From: Oceanidesulfovibrio indonesiensis | Lineage (GTDB): Bacteria > Desulfobacterota > Desulfovibrionia > Desulfovibrionales > Desulfovibrionaceae | NCBI RefSeq assembly: GCF_007625075.1 | Contig: NZ_QMIE01000001.1 | Span: 124,001-188,000 of the forward strand | Length of the DNA: 64,000 nucleotides | Direction of reading: 5' to 3' | Shown here: one piece after another, positions 1 through 64,000 of the stretch | Layout of the letters: every line of letters begins with the position of its first letter | Numbering within the stretch: the stretch's first letter is position 1 | Made by a program: the position numbers and the translations under genes | The notes under the pieces: model-generated | The model's input: only the letters and a program-made list of their open reading frames with translations | Databases searched by the model: none | Told to the model about the DNA's origin: nothing

Positions 1-232
1 TCTCGCGGGCTTTATCCACCACACGTTTTGCCAATGCCGGGTCCGCCTGCTCCAACCCTTCGAGGAAATACGCCCACTCCACGTATGTGTGGTGCTGGAA
101 ATGGCTTATGCAGCAGTTCTGCGCACAGTCCGCACAGGTGAAACCGAGGGGAGCGGCAGCCTTGTCGTAAGCCGCATCCATCTGGTCGTAGAGAGCCGCG
201 AGGCGATCGAATATCCTGCGGGTGCGTTGCAT
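1..232 (-). CDS. Cys-rich protein, N-terminal fragment (cut by window edge)
   Basis: Seventy-seven codons from an ATG at 232 are visible and the rest lies beyond the window. Near residue 33 the protein carries a dense cysteine motif, CADCAQNCC, followed by several His residues (HFQHHTY). Such clusters are typical of small metal- or Fe-S-binding proteins of the YkgJ/CxxCxxCC kind, but the visible part is too short to name a family. It lies 26 bp downstream of the shikimate kinase gene on the same strand, so the two are probably cotranscribed. The function is unknown; the metal-binding role is inferred from the cysteines alone. Confidence 0.6.
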   Translation of the reverse strand, partial: MQRTRRIFDRLAALYDQMDAAYDKAAAPLGFTCADCAQNCCISHFQHHTYVEWAYFLEGLEQADPALAKRVVDKARE

Positions 233-258
233 TTTTGGGGAGGTGCGTCGAGCCACGT

Positions 259-801
259 CTAATCCTTGTTCAACCAGTCGATTATGGCGCCGGTCACAGC
301 GTCCGGTGTGCGGTCGTCCGTGTCCACAGTGAAATCCGCGGCCTGCTCGTAGAGGGGCTGTCTTTCGGCGTAAAGATCGGCAAAGCTCTGCCCCGGGGCG
401 ATGGCCAGCCCGCGTTCGCCGCATTGGGCCAGCCGTGTCTCCACGGTCTCCAGCCGGGTGCGCAGGAAAACGAGCGGGCCGAGTTCCTTGAGCCGGGCCA
501 CGGCCGCAGGTCCATAAATGACGCTGCCGCCAGTGGAGATGATGCAGTGCCGTGCGGAAAGCCCGGCCACGAGCGATTCCTCGGCCTTGAGGAAGCGGTC
601 TCGTCCGAGCTGTTGGAAGATGCTCTCCAGGTCCGCGCCGAAGTAGGACTCGATAATGCGGTCGGTATCCACATGGCCGAGCCGGAGCGCCACGGCGAGC
701 TCGCGGCCCACGGTGGATTTGCCGGCCCCGGCCATGCCGATGAGCGTAATGGAGCCTTCGACCGGCAGGTGGGATGGTGGATGTGTGTTGGCCGCCGTCA
801 T
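259..801 (-). CDS. aroK: Shikimate kinase (AroK/AroL family)
   Basis: Phosphorylates shikimate with ATP to shikimate 3-phosphate, the fifth step of the chorismate pathway, in the cytoplasm. The protein shows the P-loop GMAGAGKST near its N-terminus, the shikimate-binding DTD motif (GHVDTDRIIE), an Arg-containing segment RDRFLKAEE, a Gly-rich STGGS loop and the ERQPLYEQAA lid/adenine region, in the order expected for the family. The length (about 180 aa) is normal. The start is uncertain: the ATG at 801 has no clear Shine-Dalgarno and a TTG at 840 is in frame. The glycine loop reads TGGS, where most relatives have TGGG. It sits downstream of the rplM-rpsI terminator on the same strand, so it should have its own promoter. 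Confidence 0.85.
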   Translation of the reverse strand: MTAANTHPPSHLPVEGSITLIGMAGAGKSTVGRELAVALRLGHVDTDRIIESYFGADLESIFQQLGRDRFLKAEESLVAGLSARHCIISTGGSVIYGPAAVARLKELGPLVFLRTRLETVETRLAQCGERGLAIAPGQSFADLYAERQPLYEQAADFTVDTDDRTPDAVTGAIIDWLNKD

Positions 802-877
802 TGTGGTAGTATTCGTATCCTCTCGGGCAGGGAGGCGCAATGTCCGGCAGAGACGAAAAAGGTCTGCCGGAAAGGAA

Positions 878-903
878 AAAGGCCCGCGCTGGGGCGGGCC
901 TTT
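878..903 (-). terminator. Rho-independent terminator of rplM-rpsI
   Basis: A perfect 10-bp stem (AAAGGCCCGC paired with GCGGGCCTTT, 6-nt loop) lies about 50 bp beyond the rpsI stop. Read on the minus strand the stem is followed by a T-rich stretch (CCTTTTTCC), as expected for an intrinsic terminator. Confidence 0.85.
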
Positions 904-950
904 GGAAACGAGACAGCGTATCGCATCGACCGAAGCCGATGGATGTACGA

Positions 951-1343
951 CTACCGCTTGGAGTACTGGAAGCGAGCGCGGGCGCCGCGTTGACCGTACT
1001 TCTTACGCTCTTTCTTGCGGGCGTCGCGGGTCAGATAGCCGGCCCTCTTGAGCTGGGTGCGGAGCTCGGGGTCCACGCTCAGCAGGGCGCGTGCGATGCC
1101 GTGGCGCAGAGCCTCGGCCTGGCCGCTCACGCCGCCGCCGGCGATGTTGGCCTTCACGTCGTACTTGCCGAGCAGGTTGAGCAGGGTCAGGGGCTGCTGA
1201 ATTACCTGCTGCAGGGATGCACGGGGGAAGTACTCGTCAAAAGGGCGACCGTTGACGAGAATCCGTCCGGAACCTGCGGTAACACGGGTGCGGGCAACGG
1301 CGTTCTTGCGCCGGCCGGTACCGTAATATTCTTCGGTGCTCAT
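951..1343 (-). CDS. rpsI: 30S ribosomal protein S9
   Basis: A component of the small ribosomal subunit head whose C-terminal tail reaches towards the P-site tRNA. The 130-aa protein has the family hallmarks: N-terminal [15 protein letters not shown], a central [19 protein letters not shown], and a basic C-terminal tail ending in RARFQYSKR. It is encoded 16 bp downstream of rplM, the standard bacterial L13-S9 pair, and a strong terminator follows. The start ATG at 1343 gives the usual length. Identification is secure. Confidence 0.98.
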
Positions 1344-1359
1344 GCGCTACTCCTCGGAC

Positions 1360-1788
1360 TTACAGCGAAAGCTGCTGAGGGTTCTGGGCTTCGTGGGGGT
1401 GTTCGGGGCCGGCATACACTTTGAGTTTTTTGAGCATCGCGCGGCCGATCTTGTTCTTGGGCAGCATGCCACGGACGGCGGTCATGATGACGTCCTCGGG
1501 CTTGCGTTCCAGGGTGTCGGCCAGGCTGCGGCTCTTGATGCCGCCCGGGTATCCGCTGTGGCGGTAGTAGAACTTGTCGTTCAACTTGTTGCCGGTAACC
1601 TTGATCTTTTCCGCATTGACCACGACGATGAAATCGCCGTTGTCCATGTGGGGCGCGAACTCGGGCTTGTGCTTGCCCCGGAGGCGCGTGGCGATCTGAG
1701 TGGCGAGCCGGCCGAGAATCTGGTCGGCAGCATCCACGATGTACCAGTCGCGGTTGATATCCTTGGGCGTCGGAGTGAAAGTCTTCAT
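1360..1788 (-). CDS. rplM: 50S ribosomal protein L13
   Basis: An early-assembling large-subunit protein. The 142-aa product starts [20 protein letters not shown] and contains [15 protein letters not shown] and a [20 protein letters not shown] ending typical of L13. A longer reading frame extends upstream to 1884, but the ATG at 1788 is preceded by AAGGAG at good spacing and fits the family N-terminus. The transcript starts near 1886, leaving a leader of about 100 nt that contains a GGCGCC-ATTG-GGCGCC hairpin (1820-1835). That leader could serve L13 autoregulation, but this is not shown here. Confidence 0.98.
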
Positions 1789-1892
1789 GAATCGCCGCTC
1801 CTTCGTGCTCTCATAAGGTGGCGCCATTGGGCGCCCCGGGATGATATAGTTGTGGGGACTGCGCAACGCGCCCCGAAATCGCAAAGACGAAT

Positions 1893-1921
1893 TTGATAGA
1901 GGGTACGGGCCGACCTGTCAA
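1893..1921 (-). promoter_or_regulatory. Sigma-70 type promoter of rplM-rpsI
   Basis: On the minus strand a perfect -35 box TTGACA (1916-1921) is separated by exactly 17 bp from TATCAA (1893-1898). The start of transcription would be near 1886, about 98 nt before the rplM start codon. This is the strongest housekeeping promoter I can read in the window. Confidence 0.85.
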
Positions 1922-2043
1922 GGGAAAAACACGAAAAAATGCGACGGCGCCGGATGAGGGCAATCGACCCGGCCGCGACATTGACCCCCAGCCGCGGAAC
2001 CGTATACATATCATGGATGCATCCGGCACACCAAGGAGCTTTC

Positions 2044-3294
2044 ATGCATTCCTTCCATTTTTTCCGTACGCTTCGTCCGGCCTTGGGCCTCGTCCTTTGT
2101 CTTTGCCTCGCGGCGTTCTTGGCAGGCGCCTTCGGATGCGGCAAGAAATCTCTCGATCCCTCCCGATACGGCGGCGCGCAGACAGCGCCGCCGAGCGCGG
2201 AATCCGAAGTATGGTCACCGCCGCCGCAACCCGCGCCGCAGGCATTGGAACGCGACATCGAGACTCCGGCCCAACCCAGTGGAGTCATTCCGGACTACGA
2301 CATGCCGGCGGAGTCCACGGTTCCGGTTTTCAGGGACGCCTATCAGCTGGCCTCCTTCAGCACCCGCGAGTACGCGCAGCGGTTCTCCCGGCGCGCGCAA
2401 GACGCCGGCTTCTCCACCACCCTGGAAGACGCCGTTGTGGGCGGACAGAGCTACTACCGCGTCATCGGAACCATCGAGGGCACAGAAGACGAGATACGGC
2501 GGGCAGTCAGGTCCCTGGGCGTGAATCCGGTCCAGCGCAGTCATGATCCCGTGACTGCGCAACGGTCCACGCTGTCCGGCGCGCAGGCGTCCATGCGGAC
2601 GGGCATGGAGCCGGAAGCAGCCATCGACGCTCTGGCCGCCGAGCTGAGCGCGTCCGGCGAGCCTTTCGCTGCCGAAGGGGAAAGCGGGTTTCCTTTCATG
2701 TCCTCAGGCGATCCGGCCCTTCCGGAGCCGGAAAAACCGATGGGGGCGCCCATGGAGCCGCAGTATGATGCGCCGGAGCCGCAGACCGAACTCTTCCAGG
2801 ACCAGTCCCGCGCCATGGAGCAGCCCGAGCAGGCGGACCCGATGCTCGGGCCGAGCTATCGCGCACCCATGCAGCAACCTGCCGCGGCGGCAGGAACGGA
2901 AACTGCGGCTGTGAGCCCGCGCACCGTGAGCCAGCCGCAAGCCAAACCCGCCTCGACGCCCAGGCAGAGCATCATCCCGCCTTCTGCGCCGCCCACGTTC
3001 ATAGGGTCGCCCACCTGCCAGGAGAAGAACGGCCGTCTCATTGCCTCCGCGCTGGGCCGTTCAGAAGATCCCCTGCGCGCCGAACGCATCGCCGTGGACC
3101 AGGCCAAACGTTCGCTGCTGTTGTGCGTGCAGGCTTACCGCGAAGAGGCAGGCCTGGCTTCCGGCACGCGCCTTACTGCGTTGCCCTTGAATTACCTGGA
3201 AATTTCCGATCCACAGCGTCGTCCGGACGGGGCGGTGTTCGTCTCCGTGGGCATAGCGGTGGAAGACATTCCCAAGCTCACGGCCGACCGCTGA
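2044..3294 (+). CDS. SPOR-domain lipoprotein
   Basis: A 416-aa exported lipoprotein. The start ATG at 2044 follows AAGGAG. The N-terminus is a signal peptide with a hydrophobic run ending in LAGAFGC, a good lipobox, so Cys31 or nearby should be lipidated. A segment around residues 100-155 (YQLASFSTREYAQRF ... YYRVIGTIEG) resembles a SPOR peptidoglycan-binding domain. A long Pro/Ala/Gln-rich linker follows. The C-terminal ~90 residues (TCQEKNGRLIASALG onwards) form a separate domain reminiscent of LPP20-like lipoproteins. SPOR domains bind denuded glycan strands at division sites, so a role in envelope or septal biology is plausible. The gene stands alone and is transcribed divergently from rplM. 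Confidence 0.75.
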   Translation: MHSFHFFRTLRPALGLVLCLCLAAFLAGAFGCGKKSLDPSRYGGAQTAPPSAESEVWSPPPQPAPQALERDIETPAQPSGVIPDYDMPAESTVPVFRDAYQLASFSTREYAQRFSRRAQDAGFSTTLEDAVVGGQSYYRVIGTIEGTEDEIRRAVRSLGVNPVQRSHDPVTAQRSTLSGAQASMRTGMEPEAAIDALAAELSASGEPFAAEGESGFPFMSSGDPALPEPEKPMGAPMEPQYDAPEPQTELFQDQSRAMEQPEQADPMLGPSYRAPMQQPAAAAGTETAAVSPRTVSQPQAKPASTPRQSIIPPSAPPTFIGSPTCQEKNGRLIASALGRSEDPLRAERIAVDQAKRSLLLCVQAYREEAGLASGTRLTALPLNYLEISDPQRRPDGAVFVSVGIAVEDIPKLTADR

Positions 3295-3334
3295 TCGCGG
3301 CCAGTTCGAGAACCCCCGCCCATACCGAGAACAC

Positions 3335-4591
3335 ATGCCTTCCATACGCAAGTCCCTGCTCCAGTTCACGTTCGCCGGCTCGTTCATGAAACGCTGGAAC
3401 GACAAGCTCCGGCCCATGGAGCTCATCGAACTCGACAAGCAGGCGCACAAGATGATCGCCGCCTGGGCGCTGTTCGAGCTGAACTCCCGGCACCTGTCCA
3501 CAGAAGAACGCATCCAGCTGGGGCGCGTGGTGGTGGAAGGCGGCATGTTCGAGTACATGTACCGCCTCATCATTACGGACGTGAAACCGCCGATATTCTA
3601 CCAGATCAAGGCGAATCCGGACCACTACGCCATGCTCACGGAGTGGGTGCTGGAGCAGCTGGAGCCGCGGGTGCAGCCTCTGGGCGAAGAGTTCTGGCAG
3701 CGCATCACAAATTACCTGCGCAAGACCGAGGCCGACGGGCTGGAAGGCCTGGGGCGGCGCATCCTCGCAGCGGCGCACCTGTATGCGTCCAACTGGGAGT
3801 TCGAACTTATCAAAAGACTATCGCCCCAGGACGACGAGCTTTCGGAGATCGATCAGTCGTTTCAGGAAGGGCTCGATGCGCACAGGGACCTCGTCGGCGT
3901 GGAGGACCTCATGCAGGGTCCAGCATCCACCCTCGGCAAGTTCTGCCACCTCTGCGGCCAGCTGCGTTTCCAGAAGCGCTGGTCCCAGACGCCGCGCATT
4001 CCCGAGACGTCCGTTATCGGCCACATGTTCCTCGTGGCCTGCTACGGTTCGTTTTTCTCCCTGGCCATGGAGGCCTGTCCGGCGCGGCTGGTCAACAACT
4101 TCTTCTCGGGCCTGTTCCACGACATGCCGGAGCTGCTGACGCGGGACATCATCTCGCCGGTCAAGAAGTCGGTATCGCACATCTCCGAGCTCATCAGCGA
4201 ATACGAGCGCAAGGAGTTGCACCGGCGGGTGCTGGAACCCATGCGCGCCGACGGACTCGGCCTGCTGGCCGAGCGGCTGACGTACTACCTTGGGCTGGAA
4301 GTGGGTTCCGAATTCCAGGCCTGTGTCCTTATGGACGGCGAGATTCGCGCTGTGACCGACGAGGAGCTGGAAACCCAGTACAACGAAGACCGCTTCGACC
4401 CCAAGGACGGCTCCATGCTCAAGGTCTGCGACACCCTCGCCGCATTTATCGAAGCATACACCGCCCTGCGCAATGGCATCTCCTCCGACGAGTTGCAGCA
4501 GGGCCTCTTCCGCATGCGCCAGCGCTACGCCAAAACCGTGATCGGCGGCGGCAAAATCCACGTGGGCGCGCTCATCGCCGATTTCGATTAA
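3335..4591 (+). CDS. HD-domain phosphohydrolase (YfbR-like)
   Basis: A 418-aa cytoplasmic protein. Its second half has the metal-binding residues of an HD hydrolase: His230 (VIGHMF), His262-Asp263 (GLFHDMPE) and Asp366 (KVCDTLAAF), each in a helical context like that of YfbR-type 5'-nucleotidases. The first 200 residues are a helical region I cannot assign; Cys204 and Cys207 (FCHLC) might bind metal. It lies 40 bp after the SPOR lipoprotein on the same strand. The substrate cannot be read from sequence; nucleotide monophosphates are the likeliest by family. The gene ends at a hairpin-rich repeat shared with the convergent oxidoreductase gene. Confidence 0.75.
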   Translation: MPSIRKSLLQFTFAGSFMKRWNDKLRPMELIELDKQAHKMIAAWALFELNSRHLSTEERIQLGRVVVEGGMFEYMYRLIITDVKPPIFYQIKANPDHYAMLTEWVLEQLEPRVQPLGEEFWQRITNYLRKTEADGLEGLGRRILAAAHLYASNWEFELIKRLSPQDDELSEIDQSFQEGLDAHRDLVGVEDLMQGPASTLGKFCHLCGQLRFQKRWSQTPRIPETSVIGHMFLVACYGSFFSLAMEACPARLVNNFFSGLFHDMPELLTRDIISPVKKSVSHISELISEYERKELHRRVLEPMRADGLGLLAERLTYYLGLEVGSEFQACVLMDGEIRAVTDEELETQYNEDRFDPKDGSMLKVCDTLAAFIEAYTALRNGISSDELQQGLFRMRQRYAKTVIGGGKIHVGALIADFD

Positions 4592-4606
4592 ACAGGATTT
4601 GGGCAA

Positions 4607-4705
4607 GTTGTTTTGAGGGACGCTGTCCCTCAAACGCCCTGGCAGGGAGCATGGCCCCCTGCACCCAAGTAATGGGGTCCAGGGGGTCAGTGATCCCCTG
4701 GCCGC
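4607..4705. repeat. Chained-hairpin intergenic repeat, probable bidirectional terminator
   Basis: Three consecutive inverted repeats fill the gap between two convergent genes: TTTGAGGGAC/GTCCCTCAAA (4612-4634, perfect, 3-nt loop), GCAGGG/CCCTGC (4642-4662) and CCAGGGG/CCCCTGG (4679-4701). Similar hairpin chains recur at 33755-33840 and 59580-59665. By position the element probably ends transcription from both sides. Confidence 0.7.
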
Positions 4706-4718
4706 CGAAGGCGTATCT

Positions 4719-6758
4719 TTAATTATCCTGGGATTGCTTCAGCGGTTCCACCTCGACGCGATTGCAGTGGAAGGCGCAGGTGTTGCCCATGTCCGTGATG
4801 CGCTGGCTGGTGAGCTGGTTGGCGCCGCCGCCGGGCAGGAGCCCTGGCCAGTGGAGGCCCTCCGCCACAAGCAATTCCTCGCGGGTGTCTTCGGTGACGT
4901 GGGCCTGAAGGACGCATGAACCACGGTCGTTGAACACCCGCACCTGCGCGCCGTCGGCTATGCCCCGCGCCTCGGCGGTCCGGGGGTGGATCATCACCGC
5001 GGCCACACCGACGGACTCGCGGATCGCGTCCACCTCGTTGAAGGCCGAGTTGAGCAACAGGTGGTGCGGCGGGGTGATGCACTCCAGCGGATAGGCATCG
5101 CCGCCTTCCGGATCCCGCCAGATCTCGCCATCCGGGAGCGGGGGCAATCCCTGGTCCGCCATGGCCTGGGAGTAGAATTCCACCTTGCCGGACGGGGTGT
5201 TGAAGCCGTGCGCATACGGATTGGCCGGAATGTTCAGCCGGACAGCGCGGCCGGCTTTGAGGGCGGGCAGATCGATGCCCCTCATGAAGGGCGAATCCCG
5301 ATTGTCGTCCAAAATACGCTCAATGAGGTCAGCCTCTGTCATGGAGAAGACCTCGTCGTTGAATCCGAGCCGGGCCGCAAGATCCTGGAAGACGGAAAGA
5401 GTGGAGCGGCACTCGCCCACCGGCGGTATGGCTGGTTCGGCGATCTGAATGTAGTTGTGCCCGTAGCATCGATAAATGTCCGCCATTTCGAGAAAACTCG
5501 CTCCCGGCAGGATGATGTCGGCGTAGCGGGCAGTGTCGGTCAGGTAGAGCTCCTGGACCACCGTGAAGAGGTCGTCGCGGGCCAAACCTTCAAGCACTTT
5601 TTTTGATTGCGGCGCCACGGCGACCGGGTTCGATTGATACACGTAGAGCAGGTGGATGCGGGGATTGTCGAGCGAGGTCAGGGCGTTGCCGAGCTCCACC
5701 ATGTTCACGACCCGGGTGCCGGCAGGCCGCAGGTCGGGGCGTTTCAGGCAATCCAGGTTGGACGGCGCTCCGCCAAGGCTGCGGGTAATGCCGCCGCCAG
5801 GTTTGGCAAAGGCGTTCACCAGGGCCGGCAGCAGGGCGATGGTCCGCATGGCCATGCCGCCCCGGAGTTGGCGGGCAGGCCCCCAGCCGGTGCGGATGTA
5901 TGGAGCATTGGCCTTCCCGTAGCCGCGCGCAAGCTCGATGATCAGGTCTTCCTCGATTCCGCATATATCAGCAGCCCTGGACGGCGGGTACTCGGCCACC
6001 TTGTCCTTGAGCTCTTCGAATCCCACGGTCCGGGCGGCGATGAAGTCCACGTCCACCATGTCTTCATGGATGAGGACGTGCATCATGGCCAGGGCCAGGG
6101 CCGCATCGGTGCCTGGGCGGAGCATCACGTGCATATCCGCCGCCTTGGCGGTGCGGTTGCGGTAGGGATCGATGACCACAAGGGTGGCCCCGTTCTTCCT
6201 GGCTTGTTTGAAATGAGGCCAGGCATGGACGTTGGTGGTCAGGGTGTTGCTTCCCCAGATGACGATGAAATCGGACTGGGCCGCCTGCTGAATCTCCGTA
6301 CTGGGGCCTTTGCCGAGGCTGGCCTGGAACCCGGCCGTGGCTGCCGGGCCGCAGATGGTGTAGTCCAGAGCGCTCGCGCCCAACTTGTTGAAGAAGGCGT
6401 GGCCGGCGTTGCGGTGGATGATCCCCATATGACCGGCATAGGAGTAAGGCAGAATAGCTTCCGGTCCGTTCTCAGCGGCAACCGATTGCATCCGGTCCGC
6501 CACTTCGCTCAAAGCCTCGTCCCAGCTCACAGGCGCGAACTGCCCGCTGCCCTTGGGACCGGTGCGCTTGAGCGGCGTGGTGATTCGCGCGTCACCATGC
6601 ACGTGCGCCGGGAAGGATTTGGCTTTCCTGCAGATGAATCCGTTGGTGTAGGGATGGTCCGGGTCGCCCTTGACCCCTATGACCACTCCGTCCTCCACGT
6701 TTACCAGAAGGCCGCAGGTGTCCGGACAATCCTTGGTGCATACCGCGCGTTTCCACAT
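4719..6758 (-). CDS. Molybdopterin-dependent oxidoreductase (DMSO reductase superfamily)
   Basis: A 679-aa enzyme expected to hold a Mo/W-bis-pyranopterin cofactor and one [4Fe-4S] cluster. Cys7, Cys11, Cys15 and Cys43 form CX3CX3CX27C at the N-terminus; then come the molybdopterin domains and a C-terminal dinucleotide-binding domain starting near RTAEARGIADG. Cys136 (DYTICGPA) lies where a metal ligand could be, but the alignment is uncertain. There is no twin-arginine signal, so it is likely cytoplasmic. The frame runs upstream to 7190, but that part is arginine/serine-rich shadow of the next gene; the ATG at 6758, preceded by GGAGAG, matches the Cys-motif start. It belongs to the uncharacterised MopB_3-like group; no electron-transfer subunit is adjacent and the substrate is unknown. 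Confidence 0.85.
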   Translation of the reverse strand: MWKRAVCTKDCPDTCGLLVNVEDGVVIGVKGDPDHPYTNGFICRKAKSFPAHVHGDARITTPLKRTGPKGSGQFAPVSWDEALSEVADRMQSVAAENGPEAILPYSYAGHMGIIHRNAGHAFFNKLGASALDYTICGPAATAGFQASLGKGPSTEIQQAAQSDFIVIWGSNTLTTNVHAWPHFKQARKNGATLVVIDPYRNRTAKAADMHVMLRPGTDAALALAMMHVLIHEDMVDVDFIAARTVGFEELKDKVAEYPPSRAADICGIEEDLIIELARGYGKANAPYIRTGWGPARQLRGGMAMRTIALLPALVNAFAKPGGGITRSLGGAPSNLDCLKRPDLRPAGTRVVNMVELGNALTSLDNPRIHLLYVYQSNPVAVAPQSKKVLEGLARDDLFTVVQELYLTDTARYADIILPGASFLEMADIYRCYGHNYIQIAEPAIPPVGECRSTLSVFQDLAARLGFNDEVFSMTEADLIERILDDNRDSPFMRGIDLPALKAGRAVRLNIPANPYAHGFNTPSGKVEFYSQAMADQGLPPLPDGEIWRDPEGGDAYPLECITPPHHLLLNSAFNEVDAIRESVGVAAVMIHPRTAEARGIADGAQVRVFNDRGSCVLQAHVTEDTREELLVAEGLHWPGLLPGGGANQLTSQRITDMGNTCAFHCNRVEVEPLKQSQDN

Positions 6759-6852
6759 GGGGGGTCTCTCCATAGAAAAAGGGTCCAGGAAGCATAAGGG
6801 ACAGGGTCCCTCAAGCCCGTGGGCGAGGTCAAGCCATTGCGCGGGGGCTGGG

Positions 6853-7482
6853 CTACTCCCGCACGAGCACGGCGGCGCCGGCGCCGATGAGCACGCCGGC
6901 CGAGGTGCGGCGCACCCAGCGCATGACCCGTGGCCTGTGCGCCAGTCTGCGCATGCGCGCGGCGAGTTGGGCGTAGCAGAAGGCGTTGGCGAAGGCGAGG
7001 GCGAGGAATGTGCCGCCCAGGATGGCGACCTGCTGGGCGAGCGGGGCCGCGGGCGCGACGAACTGGGGCAGGAACGCCGTGAAGAAAACGATGCCCTTGG
7101 GGTTGGTGGCCGTGACGGCAAAGGCGTGGCCGGCGGCTCGACGCAGGGAGACGGCCGGAGCGATGGGAATATTCTGATCATCGCATACATTGCCCTGCCC
7201 GCCGCTACGCCACATCATGATGCCGAGAAATATGAGATAGAGCGCGCCCAGCCATTTGAGAACCGTGAACAGCAGGGATGAGGCCGCGAGCACGGCGCTT
7301 ACGCCGAGCAGGGAAAAAGTCATGCACGTGGCGTCGCCGAGCACCACGCCGCCCGCCGTGGCCAGAGCGACCCGTCGTCCGTGCGTCAGGCCGTAGCTGG
7401 TGACGAGCATGACCGTGGGGCCGGGCACCACGAGCACAATGATTGTGGCGGTGAGGTAAGCGAGATACGTGCTGAGTTCCAT
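6853..7482 (-). CDS. LysE/RhtB family amino-acid exporter
   Basis: A 209-aa inner-membrane protein with about six hydrophobic segments. The N-terminal VVPGPTVMLVTSYGLTHGRR region and the later NPKGIVFFTAFLPQF segment are hallmarks of the LysE/RhtB superfamily, which exports amino acids or related small molecules by proton exchange. The length is typical. It is a single gene upstream of, and on the same strand as, the oxidoreductase gene, from which a short hairpin-bearing spacer (6774-6852) separates it. The substrate cannot be predicted from sequence alone. Confidence 0.88.
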   Translation of the reverse strand: MELSTYLAYLTATIIVLVVPGPTVMLVTSYGLTHGRRVALATAGGVVLGDATCMTFSLLGVSAVLAASSLLFTVLKWLGALYLIFLGIMMWRSGGQGNVCDDQNIPIAPAVSLRRAAGHAFAVTATNPKGIVFFTAFLPQFVAPAAPLAQQVAILGGTFLALAFANAFCYAQLAARMRRLAHRPRVMRWVRRTSAGVLIGAGAAVLVRE

Positions 7483-7678
7483 GACAGGATAGCCATATGC
7501 GAGGGCGCTTCAAACGGCAAGTCGGAGAACAGTCATAGCCGATGGCAGCCTGAACGATACCTGTGGATGCGGTTGGCGTTCAGGGTGCGGTTTTCTCTGG
7601 CTTGTCCTGCAGCTCCGGATGCCGCTCGCAAAATCCGTACAACTCACAAAATTCCAAAATTCGGCAGGGGGATTGGCG

Positions 7679-8512
7679 TCATCGCTCCGGAAGGGGAACG
7701 CTCTCGATCCCTATGGTGCGTTCGACGCGCATGGTCAATGGAGCTTTGGCGCTGCAAAGCGTGTGTGCGATTTCAAGGCTCCCTTCGAGGGTGCGCTTGG
7801 TCAGGATGACTTCCGCCTTGCTCAATCCATCAAGAAGCGGCGCGTCGCTTCTCATTCGTTTCCCATGCGCTGAAAGCTGGACATATTTTTTCGGAATGGA
7901 GTGATCTTCACCCAGCATCAGCTCAGGCGAGGACTTCACAAAGCGCATAAATTTTTCGCCAACATCTGGAGCAAACCTGATTATCACAAGATAATAATAT
8001 GTTCCGAATGTGTTCTCCCACCAAATAGTACTTTTCTTCTTTATGATTTCAATTGTCGCTATGTCCTTGCATGACAATTGAAAAGCAGGAAACTCGAGTG
8101 CCTCCGGATTGTTCATGGGGCTCGTAATATCAGGTGGAGGTACAGGAGAGACAGCGAGCAAAGACGGACACATGTCCCTTGCAGTCTTGTCGGCTGCTTC
8201 TCTATTTGAGAATGGTATACTTGGTATATATTCTGTAGACGAATAAACATGGTCTTTCAGAAGAACTGTCCCCTTGTGCACAATGGATACGACGTTCCCT
8301 GCGTTAGCGGATGTGAACTGTTGAAAATCTCGACGTCCTTCGCCAGATTCCACAAAGTTGAGTCGAGCCTTGCCCTGAAATTCATATACATACAGCTTTT
8401 CAAGATGAGTACATGTTATTTCAAAATGCGGTTCAGCGAGTGCTGGCTCAACAGGCACCAAAAAATATATAAAAGCAAAGGCATATAGTTGCATGCTAGT
8501 ATTGAATTTCAT
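7679..8512 (-). CDS. Hypothetical secreted protein of AT-rich island
   Basis: About 277 aa and not recognised. The frame begins at 8557, but the ATG at 8512 (MKFNTSMQLY) has a GGAAAAG-like ribosome site and begins a clear Sec signal peptide with a probable cleavage after PALA. The mature part holds a few cysteines (ITCTHLEK, DMCPS, LSCKD, HTLCS) that could form disulfides in the periplasm, and no known motif. The start overlaps the end of the upstream gene by 17 bp, so the two are translationally coupled. Base composition is clearly more AT-rich than the surroundings, suggesting horizontal acquisition. A partner or immunity role for the upstream product is possible but unproven. Confidence 0.6.
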   Translation of the reverse strand: MKFNTSMQLYAFAFIYFLVPVEPALAEPHFEITCTHLEKLYVYEFQGKARLNFVESGEGRRDFQQFTSANAGNVVSIVHKGTVLLKDHVYSSTEYIPSIPFSNREAADKTARDMCPSLLAVSPVPPPDITSPMNNPEALEFPAFQLSCKDIATIEIIKKKSTIWWENTFGTYYYLVIIRFAPDVGEKFMRFVKSSPELMLGEDHSIPKKYVQLSAHGKRMRSDAPLLDGLSKAEVILTKRTLEGSLEIAHTLCSAKAPLTMRVERTIGIESVPLPER

Positions 8513-9113
8513 AGAAAACTTTTCCATTTTCTGAGCACATTTCATGCATATCAACACGCCAGTTAAATTCGCTAAGAAATGGAATGGTGATTGTCATGAC
8601 ATGTGGGGACGAAGGAATAAGGTGCCCTGTTTGTCGTTCTTCTTTGTGGACTCCACCTGCATACACGTTCACATAAACACAAGGAAATGCAATGCCTGTA
8701 AATTTTTCAGCAGAAATCAAGCTGGTGAAGGTGATTTTGATGGAGTTTGAGCCATCAAAAGTTTCCATAGCGCCAAACGAGCCATCTAGATCTCCATAAA
8801 TATAACGAGGCAACAAAGGTCCTGTTGGCATGGAGTCAGGGTGTGTCCAGAATGGACCTTCTTTCTGGTTTGTTGCGTTCTGCTTGATGTTAGATCTAAT
8901 CTGTCCTTCATTTATCGGGATAACCATGCACTTGCAATTTGGGTGTGGCCGGTCCGGGATGTCGTTGTAGAAATACTTCCGGCCGTCACGTGCCGTGCAG
9001 TCGATGCACGCGCCGGGAGTCGCCCTCCATCGCCAGAGAGTCAACGGGTTTTTGGTATAGCGTTCCTTGTCGGCGGCGGTCAACAATGGCTTGTCCGGTC
9101 TTCTTTTCGGCAT
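8496..9113 (-). CDS. Protein with MuF/phage-head-like Cys-His motif
   Basis: 205 aa from the ATG at 9113, which follows GAGGGG. The first 60 residues read ACIDCTARDG ... RPHPNCKC, the CxxC ... DG ... HPNCxC signature of the C-terminal part of phage Mu gpF/SPP1 gp7-like minor head proteins, a probable zinc knuckle. The rest (FWTHPDSMPTGPLL onwards) is unrecognised and looks beta-rich. No other phage genes are nearby. The gene is AT-rich, coupled to a downstream secreted protein and preceded by a structured repeat. It may be a cargo gene or domain reuse from phage; the function is unknown. Confidence 0.6.
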   Translation of the reverse strand: MPKRRPDKPLLTAADKERYTKNPLTLWRWRATPGACIDCTARDGRKYFYNDIPDRPHPNCKCMVIPINEGQIRSNIKQNATNQKEGPFWTHPDSMPTGPLLPRYIYGDLDGSFGAMETFDGSNSIKITFTSLISAEKFTGIAFPCVYVNVYAGGVHKEERQTGHLIPSSPHVMTITIPFLSEFNWRVDMHEMCSENGKVFYEIQY

Positions 9114-9152
9114 ATTTCCCCTCGCGGTACGTTGTCGTTCCTTTCGAAGAAC

Positions 9153-9278
9153 TATTACTGGGAGCAAGAAATTGTAAACTTCTTGCTCCCGCGGCGTTCG
9201 CCGCGCGGCCCCGCCTGGAGCGTGGCCGTCCTTATCGCTGAGGCGCGAAAATGTAAAAATTTACTGCTCCCAGTAATA
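9153..9278. repeat. 126-bp element with terminal inverted repeats (copy A)
   Basis: The element is bounded by TATTACTGGGAGCA (9153-9166) and its exact inverse complement (9265-9278). An inner perfect 11-bp hairpin, GGGAGCAAGAA/TTCTTGCTCCC, spans 9160-9190, and a GC-rich middle contains GGCCCCGCCTGGAGCGTGG. A second, inverted copy lies at 45788-45911. It contains no coding potential. The size and ends resemble a miniature inverted-repeat element, but no convincing target duplication is visible; a structured RNA or REP-like element is the alternative. Confidence 0.85.
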
Positions 9279-9404
9279 TACGCGACCGGCAGCGAGGAGT
9301 ACGGGCAGAAAAGTTTCCGTACAGAGGGTAGGGGAACCGGGGTTCCTGGCGGAGTGCGCGAGGGGCTGAGCCCCTCGCAACCAGCGTGAATCAGAGCTCC
9401 TCAG

Positions 9405-9869
9405 CTATTGCACATTCCTGCGCTGGCCCAGATGCAGGGCCACGAAGGCGTCCAGGCGGCGGAGCAGTTCGGGCGTGCTTTCAAAGCGGACGGCGTCCGG
9501 AATGTTGGCCGGCTTGATCTTGTACTCACCGGTCTGAGACTTGGGCCAGGCGTTGCGGCGCAGCAGGGCTTCGACTTCAACGCGCGGCAGGCACCAGCCC
9601 CGGCCCGGGCCGTCGAGCAGGAGCAGGGCGTAGGGCTCGCCGTCGAATGTATCGAGGCTGCGTTGCTTCACACCCCAGAAGGGTACGCGGAGGCGGCTGG
9701 TGCGCACGAGGCACCAGAGCCGGCCGCGGTAGAGCAGGGCGCTTCCCGGTGCGAGCCGTTCCAGCCGGTCGTGGCCGCTATACAGCGTGCGGGGCGCGAT
9801 GGCGTCGCATGCCAACCAGCGCAGGGCGCGTGCGGGGGCGGTGGTCTGTGGCGAGATCATGTTTGCCAT
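9405..9869 (-). CDS. Hypothetical protein
   Basis: 154 aa with normal GC-rich codon use for the region; not recognised. The sequence is soluble in character, rich in Arg and Leu, and without signal peptide, membrane segment or obvious catalytic motif. Phrases such as GSALLYRGRLWCLVRTSRLRV suggest a beta-rich N-terminal half and a helical C-terminus. A second Met at residue 4 could be the true start. It lies 55 bp downstream of the HD-GYP gene on the same strand and may be cotranscribed with it. Its length and uninterrupted frame support a real gene. Confidence 0.55.
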   Translation of the reverse strand: MANMISPQTTAPARALRWLACDAIAPRTLYSGHDRLERLAPGSALLYRGRLWCLVRTSRLRVPFWGVKQRSLDTFDGEPYALLLLDGPGRGWCLPRVEVEALLRRNAWPKSQTGEYKIKPANIPDAVRFESTPELLRRLDAFVALHLGQRRNVQ

Positions 9870-9924
9870 GTGTTGTCGAGGGGTTCCCCTCTCGCAAGGC
9901 CTTGTCCCGAGTATCGAACAACCT

Positions 9925-10920
9925 CTAGAATTCTCCGGTCACGTAAGCCGTCTTGAGGACGGTGGCGAACCGCTCGTCGTAGCGCTTGTCCTGAGCCAGG
10001 GCCTTGGCCGCGTCCAGGGGCGCCATGGCATCGGCATAGGGGCGCTCGGTGATCATGGCGCAGAAGGAATCCACCACGGCGCAGAGCTTTCCGAGCTTGG
10101 AAATCTCCGCCTCCTTCACCTTGCGCGGGTAGCCGGAACCGTCGAAGCGTTCGTGGTGCTCCATGATGCAGGCCATGATCTCGTTGAAAGAGAGACCGAG
10201 CTTATGTGCGAGCTTCGCGCCGTGCATGGAGTGGGTGTTCACCTTCTGCCGCTCCTCCGTGGTGAGGGGCACGGCCTTGGTGCGGATGAACGATGGGATC
10301 TTGGCCATGCCCATGTCGTGGAGGAAGAAGGCGAGGGCGGCGCGGTCCAGCTCTTTGCGCTGGAAGTGGCCCTTGCGCGCCTTGAGGTAGAGCCAGATGC
10401 CCACCACGCCCGAGTTCACGGAGTGGTTCACCAGGGTGTGCTCCCTGAACAGACGCTTGAGCAGGGCTTTGATGCGGAACCAGTCCACGTTCAGGTACTC
10501 GGTGAGCACCATGATGTCGGTGTAGAGCTTGTCGAACACGACCTGCACGGGCTGGTCGAAGAACTCTTCGAGCCGGAGTTGCAACGCCTTCATGAAGACG
10601 TCGGCGATTTCGGATTCCTTGAGGTTCTTGTCCACCAGCACGAGATCGAGCTGTTTGACAATATGTTTGGAGTAGACTGGGTGGTCGGAGCGGGACACGA
10701 ACAGCACGCCCTCTTTGCAGAGCTCGTGCGCCTTGTCCACCTGGTCGGCCGTGAGCCGCTGCCCTTTTCGGCTGAACGGCTCAAGGGAGGCGATGGACTC
10801 CTTGAACCGGTAAAGATCGATGGGCGGCCGGTACTTTGGGAAGCTGGCGAGGATGTCCGGCGCGATCTGGTAGTATTCTTCTGAAACGTTGTCGGGGATC
10901 GTCGTTTTAACAGCGCACAT
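9925..10920 (-). CDS. HD-GYP domain protein, candidate cyclic-di-GMP phosphodiesterase
   Basis: 331 aa from the ATG at 10920, although the frame extends to 11022. The C-terminal half is an HD-GYP domain: His-Asp at 201-202 (FLHDMGMAKIP) and HHERFDGSGYP at 255-265, followed by DSFCAMITERPYADA, close to the family consensus. Such enzymes hydrolyse c-di-GMP in the cytoplasm and so influence motility and biofilm. The N-terminal 130 residues are not a recognisable receiver or PAS domain and may be a divergent sensory region. It is transcribed divergently from the dcw cluster. Confidence 0.85.
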   Translation of the reverse strand: MCAVKTTIPDNVSEEYYQIAPDILASFPKYRPPIDLYRFKESIASLEPFSRKGQRLTADQVDKAHELCKEGVLFVSRSDHPVYSKHIVKQLDLVLVDKNLKESEIADVFMKALQLRLEEFFDQPVQVVFDKLYTDIMVLTEYLNVDWFRIKALLKRLFREHTLVNHSVNSGVVGIWLYLKARKGHFQRKELDRAALAFFLHDMGMAKIPSFIRTKAVPLTTEERQKVNTHSMHGAKLAHKLGLSFNEIMACIMEHHERFDGSGYPRKVKEAEISKLGKLCAVVDSFCAMITERPYADAMAPLDAAKALAQDKRYDERFATVLKTAYVTGEF

Positions 10921-11326
10921 AGTCCATTCCTGATGACACCGTTGCAGGAAAGCGCCTGCCGTGAGTCCGACTCCATATTTCGTGTTCGAAGTTCTTCCGG
11001 GAGAAGCGCGGTTCCTGGGCACTCTTTATAGAAGCCCGGGAGTCCCCGGCCTCCGTGTGCTGCAAAGCAGCCCGGCCCGCGGCGCCAAACCGGCGATGAA
11101 TGCGGACCCTTGAGACCGTGCAGGCGGAAGGAACTTCCGGCGCCAACATAAACGCCTTCGCCACGCATGGCAAACAGGAAGCGGACGGATCCATGGCCGG
11201 GATTCGACAGTGCTGTCCACGGCTGTTGCATAGTCCTGCAGCAGCATCGTGTATGTCCGTCCAAAAAGTGCATTCCCAGTCGGCGGAGAAAAAGATTGCG
11301 ATGCCCACGAAGTTGCTGATTCTCTA
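10921..11326. other. Intergenic region without recognisable gene
   Basis: About 400 bp between the divergent HD-GYP and mraZ genes. Several short open frames exist in all directions, but none has a ribosome site or a plausible protein. A perfect GACAAAA/TTTTGTC inverted repeat (11327-11345) at its right end touches the mraZ promoter and could be an operator. Confidence 0.5.
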
Positions 11327-11346
11327 GACAAAAAACTATTTTGTCC

Positions 11347-11401
11347 TTGACAGTTGCAAGAAAAACATAGATACGGTGGGAAAACGTGGGGAAAAGTGGT
11401 A
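11347..11401 (+). promoter_or_regulatory. mraZ promoter and MraZ-box repeats
   Basis: A perfect -35 box TTGACA lies at 11347-11352; the -10 is less sharp (around 11368-11375). Immediately downstream are three direct repeats with 10-bp period, TGGGA (11377), TGGGG (11387) and TGGTA (11397), separated by 5-nt spacers. This is the known architecture of the binding site through which MraZ represses its own dcw operon in other bacteria. The repeats end 13 bp before the mraZ start. Confidence 0.85.
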
Positions 11402-11414
11402 ACAAGGGGTCAGC

Positions 11415-11864
11415 ATGCTTTTCCGCGGCCGTTCCATACGCAGCCTCGATGACAAGGGGCGGATCATGATGCCTCCGGAGTTCCGGGACATTGTGGTCGC
11501 TCGCTGTGCGGAAGGCAAGTTCATGTGTACCACCTACGACAGCTGCCTGGTCGGGTTCCCTTTGCCGGACTGGGAGGAGTTCGAGTACAAGATCAGTCGT
11601 ATCAAGAACTCTTCTAGAAAATTGCGTGACTTCAGGCGGCTTGTTATCGGTGGAGCCGAGGAGCTCACCGTGGACAAGCAGGGCCGCGTCCGGCTTTCCC
11701 AGGCCCATCGCGACTACGCCGGCCTGGACGGCGAGGCCGAGATCGTCGGACAGTTGGAAAAATTTGAAATCTGGAATCCGAAGCGTCTTGCAGGCGCTAC
11801 GGATCAGGACTTCTCCGATGTGGCCGAGGAGCTCGCCGCGAGCGGTATCGACGTGCCTCTGTAG
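11415..11864 (+). CDS. mraZ: Transcriptional regulator MraZ
   Basis: The first gene of the dcw cluster, a DNA-binding protein with two AbrB/SpoVT-like halves, each with the DxxGR signature: [11 protein letters not shown] near residue 11 and [11 protein letters not shown] near residue 84. It forms ring oligomers that bind TGGGN repeats upstream of its own gene; the repeats are present here. The length of 149 aa is normal. It is followed after 40 bp by rsmH, with which it has an opposing regulatory relationship in E. coli. Confidence 0.96.
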
Positions 11865-11904
11865 GGGAGCTCATAACCAGTTGTATTGTAGCGACGAGGA
11901 AAAC

Positions 11905-12912
11905 ATGGCGGAGCAACGGCACCAGCGCGGCACGGCGCCCCCCGAAGGCCAGACCGGCCAGAAGGGGTACGCGCACGCCTCCGTCATGGTGTCCGAGGTA
12001 CTGGAGTATCTCGCACCAAAGCAGGGCGGCCGGTACATGGACGGAACTCTGGGGCTCGGCGGCCACGCCGAAGCGGTGCTCCAGGCTGCCGGCGGCTGTT
12101 CGCTGCTCGGCATCGACCGCGACGCCATGGCTTTGGAAACGGCTCGGCAGCGGCTCGCCCCATGGGGTGAACGCGTAACGTTCCGGCAGGGGTCGTACAG
12201 TCGGTTCGAGGAGTTCATGGACGAACTCGGCTGGGACGCGCTGGATGGCGCATTGCTGGACCTGGGCGTTTCGTCCATTCAGTTGGATGATGCGGAGCGG
12301 GGATTCAGCTTTTTGCATGACGGGCCACTGGATATGCGCATGGGACTCAGCGAAGGGGATGCCCCGGCGTACCGTCTCGTGAACAAACTCTCCCACGGCG
12401 AGCTCAAGGCGATCATTCATCAGTTGGGCGAGGAGCCCATGGGTGGTCGCATCGCGCGAGCAATCATCGAGGCTCGCGCGAAGGAGCCCATCGAGAATAC
12501 CGCACGCCTGGCGGACATAGTGGAGCAGGCCTATCCGGCCAAGTGGCGGGCTACGGCCCGGCGCCATCCGGCCACCCGCACGTTTCAGGCGCTGCGCATG
12601 GCCGTGAACAGGGAGCTGGAGGAGTTGGCGTGTTTTCTGGAGCACATCGTGGGCCGGCTCGCTCCGGGCGGCCGTGTGGTGGTCATCAGCTTTCATTCCC
12701 TGGAAGACCGCGCAGTGAAGCATGCTTTCCGGGATGAAGCCAAGGGCTGCAACTGTCCGCGCTCTGTGCCGAGGTGCCGGTGCGGACGCGTGCCGCGTCT
12801 GAAGATTTTGACGAAGAAGCCGCTGACGCCCTCCGATGAGGAGGTTGCAGCGAACAGCCGTGCTCGCAGCGCCAAGCTTCGCGCTGCTGAAAGACTGGCG
12901 GGAACCGCGTGA
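11905..12912 (+). CDS. rsmH: 16S rRNA (cytosine(1402)-N(4))-methyltransferase
   Basis: Methylates N4 of C1402 in the ribosomal P site using S-adenosylmethionine. The 335-aa protein has HASVMVSEVLEYL at the start, the SAM-binding MDGTLGLGGHAEAVL, LLDLGVSSIQLDDAERGFSF, and the C-terminal SFHSLEDRAVKHAF motif characteristic of RsmH. The frame is open far upstream, but the ATG at 11905 with GAGGA in front is the family start. Its stop overlaps the ftsL start by one base (TGATG). Confidence 0.96.
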   Translation: MAEQRHQRGTAPPEGQTGQKGYAHASVMVSEVLEYLAPKQGGRYMDGTLGLGGHAEAVLQAAGGCSLLGIDRDAMALETARQRLAPWGERVTFRQGSYSRFEEFMDELGWDALDGALLDLGVSSIQLDDAERGFSFLHDGPLDMRMGLSEGDAPAYRLVNKLSHGELKAIIHQLGEEPMGGRIARAIIEARAKEPIENTARLADIVEQAYPAKWRATARRHPATRTFQALRMAVNRELEELACFLEHIVGRLAPGGRVVVISFHSLEDRAVKHAFRDEAKGCNCPRSVPRCRCGRVPRLKILTKKPLTPSDEEVAANSRARSAKLRAAERLAGTA

Positions 12913-13247
12913 TGGCGCCGCTCGCCAGATTGTCCAGTCGTCCCGTGGCGCAGTGTCTGCTTGCGGCCGGAGCCGCCTTTGTGCTGGGCGTTGCCGTGGT
13001 GTGGGTCAATATTGAGCGTGTCGAAACCGCGTACCGGATCGAGCAGTTCGAGAAGAAGCTGGACGGTATGGCCGACCTGCGGGCCAAGCTGCAGATCGAG
13101 CGGGACAACCTCACCTCACCGTACCGGCTGCGCAAGAAGGCGCAGGAGTATGGACTGGGGCCGGCCAGGCCGGGGCAGCTACGTGAGGGCCCGGTGGCCA
13201 GGCGGGACAACGGACCTGACGCACCGCCTTTGGGCAGTGCGTTGTAA
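12912..13247 (+). CDS. ftsL: Cell division protein FtsL (divisome bitopic protein)
   Basis: A small bitopic inner-membrane protein of 111 aa: a short cytoplasmic N-terminus, one membrane helix (about residues 16-33, AAGAAFVLGVAVVWVNI) and a periplasmic coiled coil (IEQFEKKLDGMADLRAKLQ) ending in a YRLRKKAQEYGL motif typical of FtsL/FtsB-type proteins. It overlaps rsmH and precedes ftsI, the conserved ftsL position. Sequence conservation of FtsL is low, so the call rests on topology and position. A GTG three bases upstream is an alternative start. Confidence 0.88.
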   Translation: MAPLARLSSRPVAQCLLAAGAAFVLGVAVVWVNIERVETAYRIEQFEKKLDGMADLRAKLQIERDNLTSPYRLRKKAQEYGLGPARPGQLREGPVARRDNGPDAPPLGSAL

Positions 13248-13265
13248 TGAAGGATGCGTAAGGCG

Positions 13266-15344
13266 ATGGCGAACGGAAGGCGAACCACACCGCGCCGCGA
13301 GAAAGCGGAGAAGACCAGGCCCGGAAAGGTGCGGAACGGATATCGTTCCAAGCCGTTCTCGGCCCGGCTGCCGTTTTCCGCGGACCGTGAGTCGCCCGCC
13401 GCCGTGCGGAGCGCCAGGCCCCGGATAATCATAGTGGCCGTGTGCTTCGCGCTGTTGTGGGGTGCGTTGTGGCTTCGTGCGCTCCACGTCCAGGTTGTTG
13501 ACGGGCCTGAGCTCGCCGCCAAGGCGCGAAAGCAGCACCTGACGTCGCTCACCGCCACCGGCCCGCGCGGCAATATTTTCGACCGCACAGGCCGGGCCAT
13601 GGCCAAGAGCGTGGAACTCTACTCCGTGTTCGCGCGTCCGCTTGAGATGGCCGACCGGGAAGCCACTGCCGACGCTCTTGCGCCGATCCTTGACAGAACC
13701 CCAGGCCAGGTGCGTAGGCTGCTTGCCGGCAGGTCCGGTTTCGTCTGGCTGGACCGCAAGGTTTCGGACCGAGTTGCCGCAGCAATACGGGCAGCCCGCC
13801 TCGACGGTGTCTACCTGACTACCGAGTACGGACGGCAGTACCCCAATAAATATCTCGCCGGGCAACTCCTCGGCTTCGTGGGACTGGACGAGCAGGGGCT
13901 CTCCGGGCTGGAGCTTGCGTACGACAAGCATCTCGCCGGCAAGAACATCCGGCTGCAGGTCCAGCGCGACGCCAAGGGCAATGTCCTGCGCTTCGATCAC
14001 TCCGTGGACGACGTCGCATCCATACGGGGCGGCGACATCACGCTGACGATCGACGCGCATGTTCAACTGATGGCGCAGGAGGAGTTGGCCAAAGCGGTGA
14101 CCGAAAGCGGGGGCAAGCAGGGCGGTTGCCTGGTGGTGGATCTCGAAAACAACGATATTCTCGCCTGGGCGCAGTATCCGTTCTTCAACCCGAATGATTA
14201 CGAGCGCTACGGCCAGGCCGTGTGGCGGAATTCTCTGGCAATCGATGCTCTGGAGATGGGTTCGACCATGAAGCCGTTTCTCATGGCGGCGGCGCTTCAG
14301 GAAGGAGTGATCGAGCGCGACACGCTGTTCTTCTGCGAAAACGGCCGGTTCAAAATCGGCAGGAACTCGATACGCGACACCCATGAGTATGGCTGGCTGC
14401 CGGCGCACAAGGTGCTGCGCTACTCGTCGAACATCGGGTCGGCGAAAATCGGCATGACCATGGGGAAAAAGACGTATCACGGATACCTCGACCGGCTGGG
14501 CTTCGGCCGTAAAACAGGGCTCGGTCTGCCCGGAGAAAGCCCGGGTATTCTTCGTCCCCCGGGTGCCTGGCGCGAGATAGATCTCGTTACGGCCTCGTTC
14601 GGCCAAGGGTTTTCCGCCACGCTGCCCCAGCTCGCCAGGGCATTTTCGTGTCTCGCCAACCAAGGGGTCTTGCGGCCCCTTTCGCTCGTCAAAAATCCCG
14701 AGCCGAAAGCGGAGGACGCGGTACGCATCTTCTCGCCCGAAGTGGCGCAGGAGGTGCTGGCCATGATGAGCGAGGTGGTGGAGGAAGATGGCACCGGAAC
14801 CCGCGCCCGCATCGCGGGCATGCAGGTGGGCGGCAAGACCGGCACGGCGCAGAAAGCCTCGCCCAACGGCGGGTACGGCAAGGAGTACGTAGCCACGTTC
14901 CTTGGGCTTTTGCCCATTGAGAAGCCGCGCTACCTCATCGTCGTGCTGGTGGATGAGCCGCAGAAGTCGCATTACGGCGGTGTGGTCGCAGCCCCGGCGT
15001 TCCGGGAAATCGCCGTGAAGACGCTGGCATACAAGGGTGGCCTGCCGGATATGCCCGTTGCCTGCGAAAACGGCGCGGCCAGACAGCCCTCGCCGGCGTG
15101 CAAGCCGGAAGAGTTGGCCATAGCCAAGGCTAAGGCCGCCGTCCCCGCAACAGAAGGCATGGCCCCGGATGTGGTGGGCCTGCCCCTGCGGAAAGCCATC
15201 GAGCTCTTCGCCAGCCGCGGCACCATGCCCGTGGTCAAGGGCGAGGGCGAAGTCGTCGCCAGGCAGGAGCCGGCGGCTGGGCGCGCCTGGAAAGAAGCCA
15301 GTGAGCCGACACTTTGGCTCGAAGCCGCAAAGGGCAAAGGATAG
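13266..15344 (+). CDS. ftsI: Peptidoglycan D,D-transpeptidase FtsI (PBP3) with PASTA domain
   Basis: The septal class B penicillin-binding protein: cytoplasmic tail, one N-terminal membrane helix (IIIVAVCFALLWGALWL), dimerisation domain and transpeptidase domain. The catalytic motifs are clear: SxxK at Ser333 (GSTMKPF), SxN near 387 (YSSNIGS) and KTGTAQ at 524. The last ~55 residues form a PASTA domain (APDVVGLPLRKAIELFASRG), as found in Desulfovibrio and Gram-positive PBPs but not in E. coli FtsI. An ATG at 13254 is also in frame, but TAAGGCG spacing favours 13266. Confidence 0.95.
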   Translation: MANGRRTTPRREKAEKTRPGKVRNGYRSKPFSARLPFSADRESPAAVRSARPRIIIVAVCFALLWGALWLRALHVQVVDGPELAAKARKQHLTSLTATGPRGNIFDRTGRAMAKSVELYSVFARPLEMADREATADALAPILDRTPGQVRRLLAGRSGFVWLDRKVSDRVAAAIRAARLDGVYLTTEYGRQYPNKYLAGQLLGFVGLDEQGLSGLELAYDKHLAGKNIRLQVQRDAKGNVLRFDHSVDDVASIRGGDITLTIDAHVQLMAQEELAKAVTESGGKQGGCLVVDLENNDILAWAQYPFFNPNDYERYGQAVWRNSLAIDALEMGSTMKPFLMAAALQEGVIERDTLFFCENGRFKIGRNSIRDTHEYGWLPAHKVLRYSSNIGSAKIGMTMGKKTYHGYLDRLGFGRKTGLGLPGESPGILRPPGAWREIDLVTASFGQGFSATLPQLARAFSCLANQGVLRPLSLVKNPEPKAEDAVRIFSPEVAQEVLAMMSEVVEEDGTGTRARIAGMQVGGKTGTAQKASPNGGYGKEYVATFLGLLPIEKPRYLIVVLVDEPQKSHYGGVVAAPAFREIAVKTLAYKGGLPDMPVACENGAARQPSPACKPEELAIAKAKAAVPATEGMAPDVVGLPLRKAIELFASRGTMPVVKGEGEVVARQEPAAGRAWKEASEPTLWLEAAKGKG

Positions 15345-15347
15345 ATC

Positions 15348-16838
15348 ATGTTGGCGAAGTTCGACACACTGCTTGAGAAAGTCTCCCGCGGATTGATCGT
15401 GCGGACCCATTCGGGACGCGTGAATCCCGGCGAGGCGTTCCTGGCGCTGCCGTCCACGGGCGGCAGGTCGGGTTTCGAGTATGTGGACCACGCCATCGAG
15501 CGCGGCGCGACCTGGATCGTCACCGAAGACCCGGGCGGCGAACTTCCGGCCACCGACACCAACGGCGTGCGCTGGGTTCTGGTGGATGACGCCCGGGAAG
15601 CTCTGGGCCGCCTTGCGGCCGCGCATTTCAACACGAAGATTCTGCCGTTCCCCCTGGTGGGGGTCACTGGCACCAATGGCAAGACCACGGTCTGCCATCT
15701 CATGGAGCATCTGTTCCGCGCCGCGGGGCGCAGCACCGGTCTGCTTGGCACAATCCGCGAACGCTGGCCCGGCGAGGACCATGCCGCACTGCTGACGACT
15801 CCGGGGTGTTGGGAGTTGCACGAGCGCATGGCCGCCATGGCCGGCGCCGGCGTGGAGGCGGCCTTCATGGAGGTCTCCTCTCACGCTCTGGACCAGAAGC
15901 GCGTCGCCGGATTGCAGTTCGCCTGCGCCGTGCTCACCAACCTGTCGCAAGACCATCTCGACTACCACCTGGACATGGAGTCCTACGGTCGAGCCAAATC
16001 GATCCTTTTCGAAAAATGCCCGGAGCCGGACAAGTGCTCGGTGCTCAACTGGGACGACGCCTTCGGTCGCTCGCTCCTGCCACGGGTAGCCACCCCGGTG
16101 GGATATGGCCTGAGCGACATGCCGGAGGTCATTGCGAAGAAAGGCGGTTGGGGCCTCAAGGGCGCGCTCCGCAGCGCGTCCATCAGCGGCATGGCTCTCG
16201 AAGTACATTGTTTTGGCGGCCCTTACGACGGAGACGCGTTCACCCTGCAAACCGAGCTCGTGGGCGAATACAATGCCTACAATCTGCTTGCGGCCATGGC
16301 GGCCGGGCTCTGTCTCGATCTGCATCCGGACGAGATGACCGCGCTCGCCGATTTTCACGGCGTGCCTGGCCGGCTGGAGCGCGTCGCCGCTTCGAGCGGC
16401 CTCGACGTCTTTGTGGATTATGCGCACACGCCGGACGCCCTGGACAATGTGCTGCGGAACATGCGGCCGCTGACGCCCGGCCGGTTGATCACGATTTTCG
16501 GGTGCGGCGGGGACCGCGACCGCACCAAGCGCCCGCTCATGGGACAGGCTGCCTGCAGGCACAGCGATATCGTGGTGCTCACCTCGGACAACCCCCGCAC
16601 TGAGGACCCGCTGGCCATTCTGGAAGATGTCAGGCCGGGTCTGGCCGGGTGCCGCGAAACCGTTACGGAAGTGGATCGCCGCAAGGCCATCGGCATGGCC
16701 CTGGAAATGATGAAGCCCGGCGATGCGCTGCTCGTGGCAGGCAAGGGACATGAAGATTATCAGATCATCGGCCACGAGAAGCGGCCGTTCAGCGATCAGG
16801 CCGTGATCCGCGAATTCCTGGAGGGTGAGACCACATGA
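15348..16838 (+). CDS. murE: UDP-MurNAc-L-Ala-D-Glu--meso-diaminopimelate ligase
   Basis: Adds the third stem-peptide residue to UDP-MurNAc-dipeptide using ATP. The protein has the ligase P-loop VGVTGTNGKTTVCHL, the central TTPGCWELHERMA segment, and DNPRTEDPLAI; the DNPR motif indicates meso-diaminopimelate rather than lysine as substrate, the normal Gram-negative chemistry. At 496 aa it is of usual length. The ATG at 15348 follows AAAGGA, three bases after the ftsI stop, and the 3' end overlaps murF by ATGA. Confidence 0.97.
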   Translation: MLAKFDTLLEKVSRGLIVRTHSGRVNPGEAFLALPSTGGRSGFEYVDHAIERGATWIVTEDPGGELPATDTNGVRWVLVDDAREALGRLAAAHFNTKILPFPLVGVTGTNGKTTVCHLMEHLFRAAGRSTGLLGTIRERWPGEDHAALLTTPGCWELHERMAAMAGAGVEAAFMEVSSHALDQKRVAGLQFACAVLTNLSQDHLDYHLDMESYGRAKSILFEKCPEPDKCSVLNWDDAFGRSLLPRVATPVGYGLSDMPEVIAKKGGWGLKGALRSASISGMALEVHCFGGPYDGDAFTLQTELVGEYNAYNLLAAMAAGLCLDLHPDEMTALADFHGVPGRLERVAASSGLDVFVDYAHTPDALDNVLRNMRPLTPGRLITIFGCGGDRDRTKRPLMGQAACRHSDIVVLTSDNPRTEDPLAILEDVRPGLAGCRETVTEVDRRKAIGMALEMMKPGDALLVAGKGHEDYQIIGHEKRPFSDQAVIREFLEGETT

Positions 16839-18271
16839 GGCTGACCCTCGCCGCAATAGCCGCCGCCATGGGCGCAGTGGGCGATCTCGGAGCGTTGGAG
16901 AACGTCGTGCCTGCGGGCATTCAGACAGATTCGCGGCTGCTCGGACCCGGCGAGCTTTTCGTGGGCCTGGCCGGGGAGAACTTCGACGGCCACAATTTTG
17001 CCTGTCAGGCGGTGGAGAAGGGCGCAGTGGCGGTGGTCGGCTCGCAACCCCCCGGGCTGGGCTGTCCGGAAGAACTCGGCGTCCCATATCTCATGGTGCC
17101 GGATACCGTGACCGCTCTCGGCCGTCTTGCGCGCAGGGTTCGGGACGAAGCAACGGCGCAGGTGGTCGTGATCACCGGTACGGCCGGCAAGACCACTGTG
17201 AAGGAAATGCTCGCGCAGATACTCTCCCGCGTGGGCGCGACCTGCAAGAACCATCTCAACCTCAACAACAGGCTCGGTCTGCCGCGCTCCATTTTCGAGG
17301 CCGATCCGGACGCCGCGTTCTGGGTGCTGGAAGCCGGCATCAACATGGAAGGGGAGATGGACGAGCTGGGCGCCGCCGCCGGACCGGATCTCGCGATTAT
17401 CGTGAATGTGGGGCCGGGACATCTGGAAGGCCTGGGCGACGTTGAAGGCGTGGCGCGCAACAAGTGCCGGATCCTGGCGCATCTCGCCGAGGGCGGCCGC
17501 GGGCTCATCAACCTCGACTATCCAGAACTCGTGAGCGCGGCGTTCTCGCTGGAACCCCGTTGCATAGGGTTTTCGGCAAAGCCGCTGGAGAATGGCGAGG
17601 CAGGAAAGCTCAAGGGCCTGGCCCGCTATCACGGCGAGTATGCCGGACAGGACGAGAACGGCAGGAGCCGATTTGTCGTGGATCTGGACGGTGAAACCAT
17701 CGAAGTGAATCTCGACGTCCCCGGCCCGCTCATGGCCGAGAACGTAACGGCGGCCGCCTCGGCGGCGCATCTGTTGGGCGTGGAACCGGCAACTATCGCC
17801 GACGCTCTCGCCGCCATCGAGTATCCGCAACAGCGCTTTGCCCGGCGTGTAGTCGGCTCGTGGCTCGTGATCGACGATTCGTACAACGCCAACCCCTTGT
17901 CCATGGGCCGCGCCCTGGCCAGCGCACGAACTGCGGCCGGCGAGAAACCTCTGGTCTGCGTGCTGGGCGAGATGCGCGAGCTGGGAGCCAAGGCATCCGA
18001 AGCGCATGAGCTTCTTGGACGTGAAATTGCGGCGGCGGAGCCTGTGGCGGTGTTCTGGAAAGGTGGGGAGTACGACGCAATCCGCAGCGGTCTGGCCTCC
18101 GGCGGCTACGAGCGAAAAGCCACCCAGGTTTCCGGAGCCGAAGATTTCGTGAACGCATGGCGCAGCCTGTCCATGGATGACGTGCCCGGCGGCGTGATCC
18201 TGTTCAAGGCTTCGCGGTCCATCCGCATGGAACAGCTGGCGCAGGCGTTCATCAAGGAGCACGCAGCGTGA
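16835..18271 (+). CDS. murF: UDP-MurNAc-tripeptide--D-Ala-D-Ala ligase
   Basis: Attaches D-Ala-D-Ala to complete the UDP-MurNAc-pentapeptide. Visible features are the N-terminal [23 protein letters not shown] substrate domain, the P-loop [23 protein letters not shown], and the late [10 protein letters not shown] motif typical of MurF. The 478-aa length is normal. It overlaps both murE (ATGA at its start) and mraY at its end, consistent with translational coupling. No ddl gene for its dipeptide substrate is present in this cluster. Confidence 0.97.
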
Positions 18272-19347
18272 TATACAATATTCTCGTACCGTTGAGCGAC
18301 GAGTTCGTGATCTTCAACGTCTTCCGTTACATCACGTTCCGCTCCATCTGGGCCATGCTCACGGCGCTCGTCATCAGCATTCTGCTCGGCCCCATGTTCA
18401 TACGCTGGCTGCGCAAGATCAAGTTCGGCCAGTACATCCAGGAAGACGGCGTCTCCGCGCACAAGGAAAAGGCCGGCACGCCGACCATGGGCGGCCTGCT
18501 CATGTGCCTGACGGTGGCCGTCTCGGTCTTCCTCTGGGCCGATCTGACCAACCAGTACGTCTGGCTCACCATGCTCGTGTTTCTGGGGTTCGGCGCGGTC
18601 GGCTTCATGGATGATTACACCAAAATCATCCGCAAGACGAACAAAGGGCTTTCGGCAAGATCGAAGATCATAGGGCAGATAGCCGTAGCCTCACTTGCTC
18701 TGGTGCTGCTGGTGTGGGAGCCGGCGTATTCCACCAAGCTTTCGGTGCCGTTCTTCAAGATGTTCCAGCCCGATCTCGGCTGGCTGTATATCCCCTTCGC
18801 CGTGCTCGTAATGGTGGGCTCGTCCAATGGCGTGAATCTCACCGACGGGCTGGACGGCCTGGCAATCGGTCCGTCCATCGTGGCGGGCGTGTGCTTTGCC
18901 GTGTTCATCTACGTGGCTGGCAACAGGCTGATGGCCGAGCATCTGCTGGTGCCGTACGTGCCGGGTGTCGGGGAGGTCACGGTGTTCTGCGGTGCGCTCA
19001 TCGGCGCAGGCCTCGGATTCCTCTGGTACAACGCCTACCCGGCCCAGGTCTTCATGGGCGACGTGGGCTCGCTGTCCATCGGCGGATCGCTCGGATTCGT
19101 GGCGGTGCTGGCCAAGCAGGAACTGGTGCTGCTCATAGTGGGGGGGCTCTTCGTGGTGGAAACGCTCTCGGTCATCCTCCAGGTGAGCTACTTCAAGATG
19201 AGCGGGGGCAAGCGGATGTTCAAGATGGCTCCCATCCACCATCATTTCGAGCTGCAAGGCATACCGGAGTCCAAAATCATCATCCGGTTCTGGATATTGT
19301 CCATATTGCTGGGGCTGGCGGCCCTGTCCACCCTCAAGCTGCGTTAG
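18268..19347 (+). CDS. mraY: Phospho-MurNAc-pentapeptide translocase MraY
   Basis: Transfers phospho-MurNAc-pentapeptide to undecaprenyl phosphate, forming lipid I at the inner face of the membrane. About ten membrane helices are evident, and the motifs [46 protein letters not shown] and the C-terminal [11 protein letters not shown] are diagnostic. Translation starts at a GTG (18268), which overlaps the murF stop; AAGGAG eight bases upstream supports it. The length is 359 aa. Confidence 0.97.
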
Positions 19348-19384
19348 AGCAGCCGACTCGCAACCAGCAGGTAGTAAGCAAGCG

Positions 19385-20674
19385 ATGCGCGGAACAAAGA
19401 TTACATCCACCCCCCTTGCAGGCAGTCGCGCCGGCGTGCTCGGCAGCGGCCGGTCAGGCCGCGCCGCGGCGCTCGTGTTGAAGGCGCTGGGCGCATCCGT
19501 GCGCGTGGTGGACAAGGACGCCGAAAGGCTCGCTGCCGTCTATGCAGGGACCGAAGAAGAGCGGACATTCGAGTTGGTGGGCGGCGAGCACGGACCCTCA
19601 CAGTTCGCCGGCCTGGACCTGCTCGTGGTCAGTCCGGGCGCGCGGGTCAGGGACATCGAGCCGCACCTTCCCGCCGGCCTTCACGTCATCGCCGAACTGG
19701 AGCTCGCTTCCCGCATGGTGCAGGAGCCGATCGTCGCCATCACCGGCACCAACGGCAAGACCACCACGGCCAGCCTCGTGGACGCCATGTTGCGCAGCGC
19801 CGGCAGAAAGGTCTTTCTGGGCGGAAACATTGGCACCCCGCTGGCTGAATATCTGCTCACCGAGGACCGCGCCGACGTGCTCGTTCTCGAGGTGTCCAGT
19901 TTCCAGCTCCAGCATTGCGAGACATTCCGGCCACGCGTGGGCGTGCTGCTCAACTTTTCGCCGGATCATCTGGATTATCACGCCTCGCTCGAAGAATACC
20001 TGGAAGCCAAGCTCAAGTTGTTCGAGAACCAGACCGCCGAGGACGTCGCGCTCATCGACGCGGCGCTGCGCGGCGAGATTGAAAGGCGTGGACCGCTGCC
20101 GGCTCGCGTGGAATGGCTGACCCGCGATATCGACTTCGATACGCCGCATCTTCTGGGCGCACACAACCGCCAGAACACCGAGGCCGCATGGAAGGCCGTG
20201 CGTGCGGTGGGTGTATCCGAAAAGGACGCCCGCGCCGCTGCGTACGATTTCGAACCGCCGCCGCACCGATTGCAGATCGTGGCCGAGAAGCGAGGCATCC
20301 GGTTCATCGACGATTCCAAAGCAACGACGGTGGAGTCGCTTGCCGCCGCGCTGCAGGCCATGGACCGCCCCGTAAGGCTGCTCGCGGGCGGCAAGTACAA
20401 AGGCGGCGATCTCGAGGCGCTCCGGCCGCTGATTTCCGAAAAGGTCCGGGCCGTCGGTCTGTACGGCGGGTCCCGTGAGGTTTTCGAAAAGGCATGGGCC
20501 GGGGCAGCCAAAATGTTCTGGGAAGAGACCATGGAGGCGGCGTTCGCCGCGCACATGGACGAAGCGCAGGAGGGCGAGATCGTGCTCCTTTCGCCAGCCA
20601 CGTCGAGCTTTGACCAGTATGCGAATTATATCGAACGCGGGAATGATTTCCGCCGCCTGGTGGAGGATGCGTGA
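19385..20674 (+). CDS. murD: UDP-MurNAc-L-alanine--D-glutamate ligase
   Basis: Adds D-Glu to UDP-MurNAc-L-Ala. The 429-aa protein has an N-terminal Rossmann-like segment (GVLGSGRSGRAAALVLKALG), the ATP loop AITGTNGKTTTASL, FQLQHCETFRP, NFSPDHLDYH and DSKATTVESLAAAL, all typical of MurD. A 37-bp gap, the largest between murE and murG, separates it from mraY, and the ribosome site is weak. Its stop overlaps the possible GTG start of ftsW. Confidence 0.96.
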   Translation: MRGTKITSTPLAGSRAGVLGSGRSGRAAALVLKALGASVRVVDKDAERLAAVYAGTEEERTFELVGGEHGPSQFAGLDLLVVSPGARVRDIEPHLPAGLHVIAELELASRMVQEPIVAITGTNGKTTTASLVDAMLRSAGRKVFLGGNIGTPLAEYLLTEDRADVLVLEVSSFQLQHCETFRPRVGVLLNFSPDHLDYHASLEEYLEAKLKLFENQTAEDVALIDAALRGEIERRGPLPARVEWLTRDIDFDTPHLLGAHNRQNTEAAWKAVRAVGVSEKDARAAAYDFEPPPHRLQIVAEKRGIRFIDDSKATTVESLAAALQAMDRPVRLLAGGKYKGGDLEALRPLISEKVRAVGLYGGSREVFEKAWAGAAKMFWEETMEAAFAAHMDEAQEGEIVLLSPATSSFDQYANYIERGNDFRRLVEDA

Positions 20675-21834
20675 GCATGCGCGCGCCAACGTTACATGAA
20701 ATGCGCGAGCTGCTTGCCGGCCTGGATTTCTGGCTGCTGCTCACCACCGTGCTCATGGCAGTGCTCGGGCTGGTCATGGTGCTTTCGGCAAGCGGCATCA
20801 TGGCGGAGAAATACTATGGCGGGGCCTATCACTTCTTCGTGCGCCAACTCATGTGCTGCATCATCGGCGCCGGGCTCATGGTGCTTCTGGCTTTCGGGTC
20901 GCAGAAAATGTTCCTCAAGACGCATTACCTCCTGCTCATCATGGCGTTCACGCTGCTGATGGTCACGCTTCTTTCTCCACTGGGCGTGGAGGTGAATGGC
21001 GCCAAGCGCTGGCTCAGCATCGGCATCGCCCGTATTCAGCCCATGGAGTTCGCCAAGCTTGCCCTGGTGCTTTATCTGGCCTGGTTCCTGAGCCACAAGA
21101 AAGACCTCGTGCGCACCTTCAGCGTGGGCGTGGTGCCGCCGTTCGCAGTTACCGGCTTGTTCGGCCTGCTGCTGCTCATGCAGCCGGATTTCGGCGGCGC
21201 TGCCATGCTGGCCATGCTCCTGTTTCTCATGTGCCTGGCCGGGGGCACGCGCCTGGTCTATCTGTTCATGTCCGTGACCATGGCGGCCGGCGGAGCGTTC
21301 CTGCTCATCGTCAACTCGCCATACCGGTCGCGTCGGCTGCTGGCGTTCCTCGACCCCTTCAAGGACGCCATGGACAGCGGATATCAGCTCGTGCAGTCCC
21401 TGTACTCTTTCGGAGCTGGCGGAGTCTGGGGCGTGGGCCTGGGCGCGGGCAAGCAGAAGCTTTTCTTTCTGCCCGAGGCGCACAACGACTTCATTGTTGC
21501 AGTCATCGGGGAGGAGCTCGGGTTCGTCGGGGTCAGTGGTATGTTCATCCTGGTGACCATCCTGCTCTGGCGCGGCTTTAGCGTGGCCGTGCGCCAAGAG
21601 GACCTCCACCGCCGGCTCGTGGCCTACGGCATGTGCCTCATACTGGGCCTCGGCGCGATCCTGAACATGGCTGTGGTGCTCGGCGTTGCTCCGCCCAAGG
21701 GCGTGCCCATGCCGTTCGTGAGCTACGGCGGCTCCAGCCTGCTCGCTTCCTTCGTGTGTGTAGGCATCCTGCTCAATCTTTCGCGGGATGCGCTCCCGGC
21801 GGGGCGGAAATCCCCAACAGGAGGGACGGCATGA
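20671..21834 (+). CDS. ftsW: Septal peptidoglycan glycosyltransferase FtsW (SEDS)
   Basis: A polytopic SEDS-family membrane protein that polymerises lipid II at the septum together with FtsI. About ten membrane helices are apparent. Family signatures include VNGAKRWLSIGIARIQPMEFAK, LAFLDPFKDAMDSGYQLVQSL and PEAHNDFIVAVIGEELG, with a C-terminal GVAPPKGVPMPFVSYGGSS. Two starts are possible, a GTG at 20671 overlapping the murD stop and an ATG at 20677; GGAGG at 20662 serves either. The 3' end overlaps murG. Confidence 0.96.
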   Translation: MSMRAPTLHEMRELLAGLDFWLLLTTVLMAVLGLVMVLSASGIMAEKYYGGAYHFFVRQLMCCIIGAGLMVLLAFGSQKMFLKTHYLLLIMAFTLLMVTLLSPLGVEVNGAKRWLSIGIARIQPMEFAKLALVLYLAWFLSHKKDLVRTFSVGVVPPFAVTGLFGLLLLMQPDFGGAAMLAMLLFLMCLAGGTRLVYLFMSVTMAAGGAFLLIVNSPYRSRRLLAFLDPFKDAMDSGYQLVQSLYSFGAGGVWGVGLGAGKQKLFFLPEAHNDFIVAVIGEELGFVGVSGMFILVTILLWRGFSVAVRQEDLHRRLVAYGMCLILGLGAILNMAVVLGVAPPKGVPMPFVSYGGSSLLASFVCVGILLNLSRDALPAGRKSPTGGTA

Positions 21835-22922
21835 GCCTGTCGCGCGTCATCCTGACCACCGGCGGCACTGGAGGCCACATCTTTCCGGCGCTGGCCGTGG
21901 CCGAGGAAATCGCCGCGCGCAACCCGGAATGCCGGCTGCTCTTCGTGGGTACCCGGCGCGGTCCGGAAGGCGATCTTGCACGCCGCCGCGGCCTGGAGTT
22001 CAAGGCGCTGCCGTCTGCCGGGGTGCTCGGCCGCGGACTGCGTTCGGTCTCGGGCCTGCTTTCCCTGGCGACGGGCCTCGCATTGGCCGTGCCACTGGTG
22101 CTGCGCTTCAAGCCGGACGCCGTGATAGGTTTCGGCGGTTATGCTTCCTTCGCCGCGGTGGCTGCGGCGTATCTGCTTCGCAAACCCACGGCGCTGCACG
22201 AGCAGAACAGCGTGCCGGGCGTGGCGAACAGACTGCTGGGCAAGCTGGTGCGCACGATTTTTCTTTCGTTTCCGGACACGCAGAGGCGTTTTCCGGAAGA
22301 CAGGACCGAGCTGGTGGGCAACCCGGTGCGCAAGGACATACGCGCTCTGGCGAACAAATCCGCGAAGACCGGCGACGATACCGGACGACTCCTCGTGCTC
22401 GGCGGCAGCCAGGGAGCCACGGCGCTGAACGACGCCATGCTCGAAGCGCTGCCCGCGCTCCTGGAGGCGGGAATAGAAATCATCCACCAGACCGGGCCGC
22501 GCGACTTCGAACGCGTCCGGCAGGGATATGAACAACTGAAGGACCAGGGGGCGGATGCGAGCAGTCCGCGGGCGTTCATTGAGGACATGGCCGGGGCCTA
22601 TGCCTGGGCCGACCTCGCCGTGTGCCGCAGCGGCGCTTCCACCGTGTTCGAACTCGCGGCGTCCGGCACGCCGGCGGTGTTCGTGCCGTTCCCTTATGCA
22701 ACCCATGACCATCAACGGGTCAACGCCGAGTACCTGGCCACGGCGGGCGCCGGCGTGCTCGTTCTGCAAAAGGACCTCAACGGCGAAAAGCTTGCCCAGA
22801 TGGTCATCGAACTGACAAGCGACCGCGAGCGGCTCGCGGCCATGGCGAAAGCGGCGAAAGGTCGCGCCATGCCCGAGGCCGCGACGACGATGGCGCAGCG
22901 CATCGAGGCGCTGGCCGCATAG
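21831..22922 (+). CDS. murG: UDP-GlcNAc:lipid I N-acetylglucosaminyltransferase MurG
   Basis: Converts lipid I to lipid II on the cytoplasmic face of the membrane. The 363-aa GT28 protein opens with the Gly-rich [18 protein letters not shown] loop and has [37 protein letters not shown] and [22 protein letters not shown] in order, as in E. coli MurG. The frame is open upstream to 21633, but the ATG at 21831 after GGAGGGAC overlaps the ftsW stop and gives the family N-terminus. Confidence 0.97.
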
Positions 22923-22936
22923 GACACACAAAGACA

Positions 22937-24298
<1,362 letters not shown>

Positions 24299-24303
24299 AG
24301 GCG

Positions 24304-25200
24304 ATGGCGTTGACGATCACACAATCTCCCTCGCTTGCAGAGCTCACCACGCTGCGCCTCGGCGGCACGGCGCTGGCGCTCGTGCGCGCGGCCGGGGAGC
24401 GTGATCTTGAAAGCTTGCCCGGAACGCTGGAGCAGATCGGCGGGGCAGTCCACGTGCTGGGACGCGGCTCCAACATCCTTGCCCGGGACGGCGAGATCGC
24501 CGCGACGCTTGTGCATTACGACGAAGACGAGCCTGAAATGACCATCGAGGATGAGGGCGAGGATTGCGCCACGGTGCGCGTGTCGGCTTCAAGCTCGCTG
24601 CCGTCGCTGGTGCGGCGTCTGGTGCAGGCCGGCCTCTCCGGGCTGGAGGGTTTGCTCGGGGTGCCCGGCTCCGTGGGGGGCGCCGTGGCCATGAACGCCG
24701 GGGCTTTCGGCTGCGAAATGGGCGCAGTACTGGAATCGGTACGGGTCTTCACGCCGGAGCGCGGCATCGAGTGGCTGAACAGGCACGGGTTCCGGACTGC
24801 GTACAGGACGTTCGAGTTGGTCGAGCCGGCAGCGTGGAAGCTCGTGACCGCAGCGCGGATCAAGCTGCCCAAGGCGGGCGTGAAGGCGACCAAGGCCGCG
24901 GCCGGCGAGGCCATTGCGAAGAAAAAGGCGTCGCAGCCGCTGTCCGCCTGGAGCGCCGGCTGCGTGTACAAGAATCCGGCCCAGGGCGTGGCCGCCGGCA
25001 AACTGTTGGACGAAGCGGGGTTCCGCGGCAAGGCGCTTGGAGGGGTGGGATTCTCGGAAAGGCATGCGAATTTTTTAGTCAATTACGGCAAGGGAACGTC
25101 CACAGAGGCGTTCGAGCTTCTGGCCATGGCTGAGGAGGCCGTGCAGGAGCAAAGCGGCTATACGCTCGTAAAGGAGGTCAAGGTTTGGCCGTCCAGCTAG
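24304..25200 (+). CDS. murB: UDP-N-acetylenolpyruvoylglucosamine reductase MurB
   Basis: An FAD enzyme that reduces UDP-GlcNAc-enolpyruvate to UDP-MurNAc with NADPH. The FAD-binding half shows LRLGGTALALV, LGRGSNILA and GVPGSVGGAVAMNAGAFGCEMG. The third domain has WSAGCVYKNP: residue 220 is Cys (TGC at 24961), where E. coli has the catalytic Ser229 general acid. The terminal KEVKVWP carries the second conserved acid. A lysine/alanine-rich insertion (KAGVKATKAAAGEAIAKKKA) precedes the active-site Cys. Its last 16 bp overlap ftsQ, whose ribosome site lies inside murB. Confidence 0.93.
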   Translation: MALTITQSPSLAELTTLRLGGTALALVRAAGERDLESLPGTLEQIGGAVHVLGRGSNILARDGEIAATLVHYDEDEPEMTIEDEGEDCATVRVSASSSLPSLVRRLVQAGLSGLEGLLGVPGSVGGAVAMNAGAFGCEMGAVLESVRVFTPERGIEWLNRHGFRTAYRTFELVEPAAWKLVTAARIKLPKAGVKATKAAAGEAIAKKKASQPLSAWSAGCVYKNPAQGVAAGKLLDEAGFRGKALGGVGFSERHANFLVNYGKGTSTEAFELLAMAEEAVQEQSGYTLVKEVKVWPSS

Positions 25201-26069
25201 CAAAATCCGGCGGGGTAATGCGCCGTAAGAACGGCGGCAACCGCTACGCAGCGCGCAAGGACCGCGCCGGCGCCGCTCTCAAGGCGATTGCGGCCGGCGG
25301 CCGCGGCGTGGCGCCCACGTTCTTCAAGACCGTGGCCGTGAGCGGCACGTTTGTGCTGGCTGTGGCGTTCTTCCTTGCCATCAGCCTGGGGTTGCTGGCC
25401 GGATACCGCTACATGACCCAGCACGAATACTTCGCGCTCAAGAAGCTGGAGGTCAGCGGCAACAAGCGGCTCGCGAACGTGGAAGTGCTTTCCGCGGCAG
25501 GCGTGTCTCTGGGGCAGAATACCCTGGAACTCAACATGCGCGATGTGGAAGCCGGACTGCTCGCCAATCCCTGGGTGGAACGGGCCCTTGTGAAGCGGGT
25601 GCTGCCGTCCACCTTCAGGGTCACGGTTTTCGAGCGCACGCCGCGCTACTGGCGCCGCAAAGGCGAGCAGCTCTACTACACGGACGCCCAGGGCCGGACC
25701 ATCGCGCCTGTCACGGCGCACCAGTTCGCGTCCATGCCGCTGCTGGCGGGCGAAGATGGCGATGGGGTCGAGAGCGCTCTTTTCGAGAGGCTTCCGGAGC
25801 TCGAAGCGATCCTGTCGAAAGGGTCGCTGCCGTTTTCGGTGGAGCAGGCGAGCTGGATACGCACGAACCAGGCCGGGGAGATCGAACTCCATTTTCAGGA
25901 AGCGGGCATCACCCTGGGGCTTGGCGCACAGGATCTGGACGGCAACATTCGACGGCTCTCCCTGGTCTACCAGGATCTCACCAGACGCGGAGAGCTCGAA
26001 CGTGTCAAGGCGTTGCGCGCGCACGGCCGGCGCGTCTGGGTGCAAACGCAAGGCAGCATCGCCGGGTAG
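25185..26069 (+). CDS. ftsQ: Cell division protein FtsQ
   Basis: A bitopic divisome protein: basic cytoplasmic tail, one membrane helix around residues 52-72 (VLAVAFFLAISLGLLAGY), then a periplasmic POTRA domain (ALKKLEVSGNKRLANVEVL ... VERALVKRVLPSTFRVTVFE) and the FtsQ beta domain. It recruits FtsL/FtsB. The preferred start is a TTG at 25185 because a perfect AAGGAGG lies 7 bp upstream; the ATG at 25218 has only a weak site. The gene therefore begins within murB. No ddl gene separates murB from ftsQ. Confidence 0.92.
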   Translation: MAVQLAKSGGVMRRKNGGNRYAARKDRAGAALKAIAAGGRGVAPTFFKTVAVSGTFVLAVAFFLAISLGLLAGYRYMTQHEYFALKKLEVSGNKRLANVEVLSAAGVSLGQNTLELNMRDVEAGLLANPWVERALVKRVLPSTFRVTVFERTPRYWRRKGEQLYYTDAQGRTIAPVTAHQFASMPLLAGEDGDGVESALFERLPELEAILSKGSLPFSVEQASWIRTNQAGEIELHFQEAGITLGLGAQDLDGNIRRLSLVYQDLTRRGELERVKALRAHGRRVWVQTQGSIAG

Positions 26070-26102
26070 GGCGGTTTTCAAGGCGAAGGCAAGGAGAATT
26101 CA

Positions 26103-27329
26103 ATGGGCAAAGGCGAACTCATCGTCGGACTGGACATCGGAACCACGAAGATCTGCGCAGTAGTGGGCGAACCCACCGAGGAAGGCGTGGACATCGTCGG
26201 TATCGGCACGAGTCCGTCCACGGGTCTGCGCAAGGGTGTGGTGGTCAACATCGAGCAGACCGTACAGTCCATCAAGAAGGCGCTGGAAGAAGCGGAGCTC
26301 ATGGCCGGCTGCGAGATACGCAGCGTGTACGCCGGAATCGCCGGCAGCCACATCAAAGGCTTCAACAGCCACGGCGTCATCGCGGTCAAGGGCGGCGAGG
26401 TAGGACCCAAGGACGTTGAGCGCGCCATAGATGCAGCCAAGGCCGTGGCAATCCCCCTGGACCGCGAGGTCATCCACATCCTGCCGCAGGAATACATCGT
26501 GGACGACCAGCGGGGCATCGCCGATCCCCAGGGCATGGCAGGCGTGCGCCTGGAAGTGAAGGTGCACATCGTCACCGGCGCGGTCACCTCGGCCCAGAAC
26601 ATCGTGCGCAGCTGCCACCGCTCCGGCCTGGACGTGGCGGACATCGTGCTGGAGTCCCTGGCCTCGTCCAAAGCAGTGCTCACCGAGGAAGAGCGCGAGA
26701 TTGGCGTGGCCCTGGTGGACCTTGGCGGCGGCACTACGGACATCGCTGTCTTTGCCGAGGACTCCATAAAGCACACAGGCGTCCTGGCTCTGGGCGGCGC
26801 CAATCTGACGAACGACATCGCTTTCGGCCTGCGCACGCCCATGGTTGCGGCGGAGAAGATCAAGATCAAGTACGGCTGCGCCCTGGCCGAACTGGTCAAG
26901 AGCTCGGACACCATCGAGGTGCCCAGTGTGGGTGGACGGGACGCCCGCCGGCTCTCTCGCCAGGTGCTCGCGGAAATCTGCGAGCCGCGCATCGAGGAGA
27001 TGCTCTCCCTGGTGGACCAGGAGCTGGTGCGATCCGGCTTTAAGAACCAGATCGGGGCTGGCGTCGTACTCACCGGCGGCATCGCGCTCATCGAAGGCAT
27101 CCAGGAACTCGGCGAGCAAATCTTCAACATGCCCACACGCGTCGGTTTTCCGAGCGAGGTGGGCGGGCTGCGCGACGTGGTGAACAGCCCCATGTACGCC
27201 ACGGCCGTGGGCCTTCTCATGTTCGGAGCGGAGAAGGAAGGAATGGAGCACAAGTTCCGCATCCGCGACGCCAATGTGTTCAATCGCATCCTCTCGCGGA
27301 TGCGCAAATGGTTTTCCGATATATCCTAG
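26103..27329 (+). CDS. ftsA: Cell division protein FtsA
   Basis: An actin-like ATPase that tethers FtsZ filaments to the membrane. The 408-aa protein begins with the phosphate-1 motif LIVGLDIGTTKICAVVGE, has VALVDLGGGTTDIAVF (phosphate-2) and GVVLTGGIALIEGI (adenosine loop), and ends in a basic amphipathic stretch, ILSRMRKWFSDIS, that should insert in the membrane. The start follows AAGGAG. It precedes ftsZ in the canonical order with a 54-bp gap. Confidence 0.97.
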   Translation: MGKGELIVGLDIGTTKICAVVGEPTEEGVDIVGIGTSPSTGLRKGVVVNIEQTVQSIKKALEEAELMAGCEIRSVYAGIAGSHIKGFNSHGVIAVKGGEVGPKDVERAIDAAKAVAIPLDREVIHILPQEYIVDDQRGIADPQGMAGVRLEVKVHIVTGAVTSAQNIVRSCHRSGLDVADIVLESLASSKAVLTEEEREIGVALVDLGGGTTDIAVFAEDSIKHTGVLALGGANLTNDIAFGLRTPMVAAEKIKIKYGCALAELVKSSDTIEVPSVGGRDARRLSRQVLAEICEPRIEEMLSLVDQELVRSGFKNQIGAGVVLTGGIALIEGIQELGEQIFNMPTRVGFPSEVGGLRDVVNSPMYATAVGLLMFGAEKEGMEHKFRIRDANVFNRILSRMRKWFSDIS

Positions 27330-27383
27330 GGGCGGGGGTCCCATAGGAGTGAACCTCTAAGGAGTGGGAAAGGAGACGCAAAC

Positions 27384-28691
27384 ATGGAATTCATGGAAAT
27401 CGACGGCGATCAGATGGCCAAGATCAAGGTCATTGGTGTTGGCGGCGGTGGTGGAAACGCCGTGAACAACATGATCAATTCGGCGCTCAAGGGCGTGCGT
27501 TTCGTTGCCGCGAACACGGACATCCAGGCGCTCAACCGCAGCCGCGCGGAGTTCAAGATCCAACTCGGCGAAAAGCTCACCAAAGGCCTGGGAGCCGGCG
27601 CCAACCCGGACATCGGCAAGGAAGCGACCATCGAGTCCATCGACCAGGTCAAGGAAGTGGTCGGCGATTGCGACATGGTCTTCGTGACCTGCGGCATGGG
27701 CGGCGGCACGGGCACCGGCGCGGCGCCGGTCATCGCCCAGGTGGCCAAGGAATGCGGCGCCCTCACCGTGGGCGTTGTCACCAAGCCGTTCTACTTCGAG
27801 GGCAAGAAGCGCCGGGAGCAGGCGGACAAGGGCATCCTGGAGTTCAAGGAGTACGTGGACAGCCTCATCACCATTCCCAACGACAGGCTGCTCGCCCTGG
27901 CGTCCAAGAAGGCCACGTTCATCGAAATGCTCAAGAAGGCGGACGAAGTCCTGTACTACGCGGTGAAGGGCATCTCCGACCTCATCATGGTTCCCGGCCT
28001 CATCAACCTGGACTTCGCCGATGTGAAGGCCGTGATGAGCGAGATGGGTCTGGCCATGATGGGCACCGGCATCGCCCGAGGTGAATCCCGCGCCCGCGAG
28101 GCCGCCATGAAGGCGATCACCAGTCCGCTGCTGGAAGACGTCTCCATCGAAGGCGCCCGCGGCGTGCTCATGAACATCACCTGCGGACCGGACCTGACCA
28201 TCGACGAGGTCAGCGAGGCCGCATCCACGATTTCCGAGGCCGCCCACGAAGACGCGAAGATCTACTTCGGCACCGTGTTCGATCAGGACACGAGCGACGA
28301 AATGCGCATCACCGTCATCGCCACGGGCATCGAGCTGGAAATGGAATGCGATGGAACGGACCGCGGGTTCTCCATCCAGCAGGGCCAGTCCGCCGCCTCT
28401 TTGCGCGGTGGTGGCGGCGGTGGCGGCGGAAACGTCACCAAGATCCATCAGGGCAGCCGGCCCCGCGCCGAGCAGCCCAGGTCCGGTCAGGCGCGCGCCA
28501 ACGGCGGCCAGCGCCAGACCCGGCGCAACCAGGAAGATGACTGGAACATCCCCAGCTACCTGCGGTTCAGAAAGAACCAGGAAGAGAAGGTGCCGCAGGC
28601 CGTGAACGGCCACGCTCCAGGCGAGGACGACTTCATCTTCGACGAGGACGAGTTCGAAATTCCGTCCTTCATCCGCAAGCAGGCGGACTAG
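27384..28691 (+). CDS. ftsZ: Cell division protein FtsZ
   Basis: A tubulin-like GTPase that forms the cytokinetic ring. The GTPase domain shows [17 protein letters not shown], the tubulin signature [15 protein letters not shown] and [16 protein letters not shown] Gly-rich and basic linker starts near residue 345. The tail is unusual: both [14 protein letters not shown] (about 390-403) and the terminal [14 protein letters not shown] match the conserved C-terminal peptide that binds FtsA and other partners, so there are two candidate binding motifs about 33 residues apart. The start follows AAAGGAG. At 435 aa it is slightly long. Confidence 0.97.
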
Positions 28692-28762
28692 GACGCACAG
28701 CGTTGTCGCATCCCCGGCCGGTGTGTCCGGCTGGTGGTGTGGCTTCTCCACCCCCACTCCAC

Positions 28763-28801
28763 GTGGACCCGGGACGGACATCCCCCGTCCCGGGGTCCCA
28801 C
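28763..28801. terminator. Large inverted repeat after ftsZ, possible terminator
   Basis: GTGGACCCGGGACGG and its near-inverse CCGTCCCGGGGTCCCAC flank a 6-8 nt loop about 70 bp beyond the ftsZ stop, between convergent genes. There is no T-tract, so factor-independent termination is uncertain. The rest of 28692-28934 shows no gene. Confidence 0.45.
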
Positions 28802-28934
28802 GGACGAGTCAGAAGCTTCAACGGGGGAAACGCACCGGCAATGCGCCGGGTCTGTTCGTGTCGCTTCCGTCAGGGCTGCCCCGAAATGCGGGGTTGATCC
28901 CGACGCACTCCTGCCCCCGTAGCTCCACCGGCGT

Positions 28935-29759
28935 CTATCCCCGCCGTCTGTTTACTTTCCTTGTCAGCCTTTTCCGCGTCCAGAGTGTGAATCCGGCCAG
29001 AGCGCCGGCCATTGCCACGGCGTACGCTGCGAACCAATAGTCCGGGCCGCGTTGCACGTTGGCCACGGCTATCCCCGCCAGTCCCCAGAGAACAGGAAGC
29101 ACGTACACGAGCGATCCGCCGAGGAGACGCTCCACGGCGATGCAGAACGCGCCTGCGCACAACAGCAGCAGGGCGGCCGCGCCGGTTTGCCCGAGCCCGA
29201 ACAAGGAGACGTCGATAAAGGCGAGAAAGGACGAAATGTTGGCGAACGTGGCCAGGGACACCCAACCGGCGTAGAGCAAAAACGGCCAATGGAGCAGAAT
29301 GCGCTGGCGGCCGGAGAGATCCCGTGCGTCTGGCTGGATGTTGAACAGCACCACGAGCAGAAGGATGAGCAAGGGCACGATGATGAGCACAGTGCCGAAT
29401 CCCAGGCCGGTGAACTGCGCGACCACCACCCACAGGCCGCTGAGGGCGAAGACGAGCGCAGAAGGCAGCCGCACCGAGGCGAGCAGAGGGTCATTTCGTT
29501 GGCCGGGAAGCACCTGGTGCACAGCATAGGCGAAAGACCACAGGTAGATGAGTCCCCAGATGGCGAACGTCCAGCCGGCGGGTGTCAGCGGGGTGCGCAC
29601 CACCGAGGCCCGCACCCCGACCGGCGCCCCCAGGCCAAGAAGAGGGAGGAACTGTACGAGCGCCTGGGCCACGGCAAGACTGACCACGGTCCAGGCGAGA
29701 AATGCGTTGCGTTGGTTTCTGGTTGGATGCGCCACGATATCTCCAAGACTGGTTTGCAT
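28935..29759 (-). CDS. TspO/MBR-related membrane protein
   Basis: A 274-aa polytopic protein with about eight hydrophobic segments. The early TPAGWTFAIWGLIYLWSFAY matches the PxxWxFxxWxxxY hallmark of TspO/MBR proteins (bacterial relatives of the mitochondrial translocator protein), and the C-terminal half is a second membrane region, making it longer than typical 150-aa TspO. The C-terminus is strongly basic (KRLTRKVNRRRG). Tetrapyrrole binding or stress sensing is the family theme; no role is demonstrable here. The start is at 29759; the gene is a single unit converging on ftsZ. Confidence 0.7.
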   Translation of the reverse strand: MQTSLGDIVAHPTRNQRNAFLAWTVVSLAVAQALVQFLPLLGLGAPVGVRASVVRTPLTPAGWTFAIWGLIYLWSFAYAVHQVLPGQRNDPLLASVRLPSALVFALSGLWVVVAQFTGLGFGTVLIIVPLLILLLVVLFNIQPDARDLSGRQRILLHWPFLLYAGWVSLATFANISSFLAFIDVSLFGLGQTGAAALLLLCAGAFCIAVERLLGGSLVYVLPVLWGLAGIAVANVQRGPDYWFAAYAVAMAGALAGFTLWTRKRLTRKVNRRRG

Positions 29760-30010
29760 GTCAGCGACAATCCTCTAGTATGTAGACTTACGCCAAAGCG
29801 CTGGCAAGCTCCTCTCGCAGGTTGGTGTGCACACATCAGTACTGCCGGTGATAAGCACATGAATTTACCAGTGCTTCATCGCGCGCATTGGACCGGAACT
29901 ATCTCGCACCGCGCCGGAAGCGTGTTGGCCAGCCAGGCAGAAGGGAGAGGCGGATTGCCTGACACCGCCGCCGTGCTGCGGACCACATACGACTCTTACG
30001 AGGACATTCG

Positions 30011-31045
30011 ATGGATTCCAGATTGCTGACGCCACTTGCCACAGGACTGGACCGCTGCCACGACGCGACGGGGCGCGAGATGGCCTGCGAAGATACGGGC
30101 CAGGACGCTGCCTACGGCCTGGGCAGGCGGGTACAGGGACCGCGGTTCAGGGTGAATGTAATGGACGGCGAGGTTGTGGAGGACAGGTTGACCGGCCTTG
30201 TGTGGACACGCGACGCAAGCCAGGGCGGATTCCCCCTGCCATGGCGCGAAGCGCTGGATCTCGTCACGCAACTGAATGCGGACAGCGCATACGGGCGAAC
30301 GGACTGGCGGCTGCCCAATCGCCGGGAGTTGCGCAGTCTGGTGAATCACGGACAGCGCAAGCCGGTGCTCGATGCAGACCACCCGTTCACCGCGGTGTTC
30401 CAGAACTGGTACTGGACATCAACCACGGCGGCCAAGGCGACGGGCTATGCATGGCGCGTGCACATGGCCGGAGGCCGGATGTTTTACGGCGGCAAGGACG
30501 ATGAAGCCATGGTCTGGGCGGTGGCGGGGCAGAGCCAGGCCATCCCGCAGACAGGGCAGCGCGAGTGCTACGACGAACGCGGCCGAGCCATGGACTGCGA
30601 GGGAACAGGCCAGGACGGTGCGTTGCGCATGGGCGTTGCCTGGCCGGAAGAACGCTTCACCGTCCTTGTGGATGACGACACAGCGGTGCTGGACCGGCTC
30701 ACCGGCCTGCTCTGGCGCGTCAACGCGGACGAGTGCGGCCGGCTGACCACATGGAAGGAAGCGCTGGATACGGCCACGCGCGCAGGACAATCACCGGCCG
30801 GACCGTGGCGGCTGCCCAACATCAACGAGCTCGAATCACTGGTGGACTGCTCCATGCACGATCCGGCCCTGCCCGCGGGTCACCCCTTTGAAAACACGCA
30901 GGAGGCGTACTGGTCCTCCACCAGCAGCGCGTTTGAACCGGACTGGACATTCAACCTGTACCTGCACAAGGGCGCGGTGGGGGTGGGGTACAAGGCGAAG
31001 GCCGAGTTCTCCTGCTGGCTGTGCGCCGGCCCTGTTGCGGAATGA
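30011..31045 (+). CDS. Tandem DUF1566 (Lcl-domain) protein
   Basis: 344 aa made of two homologous DUF1566 modules, each with the same motif series: TGQDxAxxxG, DRLTGLVW / DRLTGLLW, WREALD / WKEALD, WRLPNRRELRSLV / WRLPNINELESLV and YWTSTT / YWSSTS. The internal duplication spans about residues 16-170 and 188-342. DUF1566 has a C-type-lectin-like fold and occurs in surface or secreted proteins, but no signal peptide is visible here, so location is unclear. The ATG at 30011 follows GAGGA. Not linked to any reverse transcriptase, so diversification is not indicated. Confidence 0.85.
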   Translation: MDSRLLTPLATGLDRCHDATGREMACEDTGQDAAYGLGRRVQGPRFRVNVMDGEVVEDRLTGLVWTRDASQGGFPLPWREALDLVTQLNADSAYGRTDWRLPNRRELRSLVNHGQRKPVLDADHPFTAVFQNWYWTSTTAAKATGYAWRVHMAGGRMFYGGKDDEAMVWAVAGQSQAIPQTGQRECYDERGRAMDCEGTGQDGALRMGVAWPEERFTVLVDDDTAVLDRLTGLLWRVNADECGRLTTWKEALDTATRAGQSPAGPWRLPNINELESLVDCSMHDPALPAGHPFENTQEAYWSSTSSAFEPDWTFNLYLHKGAVGVGYKAKAEFSCWLCAGPVAE

Positions 31046-31256
31046 TGGCAGTGTCCTGAAACACTGGTTCCATTCCCCGCGGAGGCGTCGCTCCTTTGCC
31101 TCGACAGTTCGTATTGCTGAAGCAGAAAATCCATGTATTTTCGCTCCGCAACCATAAAGACGACCTCCCGCCCCAGCTGGTCCAGGCAACTCCCTCCCCG
31201 AGCTTTCGTTGACGCGGCGCTCGTTTTTCTTCATATCCTATAGTGAAACCGTTTTT

Positions 31257-31287
31257 GCGGGCTCGCATCCCGCCGGTGGTTTTTTTT
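31257..31287 (+). terminator. Hairpin plus T-run before the flavocytochrome genes (terminator or attenuator)
   Basis: GCGGG (31257-31261) and CCCGC (31269-31273) form a short stem, with eight consecutive T residues at 31280-31287, six bases further on. It lies 210 bp after the DUF1566 stop and 35 bp before the next start codon. TTGACG (31209) and CATATC (31232), 17 bp apart, could be a promoter just upstream, which would put this structure in a leader. Confidence 0.5.
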
Positions 31288-31321
31288 CAAACCGGAACAT
31301 GGAAACAGGAGCTGCCGTCTC

Positions 31322-31720
31322 ATGTCAGGCGCCGTCACGACCATGCCGCGTATCGCTTTGCTCGTCATCACCCACGGGGTGCTCGGCATTGTGCTGCTGT
31401 GGATGAACATCGCGCTTCACCCGCCGTGGCAGAGCCTGTTCTACTGGTGGCTTGCGCCGTTCGATACGTTGGGGCTTCTGGCCACGGCGCTTCTGGCGTT
31501 CAAGCCCGTGCGCGCCTGGGGCGGTCTGCTGGGGGTTGTTACTGGCGGTCTGGAGTGCGTAGCGTTGTTCTATCTCGCGGCGATGATCCCCACGGGTTCG
31601 TTCTGGCCGTCATTGCTGCTGGCCGTGCTGGCGGCCGGCCGCCTCGCGGCGGTGGGTATCGTGGTGCGCATGGAAACGGCGGGCAGTTCCACCATGCCCC
31701 CGCGAGGTTGCGTCGCATGA
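31322..31720 (+). CDS. Small polytopic membrane protein
   Basis: A 132-aa protein with three or four membrane helices (PRIALLVITHGVLGIVLLWMN, LAPFDTLGLLATALLAF, GVVTGGLECVALFYLAAM and a last one near 100-115). It is not a recognised family. An AGGAG site precedes the ATG at 31322; a Met at residue 8 is an alternative. Its stop overlaps the start of the ferric-reductase-like gene (ATGA), so the two are translationally coupled and may form one membrane complex. Hypothetical, but well supported as a gene. Confidence 0.75.
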   Translation: MSGAVTTMPRIALLVITHGVLGIVLLWMNIALHPPWQSLFYWWLAPFDTLGLLATALLAFKPVRAWGGLLGVVTGGLECVALFYLAAMIPTGSFWPSLLLAVLAAGRLAAVGIVVRMETAGSSTMPPRGCVA

Positions 31721-33102
31721 CCCGGCCCGCAAAACAAACCGGCTGGCAGAGCAAGCGCTCCGGCTTCCGCCCGCTCATGGCCTTGTCCCGCCAACGCGGC
31801 TTCGCCGTCGCCATTGTTCTGCTGATCGGCATGGCCCTCGTCGCGGCGGCGTACATTCCGGTGGATCATCCTTCGTCGTCGATCCTCTACAAGTTCGGTT
31901 GGAACAGAACCTGGCTCCTGAGCGGCAAAATTTTCGGGGTGACGGCCATCTGCCTGCTTGTGGTCCAGCTCATGCTCGCGGCGAGGTTTCGGTTTCTGGA
32001 TCGCATTGCGCCGCAGAACCGGCTCATTTCCCTGCATCGCGGCCTGGGCATCGTCATTGTTGCGCTCGCCGTGGCGCATCCGCTCCTGGTGTTCGCGCCG
32101 GAGGACATTACAACGATTCCGATGAACTGGGACTACTGGCCGGAGGTCCTGGGCGCGGTGTTGCTGATAACGCTCAGCTTTCTGGCAGGCGTCACGGTGC
32201 TGCGCGATTCGCTCCGTCTGCCGCATGGGCTGTGGAAAATCGGCCACCGGCTGGGCGCCGCGGCAGTCATCGCCGGGTTCAGCGTGCACGTGCACTATGT
32301 GAACGACGGCTACGATTCCGGGACGGCGTTCGCGTTCGTCTGGACGGTGACCGGATTGGCCGGAGCGCTGTGGCTGTGGATAGCGACGCGACCGCTGCGC
32401 CGGCCCCGACCGCATACGGTCGCGTCGGTTGAAATGGCGGGCCGCGACGCCGTGGAACTCATGCTCACGCCGCAAAGCCGCACCCTGGCGCATGCGCCAG
32501 GGCAGTATGCCTATCTGCGGTTCGGGTCCAAGGCCGTATCCCGGGAGGAGCATCCATTCACCATCGCCTCCGCGCCTGGCGAGGACGGATTGCGCTTCAC
32601 CATCCGTTGCGCCGGGGACTTCACAAGCCTTCTGCCGCGCGTGGAGCCGGGCGAGACCGTATGGGTGGACGCGCCGTACGGTCAGTTCAGCTACCTGACG
32701 GCGCCGTGGGCCAGGCGGCTTGTCTTCATCGCAGGCGGCGTGGGCATCACGCCCATGCTGAGCATGCTGCGCCACATGGCCGCTGGTGGCGAGCGCAGAG
32801 AGACGATTCTGCTGTGGAGCAACCGCGCGGCCGAGGATGTGGTGCACCGCGAGGAACTCATAGCCATTGCCGAAAAACTGCCGCATTGCACCATCGTCCA
32901 CACCCTGAGCCGCGGCATGGCCGAGTGGGCAGCCAGCGGCCGGCTGGATACGGACAAACTGCGGGTGCACGTGGGCGATTGGCGGCCGAACACGGCGGCG
33001 TTCGTCTGCGGTCCTTCGTCCATGATGGAACAGGTTGTTGCCGAGTTGCGGAAACTCGGCTTTCCCGGTCACGCCATATTTACGGAAGAATTCCGTTTGT
33101 AA
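31717..33102 (+). CDS. Ferric-reductase-like transmembrane flavoprotein (FRE/NOX-type)
   Basis: 461 aa. An N-terminal six-helix ferric-reductase-like domain with candidate haem histidines (LHRGLGIVIVALAVAHPLL; HGLWKIGHRLG; FSVHVHY) is followed by a cytoplasmic ferredoxin-NADP-reductase-like part: an FAD site (APGQYAYLRF, EEHPFTIASAP) and a nicotinamide site (AGGVGITPMLSMLRHM, FVCGPSSMMEQV). It should pass electrons from NAD(P)H through FAD and haem across the membrane to iron, oxygen or another acceptor. The true start is the ATG at 31717 overlapping the preceding gene. YceI follows 41 bp later. Confidence 0.88.
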   Translation: MTRPAKQTGWQSKRSGFRPLMALSRQRGFAVAIVLLIGMALVAAAYIPVDHPSSSILYKFGWNRTWLLSGKIFGVTAICLLVVQLMLAARFRFLDRIAPQNRLISLHRGLGIVIVALAVAHPLLVFAPEDITTIPMNWDYWPEVLGAVLLITLSFLAGVTVLRDSLRLPHGLWKIGHRLGAAAVIAGFSVHVHYVNDGYDSGTAFAFVWTVTGLAGALWLWIATRPLRRPRPHTVASVEMAGRDAVELMLTPQSRTLAHAPGQYAYLRFGSKAVSREEHPFTIASAPGEDGLRFTIRCAGDFTSLLPRVEPGETVWVDAPYGQFSYLTAPWARRLVFIAGGVGITPMLSMLRHMAAGGERRETILLWSNRAAEDVVHREELIAIAEKLPHCTIVHTLSRGMAEWAASGRLDTDKLRVHVGDWRPNTAAFVCGPSSMMEQVVAELRKLGFPGHAIFTEEFRL

Positions 33103-33143
33103 GGAATTGCATACCACGCACCACAAACTACAGGAGACTGAAC

Positions 33144-33725
33144 ATGCGTACCGTGACAAGCATACTTGCTGCGCTCATGCTGACCCTCGCCATTCCGGCC
33201 ACGAGCATGGCCAAGGTTTGGGAGTTCGATATGGCGCACTCGAACGTCTACTTCTCCATCAAGCACATCTTTTCCACCGCACGCGGCTACTTCGCCGACT
33301 TTTCCGGAACCATCGACCTCGATCCCGAGGACATCACGTCCGGTTCGATTGAGATGACCGTGAAAACCGAGAGCGTTGATACGCGGATAACCAAGCGGGA
33401 CAACCATCTGCGCTCGGACGATTTCTTCAGCGCGGCCAGGTATCCCGAGATGACCTTTGTCAGCTCTTCCATTCGTCATGAGGAGGGCGACACGTACATG
33501 GTCAGCGGAACCCTCACCATCAAGGACGTTTCCAGGGACGTGGAAGTACCCATGATATTCCACGGCGTGAAGAAACACCCGGCACTGGACAAGCAGGTGC
33601 TCGGAATCGACTTCGACTTCACCGTGGACCGCATGGAATACGGCGTTGGCACGGGCAAGTTTCTGGAGATGGGACTCGTCGGCAAAGACGTGGATGTGCT
33701 CGTGACCCTCGAAATGACGGATTGA
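33144..33725 (+). CDS. YceI-family periplasmic protein
   Basis: 193 aa with a Sec signal peptide (cleavage after ATSMA) and an eight-stranded lipocalin-like YceI domain: WEFDMAHSNVYFSIKHI, SIEMTVKTESVDT, HLRSDDFFSAARYPEMTF, VSGTLTIKDVSRDVEVPM. The family binds isoprenoid chains such as ubiquinone precursors in the periplasm. CAGGAG precedes the ATG at 33144. It probably forms one transcription unit with the flavocytochrome upstream; pairing of YceI with cytochrome b-like membrane proteins is common, which suggests a shared quinone or redox theme (inference). Confidence 0.9.
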   Translation: MRTVTSILAALMLTLAIPATSMAKVWEFDMAHSNVYFSIKHIFSTARGYFADFSGTIDLDPEDITSGSIEMTVKTESVDTRITKRDNHLRSDDFFSAARYPEMTFVSSSIRHEEGDTYMVSGTLTIKDVSRDVEVPMIFHGVKKHPALDKQVLGIDFDFTVDRMEYGVGTGKFLEMGLVGKDVDVLVTLEMTD

Positions 33726-33754
33726 AGGCAACTTCAACATAAGCACTCAAGCTG

Positions 33755-33840
33755 CCTGGGGGACTCTGTTCCCCACCCCAATAATGGGTCAATGGAGCAA
33801 AGCTCCCTTGCGGGGAGCTTGAGGGGCAGCGCCCATCAAT
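33755..33840. repeat. Chained-hairpin intergenic repeat
   Basis: Hairpins GGGG/CCCC (33759-33774) and a perfect AAGCTCCC/GGGAGCTT (33800-33820, 5-nt loop) follow one another between two convergent genes. The arrangement resembles the chains at 4607-4705 and 59580-59665. Confidence 0.6.
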
Positions 33841-33856
33841 ACCCAAAAGCAACAAG

Positions 33857-33887
33857 GCCCGGCGTGGATACGTGATCCGCGCCGGGC
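33857..33887 (-). terminator. Terminator downstream of the DRTGG-domain gene
   Basis: GCCCGGCGTGGAT and ATCCGCGCCGGGC form a 13-bp stem with one mismatch and a 5-nt loop, 45 bp beyond the minus-strand stop at 33932. On the minus strand it is followed by CTTGTTGCTTTT, a moderate T-rich tail. Confidence 0.7.
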
Positions 33888-33931
33888 TGAATTGCATGAA
33901 AATGACGGTGCCGGGTTGCAAAAAATTCGAG

Positions 33932-34996
33932 CTACAGGCCCATCTGCTCTTTCAGATATTCGAAATCGATGGAAGAGGAAACCAGCTGCGCGCCCTGTTT
34001 GATCTTGATGACCGCGCGGAGCTTGTGTCTGGAGAGGATTGCCTCCATCTTTTTGGCCACGGTGTAGGTGTCGTCCCGCACCACGATGATGGGAATGGAG
34101 AGCACCTCGGAGCGGGTCAGGATGATGTCGTTGGGGTACAGGTTGCCGGTGAGCACGAGGCAGGGGCAGTTGCCCTCCAGGGCCACGAGCTGCACGTCGG
34201 AACGATCGCCGCCCACGATGACCGCGGAGTTCTTGTTCTTGCGGAAGTGGGTCATGAAGTTTTCCACCTGCATGGTGCCGATGAGGAAGTTCTCCACCAC
34301 CTTGTCCGCCTTGTTGTGCGCGGAAATGATCTTGCCGCCCAGGCGTTCGGCCAGGTCGCCCACCTTGATGGCGCCCATGAGCGGGTCCTTGGGGATGACG
34401 CCCACGACCTTCACGTCGTTGTGCTCAAGGAAGGGTTTGATGAGGCCGTCCACCTCGGGCATGAAATTCGGCGGGATGTCGTTGAGGATAACGCCGGCCA
34501 GGGCGTCGCCCAGGGTGTCCTTGAGCACCACGAGGTAGTCGTAGTTGAGCTCTTTCTGGAGGCGGTCGATGACAACGCACTTGATGCCGAGTTCGCGAAC
34601 GACGTTCACGCCGTCGAGCTGGCAGTAGCGGCCGGAGTACATGGAGCCGGAGCCGGCTACGACCATGGCGTCGCGTTTTTCGGCAAGCTTCTGATACGCG
34701 CGCACTATGTCCGGCATGAGCTGGTCGCACTGGCCGGAGAACGCCTTGACCTTGAAGTCCTGGGTCACGACCACGGGCGTGACGTCGGTGGGGTCTTCTT
34801 CAAGCCCGAGGACCTCCTGAACGAAATGCGCGTCCTCGTCGCCCAGTTTGCCGTCTATGTCCATGGGCATGGCGCCCACCGGCTTCATGTAGCCGACGTT
34901 GAAGCCTTCCTTCTGCAGTCGCAGGCCGATGCCCATGACCACCATGTTCTTACCGGAGTATCCTGCGGTCGAACCGATGTAGATGCCGCCAGCCAT
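33932..34996 (-). CDS. BioD-like/DRTGG domain protein (phosphotransacetylase N-terminal-like)
   Basis: 354 aa. Residues 1-200 form a dethiobiotin-synthetase-like P-loop domain (IYIGSTAGYSGKNMVVMGIG; YMKPVGAMP), and residues ~215-325 a DRTGG domain (IKVGDLAERLGGKIISAHN ... SAVIVGGDRSDVQLVALEG). This is the N-terminal two-domain part of large phosphotransacetylases, without the catalytic acetyltransferase domain. In those enzymes the domains are thought to be regulatory. It lies 74 bp downstream of the ADP-forming acetyl-CoA synthetase on the same strand, so a regulatory role in acetyl-CoA/acetate exchange is a reasonable inference. Confidence 0.85.
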   Translation of the reverse strand: MAGGIYIGSTAGYSGKNMVVMGIGLRLQKEGFNVGYMKPVGAMPMDIDGKLGDEDAHFVQEVLGLEEDPTDVTPVVVTQDFKVKAFSGQCDQLMPDIVRAYQKLAEKRDAMVVAGSGSMYSGRYCQLDGVNVVRELGIKCVVIDRLQKELNYDYLVVLKDTLGDALAGVILNDIPPNFMPEVDGLIKPFLEHNDVKVVGVIPKDPLMGAIKVGDLAERLGGKIISAHNKADKVVENFLIGTMQVENFMTHFRKNKNSAVIVGGDRSDVQLVALEGNCPCLVLTGNLYPNDIILTRSEVLSIPIIVVRDDTYTVAKKMEAILSRHKLRAVIKIKQGAQLVSSSIDFEYLKEQMGL

Positions 34997-35070
34997 TGTG
35001 ATATCCTCCTTGGGAAAGGGCTGCGCGCACTATAACGCGCGAAGCTTCTGTGAGCAAAAGGGTTTTTTTG

Positions 35071-37206
35071 TCATACATCCTCGGTGTCTGGCGCTCCCTC
35101 GGGCGGGGCGAGGATGACTCGCACGTCTGCAACCACGGCGCCGTCCGGGTTGACGAGCACAGGGTTGAACTCGGCCTCGTCGATTTCCGGGAAGTCGAGG
35201 GCGAGCTGCGCCATGATGAGGATGATCTCCTGCAGGGCCTCGAAGTCCACGGGTTGCTCGCCACGTACGCCGCGCAGTACAGGGAAGGACTTGATCTCGC
35301 GGATCATCTGCCTGGCGTCGTCCAGTGAGAGGGGGGCTAGCCGCGTAGCGATGTCCTTGAGCACCTCCACATACACGCCGCCCAGACCGAAGATGATCAG
35401 TGGGCCGAATTGCGGGTCGCGCTTGAACCCCACAATGACCTCGCGCGAACCGGACGGAGCCATGGACTGTACGAGACAGCCGGAGATGAAGGCGTCCTTG
35501 CGCAGGCGCTGTGCGCGGGAAGTGATGTCCATGAAGGCGGCCACGACCTCGGAGGAGTCCTCCAGGTTTACGCGCACGCCCTTCACGTCGGATTTGTGGG
35601 ATATCTGCGGAGAAGCGATCTTGAGCACCACGGGATACCCGATGCGCTCAGCCGCCTCCACTGCCTGCTGGGAGGTGCGGGCCAGTTCCGTGCTCGGCAC
35701 GGGCAGGCCGTACGCTTTGAGCAATCCCTGGGCCTGGAACTCCACGATTTCGGTGGCGCCGCGTTTGCGCGCATCCGCGATGACCTGCCGGGCGGCGTCT
35801 ATGTCCCGGCGAATGCATATCTCTGCCGGGGCGGGCCGCTTTCTGCGCTCGGTGTACTCGTACATGGCCTCGATGCCGGCAATGGCCGGTTCGGGGAAGG
35901 AGTACACGGGGATGGAGGCGTCCTGCAAAAGACGCTTGCCCGAGCCAACGACCATATCGCCCATGAAGCAGGCGAAGACGGGTTTGTCGGTCTTTTTGGA
36001 GACGTCGATGATCGCCCGGGCTGTTTCGTCCACCTGAACGGATGCCGTGGGCGCGAGCATGACGAGGACGGAATGGACCATCTCGTCTCTGACCACCACC
36101 TCCAGCGCCTTGGCGTAGCGTTCGGCCGTGGCGTCGCCGATAATGTCTATGGGGTTGTAGAGCGAAGCGTAGGGCGGCAGGATCCTGCCAAGCTCGTTCA
36201 ACGATTCGGATGTCATGCTGGCGAGGTTCAGCCCGCTTTTTTCCGTGGCGTCCGCGGCCAGTATGCCGGGACCGCCGGAGTTGGTGACGATGGCGAGGTT
36301 CGGTCCTTCGGGCAAAGGCTGCGTGGAAAAGCAGGTGGCCAGATTGAAGAGCGAGGCCACGTCGTGCACGCGGATGATGCCGGTCTGTCGGAAGGCGGCG
36401 TCGTAGGCCTGGTCGCTGCCGGCGATGGCGCCGGTGTGGGAGGAGGCCGCCTTGGCGCCGGAAGCCGTGGTGCCGGACTTGATGAGCACCACCGGCTTCT
36501 TCATTGTCATGGCTCGGGCCGACTCCATGAAATGCTTGCCGTCGGACACGCCCTCGATGTAGCCGAGAATGACGTTGGTCTGATCGTCGTCGGCCAGGTA
36601 TTCCAGCATGTGGGCTTCGTTGAGCACGGCCTTGTTGCCCAGGCTGATGAACCTGGAGAAGCCTATGTTGTTGCCCAGGGCCCAGTCCAGAATGGAGACG
36701 CACAACGCGCCGGACTGGGAAAAGAAGGCGATGTGCCCGCTTTCCGGATACCCGGCGGCGAACGTGGCGTTGAGGTTCGATCCCGTGGAGATGAGGCCCA
36801 GGCAGTTGGGGCCGAGCAGGGCGATGCCGTTTTCCTGCGCGATCCGGGTTATCTCCTGCTCCAGGTAGTACCCCTCGCGGCCCACTTCCTTGAACCCGGC
36901 GGTGATGATGATGACCGCCCTGATCCGCCGTTCTGCAAGATTCTCCAGCGCCTCGAGGACCGCTGCCGGCGGAATGGCTATGACGGCGAGGTCCAGCCCC
37001 TCGGGCAGTTCTGTGGTGTGAGGGACGACGGGGAGCCCCAGAATCTCTTCGGCGTCGGGATTGACCGGGTAGATTTTTCCCGTATACCCGGCTTCCAGCA
37101 GGTTGGACACGATGATGTTGCCGATCTTGCCCGGTGTGGCGGATGCGCCGACCACGGCCACGCTACCAGGATCGAACAATGCGGCGAGTGATTGTGTGCT
37201 GACCAT
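35071..37206 (-). CDS. Acetate--CoA ligase (ADP-forming), fused alpha and beta
   Basis: 711 aa. Interconverts acyl-CoA + ADP + Pi and acid + CoA + ATP, allowing ATP formation from acetyl-CoA. The order is CoA-binding domain (SVAVVGASATPGKIGNIIVSN), succinyl-CoA-ligase-like domains with SSHTGAIAGSDQAYDAAF containing the probable phosphorylated His, and a C-terminal ATP-grasp domain (VVLKIASPQISHKSDVKGV; EVIVGFKRDPQFGPLI). The reading frame extends upstream to 37830 but that part is antisense to rnc; the ATG at 37206, preceded by GAGGTGG, begins the CoA-binding domain. It starts 33 bp from the divergent rnc gene. Confidence 0.92.
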   Translation of the reverse strand: MVSTQSLAALFDPGSVAVVGASATPGKIGNIIVSNLLEAGYTGKIYPVNPDAEEILGLPVVPHTTELPEGLDLAVIAIPPAAVLEALENLAERRIRAVIIITAGFKEVGREGYYLEQEITRIAQENGIALLGPNCLGLISTGSNLNATFAAGYPESGHIAFFSQSGALCVSILDWALGNNIGFSRFISLGNKAVLNEAHMLEYLADDDQTNVILGYIEGVSDGKHFMESARAMTMKKPVVLIKSGTTASGAKAASSHTGAIAGSDQAYDAAFRQTGIIRVHDVASLFNLATCFSTQPLPEGPNLAIVTNSGGPGILAADATEKSGLNLASMTSESLNELGRILPPYASLYNPIDIIGDATAERYAKALEVVVRDEMVHSVLVMLAPTASVQVDETARAIIDVSKKTDKPVFACFMGDMVVGSGKRLLQDASIPVYSFPEPAIAGIEAMYEYTERRKRPAPAEICIRRDIDAARQVIADARKRGATEIVEFQAQGLLKAYGLPVPSTELARTSQQAVEAAERIGYPVVLKIASPQISHKSDVKGVRVNLEDSSEVVAAFMDITSRAQRLRKDAFISGCLVQSMAPSGSREVIVGFKRDPQFGPLIIFGLGGVYVEVLKDIATRLAPLSLDDARQMIREIKSFPVLRGVRGEQPVDFEALQEIILIMAQLALDFPEIDEAEFNPVLVNPDGAVVADVRVILAPPEGAPDTEDV

Positions 37207-37239
37207 GGAGCTGCCACCTCGAACAGGCATGGAGGATGA

Positions 37240-37965
37240 ATGGAAAACAATTTCGAGACAGTTCAGAATGGTATCGACTATCGGTTTCGCGACGTCAAGC
37301 TCTTGCGGACCGCGCTGACGCACTCCTCGTACGCCAACGAGCAGAGCGCGAACGAACAGGAGGTCGAAGCGCACGTCACGGAACACAACGAGCGGCTGGA
37401 GTTTCTCGGGGACGCGGTGCTGGAGCTCTGCGTGACCGAGGAGCTCTTTGCGCGTTTTCCGGACGAGCGCGAAGGCGAGTTGACGCGAATGCGGGCCAAG
37501 CTCGTGAGCAAGACGGCGCTCAAGGACATCGCCCTCGCGTTGCGCCTGAATGAGCATCTGCTGCTGGGAAAAGGGGAGGAAAGCCAGGGCGGCCGCACGC
37601 GCGGCTCGCTGCTTTCGGATGCGCTGGAAGCGGTGATCGGCGCGGTGTTCCTGGACGGCGGCTTTGATGTGGCGAGGCGGTTCGTGAACAACCTGTATCG
37701 CGATCTCTGGCCGGGCGGGCCGGATCGCCGTTTTACCAAAGACTATAAGAGCGCGCTGCAGGAGATGACGCAGCAGCAGTTCAGGGAACGGCCCGTCTAT
37801 GCTCTGGTTGCCAGCCGTGGGCCGGAGCACGCCAAGGAGTTCGAGGTGGAGCTGACCCTCCCCGACGGCCGTGTCATCCGGGGGGTGGGGCCCGGCGTGA
37901 AGAAAGCGGAGCAGGAAGCAGCCGGCAAGGCTCTGCGGCTTCTTGAGCGCGAGTCGATGAAATGA
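37240..37965 (+). CDS. rnc: Ribonuclease III
   Basis: A double-strand-specific endoribonuclease that processes rRNA precursors and structured mRNAs. The 241-aa protein has the signature [19 protein letters not shown] near residue 48, the second acidic cluster [16 protein letters not shown] near 127, and a C-terminal dsRNA-binding domain ([14 protein letters not shown] ... [15 protein letters not shown]). GGAGG lies just upstream of the ATG at 37240. It is transcribed divergently from the acetyl-CoA synthetase and converges on flagellin; a GC-rich inverted repeat (GGCGG/CCGCC near 37975) follows. Confidence 0.97.
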
Positions 37966-38055
37966 GGCCGGGAGGCGGGAGCACCGCCCCCCGAGCCTTC
38001 ATGTCCTTGGTCTCACGCGTATGCCGCTTTCATGGCGCGTCACTGCTCACGCGGC

Positions 38056-38946
38056 CTAGCCGCCGCCGATGAGCTGCATGGCGAGCCTGGGCAGGGAGTT
38101 CGCCTGCGCGAGCATGGCCACTGCGGACTGGGTGAGAATCTGGTTGCGCACGAACTCGGTCATCTCGGTTGCCACGTCCACGTCGGAGATGCGCGACTCC
38201 GCGGCCTGCAGGTTTTCCGCCTGGATGGAGAGATTGGTGATGGTGTTCTGCAGGCGGTTCTGCAAGGCGCCGAGCTGGGCGCGGATGGTGTCCTTGGAGA
38301 TGATCGCGAGGTTCAGGCTTTCGAGCATGTTCTGGGCGAGCGACTGGGTGTTGATGCGGCCCTGGACGCCCAGGGCCGAAGCCGTCGCGTTGCCCATGTT
38401 GATGAAGTAGTAGTCCTCTGCGCTGTCGTTGCCGGTGCCGAAGTGGATCTTGATCGGACCCCGCGACTGCATGCCTGTGCCGTCATGTTGTTCCAGCAGC
38501 GTCCGGCCGGCGCTGGCCGAGAGCGTGCCGTCCAGAAGCTTGACGCCGTTGAAGTCCGTGGCGAGGGCGATACGGGTGATTTCCGAAGCCATTGCCTGGA
38601 ACTCGGAGTCGATGAGGATACGCTGATCCGAGTTGTAGGTGCCGGTGGCTGCCTGCTCGGCCAGCTCCTTGAGCCGTATGAGCTTTTCGTCCACGACCTG
38701 GAGCGCGCCGTCGGCGGTCTGGATCATGGAGATGGCGTCGTTGGCGTTGCGCACTCCCTGGTTGAGGGATGCGATGTCGGCGCGCATGAGCTCGCGGATG
38801 GCGAGTCCGGCGGCGTCATCCGCCGCTGTGCCGACACGAAGACCGGACGACAAACGCCGCGTGGAGACTGCGAGCCTTCCATAGCTCTCCCCCAGATTGC
38901 GGGAGGCGTTCATAGCCATAAGGTTGTGATTGATGACCAAAGACAT
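38056..38946 (-). CDS. fliC: Flagellin
   Basis: The filament subunit, exported by the flagellar type III system. The 296-aa protein has the conserved N-terminal D0/D1 (MSLVINHNLMAMNASRNLG ... LRVGTAADDAAGLAIRE) and C-terminal D1/D0 (ESRISDVDVATEMTEFVRNQIL ... ANSLPRLAMQLIGG) coiled regions with a short central variable domain of about 80 residues. AAGGAGG precedes the ATG at 38946 and a sigma-54 promoter lies 35 bp upstream of the start. The variable region is small, and glycosyltransferases encoded nearby may modify it (inference). Confidence 0.97.
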   Translation of the reverse strand: MSLVINHNLMAMNASRNLGESYGRLAVSTRRLSSGLRVGTAADDAAGLAIRELMRADIASLNQGVRNANDAISMIQTADGALQVVDEKLIRLKELAEQAATGTYNSDQRILIDSEFQAMASEITRIALATDFNGVKLLDGTLSASAGRTLLEQHDGTGMQSRGPIKIHFGTGNDSAEDYYFINMGNATASALGVQGRINTQSLAQNMLESLNLAIISKDTIRAQLGALQNRLQNTITNLSIQAENLQAAESRISDVDVATEMTEFVRNQILTQSAVAMLAQANSLPRLAMQLIGGG

Positions 38947-38980
38947 GGGGCATAACCTCCTTGTTATTTGGTCCTAGAGA

Positions 38981-38996
38981 AGCAATGTAGGTGCCA
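38981..38996 (-). promoter_or_regulatory. Sigma-54 promoter of flagellin
   Basis: On the minus strand TGGCACC-TACA-TTGCT matches the -24/-12 consensus with correct spacing. A symmetric AATATT-TTCTAG-AATATT block (39029-39046) about 33 bp further upstream could bind an enhancer-binding activator. Confidence 0.88.
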
Positions 38997-39459
38997 AAGT
39001 AGTCTTTTCTAAAAAATCAGGTCTGTTAAATATTTTCTAGAATATTGGAACTGCAAAATCGACCTGCCAGCCGGCCATATTTTCCCCCATGATCAGTGCG
39101 CCTTGGCGGTTATCCGACGCGCTTCCCTCCCGGAAAAATGGGGCAGGCACAGACCGCGGGTGTATGCGTTGCCGTCGTGGGCCTGGTGCTCGGCTCCGGG
39201 ACGGGCCGGGGGAAAAAACTGCATCGTGCGGCTGGCGCGCGAAGGGCTGGCGCCTTTCGGCAATAATTGGTGCAATCGTCCTTGGCAGGTATGCTGTCGC
39301 GGGCACGAAGAGCCGCAACAGCGTTCCTTGTGTTCTGTGGGAAAGTATGCCGAGAGAAAGATGTCCCTGGGGAGAGGGTTGTGATTCGAGGCGTTGCGCT
39401 TTTGCATCAATGCAGCGCGGCCCCGGTGCATGGCGGTGGGCTCCGTAACGCATATGAAG
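38997..39459. other. Intergenic region between flgE and flagellin, no gene seen
   Basis: About 460 bp. The left part is AT-rich promoter DNA of flagellin. The rest is GC-rich with short overlapping open frames, none having a credible ribosome site or recognisable protein. Confidence 0.5.
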
Positions 39460-39489
39460 AAGCCCGCCCCGGTGGTCCGGAGCGGGCTT
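39460..39489 (-). terminator. Terminator downstream of flgE
   Basis: AAGCCCGC pairs with GCGGGCTT, continued after one mismatch by CCGG/CCGG around a TGGT loop. It lies 31 bp beyond the flgE stop; on the minus strand TTCTTCAT follows. Confidence 0.75.
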
Positions 39490-39520
39490 TCGTGCAAGGC
39501 GGCCGTGTATGCAGGCAGGC

Positions 39521-41215
39521 TTATCGCTTAAGCATGATGACTTCGGCGAGCATCTGGTCGGTGGTGGTGATGACCTTGCCGTTTGCCGAGAAGCCCCGCT
39601 GCGTGGCGATCATGTCCACGAACTCCCGCGCCAGGTCCACGTTGGACTGTTCCAGGGAGTTCGAAGCGATAGTGCCAAGCCCCGCCGTGTTCGGCGGCTG
39701 CGAGCTCGTCAGCGGCGATTCGCGTGTTTCCGAGAACAGGTTGCGGCCTTCCCGGCGCAAACCGACCTCGCTGGCGAAGTCGAAGAGCGCGACCTGGAAG
39801 AGTTCCAGAGTGACGCCATTGGAGTAACGACCTTGCAGAATGCCGTCCTGGGTGACATTGATGGATTGCAGGAACCCGAAGGTATAGCCGTCCTGGGACT
39901 GGAACAGGGTGGCCGACGATGACGAGAAGCTCGTGGTGGCCGAGGCGTTGCGTGTGGCGTTCGTGCCGTATCCGGGCAGCCGGTTGAGCACGTCCGGCGT
40001 GTTGCCGATGCCGGCGGCCGAGGTCCTGCCGTCGCTGCCGTAGTCCCAGTCGCCGTTAGGCGTGGTGCGCAGGCCGAAGTTGATCTCGATGAGCTTGCCC
40101 TGGGCATTTTCCATGGGCGGTTTAATGAAATCGCCATTCTGGTCGAGCACGGCGCTGGCGTGGGACAAGCCGGTGAAGTTCGTCGCCAGGATCGGGTAGC
40201 CATTGTTCGATATCTGCGTCGGGTACCACTCGTTGAGGTTCAGCGTGGAGTTGGAGCCAGCCGAGAAATCGGCGTTGGACACGATGGTGTAGGCGGACAT
40301 GTCCGCGATCTGTCCAGCGGAGTTGAATCGCATGGTGCCCATCATGAGCAGCCCCTTGGCCTCGCCGTCCACGGGGTTTCCACCCAGGATGCGCTTGTCC
40401 TCGTCCGGGTTCATGGTCACGATGTATTCCCAGACGTTTGTGTCGCCCACGTTGGAAGTCTCGACCTTGTCGTAGTAGATCGTGACTTCGTGAGCGGTGC
40501 CGCCTTCGTCGTAGACCTTGAGGGTGGACTGGTAGGCGTACTGCTGTGGGGAAAGAGGCTCGTCGGCGGTGCCGTCCCATGCCTGGGCCAGAGCGAAGAA
40601 GGGGTCCTGGTCGTTATTGGACTTGGAGTTGTCTCCGCCGTTCTTGTCCAACTGGGTGATCATGGTGACGTTGTTGGTGTGCTGGGGCTGGGCCACGCCT
40701 CCCGCGCCGATTCGGATGTCGCCGATGGAGCCGATGCGGTTGACCTGCTCCAGGCCGATCTGATTCGACGAACGGGTGACCTCCTGGGCGGGCGTGGTGG
40801 GTTGCGACTCCAGCTGCCACCCCTGTACTACATAGCCATTGGGGTCGACCAGGAAGCCGTCCTTGTCGAAGCGGAAGTTGCCGGCGCGGGTGTAGAAGCG
40901 GTCCTCGGACTCCTTGGGGGAGACGCCGAAGAAGCCACGTCCGCCGATGGCGAGGTCCGTAGATTCGTTGGTGGTCTCGAAGGCGCCCTGGCTGAAGTCG
41001 CCATAAACTGCGTGAACGCTGACGCCGCGTCCAGCCTGGGCCTGGAAATTGCCGGTGGCGCCGACGTCCTGGCTGATGAAATCGGCGAAATGCATCCGTG
41101 AGGCCTTGAACCCCACGGTGTTCGTGTTGGCGATGTTGTTGCCCAACACGTTCATCCGCTCCCCGTGTGCGAGCAGCCCGGAAACGCCGGTCCACATCGA
41201 TGCTGACAAACTCAT
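39521..41215 (-). CDS. flgE: Flagellar hook protein FlgE
   Basis: Forms the flexible hook outside the outer membrane. The 564-aa protein has the N-terminal axial motif GERMNVLGNNIANTNTVGFKASR, the central FlgE domains, and the C-terminal SNVDLAREFVDMIATQRGFSANGKVI motif. It is longer than E. coli FlgE (about 400 aa) because of extra outer domains in the middle, common in this group. AAGGAGG precedes the start. It is the last gene of the fliK-flgD-flgE unit and ends at a hairpin terminator. Confidence 0.95.
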   Translation of the reverse strand: MSLSASMWTGVSGLLAHGERMNVLGNNIANTNTVGFKASRMHFADFISQDVGATGNFQAQAGRGVSVHAVYGDFSQGAFETTNESTDLAIGGRGFFGVSPKESEDRFYTRAGNFRFDKDGFLVDPNGYVVQGWQLESQPTTPAQEVTRSSNQIGLEQVNRIGSIGDIRIGAGGVAQPQHTNNVTMITQLDKNGGDNSKSNNDQDPFFALAQAWDGTADEPLSPQQYAYQSTLKVYDEGGTAHEVTIYYDKVETSNVGDTNVWEYIVTMNPDEDKRILGGNPVDGEAKGLLMMGTMRFNSAGQIADMSAYTIVSNADFSAGSNSTLNLNEWYPTQISNNGYPILATNFTGLSHASAVLDQNGDFIKPPMENAQGKLIEINFGLRTTPNGDWDYGSDGRTSAAGIGNTPDVLNRLPGYGTNATRNASATTSFSSSSATLFQSQDGYTFGFLQSINVTQDGILQGRYSNGVTLELFQVALFDFASEVGLRREGRNLFSETRESPLTSSQPPNTAGLGTIASNSLEQSNVDLAREFVDMIATQRGFSANGKVITTTDQMLAEVIMLKR

Positions 41216-41299
41216 ATCAGGCCTCCTTGCGTAACTGCCGCTCCTTGCAGGCGGCTTGTATACAGCTGTTGCTGGTGCGTCTCGTAATCGAATCCGTTG

Positions 41300-42058
41300 C
41301 TAGGCGTCGGTGTCGGACTCGCCGTCATCGGATTCGGAATCATCGTCTTGATCTGGGTTGGCGTTCTGCGTGCTGGGGTTCACAACTTCCTTGATGGAGG
41401 AAAACTCGACCAGTCGTCCGTCCTGCAATCGCAGGAAGAAAAGACCGTCTTCTTTCTGCACGCCCACGACCTTGCCGCTCACGTCGGTGTCCACGAGCAC
41501 GGGTTTGCCGTTGTGGTCCTCACAGGCCATGGAAACGTAGTAAACGCCGTTGGGCACATTGTTGCCGTTATAATCCTTGCCGTCCCAGGTGATTTCGTAT
41601 TGACCGGCCTGCATGGCGCCAAGCTGGATGGTGTTCACGATGCCGCCGGCCTTGTCGAAGAAGTTGACGAAACCGGTGGCAATGGGCTCGTCGAGCTCGA
41701 AGAACAATGTGGAGACTCCGCTGTTGCTCTTGCCGATCATGTCGCCGGAAGCGCGGACTTCCTTGCCGATGAAGTTGACGGCCGTGATCATCTGGTCGCG
41801 CTCGGACCCGCCGTTGAGGCTTTCAACACCCTTGTTGATGTTGGTGAGTTGCTCCAGGCTGGAGAACTCGGCCAACTGCGAGGTGAACTGGGTGTCATCC
41901 ATAGGGTTGAGCGGATCCTGGTTCTGCAGTTGCACGACCAGCAGGGTGAGGAAATCTTCCTTGCCCAACTCGGACTTGCCGACCGGATCGTTGGGATCGC
42001 GGCGGTTGCCGTAGGCGCTGTTCAGCCCGAGAAGTTCATTGGTGTTCACGACTGCCAT
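41300..42058 (-). CDS. flgD: Flagellar hook assembly (capping) protein FlgD
   Basis: The scaffold that caps the growing hook. The 252-aa protein has the N-terminal signature LGKEDFLTLLVVQLQNQDPLNPMDDTQF (quoted in part as FLTLLVVQLQNQDPLNP), then a Fn3/tudor-like region containing YEITWDGKDYNGNNVPNGVYY. The C-terminus is a very acidic tail (about 20 Asp/Glu/Ser residues, DQDDDSESDDGESDTDA), which is unusual for the family. It lies between fliK (31 bp) and flgE (84 bp). Confidence 0.94.
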   Translation of the reverse strand: MAVVNTNELLGLNSAYGNRRDPNDPVGKSELGKEDFLTLLVVQLQNQDPLNPMDDTQFTSQLAEFSSLEQLTNINKGVESLNGGSERDQMITAVNFIGKEVRASGDMIGKSNSGVSTLFFELDEPIATGFVNFFDKAGGIVNTIQLGAMQAGQYEITWDGKDYNGNNVPNGVYYVSMACEDHNGKPVLVDTDVSGKVVGVQKEDGLFFLRLQDGRLVEFSSIKEVVNPSTQNANPDQDDDSESDDGESDTDA

Positions 42059-42089
42059 GGGATGTCTCCTTGCAGGACGGCGGATCGCC

Positions 42090-44078
42090 TCATGCGATCA
42101 GGTGGATTCCGCCCTGGGAAATTTGTTCCTGTACGCTCCCATGTTGCACATCGTGGGCCAATGCCGTTTCGGAATCGTTCGCGCCGCGCATTTGTTTCCA
42201 GGCGTTGAGTGTCTGCTGCCGGGTGCTGTGCTCGCGGGCCATGTTGTGGCCATCCATGCCCATCCAGCTCTGGTGGTTGCTGTTGTTCAGCTGGGTCTGT
42301 ACGTCGAGCTTCTGCACCTTGAGGCCTTGCTGCTCCAGGCTGTGGCGCAACTGCTGCAACTGCTCGGCGAGCATCTGGCCGGTCTCGTGCTTCTCGGTGC
42401 GCAGCGTTGCGGAAACTTCGTTGTTCTTCACAGTGAGGAGCACGGCAACGCGGCCCATCTGCGGTGGGTCGAGGCGCAAGGTCAGCTGGCGCTGGCCTTC
42501 GCCGAGGTTTCTCATGAATGCCTGTTCCAGGTTGCGCATGGTCTCGCGGGGCAGGGAACCCTCCCGGCGAAAAGCCTGGGCAGTGCGTTCCGCTGTTGCG
42601 CTGGCGCGCGCTTCAGCCTGGCTGCGATCCACAACCGAGAAGAACTCGCTGGACTTTTCGGAAGCGGCCTCGCCCCTGGCGACCTTGTTCCAGAAGGCAG
42701 CCCATGAGCTGTCGGCGCGGGCGTTCGAATCGCCGCCGGAAGACTTGCCATCGCTGTTTCCGGAGTGGGCGTTCTGGCTCTTGCCCTGCACCGCCTGGGC
42801 AGCTTCTGCGCGTTCCCTGGAAAAACGGGTGGTGGCGGCATCGGCCGTCTTCTTGGCAGCCGCAAGCTCATCTCCGTCGGCTGCGGCGCCGGCTGCTTTG
42901 GCTTCCTGGACCTGCGAACCGGCATTGCCTTTGCCGTTATCCTGCGCGGCGGCGTTCTTGTCGCCGTGGGTGTCCTTTCCGGAGCCGGCTTTGCCTATCA
43001 CGTTCTTAGCGTTGTCCTGCTGCGGAGCATCACCGGCTTTCTCGTGCACCGGTTCTTTGAAGAGGTGCCTGGAATCGGCGCTCTGCGATTCCTTGCCGTC
43101 CGGCCGCGAAACGCGGTTGGCCGCCTCGCCGTAATGTTCTTCGGCAGCCTTCTTGATGAGCACCTTGCTCTGGGAGGCTGTCTTGGTCTCGCGGTTGCTT
43201 GCCAGCTCATCCCGTTCCGCGCGTTCCATGGCCTTGCCGATGGCGTCCTGGAGCTTCTCTTGGATGGACTTGAGGCTTTCCTTGGCGTCCTTCAGAGCCT
43301 GCTGACCCGGCCCGGCGGATGCCTGCTTGAGCATGAGCAGCAGGTTCTGCAGGCCGGCAACGTTGAGTGTAAGTTTCCCGCCGCCGGCGAAGAACGCTGT
43401 GAGGGCCGTGTCGCTCGTGCCGGGCACGTTGAATGCTTTGGCCAGCGCTCTGAGCTCGTCCTGGCTGACGGTGATGGTCTTGTCCGGAGAGAGACTTGCG
43501 ACCTTGGCGGAGATTTTCTGCCAGGCGACGTCGAGTTTGTCCTCGTCCAGGTCTGCGACTATGTCCTTGACCTCGCCCTGGCTGAATCCGAGACGGTCTA
43601 AGAAGCCCGTGAGCAGGCGCTTGGTTTCAACATCCAGGCTTTCGGTTTTGCCGGAGCTCTGCGTGGCGAGCGAGGTCACCTTGTTCATGAGTTCTCGCCA
43701 GGTGATGCCTTCCGGGCTGGAGACCTTCTCTTCCAGGGCGGCGATGTCGTCTTCGCTCAGGCCGTATTTTCTCAGCTCGTCCCGCAGATCGGCAAAATCT
43801 TCCTCGCGCACAAGCAGGCCGGCCGCGTCGCCATCCAAATCTTGCGCGGTGCTCGAAGCAGCCGCACTATCTGTGTAGTGGTCGGCCACGGAGCGCACGG
43901 AGTTGGAAAGACTCTTTTCCCAGCTGTGGCTTCTGGAATTGCCCGAGGCAAGGGAGTTCATCAGATCGCCGAAAGACTGCGATGTTGAATATTGGTTGGA
44001 CTGATAGGAAGAAGAGGCGCCTTCCAGGGCGCTCAGGGCCTGATCGGCTCTGTTGGAGAAATCGGGCAAAATCTGCAT
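42090..44078 (-). CDS. fliK: Flagellar hook-length control protein FliK
   Basis: The molecular ruler that switches export specificity when the hook is complete. The 662-aa protein is long, hydrophilic and rich in Ser/Ala/Lys over the first 520 residues. The conserved C-terminal domain is recognisable: RQLTLRLDPPQMGRVAVLL, followed by EVSATLRTEKHETGQMLAEQLQQLRHSL (key part LRTEKHETGQML) and GLKVQKLDVQ. The central Ala/Lys/Asp-rich stretch (around 350-420) is low complexity. It is the first gene of the fliK-flgD-flgE unit with a near-consensus sigma-54 promoter just upstream. Confidence 0.9.
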   Translation of the reverse strand: MQILPDFSNRADQALSALEGASSSYQSNQYSTSQSFGDLMNSLASGNSRSHSWEKSLSNSVRSVADHYTDSAAASSTAQDLDGDAAGLLVREEDFADLRDELRKYGLSEDDIAALEEKVSSPEGITWRELMNKVTSLATQSSGKTESLDVETKRLLTGFLDRLGFSQGEVKDIVADLDEDKLDVAWQKISAKVASLSPDKTITVSQDELRALAKAFNVPGTSDTALTAFFAGGGKLTLNVAGLQNLLLMLKQASAGPGQQALKDAKESLKSIQEKLQDAIGKAMERAERDELASNRETKTASQSKVLIKKAAEEHYGEAANRVSRPDGKESQSADSRHLFKEPVHEKAGDAPQQDNAKNVIGKAGSGKDTHGDKNAAAQDNGKGNAGSQVQEAKAAGAAADGDELAAAKKTADAATTRFSRERAEAAQAVQGKSQNAHSGNSDGKSSGGDSNARADSSWAAFWNKVARGEAASEKSSEFFSVVDRSQAEARASATAERTAQAFRREGSLPRETMRNLEQAFMRNLGEGQRQLTLRLDPPQMGRVAVLLTVKNNEVSATLRTEKHETGQMLAEQLQQLRHSLEQQGLKVQKLDVQTQLNNSNHQSWMGMDGHNMAREHSTRQQTLNAWKQMRGANDSETALAHDVQHGSVQEQISQGGIHLIA

Positions 44079-44104
44079 GGGTGGTGCTCCTCGCCCTGGA
44101 TATA

Positions 44105-44120
44105 AACAAGAGGCGTGCCA
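44105..44120 (-). promoter_or_regulatory. Sigma-54 promoter of fliK-flgD-flgE
   Basis: TGGCACG-CCTC-TTGTT on the minus strand: the -24 element is perfect and the spacing correct; the -12 element has TTGT in place of TTGC. It ends 26 bp before the fliK start codon. Confidence 0.7.
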
Positions 44121-44232
44121 GAGCCGCCGGAATCGATGCCAACGCGAAGCAACAAAGAGGAAGCGGAGAATGAATCCGCAGAGATCGCAGGAAAAATCAG
44201 TATGGCGTATGTGTGGGGGACGGCGGAAGGGC

Positions 44233-45675
44233 CTAGCTGACCCACGCGGCGAGAACCGATTCCACCAGGGCCGCGGCCTGGGCCAGCGACTCCTGCGAGG
44301 CGTTCTCGTTCTCCACGTAGAGCTGGATGAACCCGGCCAGAGGACGCGCGCATGGAGGGCGTCTTTTCCAGAAATCCTCAGGCAGCGGCGCCGGTACTGC
44401 GGATTTTCTGATGAAGTCCGTTAACTCCCGGAGCAGGGTGCGCAAAGCGCGGAGCAGCGCGCGGTCGAGCCTGGGGAAACATTCGGCCAGACGAGTGCGG
44501 GTGGCGCGGAGTCGTTCCTGGTCCCATAGACCGAAATGGGCGCCGAACGCCGCGTGCCAGAAGAGGCTGACCAGCTCCCGCGCCGCGGCCGGTGGTCGTC
44601 CGGCCAGGGATGTGATGCGATGGAGGCCGTCCGCATCCCTGCCTGTGGCGAAGAATCGGATTCTGCGGAAATTGACGGATTCCAGCGAGTTGTTCTTGCG
44701 GAGCGCGGAGGGGACAGGCGCCTCCACGAGCTTCTGCGCGAGCATGGCCGTGCGTCCTGGTTGGAACCGATCCCGGCAGGCATGGTCGAGGCCGGCATGG
44801 CATTCCCAGCAGCCAACGCAGGACAGGGACGTCTGGAGCACGGCGTGGCCCGGGGAATGCGGCGCCGTCTCCCGCGGGTTCACCGGCCCCATGGAGAGGT
44901 CCATGGTCTTCACGCCGGTCCAGGACATGAGGTGCATGGGGCCGGTGTCCGGGGTGATGAACTGGGCGAGGCCCTGGCCCGCCTTGACCAGTCCGGGAAG
45001 GTCGAACCTGCCGGCCAGGTTGGGCGGTTTGGAGCGGCTGAGCTTGCGCGCCTCCCGGGCAAGGGGGACGTCATCCGGTCCGCCGAAGAACATGGGCCGC
45101 AACCCCCGGTGCACCAGGGCGTCGGCCAACTGCGCGAAGAAACCGGGGTCGGGTCGCTTTTCCGGCTGGCTCGCGCCGACGAACAATCCCACGCTGCGGC
45201 TTTCCGAACCGAGGTGCCGGGGCGGAGGAAAACGCGTCGCCGCGATGTCGGCCAGGGGGATGACGTCGAGGGCGTTCATGTCCGCCCAGTGGAAGCGGTT
45301 GTGGCGGTTGTTGTGCACCAGACTGGCGCGGTAGAGCTGGAAGTTGCCGCGCACGTAGGAGGCGCCGTCCTTTTCCACCGGCCCCACGACCTCCTCGGCC
45401 CGAACCTGGCCGGCGAGCCTTGCCGCCTCGGGCCTGTGGCTCAGGTTGACGACCAGTTCGTAACGCTGGTCGAGCATCCCTTGCAGGCTGGACCAGGACA
45501 GGTAGGTGGCCGGCGGACTGACGGGCACGAGCTGTCTGGAAAACCGCTCTTCGGCCGCCACCCAGATGGGATGTCCGGGAAATCGCCGGCCCAGCCACAG
45601 GAGCAACGGGAAGGTGAGGATGATGTCCCCCATGCGCTGGAGCTGGAGGACGAGGATGGGGGGCTTGCCTGCCAT
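44233..45675 (-). CDS. Glycosyltransferase family 9 (heptosyltransferase-like)
   Basis: 480 aa. The N-terminal half has the GT9 features LVLQLQRMGDIILTFPLLLWL and GLFVGASQPEKRPD, and the nucleotide-sugar half ITPDTGPMHLMSWTG, as in ADP-heptose transferases. A CVGCWECHAGLDHAC cysteine cluster follows. The C-terminal ~150 residues are helical and not part of the usual GT9 fold. It lies among flagellar genes downstream of a second glycosyltransferase. Flagellin or LPS glycosylation are both possible; neither is proven by the sequence. Confidence 0.85.
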   Translation of the reverse strand: MAGKPPILVLQLQRMGDIILTFPLLLWLGRRFPGHPIWVAAEERFSRQLVPVSPPATYLSWSSLQGMLDQRYELVVNLSHRPEAARLAGQVRAEEVVGPVEKDGASYVRGNFQLYRASLVHNNRHNRFHWADMNALDVIPLADIAATRFPPPRHLGSESRSVGLFVGASQPEKRPDPGFFAQLADALVHRGLRPMFFGGPDDVPLAREARKLSRSKPPNLAGRFDLPGLVKAGQGLAQFITPDTGPMHLMSWTGVKTMDLSMGPVNPRETAPHSPGHAVLQTSLSCVGCWECHAGLDHACRDRFQPGRTAMLAQKLVEAPVPSALRKNNSLESVNFRRIRFFATGRDADGLHRITSLAGRPPAAARELVSLFWHAAFGAHFGLWDQERLRATRTRLAECFPRLDRALLRALRTLLRELTDFIRKSAVPAPLPEDFWKRRPPCARPLAGFIQLYVENENASQESLAQAAALVESVLAAWVS

Positions 45676-45787
45676 GACGGCTCTTTACCGGTGATTCCCT
45701 GCCAGGGCAAATGGGCTGCAAGGAGTGCATCCTGAGGACCAGTTCCCCAGCCCCTCTGCCGGGGGGCCAATGTACCCTGGACCAATA

Positions 45788-45911
45788 TATTACTGGGAGC
45801 AGAAAATTCTTACATTTTCGCGCCCCAGTTATAAGGACGCCACGCTCCAGGCGGGGCCACGCGGCGAATGCCGCGGGAGCAAGAAGTTAAAATTTCTTGC
45901 TCCCAATAATA
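45788..45911. repeat. 124-bp element with terminal inverted repeats (copy B)
   Basis: An inverted copy of the element at 9153-9278. The ends are TATTACTGGGAGCA (45788-45801) and TGCTCCCAATAATA (45898-45911, one mismatch to a perfect inverse). It shares the internal block CCACGCTCCAGGCGGGGCC exactly with copy A read on the other strand, and the GGGAGCAAGAA/TTCTTGCTCCC stem. It occupies the gap between two glycosyltransferase genes. No open frame. Confidence 0.85.
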
Positions 45912-45968
45912 GGTTCGGGGAGCTATGCCTTCTGGTGGGAGTATGTGGGCGAAACTCTCAAGCTATCA

Positions 45969-47735
<1,767 letters not shown>

Positions 47736-48491
47736 CTACCAGCTTCTCTTGTCCGGTTGGTGGAAGAAAAACTCGATCCGGTCGTTGGCCTTCCGGTTTT
47801 CTTCCGTGGTGTTGGGCAGCAGTGGCAGCGTGTCCGCATAGCCTACAGCCTTGAGACGCCCTGAGGAGATGCCGCCTTTGTCCATGATGCGCCGGAGCGC
47901 CGCGGCGGCGCGCGCCGAGGAGAGCTCCCAGTTCGTGGGGTAGACGTTGCCAGGGGAAGGGGCGTTGTCCGTATTGCCGCGGACCACCACATTATAGTTG
48001 TGGTCTTCCAGTATGCGCAGAACGGAGTCGAAGTATTTGTCTGCGCCTGGCTTGAGTTCCACCGTGCCGGGTTCGAATATCTCGTCGTTGGGAACGCGCA
48101 TGATGACGCCGTCGTCTTCCGTTGTGATGCTCATACTGTCGTCCAGGTTCAGTTTCTTGGACAGCTGCTTCATCTGGAGGACCATGCCGAGCACGGCTTT
48201 TTCGTCCTGTTCGAGCTCCATTTCCTTGCGCTCGTACCGGGTAGGCGAAAAGGCGGCGAAAGGCGCGTCCTCCCGCTTTATCTGGATGCCGAAAGCTTCC
48301 TTGATGGAGCCCATGAGCGTTTCGAACTTGGATACATCATGCTTGGCGAATGAAAGCAACAGCACGAAGAAGCACAGGAGCAGGGTCATCATGTCCGCAA
48401 AGGTCGCCATCCAGATGGGCAGCCCTTCTTCAGTGGGAGCTTCGTGGCTCTTTTTCTTCTGCGGCGGCGGCGCCGGCTTCTTGCGGGGCAT
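47736..48491 (-). CDS. motB: Flagellar motor stator protein MotB
   Basis: The stator subunit that binds peptidoglycan and carries the ion-binding Asp. 251 aa: a short basic N-terminus, one membrane helix (WMATFADMMTLLLCFFVLLLSF) with Asp33, a linker/plug region, and a C-terminal OmpA-like peptidoglycan-binding domain (VVVRGNTDNAPSPG ... NWELSSARAAAALRRIM ... ANDRIEFFFHQ). The start is the ATG at 48491. It is separated from motA by 162 bp filled with a palindromic repeat, whereas motAB genes normally abut. Confidence 0.95.
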   Translation of the reverse strand: MPRKKPAPPPQKKKSHEAPTEEGLPIWMATFADMMTLLLCFFVLLLSFAKHDVSKFETLMGSIKEAFGIQIKREDAPFAAFSPTRYERKEMELEQDEKAVLGMVLQMKQLSKKLNLDDSMSITTEDDGVIMRVPNDEIFEPGTVELKPGADKYFDSVLRILEDHNYNVVVRGNTDNAPSPGNVYPTNWELSSARAAAALRRIMDKGGISSGRLKAVGYADTLPLLPNTTEENRKANDRIEFFFHQPDKRSW

Positions 48492-48507
48492 GGCCTCGCT
48501 CCTCCAG

Positions 48508-48629
48508 GAGGCTGTTGCAAAACGGCCTGCTGTTGCGTTGCTTCAGAAAAATCAAGCACTCACGTGCTGAAAGTGTGCTATGACCCTGATCTTTTTCGCG
48601 CCGTGCGCTCGATACTTTTATCAGCCTGC
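48508..48629. repeat. Palindromic intergenic repeat between motA and motB
   Basis: The element begins GAGGCTGTTGCAAAA and ends TACTTTTATCAGCCTGC, a near-inverse. The centre folds as AAAAATCA/TGATCTTTTT enclosing AGCACTCAC/GTGTGCT. It resembles the roughly 120-bp palindromic repeats with a GGCTGTTGCAAAA end that are dispersed in deltaproteobacterial genomes (recalled, not searched). It has no coding capacity. Confidence 0.65.
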
Positions 48630-48653
48630 TGCCAGCACTTTTCCGCCTGCCAG

Positions 48654-49406
48654 CTAGGGATTCTCGCGCTGGCTGGGGGCCAGGTACGATGCGAGCTTTT
48701 CCTTGAGGATGTTCGGGTGCTCGCCGCTGAGAATGGAGAGCACGCCTTCCGTGGTGATTTCCATGTGGTGCGCCTCTTCCTGGGAGCGTTCGGCGAGCTT
48801 GTTGGCCATGGGCAGGAAAAAAACGTTGGCGAGCACGGCGCCATAGAAAGTGGTGAGCAATGCCACGGCCATGGCCGGCCCGATGGCGGACGGGTCTTCC
48901 AGGTTCTGGAGCATGCGCACAAGGCCGATGAGGGTCCCGATCATGCCGAAGGCCGGGGAGAACGTGCCCATACCCTTGAACACGTTCTGGCCGGTGCGGT
49001 GGCGTTTGATCATGGACTGAATTTCGGACTCCATGACGGAGCGCACCACGCTTTCGTCGGTTCCGTCCGCCACCAGCAGCACGCCGCGGGCCATGAAGGG
49101 ATCTTCGAGCGAGACCTTTTCGAGGGCGACGAGGCTTTCCTTGCGCGCAGTCTCAGCCAGACTGACGAGCCGGGCGATGTTTTCCTGCGGATCTGGAGAG
49201 GACCCCAGAAAGGTTTTCATCGCAACCTTGAAAGAGCTCAGAACAGTCTTGAGCGGGAACATGACAAAAGTCACGGCGAAGGTGCCGCCGATGACGATGA
49301 GCACGGAGGGTATGTCGATGAACCCGCCGATGCCGCCGCCCATGGCGATGGCGCCGACAATGAGGCCCGAGGCCCCCAGGAGGCCTATGAGTGTTGCGAT
49401 ATCCAT
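48654..49406 (-). CDS. motA: Flagellar motor stator protein MotA
   Basis: A four-helix membrane protein that forms the ion channel with MotB and pushes on FliG. The 250-aa protein shows IGGFIDIPSVLIVIGGTFAV, GMGTFSPAFGMIGTLIGLV (the conserved channel helix) and PMANKLAERSQEEAHHMEI. The sequence is closer to the PomA/MotA1 style, which can be sodium- or proton-driven; ion type cannot be decided here. No clear Shine-Dalgarno precedes the start; 11 bp from the fapA stop suggests translational coupling. Confidence 0.95.
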   Translation of the reverse strand: MDIATLIGLLGASGLIVGAIAMGGGIGGFIDIPSVLIVIGGTFAVTFVMFPLKTVLSSFKVAMKTFLGSSPDPQENIARLVSLAETARKESLVALEKVSLEDPFMARGVLLVADGTDESVVRSVMESEIQSMIKRHRTGQNVFKGMGTFSPAFGMIGTLIGLVRMLQNLEDPSAIGPAMAVALLTTFYGAVLANVFFLPMANKLAERSQEEAHHMEITTEGVLSILSGEHPNILKEKLASYLAPSQRENP

Positions 49407-49417
49407 TGGGGAAGGAG

Positions 49418-50539
49418 CTAGGATGCAGCTGGAATAAGGTCGAAAACGGCGAGTTGACCGTCACTGTCGAGACGGATTCGCGACGGTCCAAGGTACTCGT
49501 CGATGAACAGACAGGACTTGCCCAGGGTGATTACTACGCCCGGGCGGATTTCGCCTTCAACTATCACCTGGTGGTGTTCCGGGGCAGCGGGTGCTTTTTC
49601 GACTTCCTCGATCAACATGTCGCGCCGTTTCTGGAGCAGGCGCTTGCGGCGCTGGACCTGTTCGATCTTGGCGCCGTATTCGCTCGCGAGCGTCGGCCCG
49701 AAGGTAATTTGTTCGCCGTAGTATTCCAGGCGATCGTCAATTTCGTGCAACTGGTCTGTTACCATTTCGAGTCCGATAATGTGCTTCGGGTTCTGCCCGA
49801 GCACGATGCTGGTCGTGGTTCCCGTACCTCCGCCGAGCTGTTGGCGGACGAGGAGTTTTTTCCCGACGACCGTTTGCCCACCCTGCAGGCGCCCTTCCAC
49901 CAGGATGTTCTCTCCGGCGGCGAGGTGGCAATGCAAGGCCGAGCCGTCCACGCGGATATTCCGCCCGGCAATAAGCTGAGCGTTTTCGCAAAAGGCGGCT
50001 CGCATATCCTTCTGAGCAGTCAGAGAGCACCTCTTTTGCCCTTTGATGCCGCCTTGCGCAAGTATGGAGCCATGGGTCCGTAATTCGGCGCCCTCGATGA
50101 TGTCCAACACCTTAATATTGCGTGCCTTCAAACAGAAACCCGAGCGAACGGCCCCGTGTACGACAATGTCTCCGTAGAAGGTGATGTTGCCTGTGTGGAA
50201 GTCTACATCCCTGCGGACATTGAGCAAATCATGTACGTGGATGAGTCCGTCGTTCCGGAACACGTAGCCGCTCACGTTGGCCAGCAGGCGGCGTTCATTG
50301 TCGGGATCCACCACCGTGTTCACGCCTGCCGGGAGCACCGGTTCATCGATCATGAACCTGTCATCCGCATCAGGCCCTGCTTCCTGCATATCGACGATTT
50401 CCGCCAGGAGTTGACTTTTGGTCACATTCTGCACGTACCCCAGGTCGTAGTGGTCCACACCGCCGTCGGTGCGCTCTCGCGGTGTGAGTCGGAAGTGGTC
50501 GAAGTCCGGGTCGAAGTAGTGGCGGAGATAGTAGGGCAT
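49418..50539 (-). CDS. FapA/DUF342-family protein
   Basis: 373 aa. A polymer-forming right-handed beta-helix region occupies the middle (FHTGNITFYGDIVVHGAVRSGF, VDGSALHCHLAAGENILVEGRLQGG; key repeats GNITFYGDIVVHG and AAGENILVEG), followed by a coiled coil (EQVQRRKRLLQKRRDMLIEEVE). This is the architecture of DUF342/FapA (flagellar assembly protein A), linked to flagellar positioning in Vibrio. A typical N-terminal domain is present in short form. It is encoded between the STAS protein (16 bp) and motA (11 bp), consistent with a role in flagellar placement or number. Confidence 0.85.
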   Translation of the reverse strand: MPYYLRHYFDPDFDHFRLTPRERTDGGVDHYDLGYVQNVTKSQLLAEIVDMQEAGPDADDRFMIDEPVLPAGVNTVVDPDNERRLLANVSGYVFRNDGLIHVHDLLNVRRDVDFHTGNITFYGDIVVHGAVRSGFCLKARNIKVLDIIEGAELRTHGSILAQGGIKGQKRCSLTAQKDMRAAFCENAQLIAGRNIRVDGSALHCHLAAGENILVEGRLQGGQTVVGKKLLVRQQLGGGTGTTTSIVLGQNPKHIIGLEMVTDQLHEIDDRLEYYGEQITFGPTLASEYGAKIEQVQRRKRLLQKRRDMLIEEVEKAPAAPEHHQVIVEGEIRPGVVITLGKSCLFIDEYLGPSRIRLDSDGQLAVFDLIPAAS

Positions 50540-50555
50540 GCGATTCGTTCAGGGG

Positions 50556-50909
50556 TCATGGTGTCAACGATTCGAGGATCGTGTCGAGTTCTTCGTCGCT
50601 TTCCAGGCGGTCGAAAAAACGTTCGAGTTTCACCAGGGAGAGGATACGACGGACCTTGGGGCTGGGGTTGAGCAGGTAGAATTGCTTGCCCTGGGAGCGC
50701 AGACGCGTTGCGTTGGCTGCCAGAAAGCCGATGCCCGAACTGTCCATGAACGTGGTGGCGGAGAGATCCACAGCAACGACATGACAAGCCGGATCGTCCA
50801 GGATGGAGACGAGCTTGCGCTTGAGCATGTCCGTGAACTCCAGGCTGAGCTCGCCTTCAATGTCTATGCGAACCAGAGGAGGACGCTTGGTTATCCGGAA
50901 AGGTTCCAT
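50556..50909 (-). CDS. STAS-domain anti-sigma-factor antagonist (RsbV/SpoIIAA-like)
   Basis: A 117-aa single STAS domain. The phosphorylation motif is intact: VDLSATTFMDSSGIGFL with Ser57/58 in the DSSG loop. In partner-switching systems the unphosphorylated form binds the kinase/anti-sigma partner and releases its target. The ATG at 50909 follows GGAGAG and lies inside the 3' end of the kinase gene (19-bp overlap). Clearly the third member of the phosphatase-kinase-antagonist trio here. Confidence 0.92.
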   Translation of the reverse strand: MEPFRITKRPPLVRIDIEGELSLEFTDMLKRKLVSILDDPACHVVAVDLSATTFMDSSGIGFLAANATRLRSQGKQFYLLNPSPKVRRILSLVKLERFFDRLESDEELDTILESLTP

Positions 50910-51361
50910 CGACTCTCCTCGACGCGCATTTTGAGGTACACGCTGTTGCGGTTGCCTTCGCGCTTGAGCTCGAATTCGTCGGCCAGCGCGGACATGATGA
51001 ACAGCCCCCGGCCGCCCTCGGCTTCCGGGCTGGCGTTTTTGATGTCCACGGGCCATTCCGGGAAACCGCATCCCCAGTCCGAGACTTCGATCTCTATGGT
51101 CCGGCCTTCTGTGAGCGTAATGTCGACCTGCACGAGCTGCTCCGGCGTGAACGGTTCCTTGGCGTAGGCGTGGCGGACCACGTTGGCGCATGCCTCCGAG
51201 AGGCTCAGGTCGATGTTGTACAAAAGCTCGCGGTCCGAGATGGCGTCGCTCAGGATGCATATGACAGCCTTGGCCAGCCGCCTGCTCGCCGTGGGGCTGG
51301 CCTGGGTTCTGAGCATGAACTGTTGCTTGTTTTCCTGGAATATTCGCGTGTTGTCAGTCAT
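50891..51361 (-). CDS. RsbW/SpoIIAB-like serine kinase (anti-sigma factor type)
   Basis: A 156-aa GHKL ATPase: N box LSEACANVVRHAY, G1 box EVSDWGCGFPEW and G2 EGGRGLFIMSAL. Such kinases phosphorylate a STAS antagonist on serine and sequester a sigma factor or another partner. The frame is open further upstream (to 51706), but the ATG at 51361 overlaps the phosphatase stop and begins the kinase fold. No sigma factor gene is adjacent, so the regulated target is not evident from the window. Confidence 0.88.
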   Translation of the reverse strand: MTDNTRIFQENKQQFMLRTQASPTASRRLAKAVICILSDAISDRELLYNIDLSLSEACANVVRHAYAKEPFTPEQLVQVDITLTEGRTIEIEVSDWGCGFPEWPVDIKNASPEAEGGRGLFIMSALADEFELKREGNRNSVYLKMRVEESRWNLSG

Positions 51362-52511
51362 TGACTTCTCCACGGTGCACCCAGAGGGCGGTGAGGTCGT
51401 CGCGAAACTTCGGTGGTTTGCCGCCGGCGGCCTTGAGGTTGGCGATAAGATCTTCCAGGAAGGAACTGCCCGCTGCAAGGAGGTTTTCGGCGAGATCCAT
51501 GAAATCATCGAGTTCGTAATAGACACCCGGCTCAGGCTCCCATTCGTAGAAGCCGTCCGTGAACAGGAAAAGGGAGTCGCCATTTTCGAACGGCAGGCTC
51601 CGTTTCGTGAAATCGATAGGGAAAAAGCCCAGCAGCGGATGCGTGGAGCCGAGTCGGAAGCATCCGTATCCTGTGGAATGAAGAAGGCCCGGGCAGTGGC
51701 CTGCATTGATGAACGACAGGGAGTTGTTCTGCAGGTCCAGGTCTGCCACGAAGGCGGTCACGAAATCGGACTCGTCGCCGATAATCTCCACGAGGTGGCG
51801 GTTGATGGTCCGTACTGTCTCTTCCAGGCTCAGAGCGTGCTCCTGCGAGAGCTTGAAGAGGGTGCGCACGATGGCCATGAGGAATGCGGCGCGGGCGCCA
51901 TGGCCGGAAACATCCGCGATGACGACGCGCAACACGTCGTCGCTGAGTGCTGAGTAGTCGAAGTAGTCGCCGCTCGCCTGGCCGGATGGGCGGTACAGGC
52001 TCTGGAGCTGCACATTCTCCAGATAGGGGCTCTCCTTGGGCAGCAGTCTGGTCTGCAGGGAGGCCAGCGTGTCTATCTCGCGCCGGGAGCGCTCCATGGA
52101 GTGGTGCAGGTCCCGCGTGAGCCGCACCTGTCTGGCGGCCACGCCGATACGCGCCAGCAGCTCCACCCTGTCGAACGGCTTGAGCAAAAAATCGTTGGCC
52201 CCCAGGTTCAGCGCTTTGGGCTTGACCTCCCGGGCGTTCTCCGCCGTGAGCATGATGATGAACGTCTGCTCGTCGCGGCGGATGCGGCGGATGTGCTCGA
52301 TGACGCCGAAGCCGTCCAGCCCCGGCATCACGATGTCCAGGAGCAGGATGTCCGGAGCGAAGGAGTCCAGCATGTCCAGAGCCTGGTGTCCGTCCCGGGC
52401 GGTCCGCACCTCGTACTGCTCTGCAAGTATCGCTTCCAGAGCCTGGCGCATGGTCCTGGAGTCGTCCACGACCAGAATCCTGATGGTTCGCTGCATGGAA
52501 TCCGTTGTCAT
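51354..52511 (-). CDS. Response-regulator PP2C phosphatase (RsbU/SpoIIE-like)
   Basis: 385 aa. An N-terminal receiver domain (RILVVDDSRTMRQALEAIL; phospho-acceptor Asp59 in LLLDIVMPGLDG; LLKPFD) is joined by a coiled linker (LHHSMERSRREIDTLASLQ) to a SpoIIE-type PP2C phosphatase with SGDYFDY, IADVSGHGARAAF and DDLTALWVH metal-binding motifs. An environmental or motility signal through a sensor kinase should control dephosphorylation of the STAS protein encoded two genes downstream. It overlaps dtd by 4 bp and the kinase gene by 8 bp. Confidence 0.92.
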   Translation of the reverse strand: MTTDSMQRTIRILVVDDSRTMRQALEAILAEQYEVRTARDGHQALDMLDSFAPDILLLDIVMPGLDGFGVIEHIRRIRRDEQTFIIMLTAENAREVKPKALNLGANDFLLKPFDRVELLARIGVAARQVRLTRDLHHSMERSRREIDTLASLQTRLLPKESPYLENVQLQSLYRPSGQASGDYFDYSALSDDVLRVVIADVSGHGARAAFLMAIVRTLFKLSQEHALSLEETVRTINRHLVEIIGDESDFVTAFVADLDLQNNSLSFINAGHCPGLLHSTGYGCFRLGSTHPLLGFFPIDFTKRSLPFENGDSLFLFTDGFYEWEPEPGVYYELDDFMDLAENLLAAGSSFLEDLIANLKAAGGKPPKFRDDLTALWVHRGEVND

Positions 52512-52978
52512 GCGAAGTCTGCGCCGTCCAGGGTTATGGTCACCGGTCCCCAGTTCACGAGTTCCACGTCCATGGCCGCGGCGAACACGCCTTGCTCGAC
52601 CACGCCGGCAGGATACGCCGCCCGGGCGTCATCCACGAAACGATCGAAAAGCAAGGAAGCCACATCCGGAGGGGCCGCGCCAGTGAAGGAAGGCCGGCGC
52701 CCCTTGCGGCAATCCGCGTACAGGGTGAACTGGGAGACGAGCAGCAAGCCGCCGCGCACGTCACGCAGGCTCAGGTTGAGCTTGCTGTCGTCGTCCGGGA
52801 AGATGCGCAGATCGAGCAGCTTTGAGAGCAGGCTGTTCCAGGCTTTCGTCTCCGGCAGGTCCGTACCGTCTCCGACGCCGAAGCCTACAAGAGCGAGGAT
52901 GCCGGTGCCGATTCTGCCCACGATCTCTTCATCCACAGTCACCTTTGCCTTTTTGACCCGCTGAGCCACAATCCTCAT
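52508..52978 (-). CDS. dtd: D-aminoacyl-tRNA deacylase
   Basis: Removes D-amino acids mischarged on tRNA, acting through a Gly-cisPro motif and the tRNA itself. The 156-aa protein has the two conserved motifs: SQFTLYADCRKGRRPSF (SQFTL type) and NWGPVTITLD (NXGPVT type), with N-terminal MRIVAQRVKKAKVTVD. It is the first gene of a long minus-strand run whose next members are the partner-switching genes; the overlapping ATGA makes them one operon. A functional link between dtd and motility is not obvious. Confidence 0.95.
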   Translation of the reverse strand: MRIVAQRVKKAKVTVDEEIVGRIGTGILALVGFGVGDGTDLPETKAWNSLLSKLLDLRIFPDDDSKLNLSLRDVRGGLLLVSQFTLYADCRKGRRPSFTGAAPPDVASLLFDRFVDDARAAYPAGVVEQGVFAAAMDVELVNWGPVTITLDGADFA

Positions 52979-53276
52979 GCTGTATCCGGTTCCTTCATCA
53001 GTTCCGTACGTTAAAGTGCGACAAAAGCAACTATGGGATTACCTCCCTCACTTGGCGCATACCCAAAGAATCTACAGCAGTAAAGGCGACAGGACTCCAA
53101 AAGACGTCGTGCGAGGGGTTGCCCTGGCAAGGGGATTGGGCCGCGCTGTTGTCCGGACAGAGGATTGCGGTAGTGCGCCATGAAAAGTTTGCGCGTTCTT
53201 CACGCGGCTGCAACACAAGCGACACCCATAGAACGGGTTCCGGGCTATCATGGCCGCGTTCCGCAAGGGGGCGACC

Positions 53277-53513
53277 ATGGCACTCGAACGGGAGAGCGGC
53301 CTGCCGTTATGGCGGCAGGTCCATGGCATCCTTCTCAAGGAGATCAACGGCGGCGTGTATCGGCCGGGCGAGCGGCTTCCTTCGGAAAGCTCGTTGTCCC
53401 GGCGCTTCCGCGTGGCTCGCCACACCATCCGCCGGGCGCTCCGGTCTCTGCAGGAGGCCGGCGTCGTGCGCACGGAGCGCGGTCGCGGCTCGATCATCCG
53501 GGACGAGGTCTGA
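53277..53513 (+). CDS. GntR-family DNA-binding domain only (short regulator)
   Basis: 78 aa: a single winged helix-turn-helix of GntR type (PLWRQVHGILLKEINGGVY, GERLPSESSLSRRFRVARHTIRRALRSLQ; recognition part SRRFRVARHTIRRAL). No effector-binding domain follows; the frame stops right after the wing (RGRGSIIRDEV). The start at 53277 has a GGGGG site; an upstream ATG at 53250 does not. It may be a truncated HutC/PhnF-type regulator or a genuine minimal one. The gene lies 400 bp upstream of the pentose-phosphate operon and could control it (inference). Confidence 0.75.
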   Translation: MALERESGLPLWRQVHGILLKEINGGVYRPGERLPSESSLSRRFRVARHTIRRALRSLQEAGVVRTERGRGSIIRDEV

Positions 53514-53921
53514 CCAGCTGATCTGCATCTGCGCTCCGGGTAATCTCACTGCGGGCAGAAAACCGCTGACAGCATGCACCAGGTCCCGAAAAGGGAATCG
53601 AATTTATCGGCTGCTGCACGAACGGTTGCAATGGCCGTGGTGAGCTGCTCCCCGCATCTGCCGCCGCGAATATCCCCATCTTCGGCCCGAAAAGCGAGCA
53701 CTGGAAGACTTTTCCGCCAGTGTTGCTCCATGCCGTCCCAGTATTCTCTGGTGCGCGCTGCAGTGTCATGGAAAAATTGGCAACTGCAGTGTCAGCCGCT
53801 TGCGTTGCGAGAAAAAGCGACCAAGTCCCGCCATACAGGTGGAAAGCGCCACCAAATGTGATACTGATGGGGTATCGCCCTTTTTCCGGCGGTAACGAAC
53901 CGACAATAATCGGGGGCAAGC
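53514..53921. other. Intergenic region upstream of gnd, no gene seen
   Basis: About 400 bp without a credible protein-coding frame. It contains GATAC-TGATGGG-GTATC (53860-53876), a small inverted repeat about 45 bp before gnd that might be an operator for the nearby GntR protein. No clear promoter could be picked out. Confidence 0.45.
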
Positions 53922-54833
53922 ATGCAGATAGCGATGGTCGGCCTCGGCAGGATGGGCAGCAACATGGCTGCGCGGCTCCTGCGCAAGGGGCATCAGGTGG
54001 TGGCCTACAACCGCACATTCGAGAAGACCGAGGCCCTGGTCATGGAGGAGGGCGGCTATGCGGCGCGGTCCCTTGAGGAGGTCGCGGAACAGCTGGACGC
54101 GCCGCGCGCGGTCTGGCTCATGCTGCCGGCCGGCGGCGTGGTGGACCAGCACGTGGACAGCTTTCTGGAGATACTCGAACCCGGCGACGTGCTCATCGAC
54201 GGCGGCAACACCCATTACCGCGACGATCCCGGCCGCCACGACAGGGCTCGGGCCAAAAGCGTGCGCTATCTGGACGTAGGCGTGTCCGGCGGCGTGTGGG
54301 GCCTCACCGAGGGCTACAGCCTCATGATAGGCGGGCCGCGCGATGCCTTCGAACAGCTGGAGCCCGTCCTGCGGGATCTCGCCCCGGAGAAGGGCTACTT
54401 GTACTGCGGCTCCCGGCCCGGCGCCGGCCATTTCGTCAAGATGGTGCACAACGGCATCGAGTATGCGCTCATGCAGGCCTATGCCGAGGGGTTCAACATC
54501 CTGGAGCATTCCGACTACGCCGATGAACTGGATTACGCCGATGTCTGCGAGATGTGGAACCACGGCAGCGTCATCCGTTCCTGGCTGCTGGAACTCGCCG
54601 GCAACGCGTTCCGGGAAAGCCCAAGGCTCGAAGGCATACAGGCATGGGTCAGCGATTCCGGCGAAGGCCGCTGGACGGTGCAGCAGGCCGTGGACACGGC
54701 CGTGCCCGCACCGGTCATCACGTTATCGCTCATGGAACGGTTCCGCTCCCGCGAGGAGTCGAGCTTTGCCGATCGCCTGCTCGCATCCCTGCGCAACCAG
54801 TTCGGCGGCCATGCCGTGAAAAGCACGGAGTGA
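53922..54833 (+). CDS. gnd: 6-phosphogluconate dehydrogenase, decarboxylating (short form)
   Basis: Oxidises 6-phosphogluconate to ribulose 5-phosphate and CO2. The 303-aa protein is the short type (about 300 aa, versus 470 in E. coli). It opens with the Rossmann motif MVGLGRMGSNMAARLL and has DGGNTHYRDDPGRHD, DVGVSGGVWGLTEGYSLMIGG (core GVSGGVWGL) and the catalytic Lys/Asn segment GAGHFVKMVHNGIEYALMQ. Residues after the beta-2 strand (YNRTFEK) suggest NADP preference only weakly. It is the first of four consecutive pentose-phosphate genes. Confidence 0.95.
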   Translation: MQIAMVGLGRMGSNMAARLLRKGHQVVAYNRTFEKTEALVMEEGGYAARSLEEVAEQLDAPRAVWLMLPAGGVVDQHVDSFLEILEPGDVLIDGGNTHYRDDPGRHDRARAKSVRYLDVGVSGGVWGLTEGYSLMIGGPRDAFEQLEPVLRDLAPEKGYLYCGSRPGAGHFVKMVHNGIEYALMQAYAEGFNILEHSDYADELDYADVCEMWNHGSVIRSWLLELAGNAFRESPRLEGIQAWVSDSGEGRWTVQQAVDTAVPAPVITLSLMERFRSREESSFADRLLASLRNQFGGHAVKSTE

Positions 54834-54842
54834 GGCGGGTCC

Positions 54843-56429
54843 ATGCACGACAGCACCACCACGCATGCAGTCACCAGCTCGGCGCAGCCAACAGCCGGCA
54901 AAGGATGCGACGGCAAACTGCAACTCACGCCATGCGCCATTGTCATCTTCGGCGCCACCGGCGATCTCACCTCCCGCAAGCTCTTTCCGGCGCTGTACAA
55001 TCTCTATGCGTACGACCGCCTGCCCGAGGGCTTCGTCATCGTGGGCACCGGACGATCGGAGCACAGCGAAGACTCCTTCCGGGAGAAAATGCGCGAATCA
55101 CTGGAAGAGCACGTACCGGACTACGACCGCGATCTCTGGCGGCAGATGGTCCCGCGCCTGTTTTATTCTCAGCTCGATTACGATGATGTGGACGGATACC
55201 GGGGCTTGAAAGAACGCCTGGAGGAGATAGACGCGAGCGAGGAAGTGCGCGGCGCCACGCAGGGCAACAGGTTATTCTACCTGGCCGTGCCGCCCACGCT
55301 CTACAAGACCATTGCGGGCAAGCTCGGCGAGGCCGGTCTGGCCGCGCACGAGCAGGAGAAGGGATGGTCGCGCATTGTCGTCGAGAAACCCTTTGGTCAT
55401 GACCTCGCCTCTGCGCGCGAGCTGGACGCCACGCTGCACAGGAGTTTCGCCGAAGATCAGATCTTCCGGATCGACCACTACCTGGCCAAGGAGACTGTGC
55501 AGAACATTCTTATGTTCCGCTTCGCCAACGCGATCTTCGAGCCGGTGTGGAACCGCAACTTCATTGACTACGTCTCCATAATAGCGGCGGAAGACCTGGG
55601 CGTGGGCCACCGCTCCGGCTACTACGACAAGGCCGGCGTGCTGCGCGACATGTTCCAGAACCACATGATGCAACTGCTCGCGCTCTCGGCAATGAGTCCG
55701 CCGTCCCGCTTCCACGCGGACCGTGTGCGGGACGAGAAAAGCCGTACGTACCGGAGCCTGCGGCCCTTCAATGTGCCTGGCGAGTTCAAGGACCTGGTGC
55801 TCGGCCAATACGAGGCCGGCGAGGTGAACGGCAAGCGTGTTCCCGGCTATCGCGAGGAACCGAACATCCCTGAGGCCTCATCCACGCCCACGTTCGCCAT
55901 GCTGCGAGTGTACCTGGACAGCTGGCGCTGGCAGGGCGTGCCCTTCTATCTCACCTCCGGCAAGCGCCTCACAAGGAAGATTTCACGCATCGTGGTGCGG
56001 TTCAAGGAGGTCCCGCACTCCATGCTGCGCGGTGTGGTGGACCAGGCCATCGAGCAGAACCGGCTGTTCATGGGCATCTATCCGGACGAGGTCATCCATA
56101 TGTACTTCATGGCCAAGAAGCCGGCGCCGCAGCTGTGCCTGCAGCCGGTCATAATGCATTACGGCTTCGAGGATTCCGGCGGCGCTCCCAAGCTCGAAGC
56201 GTATGAAAAGGTCCTGCTCGACTGCATCATGGGCGACCAGATGCTTTTCTGGCGGCAGGACGGCGTGGAGCTCACCTGGGGGTTCCTCACGCCCATCCTG
56301 GAGATGTGCGAAGAATGCGGCGAGCTGGAGCAGCACCTTCACCGATACCCGGCCGGAAGCTGGGGGCCGGAGCAGGCCTGCGACCTGCACCCCGGCTATT
56401 ACGAGGACGTGATCACGAAAACCTCTTAG
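54843..56429 (+). CDS. zwf: Glucose-6-phosphate dehydrogenase
   Basis: The first enzyme of the oxidative pentose phosphate pathway, glucose 6-phosphate to 6-phosphogluconolactone. The 528-aa protein has the coenzyme motif IFGATGDLTSRKLFPAL, EKPFGHDLASARELD and the active-site RIDHYLAKETVQNILMFRFAN; the consensus is RIDHYLGKE, so Gly is replaced by Ala here. An extra ~30 residues precede the Rossmann motif. GAGGCGGG precedes the ATG, 9 bp after gnd. No separate lactonase gene is seen; the lactone can hydrolyse spontaneously. Confidence 0.95.
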   Translation: MHDSTTTHAVTSSAQPTAGKGCDGKLQLTPCAIVIFGATGDLTSRKLFPALYNLYAYDRLPEGFVIVGTGRSEHSEDSFREKMRESLEEHVPDYDRDLWRQMVPRLFYSQLDYDDVDGYRGLKERLEEIDASEEVRGATQGNRLFYLAVPPTLYKTIAGKLGEAGLAAHEQEKGWSRIVVEKPFGHDLASARELDATLHRSFAEDQIFRIDHYLAKETVQNILMFRFANAIFEPVWNRNFIDYVSIIAAEDLGVGHRSGYYDKAGVLRDMFQNHMMQLLALSAMSPPSRFHADRVRDEKSRTYRSLRPFNVPGEFKDLVLGQYEAGEVNGKRVPGYREEPNIPEASSTPTFAMLRVYLDSWRWQGVPFYLTSGKRLTRKISRIVVRFKEVPHSMLRGVVDQAIEQNRLFMGIYPDEVIHMYFMAKKPAPQLCLQPVIMHYGFEDSGGAPKLEAYEKVLLDCIMGDQMLFWRQDGVELTWGFLTPILEMCEECGELEQHLHRYPAGSWGPEQACDLHPGYYEDVITKTS

Positions 56430-56448
56430 TTTCGCAAGGAGCACATAC

Positions 56449-58305
56449 ATGGCCGACATTCCAACGCTCAGGAAACTCACGACGCTCATGCGTTACCATA
56501 TCCTGGCTGCGACAACGAAGGCCGGCTCCGGCCATCCCACCTCGTCGCTCTCCGGCGTTGAGCTCGTCACCGCGCTCATGTTCGCGCGCGGCAGATCAGG
56601 AGCGCCCTTTTTCCGCTTTCGCCTGAAGGAACCGTCTTTCCCGAACAATGATCGCCTCATCTTCTCCAAAGGGCACGCCTCCCCGCTGTTCTACGCCGCC
56701 TGGGCCGCGGCCGGCGGTCTGGACTGGAAGGACATGCTGACCTACCGCAAGTTCGACAGCCCGCTGGAAGGCCACCCGACCCGGCGGTTCCCGTACACCG
56801 AGGCCGCCACCGGCTCCCTCGGCCAGGGGCTTTCCATCGGCGTGGGCATGGCCATGAATGGCAAGTACCTGGATACGCTGCCATACCGCACCTTCGTGTT
56901 GCTGGGCGACAGCGAAATGGCCGAGGGCTCTCAATGGGAAGCCATTCAGCTGGCCGCGCACTACGAGCTCCACAACCTCGTGGGCATCCTGGACGTGAAC
57001 CGGCTGGGCCAGCGCGGGGAGACCATGTACGGACATGACATCGGCGCCTACGCGGAACGTGTGGAATCCTTCGGCTGGCAGGTGGCAATGGTGGAAGACG
57101 GGCAGGATATCGAGGAAGTCATCGACATCTATGAAAAGATTCTGGCCATCAGCGACCGTCCGCTTATGATTGTCGCGCGGACCAGAAAAGGCGCGGGCGT
57201 CTCCGCCGTGGAGGACAAGGACGGCTGGCATGGCAAGCCCCTGCCCCAGGATGGGTTCGAGAAAGCCGTGCAGGAGATGGGCGGCGAGCCGGAGCCGTTC
57301 ACCCTGGAGCTGGCAGAACCCGAGGACGTGCCCCTGCCGGAGCGGAAACGGACGCAGCCGCAACCGTTCAGCTACAGCCAGGGCGAAAAGGTCGCCACCC
57401 GCCAGGCATACGGCAACGCCCTCAAACGTCTCGGACCGGCATTGCCGGATATCGTGGCGCTGGATGCCGAGGTCTCCAACTCCACCAAGGCGGAAGCGAT
57501 GAAAGAGTCAGCGCCGGAGCGCTTCTTTGAAATGTACATCGCCGAGCAGAACATGGTGGGCACTGCGCTGGGCATGTTCCTGCGCGGCCGCACGGTCTGC
57601 GTTTCGTCTTTCGCCGCATTCCTGGAGCGCGCCTGCGACCAGATACGCATGGCTCGCTACTCGGATGCCACGATGCTTATCGCCGGCTCCCACGCCGGCG
57701 TGTCCATCGGCGAGGATGGGCCGTCGCAGATGGGTCTCGAAGACATCGCTTTTTTCCGAACCATAGTGGACAGCGCGGTGCTCTACCCGGCGGACGCCGT
57801 GGCCGCGGAACGGCTTGTGGAGGCGGCGCTGGAGCACGAGGGCATAAGTTATCTGCGCACCACCCGCGCCAAGACGCCCGTGATCTATGCGAATGACGAG
57901 CCGTTCCCCCTGGGCGGCTCCAAGGTGCTGCGCAGGAGTGCGGCGGACGAAGCCACCATCGTGGCGGCAGGCATCACCTTGCATGAGGCCCTGGCCGCGG
58001 CAGACGCCCTTGCCGAACGGGGCGTGCCGGTGCGGGTGGTGGACCTCTACTCCGTGAAGCCGGTGGATGCCGACACGCTCCTCGCCGCGGCGCGTGAAAC
58101 CGGCCGCATCATCACCGTGGAGGATCACGCCCCGGCCGGCGGCATAGGCGAGGCGGTCATGTCGGCCATAGCCGCAGACCCTTGCCCGGTGCACGTTCTG
58201 GCCGTAGACAAGAAACCCAGAAGCGGCACGCCGGCCGAACTGCTCGCCTTCGAAGGCATCGACAAGGACGCCATCGTGGAGCACGTCTTGCGGGTCGTCG
58301 GCTGA
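56449..58305 (+). CDS. tkt: Transketolase
   Basis: A thiamine-diphosphate enzyme transferring two-carbon units between sugar phosphates. The 618-aa single-chain protein has the N-terminal TKAGSGHPTSSLSG, DRLIFSKGHASPLFYA, TGSLGQGLSIGVGMA and the TPP/Mg motif LGDSEMAEGSQWEAIQLAA; the pyrimidine half includes EMYIAEQNMVGTALGMFL and GEDGPSQMGLEDIAFF. AAGGAG precedes the ATG. It belongs to the same operon as zwf (19 bp) and tal (48 bp). Confidence 0.95.
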   Translation: MADIPTLRKLTTLMRYHILAATTKAGSGHPTSSLSGVELVTALMFARGRSGAPFFRFRLKEPSFPNNDRLIFSKGHASPLFYAAWAAAGGLDWKDMLTYRKFDSPLEGHPTRRFPYTEAATGSLGQGLSIGVGMAMNGKYLDTLPYRTFVLLGDSEMAEGSQWEAIQLAAHYELHNLVGILDVNRLGQRGETMYGHDIGAYAERVESFGWQVAMVEDGQDIEEVIDIYEKILAISDRPLMIVARTRKGAGVSAVEDKDGWHGKPLPQDGFEKAVQEMGGEPEPFTLELAEPEDVPLPERKRTQPQPFSYSQGEKVATRQAYGNALKRLGPALPDIVALDAEVSNSTKAEAMKESAPERFFEMYIAEQNMVGTALGMFLRGRTVCVSSFAAFLERACDQIRMARYSDATMLIAGSHAGVSIGEDGPSQMGLEDIAFFRTIVDSAVLYPADAVAAERLVEAALEHEGISYLRTTRAKTPVIYANDEPFPLGGSKVLRRSAADEATIVAAGITLHEALAAADALAERGVPVRVVDLYSVKPVDADTLLAAARETGRIITVEDHAPAGGIGEAVMSAIAADPCPVHVLAVDKKPRSGTPAELLAFEGIDKDAIVEHVLRVVG

Positions 58306-58353
58306 TCCGCATTTGGTCCATGAAATTTCGACATATGCACAGGAGAACTGCAG

Positions 58354-59220
58354 ATGCGACGCAAAGGACTGGCAACAAAAATATTCATCGATGGTGGCGA
58401 CCCGGATGAAACCCGCGCCATCAAGGAATCCCTCGGCTTCCTCGACGGACAGACCACCAACCCGAGCTTCGTCTCCAAGAACCCGGAGGCCCAGAAAAAG
58501 ATGGACCGCGGGGAGACCTTCTCCGAGCCTGAACTGCTGGAGTTCTACAAGGGCATCGTGCAGGATATTTCCGGATTGATACCGGATGGTTCCGTGTCCA
58601 TCGAGGTCTATGCGGACGAGAACACCACGGCAGAGGAGATGCTGGAGCAGGGCCGGGAGATGTTCAGCTGGATTCCCAATGCGCACATCAAGCTGCCCAC
58701 CTCGCACGAGGGCATCCGCGCTGCCGAGCAGGCCGTAAAAGAGGGCATGCGCATCAACATGACCCTGTGTTTCAGCCTGCCGCAGGCCGCCGCCGTATAC
58801 AGCGCCACGCGCGGGGCAACGCGGGGGCAGGTCTTCATTTCGCCGTTCGTGGGCCGGCTGGACGATCGCGGCGAGGACGGCATGAGTTTCATTGCCAACC
58901 TGCTGAAGTTATATCGGAAGGGCGACGGCCATGTGATGGTGCTGGCGGCCAGCCTGCGCCACGAAGGCCACCTCATGGAGTCTCTCCACCTCGGGGCGGA
59001 TATCATCACGGCCAAGCTGGAGACTCTGGACGAATGGGCCAGGAAGGGCGCGCCCCTGCCCGGCGAAGCGTACAGCTACGACGCCGGCGATTTGAAACCA
59101 TTGCCGTATGAGGAACTGGACCTGGACGCGGACTGGAAAAGCTTCGACCTCTCCCACGAACTCACCACGCAGGGCATGGAGAAGTTCACCAAGGACTGGA
59201 ACAAGTTGTTGGGGAAATGA
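58354..59220 (+). CDS. tal: Transaldolase-family protein
   Basis: Transfers a dihydroxyacetone unit between sedoheptulose 7-phosphate and glyceraldehyde 3-phosphate. The 288-aa TIM-barrel protein has the N-terminal LDGQTTNPSFVSK motif, the Schiff-base Lys in NAHIKLPTSHEG, MTLCFSLPQAAAVY and FISPFVGRLDDRGEDG. This is longer than the 215-aa bacterial form yet shorter than E. coli TalB. CAGGAG precedes the ATG at 58354. It closes the pentose-phosphate operon, and a strong terminator follows within 90 bp. Confidence 0.9.
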   Translation: MRRKGLATKIFIDGGDPDETRAIKESLGFLDGQTTNPSFVSKNPEAQKKMDRGETFSEPELLEFYKGIVQDISGLIPDGSVSIEVYADENTTAEEMLEQGREMFSWIPNAHIKLPTSHEGIRAAEQAVKEGMRINMTLCFSLPQAAAVYSATRGATRGQVFISPFVGRLDDRGEDGMSFIANLLKLYRKGDGHVMVLAASLRHEGHLMESLHLGADIITAKLETLDEWARKGAPLPGEAYSYDAGDLKPLPYEELDLDADWKSFDLSHELTTQGMEKFTKDWNKLLGK

Positions 59221-59270
59221 CAGATGTTTTGTGCTACTGCATAAAGCAATATCGAGGCCGGAAAATCGGA

Positions 59271-59305
59271 AAAATGCGCCGTCGCGCGATGCGGCGGCGC
59301 ATTTT
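59271..59305 (+). terminator. Terminator of the pentose-phosphate operon
   Basis: AAAATGCGCCG-T-CGC pairs with GCG-G-CGGCGCATTTT around a 5-nt loop, a 15-bp stem flanked by A and T runs. It lies 50 bp after the tal stop and should work in both directions. Confidence 0.88.
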
Positions 59306-59361
59306 ATCATGCAGATATTGTGGGACGCACATGTAGAATGGCTCTGCAAAAACATGAAAAA

Positions 59362-59386
59362 GGGCCTGCCAGAAGCTGGCAAGCCC
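59362..59386 (-). terminator. Terminator of tRNA-Ala
   Basis: GGGC-TGCCAG pairs with CTGGCA-GCCC (one mismatch, 3-nt loop), 14 bp beyond the tRNA 3' end. On the minus strand TTTTTC follows. Confidence 0.88.
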
Positions 59387-59399
59387 GTGAAATTCCTGG

Positions 59400-59475
59400 T
59401 GGTGGAGACGAGGAGACTTGAACTCCCGACTTCTGCCTTGCGAAGGCAGCGCTCTCCCAGCTGAGCTACGTCCCC
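59400..59475 (-). tRNA. tRNA-Ala (anticodon CGC)
   Basis: A 76-nt cloverleaf with encoded CCA. The acceptor stem is GGGGACG/CGTCTCC and contains the G3-U70 wobble pair that identifies alanine tRNA. The anticodon arm is CTGCC-TTCGCAA-GGCAG, anticodon CGC, reading GCG codons. The T arm has GTTCAAG. It is a single gene with its own promoter and terminator, between the tal terminator and a repeat. Confidence 0.96.
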
Positions 59476-59488
59476 ACAGGAAGCAGAG

Positions 59489-59517
59489 AATATACCGACC
59501 TTTGGATCGAAGGGCAA
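59489..59517 (-). promoter_or_regulatory. Promoter of tRNA-Ala
   Basis: TTGCCC (59512-59517) and TATATT (59489-59494) on the minus strand are separated by exactly 17 bp; transcription would start about 8 bp before the mature tRNA. Confidence 0.82.
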
Positions 59518-59579
59518 GAGGGTTTTGTTGCCGTTTGGGTCGCTAGCCTTACCCTCGGCTCTCTCCGATTTACGCCTCC

Positions 59580-59665
59580 GGCGGCCGGGAAATAAAGGTC
59601 CCCGGACCCGGATCAGGGTCCAGGGAAGGTGTTCCCTGGTGGGAGCCCGAGGGTGAAACCCTCGG
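59580..59665. repeat. Chained-hairpin intergenic repeat
   Basis: Perfect hairpins CCAGGGAA/TTCCCTGG (59620-59639, 4-nt loop) and CCGAGGGT/ACCCTCGG (59647-59665, 3-nt loop) are preceded by GGCGGCCGGG. They sit just beyond the 3' end of the minus-strand gene that stops at 59673. Related to the chains at 4607 and 33755. Confidence 0.65.
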
Positions 59666-59672
59666 ACCGACC

Positions 59673-61334
59673 CTATCCCTGCCCCTTCCCCATCGCCTCA
59701 AGCACAGTCCGTGCGCGGTGCGTGTACGTGTGGGATTCCAGAATGACCGCGCGCCACGCCTCTTTCAGGGCGCGGGTGGCGGCGGGGTCGCTGGCCAGCC
59801 GGTCCAGGGCGGCAGGGATATCCGCTGGAGCGGCATAGGTGATGGGGCCGGTGAGCTCACGGGGGAAGATATCCAGGCCTGGCGTGGCGTCAGAAAGCAG
59901 GAGTCCGCCAGCGGTCCATACGTCGAAGTGCCGCTGGGTGAGTCCGGCCGGCAGCAAAAGACTCGTTGCCCCGAGCACACAGCGGGCGTGGGCGTAGATG
60001 GAGGCGAGCGGACCGTAATAGTCCACGGAACTGGACAAGGCGAGGTTGGGTGAGGCGGGCAGGAGCTGTTGCCACGCCTCGTCTCCGAACACCCTGGTGG
60101 GGCCGTGGCTGGCCGCAGCTGTCACGGCGGCGGTGCGCAGCGTCAGCCCTGATTCCTCGGCCCCGAGGCCGGCCGCGCGGACAGCCTTGCCCGGCCAGAA
60201 GGGTTCCACCCCGAGCGTTTCCGTCCACCAGAAGAAGTCGGGCCGTTCGCCTCGGTCGAGCATGGCGCGGGCCTCGCCCAAAAGATCCGGCGCAATCCGC
60301 ACACCGGAAAAGAAGCTGTGTTTTCCCGGAAAGGATGATCGACCAACAAAAATCGTCTCATTGGACAGCGTCTCCGCCGGCACGGGCAGCGCGGCGTTGT
60401 CGTTCCGGGCTGCGCCGGCCCGTTGCGGGGCAAATCGCTCCGGCCAGGCGGCAAGCGGCAGATGGTGCACATCCGCGGCGCCGTATGCTTTGAGCGGTTC
60501 GATGAACGACGCGTCCGTAACGAACAGAGCGGTATCCCGCCAGAAAGGTGATTCGAGGCCGGAGAGCTGGTGGAAGGGGTTGTCCACAAGCCACACCGCG
60601 ACCTGCGCGCCGGCGCGGCGCAGAATATGGAACGCTTCGCCCAGCGGATCGAGCCCGCGGAAGTTCACGCTGAAGAAAATATCCGGCCGGTGATCGACAA
60701 CGAGGGCGGCCGCGGCGGCCGGTTCGTGGGCTGCCGGAATATCGCGCCGCACCACGCGGCACCCGGCGTCGGCAAAGCCGTGGGCCAGCTCCTCGCGCAG
60801 GAGTTCGCGTTCCGAGCCGGGCAGCATGACGCAAAGGTGCCCTCTGATGGAGCGTGTCGCGCTGCCTGGTATTGGGCGGCTTTCAAAAGTTCTGGCCCTG
60901 GCGAGCCGAAGCGCGGCGAGAACCGGCGCCCAGAAAGACGGAAAATGCCTGACTCCGCTCTTATATATAAGGATGGCGGCGCTGCGCAGAAGCTCCATAA
61001 GCTCGGCCGGGACGTCTGCCGACGGATCCGCCCCGGGCCAGGGCAGGGCGGATATGCCCAGGGGGATAGTGCGCGACCAGTCCGAGCCCATCTGCGCCAT
61101 GAACGCCGGAGCATCCACATAGCGGATGGGGCCGACGCCGTGCAGGTGGTGCTTGAGAATGCCGATGGCGGATGCGGGCGATGGTCCCAGACCGAAGATG
61201 ACGCCCGGGGTGTCGGAGTGCTCGGGACCGGGCGCAGCCGGCGGAACGTAGTCGAACTGTCCCGGATGGCCGGAGAGAGTTCTGGTGCGGCCGAGTTCGT
61301 CGCGTATGCTGAGCCGTGCCGGTCGTTCATTCAT
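59673..61334 (-). CDS. CgeB-like glycosyltransferase (second copy)
   Basis: 553 aa. It has the same two-part organisation as the protein at 45969: a DUF3880-like central region (HLCVMLPGSERELLREEL, DIFFSVNFRGLDPLGEAF, VAVWLVDNPFHQLSGLES) and a CgeB-like C-terminus (ARCVLGATSLLLPAGLTQRHFDVWTAGGLLL; core LTQRHFDVWTAGGLLL). Sequence similarity between the two is limited to these motifs. It is a single gene, divergent from rlmE. A sugar-nucleotide donor and a protein or surface-glycan acceptor are likely, but the substrate is unknown. Confidence 0.75.
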   Translation of the reverse strand: MNERPARLSIRDELGRTRTLSGHPGQFDYVPPAAPGPEHSDTPGVIFGLGPSPASAIGILKHHLHGVGPIRYVDAPAFMAQMGSDWSRTIPLGISALPWPGADPSADVPAELMELLRSAAILIYKSGVRHFPSFWAPVLAALRLARARTFESRPIPGSATRSIRGHLCVMLPGSERELLREELAHGFADAGCRVVRRDIPAAHEPAAAAALVVDHRPDIFFSVNFRGLDPLGEAFHILRRAGAQVAVWLVDNPFHQLSGLESPFWRDTALFVTDASFIEPLKAYGAADVHHLPLAAWPERFAPQRAGAARNDNAALPVPAETLSNETIFVGRSSFPGKHSFFSGVRIAPDLLGEARAMLDRGERPDFFWWTETLGVEPFWPGKAVRAAGLGAEESGLTLRTAAVTAAASHGPTRVFGDEAWQQLLPASPNLALSSSVDYYGPLASIYAHARCVLGATSLLLPAGLTQRHFDVWTAGGLLLSDATPGLDIFPRELTGPITYAAPADIPAALDRLASDPAATRALKEAWRAVILESHTYTHRARTVLEAMGKGQG

Positions 61335-61468
61335 GGGGCGAGAGTGGTTTCCGACATTCGCATGCGCGCGGGGCGACTGTCGTGCTCGTGGCGTTTCAAC
61401 CCAGCCCGGGCCGATGCGTAGCCGGCGTCTTGGCTAGCAAGCGGCTTTGGGTTAGGGTTGGCCGCTTT

Positions 61469-62089
61469 ATGAAAAAATATCGCGACCATTATTTCAAGCG
61501 CGCCAAGCAGGAAAGCTATCCGGCGCGTTCCGTGTACAAGCTCAAGGAGATGGACAAGCGCTTCGGTCTGCTCAAGCCGGGCATGAAGGCGCTGGACCTC
61601 GGGGCGGCGCCCGGTTCCTGGACACTGTACGCCGCGGAGCGCGTGGGGAGCAAGGGCATTGTCGTGGGCGTGGATCTGCAGGAGACGGACACGAAGTTTC
61701 CGGAGCAGGTTCGCTTTTTCGTGGACGATGTATTCGAGCCGCGAGCCGGATTCCGCAACGCGCTCGAAGAAGTCGCGCCGTTCGATATCGTCTTGAGCGA
61801 TATGGCGCCAAAGACCACGGGAAACAAGTTTACGGATCAGGCGCGTTCCGCCAATCTGGTCGAGGAGGCCCTTGCCTTGGTGCAAGCATGCCTGATAAAT
61901 GGCGGCAACTTCGTGGTCAAGATTTTCATGGGGCCGGATGCGGACGCCTACCGCCGCGAGCTTATGCAGCATTTCCGCTCCGTGAAGACGTTCAAACCGA
62001 AAAGTTCTCGCAGCGAAAGCAAAGAGATATTTTACGTCGGTCTCGGTTTCAAAGGCGGCCGCGGCGCGCAGGGCGCGCCTGGTTCCTGA
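61469..62089 (+). CDS. rlmE: 23S rRNA (uridine(2552)-2'-O)-methyltransferase RlmE
   Basis: Methylates the ribose of U2552 in the A loop late in 50S assembly. The 206-aa protein has the SAM motif [18 protein letters not shown] and the catalytic tetrad Lys24, Asp111 (IVLSDMAP), Lys151 (FVVKIFMG) and Glu186 (ESKEIFYV). The ATG at 61469 gives the family N-terminus ([13 protein letters not shown]); no good ribosome site is visible before it. It is followed 28 bp later by the YebC gene. Confidence 0.96.
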
Positions 62090-62117
62090 CGTCCGAGACC
62101 GTTTCAGGAGGATACGC

Positions 62118-62867
62118 ATGGCAGGACACAGCAAGTGGAAGAACATCATGCATCGCAAGGGCCGCCAGGATGCCAAGAAAGGCAAGCAGTTCACCAAGGC
62201 GGCCAAAGAGATCATCATTGCGGCCCGCGCCGGCGGGGGCGATCCGGACATGAACCCGCGGCTGCGGGCGGCCATCGCCGCGGCCAAGCAGGTGAACCTT
62301 CCCAAAGACAAGATCGACAACGCCATCAAGAAAGGCACCGGCGAGATCGAGGGCGAGAACTACGAAGAGGTCACCTACGAGGGCTACGGCCCCGGCGGCG
62401 TGGCCCTGCTCGTGGAGTGCGCCACGGACAACCGCAACCGCACTGTCTCCGAGGTGCGCCACGCTTTCACCAAACACGGTGGCAACCTCGGTGAGAACGG
62501 CAGCGTGAGCTGGATGTTCGACCGCAAGGGCGTGTTCACCTTTCCCAAGGACCGGTTCGGCGAAGTTCAACTCATGGAAGTCGGTCTGGAAGCCGGCGCC
62601 GAGGATGTTGTTGACGACGGCGACGCCTGGACCGTGCACAGCGCGCCTGAAGATTTCGAGACCCTGCGCGAGGCTTTCGAGGAAGCGGGGCTCATACCTG
62701 AGAATGCCGAGACGTCCATGGTTCCGCAGACCACCGTGGATGTGGACGCGGATAACAGCCGCAAGCTCATGAAGCTCATCGACATGCTGGACGAACTGGA
62801 CGACGTGCAGAACGTGCACGGCAACTTCGACATCTCCGACGAAGTCATGGCCGAGATGGAAGGGTAG
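62118..62867 (+). CDS. YebC/PmpR-family protein (TACO1-like)
   Basis: A 249-aa cytoplasmic protein with the family start [20 protein letters not shown], the [19 protein letters not shown] motif and the C-terminal [21 protein letters not shown]. Members were described as transcriptional regulators and more recently linked to translation of difficult (polyproline-like) sequences. CAGGAGG precedes the ATG. It lies directly upstream of ruvC-ruvA, an arrangement conserved in many bacteria. Confidence 0.95.
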
Positions 62868-62974
62868 GGTCGGTCCTGCTTCCATAATGCAGGGAATATT
62901 GGTCCGGCCGAACGCGGCGCGCCTGTGGTGCTGGTGCGTGGTTATGCCGGAAAAAGACGAGGAACAAAGATGCC

Positions 62975-63502
62975 ATGGCGGAAGTCGTTGTCCTGGGCAT
63001 AGACCCCGGCACCAGGTGCACAGGCTACGGCGTGGTGCGCGAGGTCTCCGGCCAGGCCACGCTGGTGGCTGCCGGCGCCATACGCCCGCCTTCCAAAGCG
63101 GCCATGGCCGTGCGACTGGGCGAGATTTTCCAGGGCATAGCCCTCGTCATTCAGAAGTACGGGCCACACGAGGTGGCTATGGAAGAAGTCTTCACGCACA
63201 AGAACGTGTCCTCCGCGCTCAAGCTGGGGCAGGCGCGCGGCGCCGCCATGGCGGCCTGCGCGGTGCACGGGCTGGAGGTGCAGGGCTACAACCCCATGGC
63301 GGTGAAGAAGAGCATTGTGGGCACAGGCCGCGCGGACAAGCACCAGGTTGCCTACATGGTGGCCCAGGTGCTCGGCTCCAAGGCCCGGCAGGAATGCGAG
63401 TCCTGGCCTGCGGACGTGACTGACGCCCTGGCCATGGCCGTATGTCATCTGAACTCCCGGCGGCTGGCAAAGCTCGTCGGCGCGGTGGACGGCATGCCGT
63501 GA
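62975..63502 (+). CDS. ruvC: Holliday junction resolvase RuvC
   Basis: A dimeric endonuclease that cuts Holliday junctions during recombination repair. The 175-aa protein has all four acidic catalytic residues in context: Asp10 (LGIDPGTRCTGYG), Glu70 (AMEEVFTHKN), Asp147 and Asp150 (PADVTDALAMA). The start ATG at 62975 is 107 bp after the YebC stop; GAGGA is somewhat far upstream. RuvA follows. Confidence 0.97.
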   Translation: MAEVVVLGIDPGTRCTGYGVVREVSGQATLVAAGAIRPPSKAAMAVRLGEIFQGIALVIQKYGPHEVAMEEVFTHKNVSSALKLGQARGAAMAACAVHGLEVQGYNPMAVKKSIVGTGRADKHQVAYMVAQVLGSKARQECESWPADVTDALAMAVCHLNSRRLAKLVGAVDGMP

Positions 63503-63576
63503 GCCCCGGACGCGGCCACGGCCGTTCGAGATTTTCCAAACAGCGGACCGCCACGGGCCGCCCGGACCCAATAGCC

Positions 63577-64000
63577 ATGATAGCCTATCTGGAAGGACGA
63601 CTTCTCGACACAAGCGAAAACTCCCTGGTCATCGTCACCGAGGGCGGGGTGGGGTACGAGCTGTACGCCCCGGTGCCGCTCCTTTCCCGTTTGCCCGCGC
63701 GGGGCGAACATCTCAACATGCACGTGCAGACCATCGTGCGCGAGGACGCCATCGAGCTGTACGGGTTCGAGGACCGGGAGTCGCGCAAGCTTTTCGCTCT
63801 GCTCATCTCCATCTCCAAGCTCGGCCCCAAGACCGGTCTCGCCATACTCTCCATGTTTTCGCCGGACGACCTGCGGCGCATTGTGGCGGATGAGGACGTG
63901 ACGGCGCTCACTCGCGTGCCGGGCATCGGCAAGAAGACCGGACAACACATCTTTCTGGAGCTCAAGTACAAGCTCAAGGACACGGTGGGCGACCTGCACC
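63577..64000 (+). CDS. ruvA: Holliday junction branch migration protein RuvA (cut by window edge)
   Basis: The first 141 residues are visible. RuvA tetramers hold the four-way junction for RuvB. The OB-fold N-terminus is MIAYLEGRLLDTSENSLVIV with GGVGYELYAPVPLL, followed by REDAIELYGFEDRESRKLFALLI (core LYGFEDRESRKLF) and the helix-hairpin-helix motifs KLGPKTGLAIL and VPGIGKKTGQHI that contact DNA. The start is the ATG at 63577, 74 bp after ruvC; the ribosome site is weak. The gene runs off the right end; ruvB is presumably next. Confidence 0.95.
   Translation, partial: MIAYLEGRLLDTSENSLVIVTEGGVGYELYAPVPLLSRLPARGEHLNMHVQTIVREDAIELYGFEDRESRKLFALLISISKLGPKTGLAILSMFSPDDLRRIVADEDVTALTRVPGIGKKTGQHIFLELKYKLKDTVGDLH

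What the first reader, a model, noticed from the sequence alone, without database searches (positions are those of the whole stretch)
9153..9278. 126-bp element with 14-bp terminal inverted repeats, inverted partner 36 kb away
The ends TATTACTGGGAGCA are a perfect inverted pair, and the copy at 45788-45911 read on the other strand has the same ends, the same 19-bp core CCACGCTCCAGGCGGGGCC and the same 11-bp internal hairpin. Both copies sit in gaps between co-directional genes. Differences between copies fall largely in single-stranded parts, which hints at selection on structure or at a young miniature transposable element.
Basis: seen in the sequence. Interest (0 to 1): 0.6.

Follow-up and report, generated by a model that had tools for sequence, protein, structure and literature searches.

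The report
Four-hairpin miniature mobile element, Desulfovibrionaceae
The 126-base sequence is one of about fifty scattered copies of a tiny gene-less jumping DNA element found patchily in one family of sulfate-reducing bacteria; it inserts at TA dinucleotides and keeps a four-hairpin shape while its letters change, which matters because that shape seems tied to how it spreads, by an enzyme not yet found.

Summary
The 126-bp element at 9153-9278 is one of at least 48 full-length or near-full-length dispersed copies in its own genome. Borders are sharp and flanks unrelated. Related copies occur in 13 of 288 genomes of the same family (Desulfovibrionaceae), in 9 of 44 genera. Orthologous sites in a sister species lack it. 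Two nested-insertion contexts, plus a symmetric WNW-TA-WNW target preference over 82 sites, show insertion at TA with TA duplication. It carries no gene and lies in random orientation relative to genes: best explained as a non-autonomous MITE of the ERIC/RUP kind.

Two features go beyond a plain MITE. Four serial hairpins are held by compensatory change across genera (20 of 36 pairs), while pairing between the terminal repeats does not covary. The two long hairpins also occur alone as 45-46-bp units with the same ends. Private mutations in individual copies hit stems and loops equally, so structure is kept in source lineages, not resident copies; a housekeeping RNA is unlikely. No IS630-type, DDE_Tnp_1 or Y1 transposase explains the family; the mobilising enzyme is unknown. 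Template-switch repair of palindromes may explain part of the covariation.

The parts
9153..9278 (-). Copy 1 of the element, full length; reading direction 'hairpin A first' is the minus strand
   Evidence: 126 bp, 40 scored places in the genome at 87-100% identity, flanks unrelated
9265..9278 (-). Terminal inverted repeat at the A side; outermost TA (9277-9278) is one copy of the duplicated target TA
9153..9166 (+). Terminal inverted repeat at the B side; outermost TA (9153-9154) is the other copy of the target TA
9233..9278 (-). Hairpin A (imperfect 46-bp palindrome, near-invariant GGAGCAGAAAAT...ATTTTCG with bulged A); occurs alone elsewhere in the genome (L104, L110)
9207..9227 (-). Hairpin 2 (GGCC..GC-loop-GC..GGCC), compensatory changes between lineages
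9191..9204 (-). Hairpin 3 (GCGGCGAACGCCGC), the most conserved stem
9160..9190 (-). Hairpin B (11-bp perfect stem GGGAGCAAGAA), 9 of 12 pairs with two-sided changes between genera; occurs alone elsewhere (L103, L122)
45788..45911 (+). Copy 2 of the element (124 bp), hairpin A first on the plus strand, i.e. opposite to the flanking minus-strand genes
45788..45833 (+). Hairpin A of copy 2
45875..45904 (+). Hairpin B of copy 2

Best explanation
It is a non-autonomous miniature inverted-repeat transposable element (MITE) of the Desulfovibrionaceae. A transposase supplied in trans recognises the TATTAC(Y/A)SGGAGC ends, cuts the element out and pastes it at TA dinucleotides in a WNW-TA-WNW context, duplicating the TA. 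Shown here: many dispersed copies, sharp ends, absence at orthologous sites, TA target and duplication, no gene inside, neutral decay of copies, and structure held by compensatory change between source lineages. Inferred: cut-and-paste by a DDE-type enzyme acting in trans, and that the serial hairpins (as extruded cruciforms or single-strand hairpins) help mobilisation, so only well-folded copies become sources. Part of the covariation may come from template-switch correction of palindromes.
For: Forty places scored at 87-100% identity, of 105 first-look candidates; 52 distinct matches held, 48 full or near-full length. Thirty copies share no flank. Orthologous intergenic regions of L003, L015 and L019 in sister genome G001 lack it. 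Nested insertions: L054 inside a decayed A unit at GCAGA-TA-ATTACTGCG; in G059, four copies sit at the same TA in the loop of another repeat, whose empty copies (L174, L175) read GCGTATT..AATACGC, so removing the element with one TA restores the stem. Over 82 sites, A/T is enriched at -3, -1, +1 and +3 (60, 69, 58, 54 of 82; background 0.43; p 3e-5 to 2e-14) and not at -2 or +2, the symmetric pattern of a TA-duplicating enzyme. Local hairpins covary: 68 two-sided cells against 20.6 shuffled; across genera 20 of 36 pairs, score 0.370 against 0.179. Terminal-repeat pairing does not: 75 of 500 shuffles reach it. Private mutations fall equally on stems and loops. Orientation relative to genes is random: 12 same, 11 opposite, 9 divergent, 5 convergent.
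Against: No transposase with matching ends was found. DDE_3 (IS630) is absent from the own genome and from 7 of 8 other carriers. DDE_Tnp_1 is absent from 4 carriers. No inward-facing end pair encloses a transposase in the held loci, although the own assembly has 330 contigs and may lack one. In G031 (L150) the two terminal repeats differ while the hairpins stay, so the ends alone may not define the substrate. Base-exact empty sites in a sister species could not be resolved because intergenic DNA has diverged too far.
Confidence: 0.86

Rival explanations
1. REPIN/RAYT-like element: two inverted hairpin units moved as single-stranded DNA by a Y1 (HUH) transposase that recognises hairpins.
For: Two long imperfect hairpins in inverted arrangement, solo units and a conserved bulged A in hairpin A. 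REPINs are likewise doublets of palindromes with decayed singlets (PMC3116915).
Against: No Y1_Tnp in the own genome or in 6 of 8 other carriers; present in G006 and G031 but without these hairpins next to the genes. The target preference is symmetric round a TA that looks duplicated; IS200/IS605-type insertion follows one flanking tetranucleotide and makes no duplication (general knowledge).
Confidence: 0.06
2. A functional structured RNA or cis-regulatory element (such as an mRNA 3' or 5' element) that spread and is kept by the host.
For: Strong compensatory change across genera and stable folds.
Against: Private mutations hit stems and loops equally. G-U and A-C departures are nearly balanced, 38 to 27. 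Orientation relative to genes is random. Loci are empty in the sister species. Distribution is patchy, with closely related genomes lacking it. No Rfam family matches.
Confidence: 0.05
3. The hairpins carry no function: covariation arises because DNA polymerase template-switching keeps palindromes perfect, and the element is an ordinary MITE recognised only by its ends. (A sub-question of the best explanation, not exclusive of it.)
For: Exact spacer inversion of hairpin B in L016 and L029 and simultaneous arm homogenisation of hairpin A in L042. Arm homogenisation and spacer inversion are the described signature of template switching (PMC8604942), and the process is reported to maintain RNA hairpins (PMC8794818).
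Against: Hairpin A keeps an imperfect interior bulge (GGAGC-A-GAAA opposite TTTC-GY-) in nearly all lineages, which homogenisation would erase. Singletons show no excess repair of stems. Terminal repeats too might be expected to homogenise, and they do not covary.
Confidence: 0.35

Closest known systems
ERIC / IRU / RU-1 (Enterobacteria, 127 bp)
   Same: Nearly the same length; terminal inverted repeats ending in TA, target duplication, intergenic, many copies, stable fold, no known transposase (PMC2229807, PMC10969869)
   Different: Unrelated host group. The fold is serial local hairpins that covary, whereas bacterial repeats other than CIR are described there as a stem made by 5'-3' end pairing; here end pairing does not covary. 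Solo hairpin units exist.
RUP (Streptococcus pneumoniae, 107 bp, proposed to be moved by IS630-Spn1)
   Same: Short, TA target, TIR-ended, non-coding, many copies (PMC2229807)
   Different: RUP shares ends with an IS630 in its host; no IS630 transposase was found in the own genome or in 7 of 8 other carriers
CIR (Caulobacter/Brucella intergenic repeats)
   Same: Two long hairpin arms joined by a linker, conserved fold (PMC2229807)
   Different: CIR is listed without TIR and with target duplication unknown; this element has 14-bp ends and a TA duplication. The CIR GANTC motif was not looked for here.
REPIN with RAYT (Pseudomonas and others)
   Same: Inverted pair of palindromic units, mobile as a doublet, single units present (PMC3116915)
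   Different: No RAYT/Y1 gene in most carriers; TA target duplication; solo units here keep both full ends at unrelated loci, unlike decayed REP singlets

Membership tests
Bacterial MITE | Short, non-coding, multi-copy and dispersed | tested here: met
   126 bp; at least 48 copies in the own genome; unrelated flanks
Bacterial MITE | Terminal inverted repeats | tested here: met
   14-bp ends, perfect in copy 1; 86.5% of end-pair cells matched over 45 copies
Bacterial MITE | Target-site duplication | tested here: met
   TA in two nested contexts and symmetric target logo over 82 sites; not resolved base-exactly in orthologues
Bacterial MITE | Ends shared with an autonomous element that mobilises it | tested here: inconclusive
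   No end pair enclosing a transposase; IS630, DDE_Tnp_1 and Y1 families do not fit; other transposase families not searched, draft assembly
ERIC | Sequence homology to the ERIC consensus / enterobacterial host | not tested
   No sequence comparison to ERIC was run; there is no Rfam match and hosts are Desulfovibrionaceae
REPIN | Host encodes a RAYT (Y1 transposase) flanked by the same palindromes | tested here: not met
   None in the own genome; 2 of 8 other carriers have Y1 genes, without these ends beside them
Structured non-coding RNA | Compensatory base changes in a consensus structure | tested here: met
Structured non-coding RNA | Conserved position or orientation relative to genes; purifying selection in each copy | tested here: not met
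   random orientation, empty orthologous sites, equal singleton rates in stems and loops
Any Rfam family | Covariance-model match | tested here: not met
   no match at gathering score; only chance-level weak hits

The most novel reading that the evidence does not exclude
A TA-inserting DNA element whose mobilisation depends on folded hairpins, not only on its terminal repeats. Each 45-46-bp hairpin with TATTAC ends would be a minimal mobile unit, several of which combine into the 126-bp element, and it would be moved by a TA-specific transposase of a kind not yet recognised in these bacteria.
Probability: 0.27. Interest if true: 0.68.

Novelty: new variant of a known kind. Interest (0 to 1): 0.43.

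Why it matters
Small ERIC-like repeats have been known for decades, yet how they move and why they fold is mostly unproven. This family offers about fifty young copies in one genome, relatives in at least nine genera, solo hairpin units and internal empty sites. That makes 'is the fold needed for movement, or only a by-product of palindrome repair?' directly testable. It is also a marker and mutational load in sulfate-reducing bacteria for which the held papers describe no such repeat family.

Tried and rejected
Hairpin-apex target preference: a few sites look like terminator apices (L024, L026, the G059 nested sites), but flank-swap controls show only a weak excess in G000 (4.5 crossing pairs against 3.5) and none in the other genomes; not claimed. 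IS630 parent: searched and not found. RAYT: not found in most carriers. DDE_Tnp_1 parent: two fragments in G000, none in G006, G059, G027 or G023; their loci lack the ends. Composite elements between two end copies: the genes enclosed are an ABC transporter, a methyltransferase, a haem oxygenase and a TPR/response-regulator protein, i.e. ordinary genes. Vehicles on phages, plasmids or viral contigs: no match. Base-exact empty sites in G001: regions aligned, but intergenic DNA too diverged. Scan of genome contigs with the exact own core: no hit; the looser pattern hit only one MAG, which is G006. A first cross-genus alignment (A2) mixed both strands and was discarded.

Full report
Observation. 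The sequence at 9153-9278 begins and ends with a perfect 14-bp inverted repeat, TATTACTGGGAGCA. The second copy, 45788-45911 on the other strand, aligns at 115 of 126 positions, with one mismatch in one end. Both lie between genes on the minus strand. Copy 1 is upstream of a gene starting near 9113. Copy 2 lies between a glycosyltransferase gene (45969-47711) and a heptosyltransferase-family gene (44233-45675). Read as 'hairpin A first', copy 1 points with the flanking transcription and copy 2 against it.

It is a dispersed repeat. A search of the own genome (4.29 Mb, 330 contigs) scored 40 matching places at 87-100% identity out of 105 first-look candidates. With further loci, 52 distinct matches are held, 48 of them full or near-full length. 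Thirty aligned copies share nothing outside the TATTAC...GTAATA borders, so longer duplicated segments are excluded.

It is mobile. In the sister genome G001, the regions orthologous to loci L003, L015 and L019 are present and contiguous but lack the element; intergenic DNA there is too diverged for base-exact junctions. Junctions come from nested insertions. In L054 the element sits in a decayed hairpin-A unit, GCAGA-TA-ATTACTGCG. In genome G059 four copies sit at the same TA in the loop of another dispersed hairpin repeat. Empty copies of that repeat (L174:1640-1790; L175:1185-1330, minus) read GCGTATTTGCAATACGC and GCGTATCAAAGAATACGC. Removing the element together with one TA from the filled copies restores GCGTATTACAATACGC and GCGTATAAAGACATACGC. 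These four share a 3-bp shortened B end and may not all be independent insertions.

Target preference. Reconstructing 82 insertion sites with one TA shows A/T enrichment at -3, -1, +1 and +3 (60, 69, 58 and 54 of 82, background 0.43, p from 2e-14 to 3e-5) and none at -2 or +2. A symmetric pattern round a single TA is what a TA-duplicating DDE enzyme gives; Sleeping Beauty, a Tc1/mariner element, also shows a palindromic target logo (PMC5801840). This also argues against one-sided IS200/IS605-type insertion.

Structure. The alignment of 45 copies from three genomes folds into four serial hairpins: A (46 bp, with a conserved bulged A), 2, 3 and B. Two-sided pair changes number 68 cells against 20.6 in shuffles and 6-21 in slid controls. 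Adding copies from G059, G023, G027, G031 and G183 raises this to 20 of 36 pairs, covariation score 0.370 against 0.179; that alignment was fitted to the model and leans towards it. Pairing of the two terminal repeats with each other shows no covariation beyond shuffles. For example, in G006 the left end changes from TATTAC to TATTAA together with its partner inside hairpin A, while the right end stays.

Where the constraint acts. Private mutations in 48 G000 copies are equally frequent in stems (0.75 per site) and loops (0.72), and G-U departures (38) do not clearly outnumber A-C ones (27). Resident copies therefore look neutral and the structure is kept along source lineages. (Counting all polymorphism, including shared subfamily changes, loops vary more than stems: 0.078 against 0.045, p = 0.013.) Orientation relative to genes is random (12 same, 11 opposite, 9 divergent, 5 convergent; rough gene calls). 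A housekeeping RNA predicts the opposite on both counts.

Modularity. The same ends bound solo hairpins at unrelated loci: B alone (L103, L122), A alone (L104, L110), a third hairpin C alone (L109; L115:3218; L117:3042), and a 93-bp B+C form (L106). L085 is a 108-bp copy in which much of hairpin 3 and adjoining sequence is lost.

Template switching. Hairpin B's spacer is exactly inverted in L016 and L029, and both arms of hairpin A are homogenised in L042. These are the described signatures of polymerase template switching in inverted repeats (PMC8604942), which can maintain hairpins without selection (PMC8794818, abstract). The persistence of the bulged A across genera suggests that not all of the structure is explained this way. 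This is inference.

Distribution. A covariance model finds the element in 13 of 288 genomes of the same family, in 9 of 44 genera. It is patchy: G059 and G061 carry it, G060 of the same genus does not. No match in plasmid, phage or viral collections or in Rfam.

Mobiliser. IS630-type DDE_3 is absent from G000 and from 7 of 8 other carriers. Y1_Tnp is absent from G000 and from 6 of 8. DDE_Tnp_1 gives two fragments in G000, one hit in G001 and none in four other carriers. No pair of inward-facing ends encloses a transposase in the held loci. The enzyme is unknown; loss of the parent, a draft-assembly gap or a transposase family not searched here are all open.

Comparison. By length, ends, TA duplication and intergenic habit it works like ERIC and RUP (PMC2229807; PMC10969869). 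By serial hairpin arms it resembles CIR, which the same review contrasts with the other repeats. RUP's link to an IS630 is not matched here. The held papers describe no such family in Desulfovibrio or relatives; most subscription literature is not held, so novelty is provisional.

Verdict. A real, ordinary-in-kind but well-resolved MITE family with an unusual conserved multi-hairpin design. Mobile element: near certain. TA duplication: likely. Fold required for movement: open.

Noticed in passing
L174:1640-1790; L175:1185-1330 (minus); L162, L175, L176 flanks (genome G059); similar ends near L085 and L182: A second, unrelated dispersed hairpin repeat (about 110-120 bp, core GCAAGGCGC..GACGCGTATT..AATACGCGAGG.., ends like GGCTGTTCAAAAAG / CTTTTTCAACAGTCTG) serves as insertion target for the element; G000 and G001 loci show the same terminal motif.
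   Followed up: partly
L162, L175 (two places), L176 (genome G059): Four copies with the same 3-bp shortened B end sit at the identical TA in the loop of that repeat: repeated insertion at one site, or spread of the composite.
   Followed up: partly
L103:2983, L122:2960, L104:3073, L110:3015, L109:3001, L115:3218, L106:3071: Solo 45-46-bp palindromes (hairpins A, B or a third type C) and a 93-bp B+C form with the same TATTAC ends at unrelated loci.
   Followed up: partly
L016/L083 and L029/L043 (hairpin B), L042:1494-1619 (hairpin A): Exact spacer inversion and simultaneous arm homogenisation inside element hairpins, signatures of polymerase template switching.
   Followed up: yes
L024 (G000:C1:366965-370091), position 1501: The element sits at the apex of a long terminator-like hairpin (GAATCCCGGAACGAGGCGCGCA-TA-TGCGTGTGCTTCGTCCCGGGATTC), splitting it in two.
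   Followed up: yes
L150:1501-1624 (genome G031): A divergent copy in which the two terminal repeats no longer match each other while all four hairpins are intact.
   Followed up: no
window 8496-9113 and 9405-9869 (minus): The two ORFs flanking copy 1 have no Pfam match; the first looks by eye like a phage-type or orphan protein.
   Followed up: no
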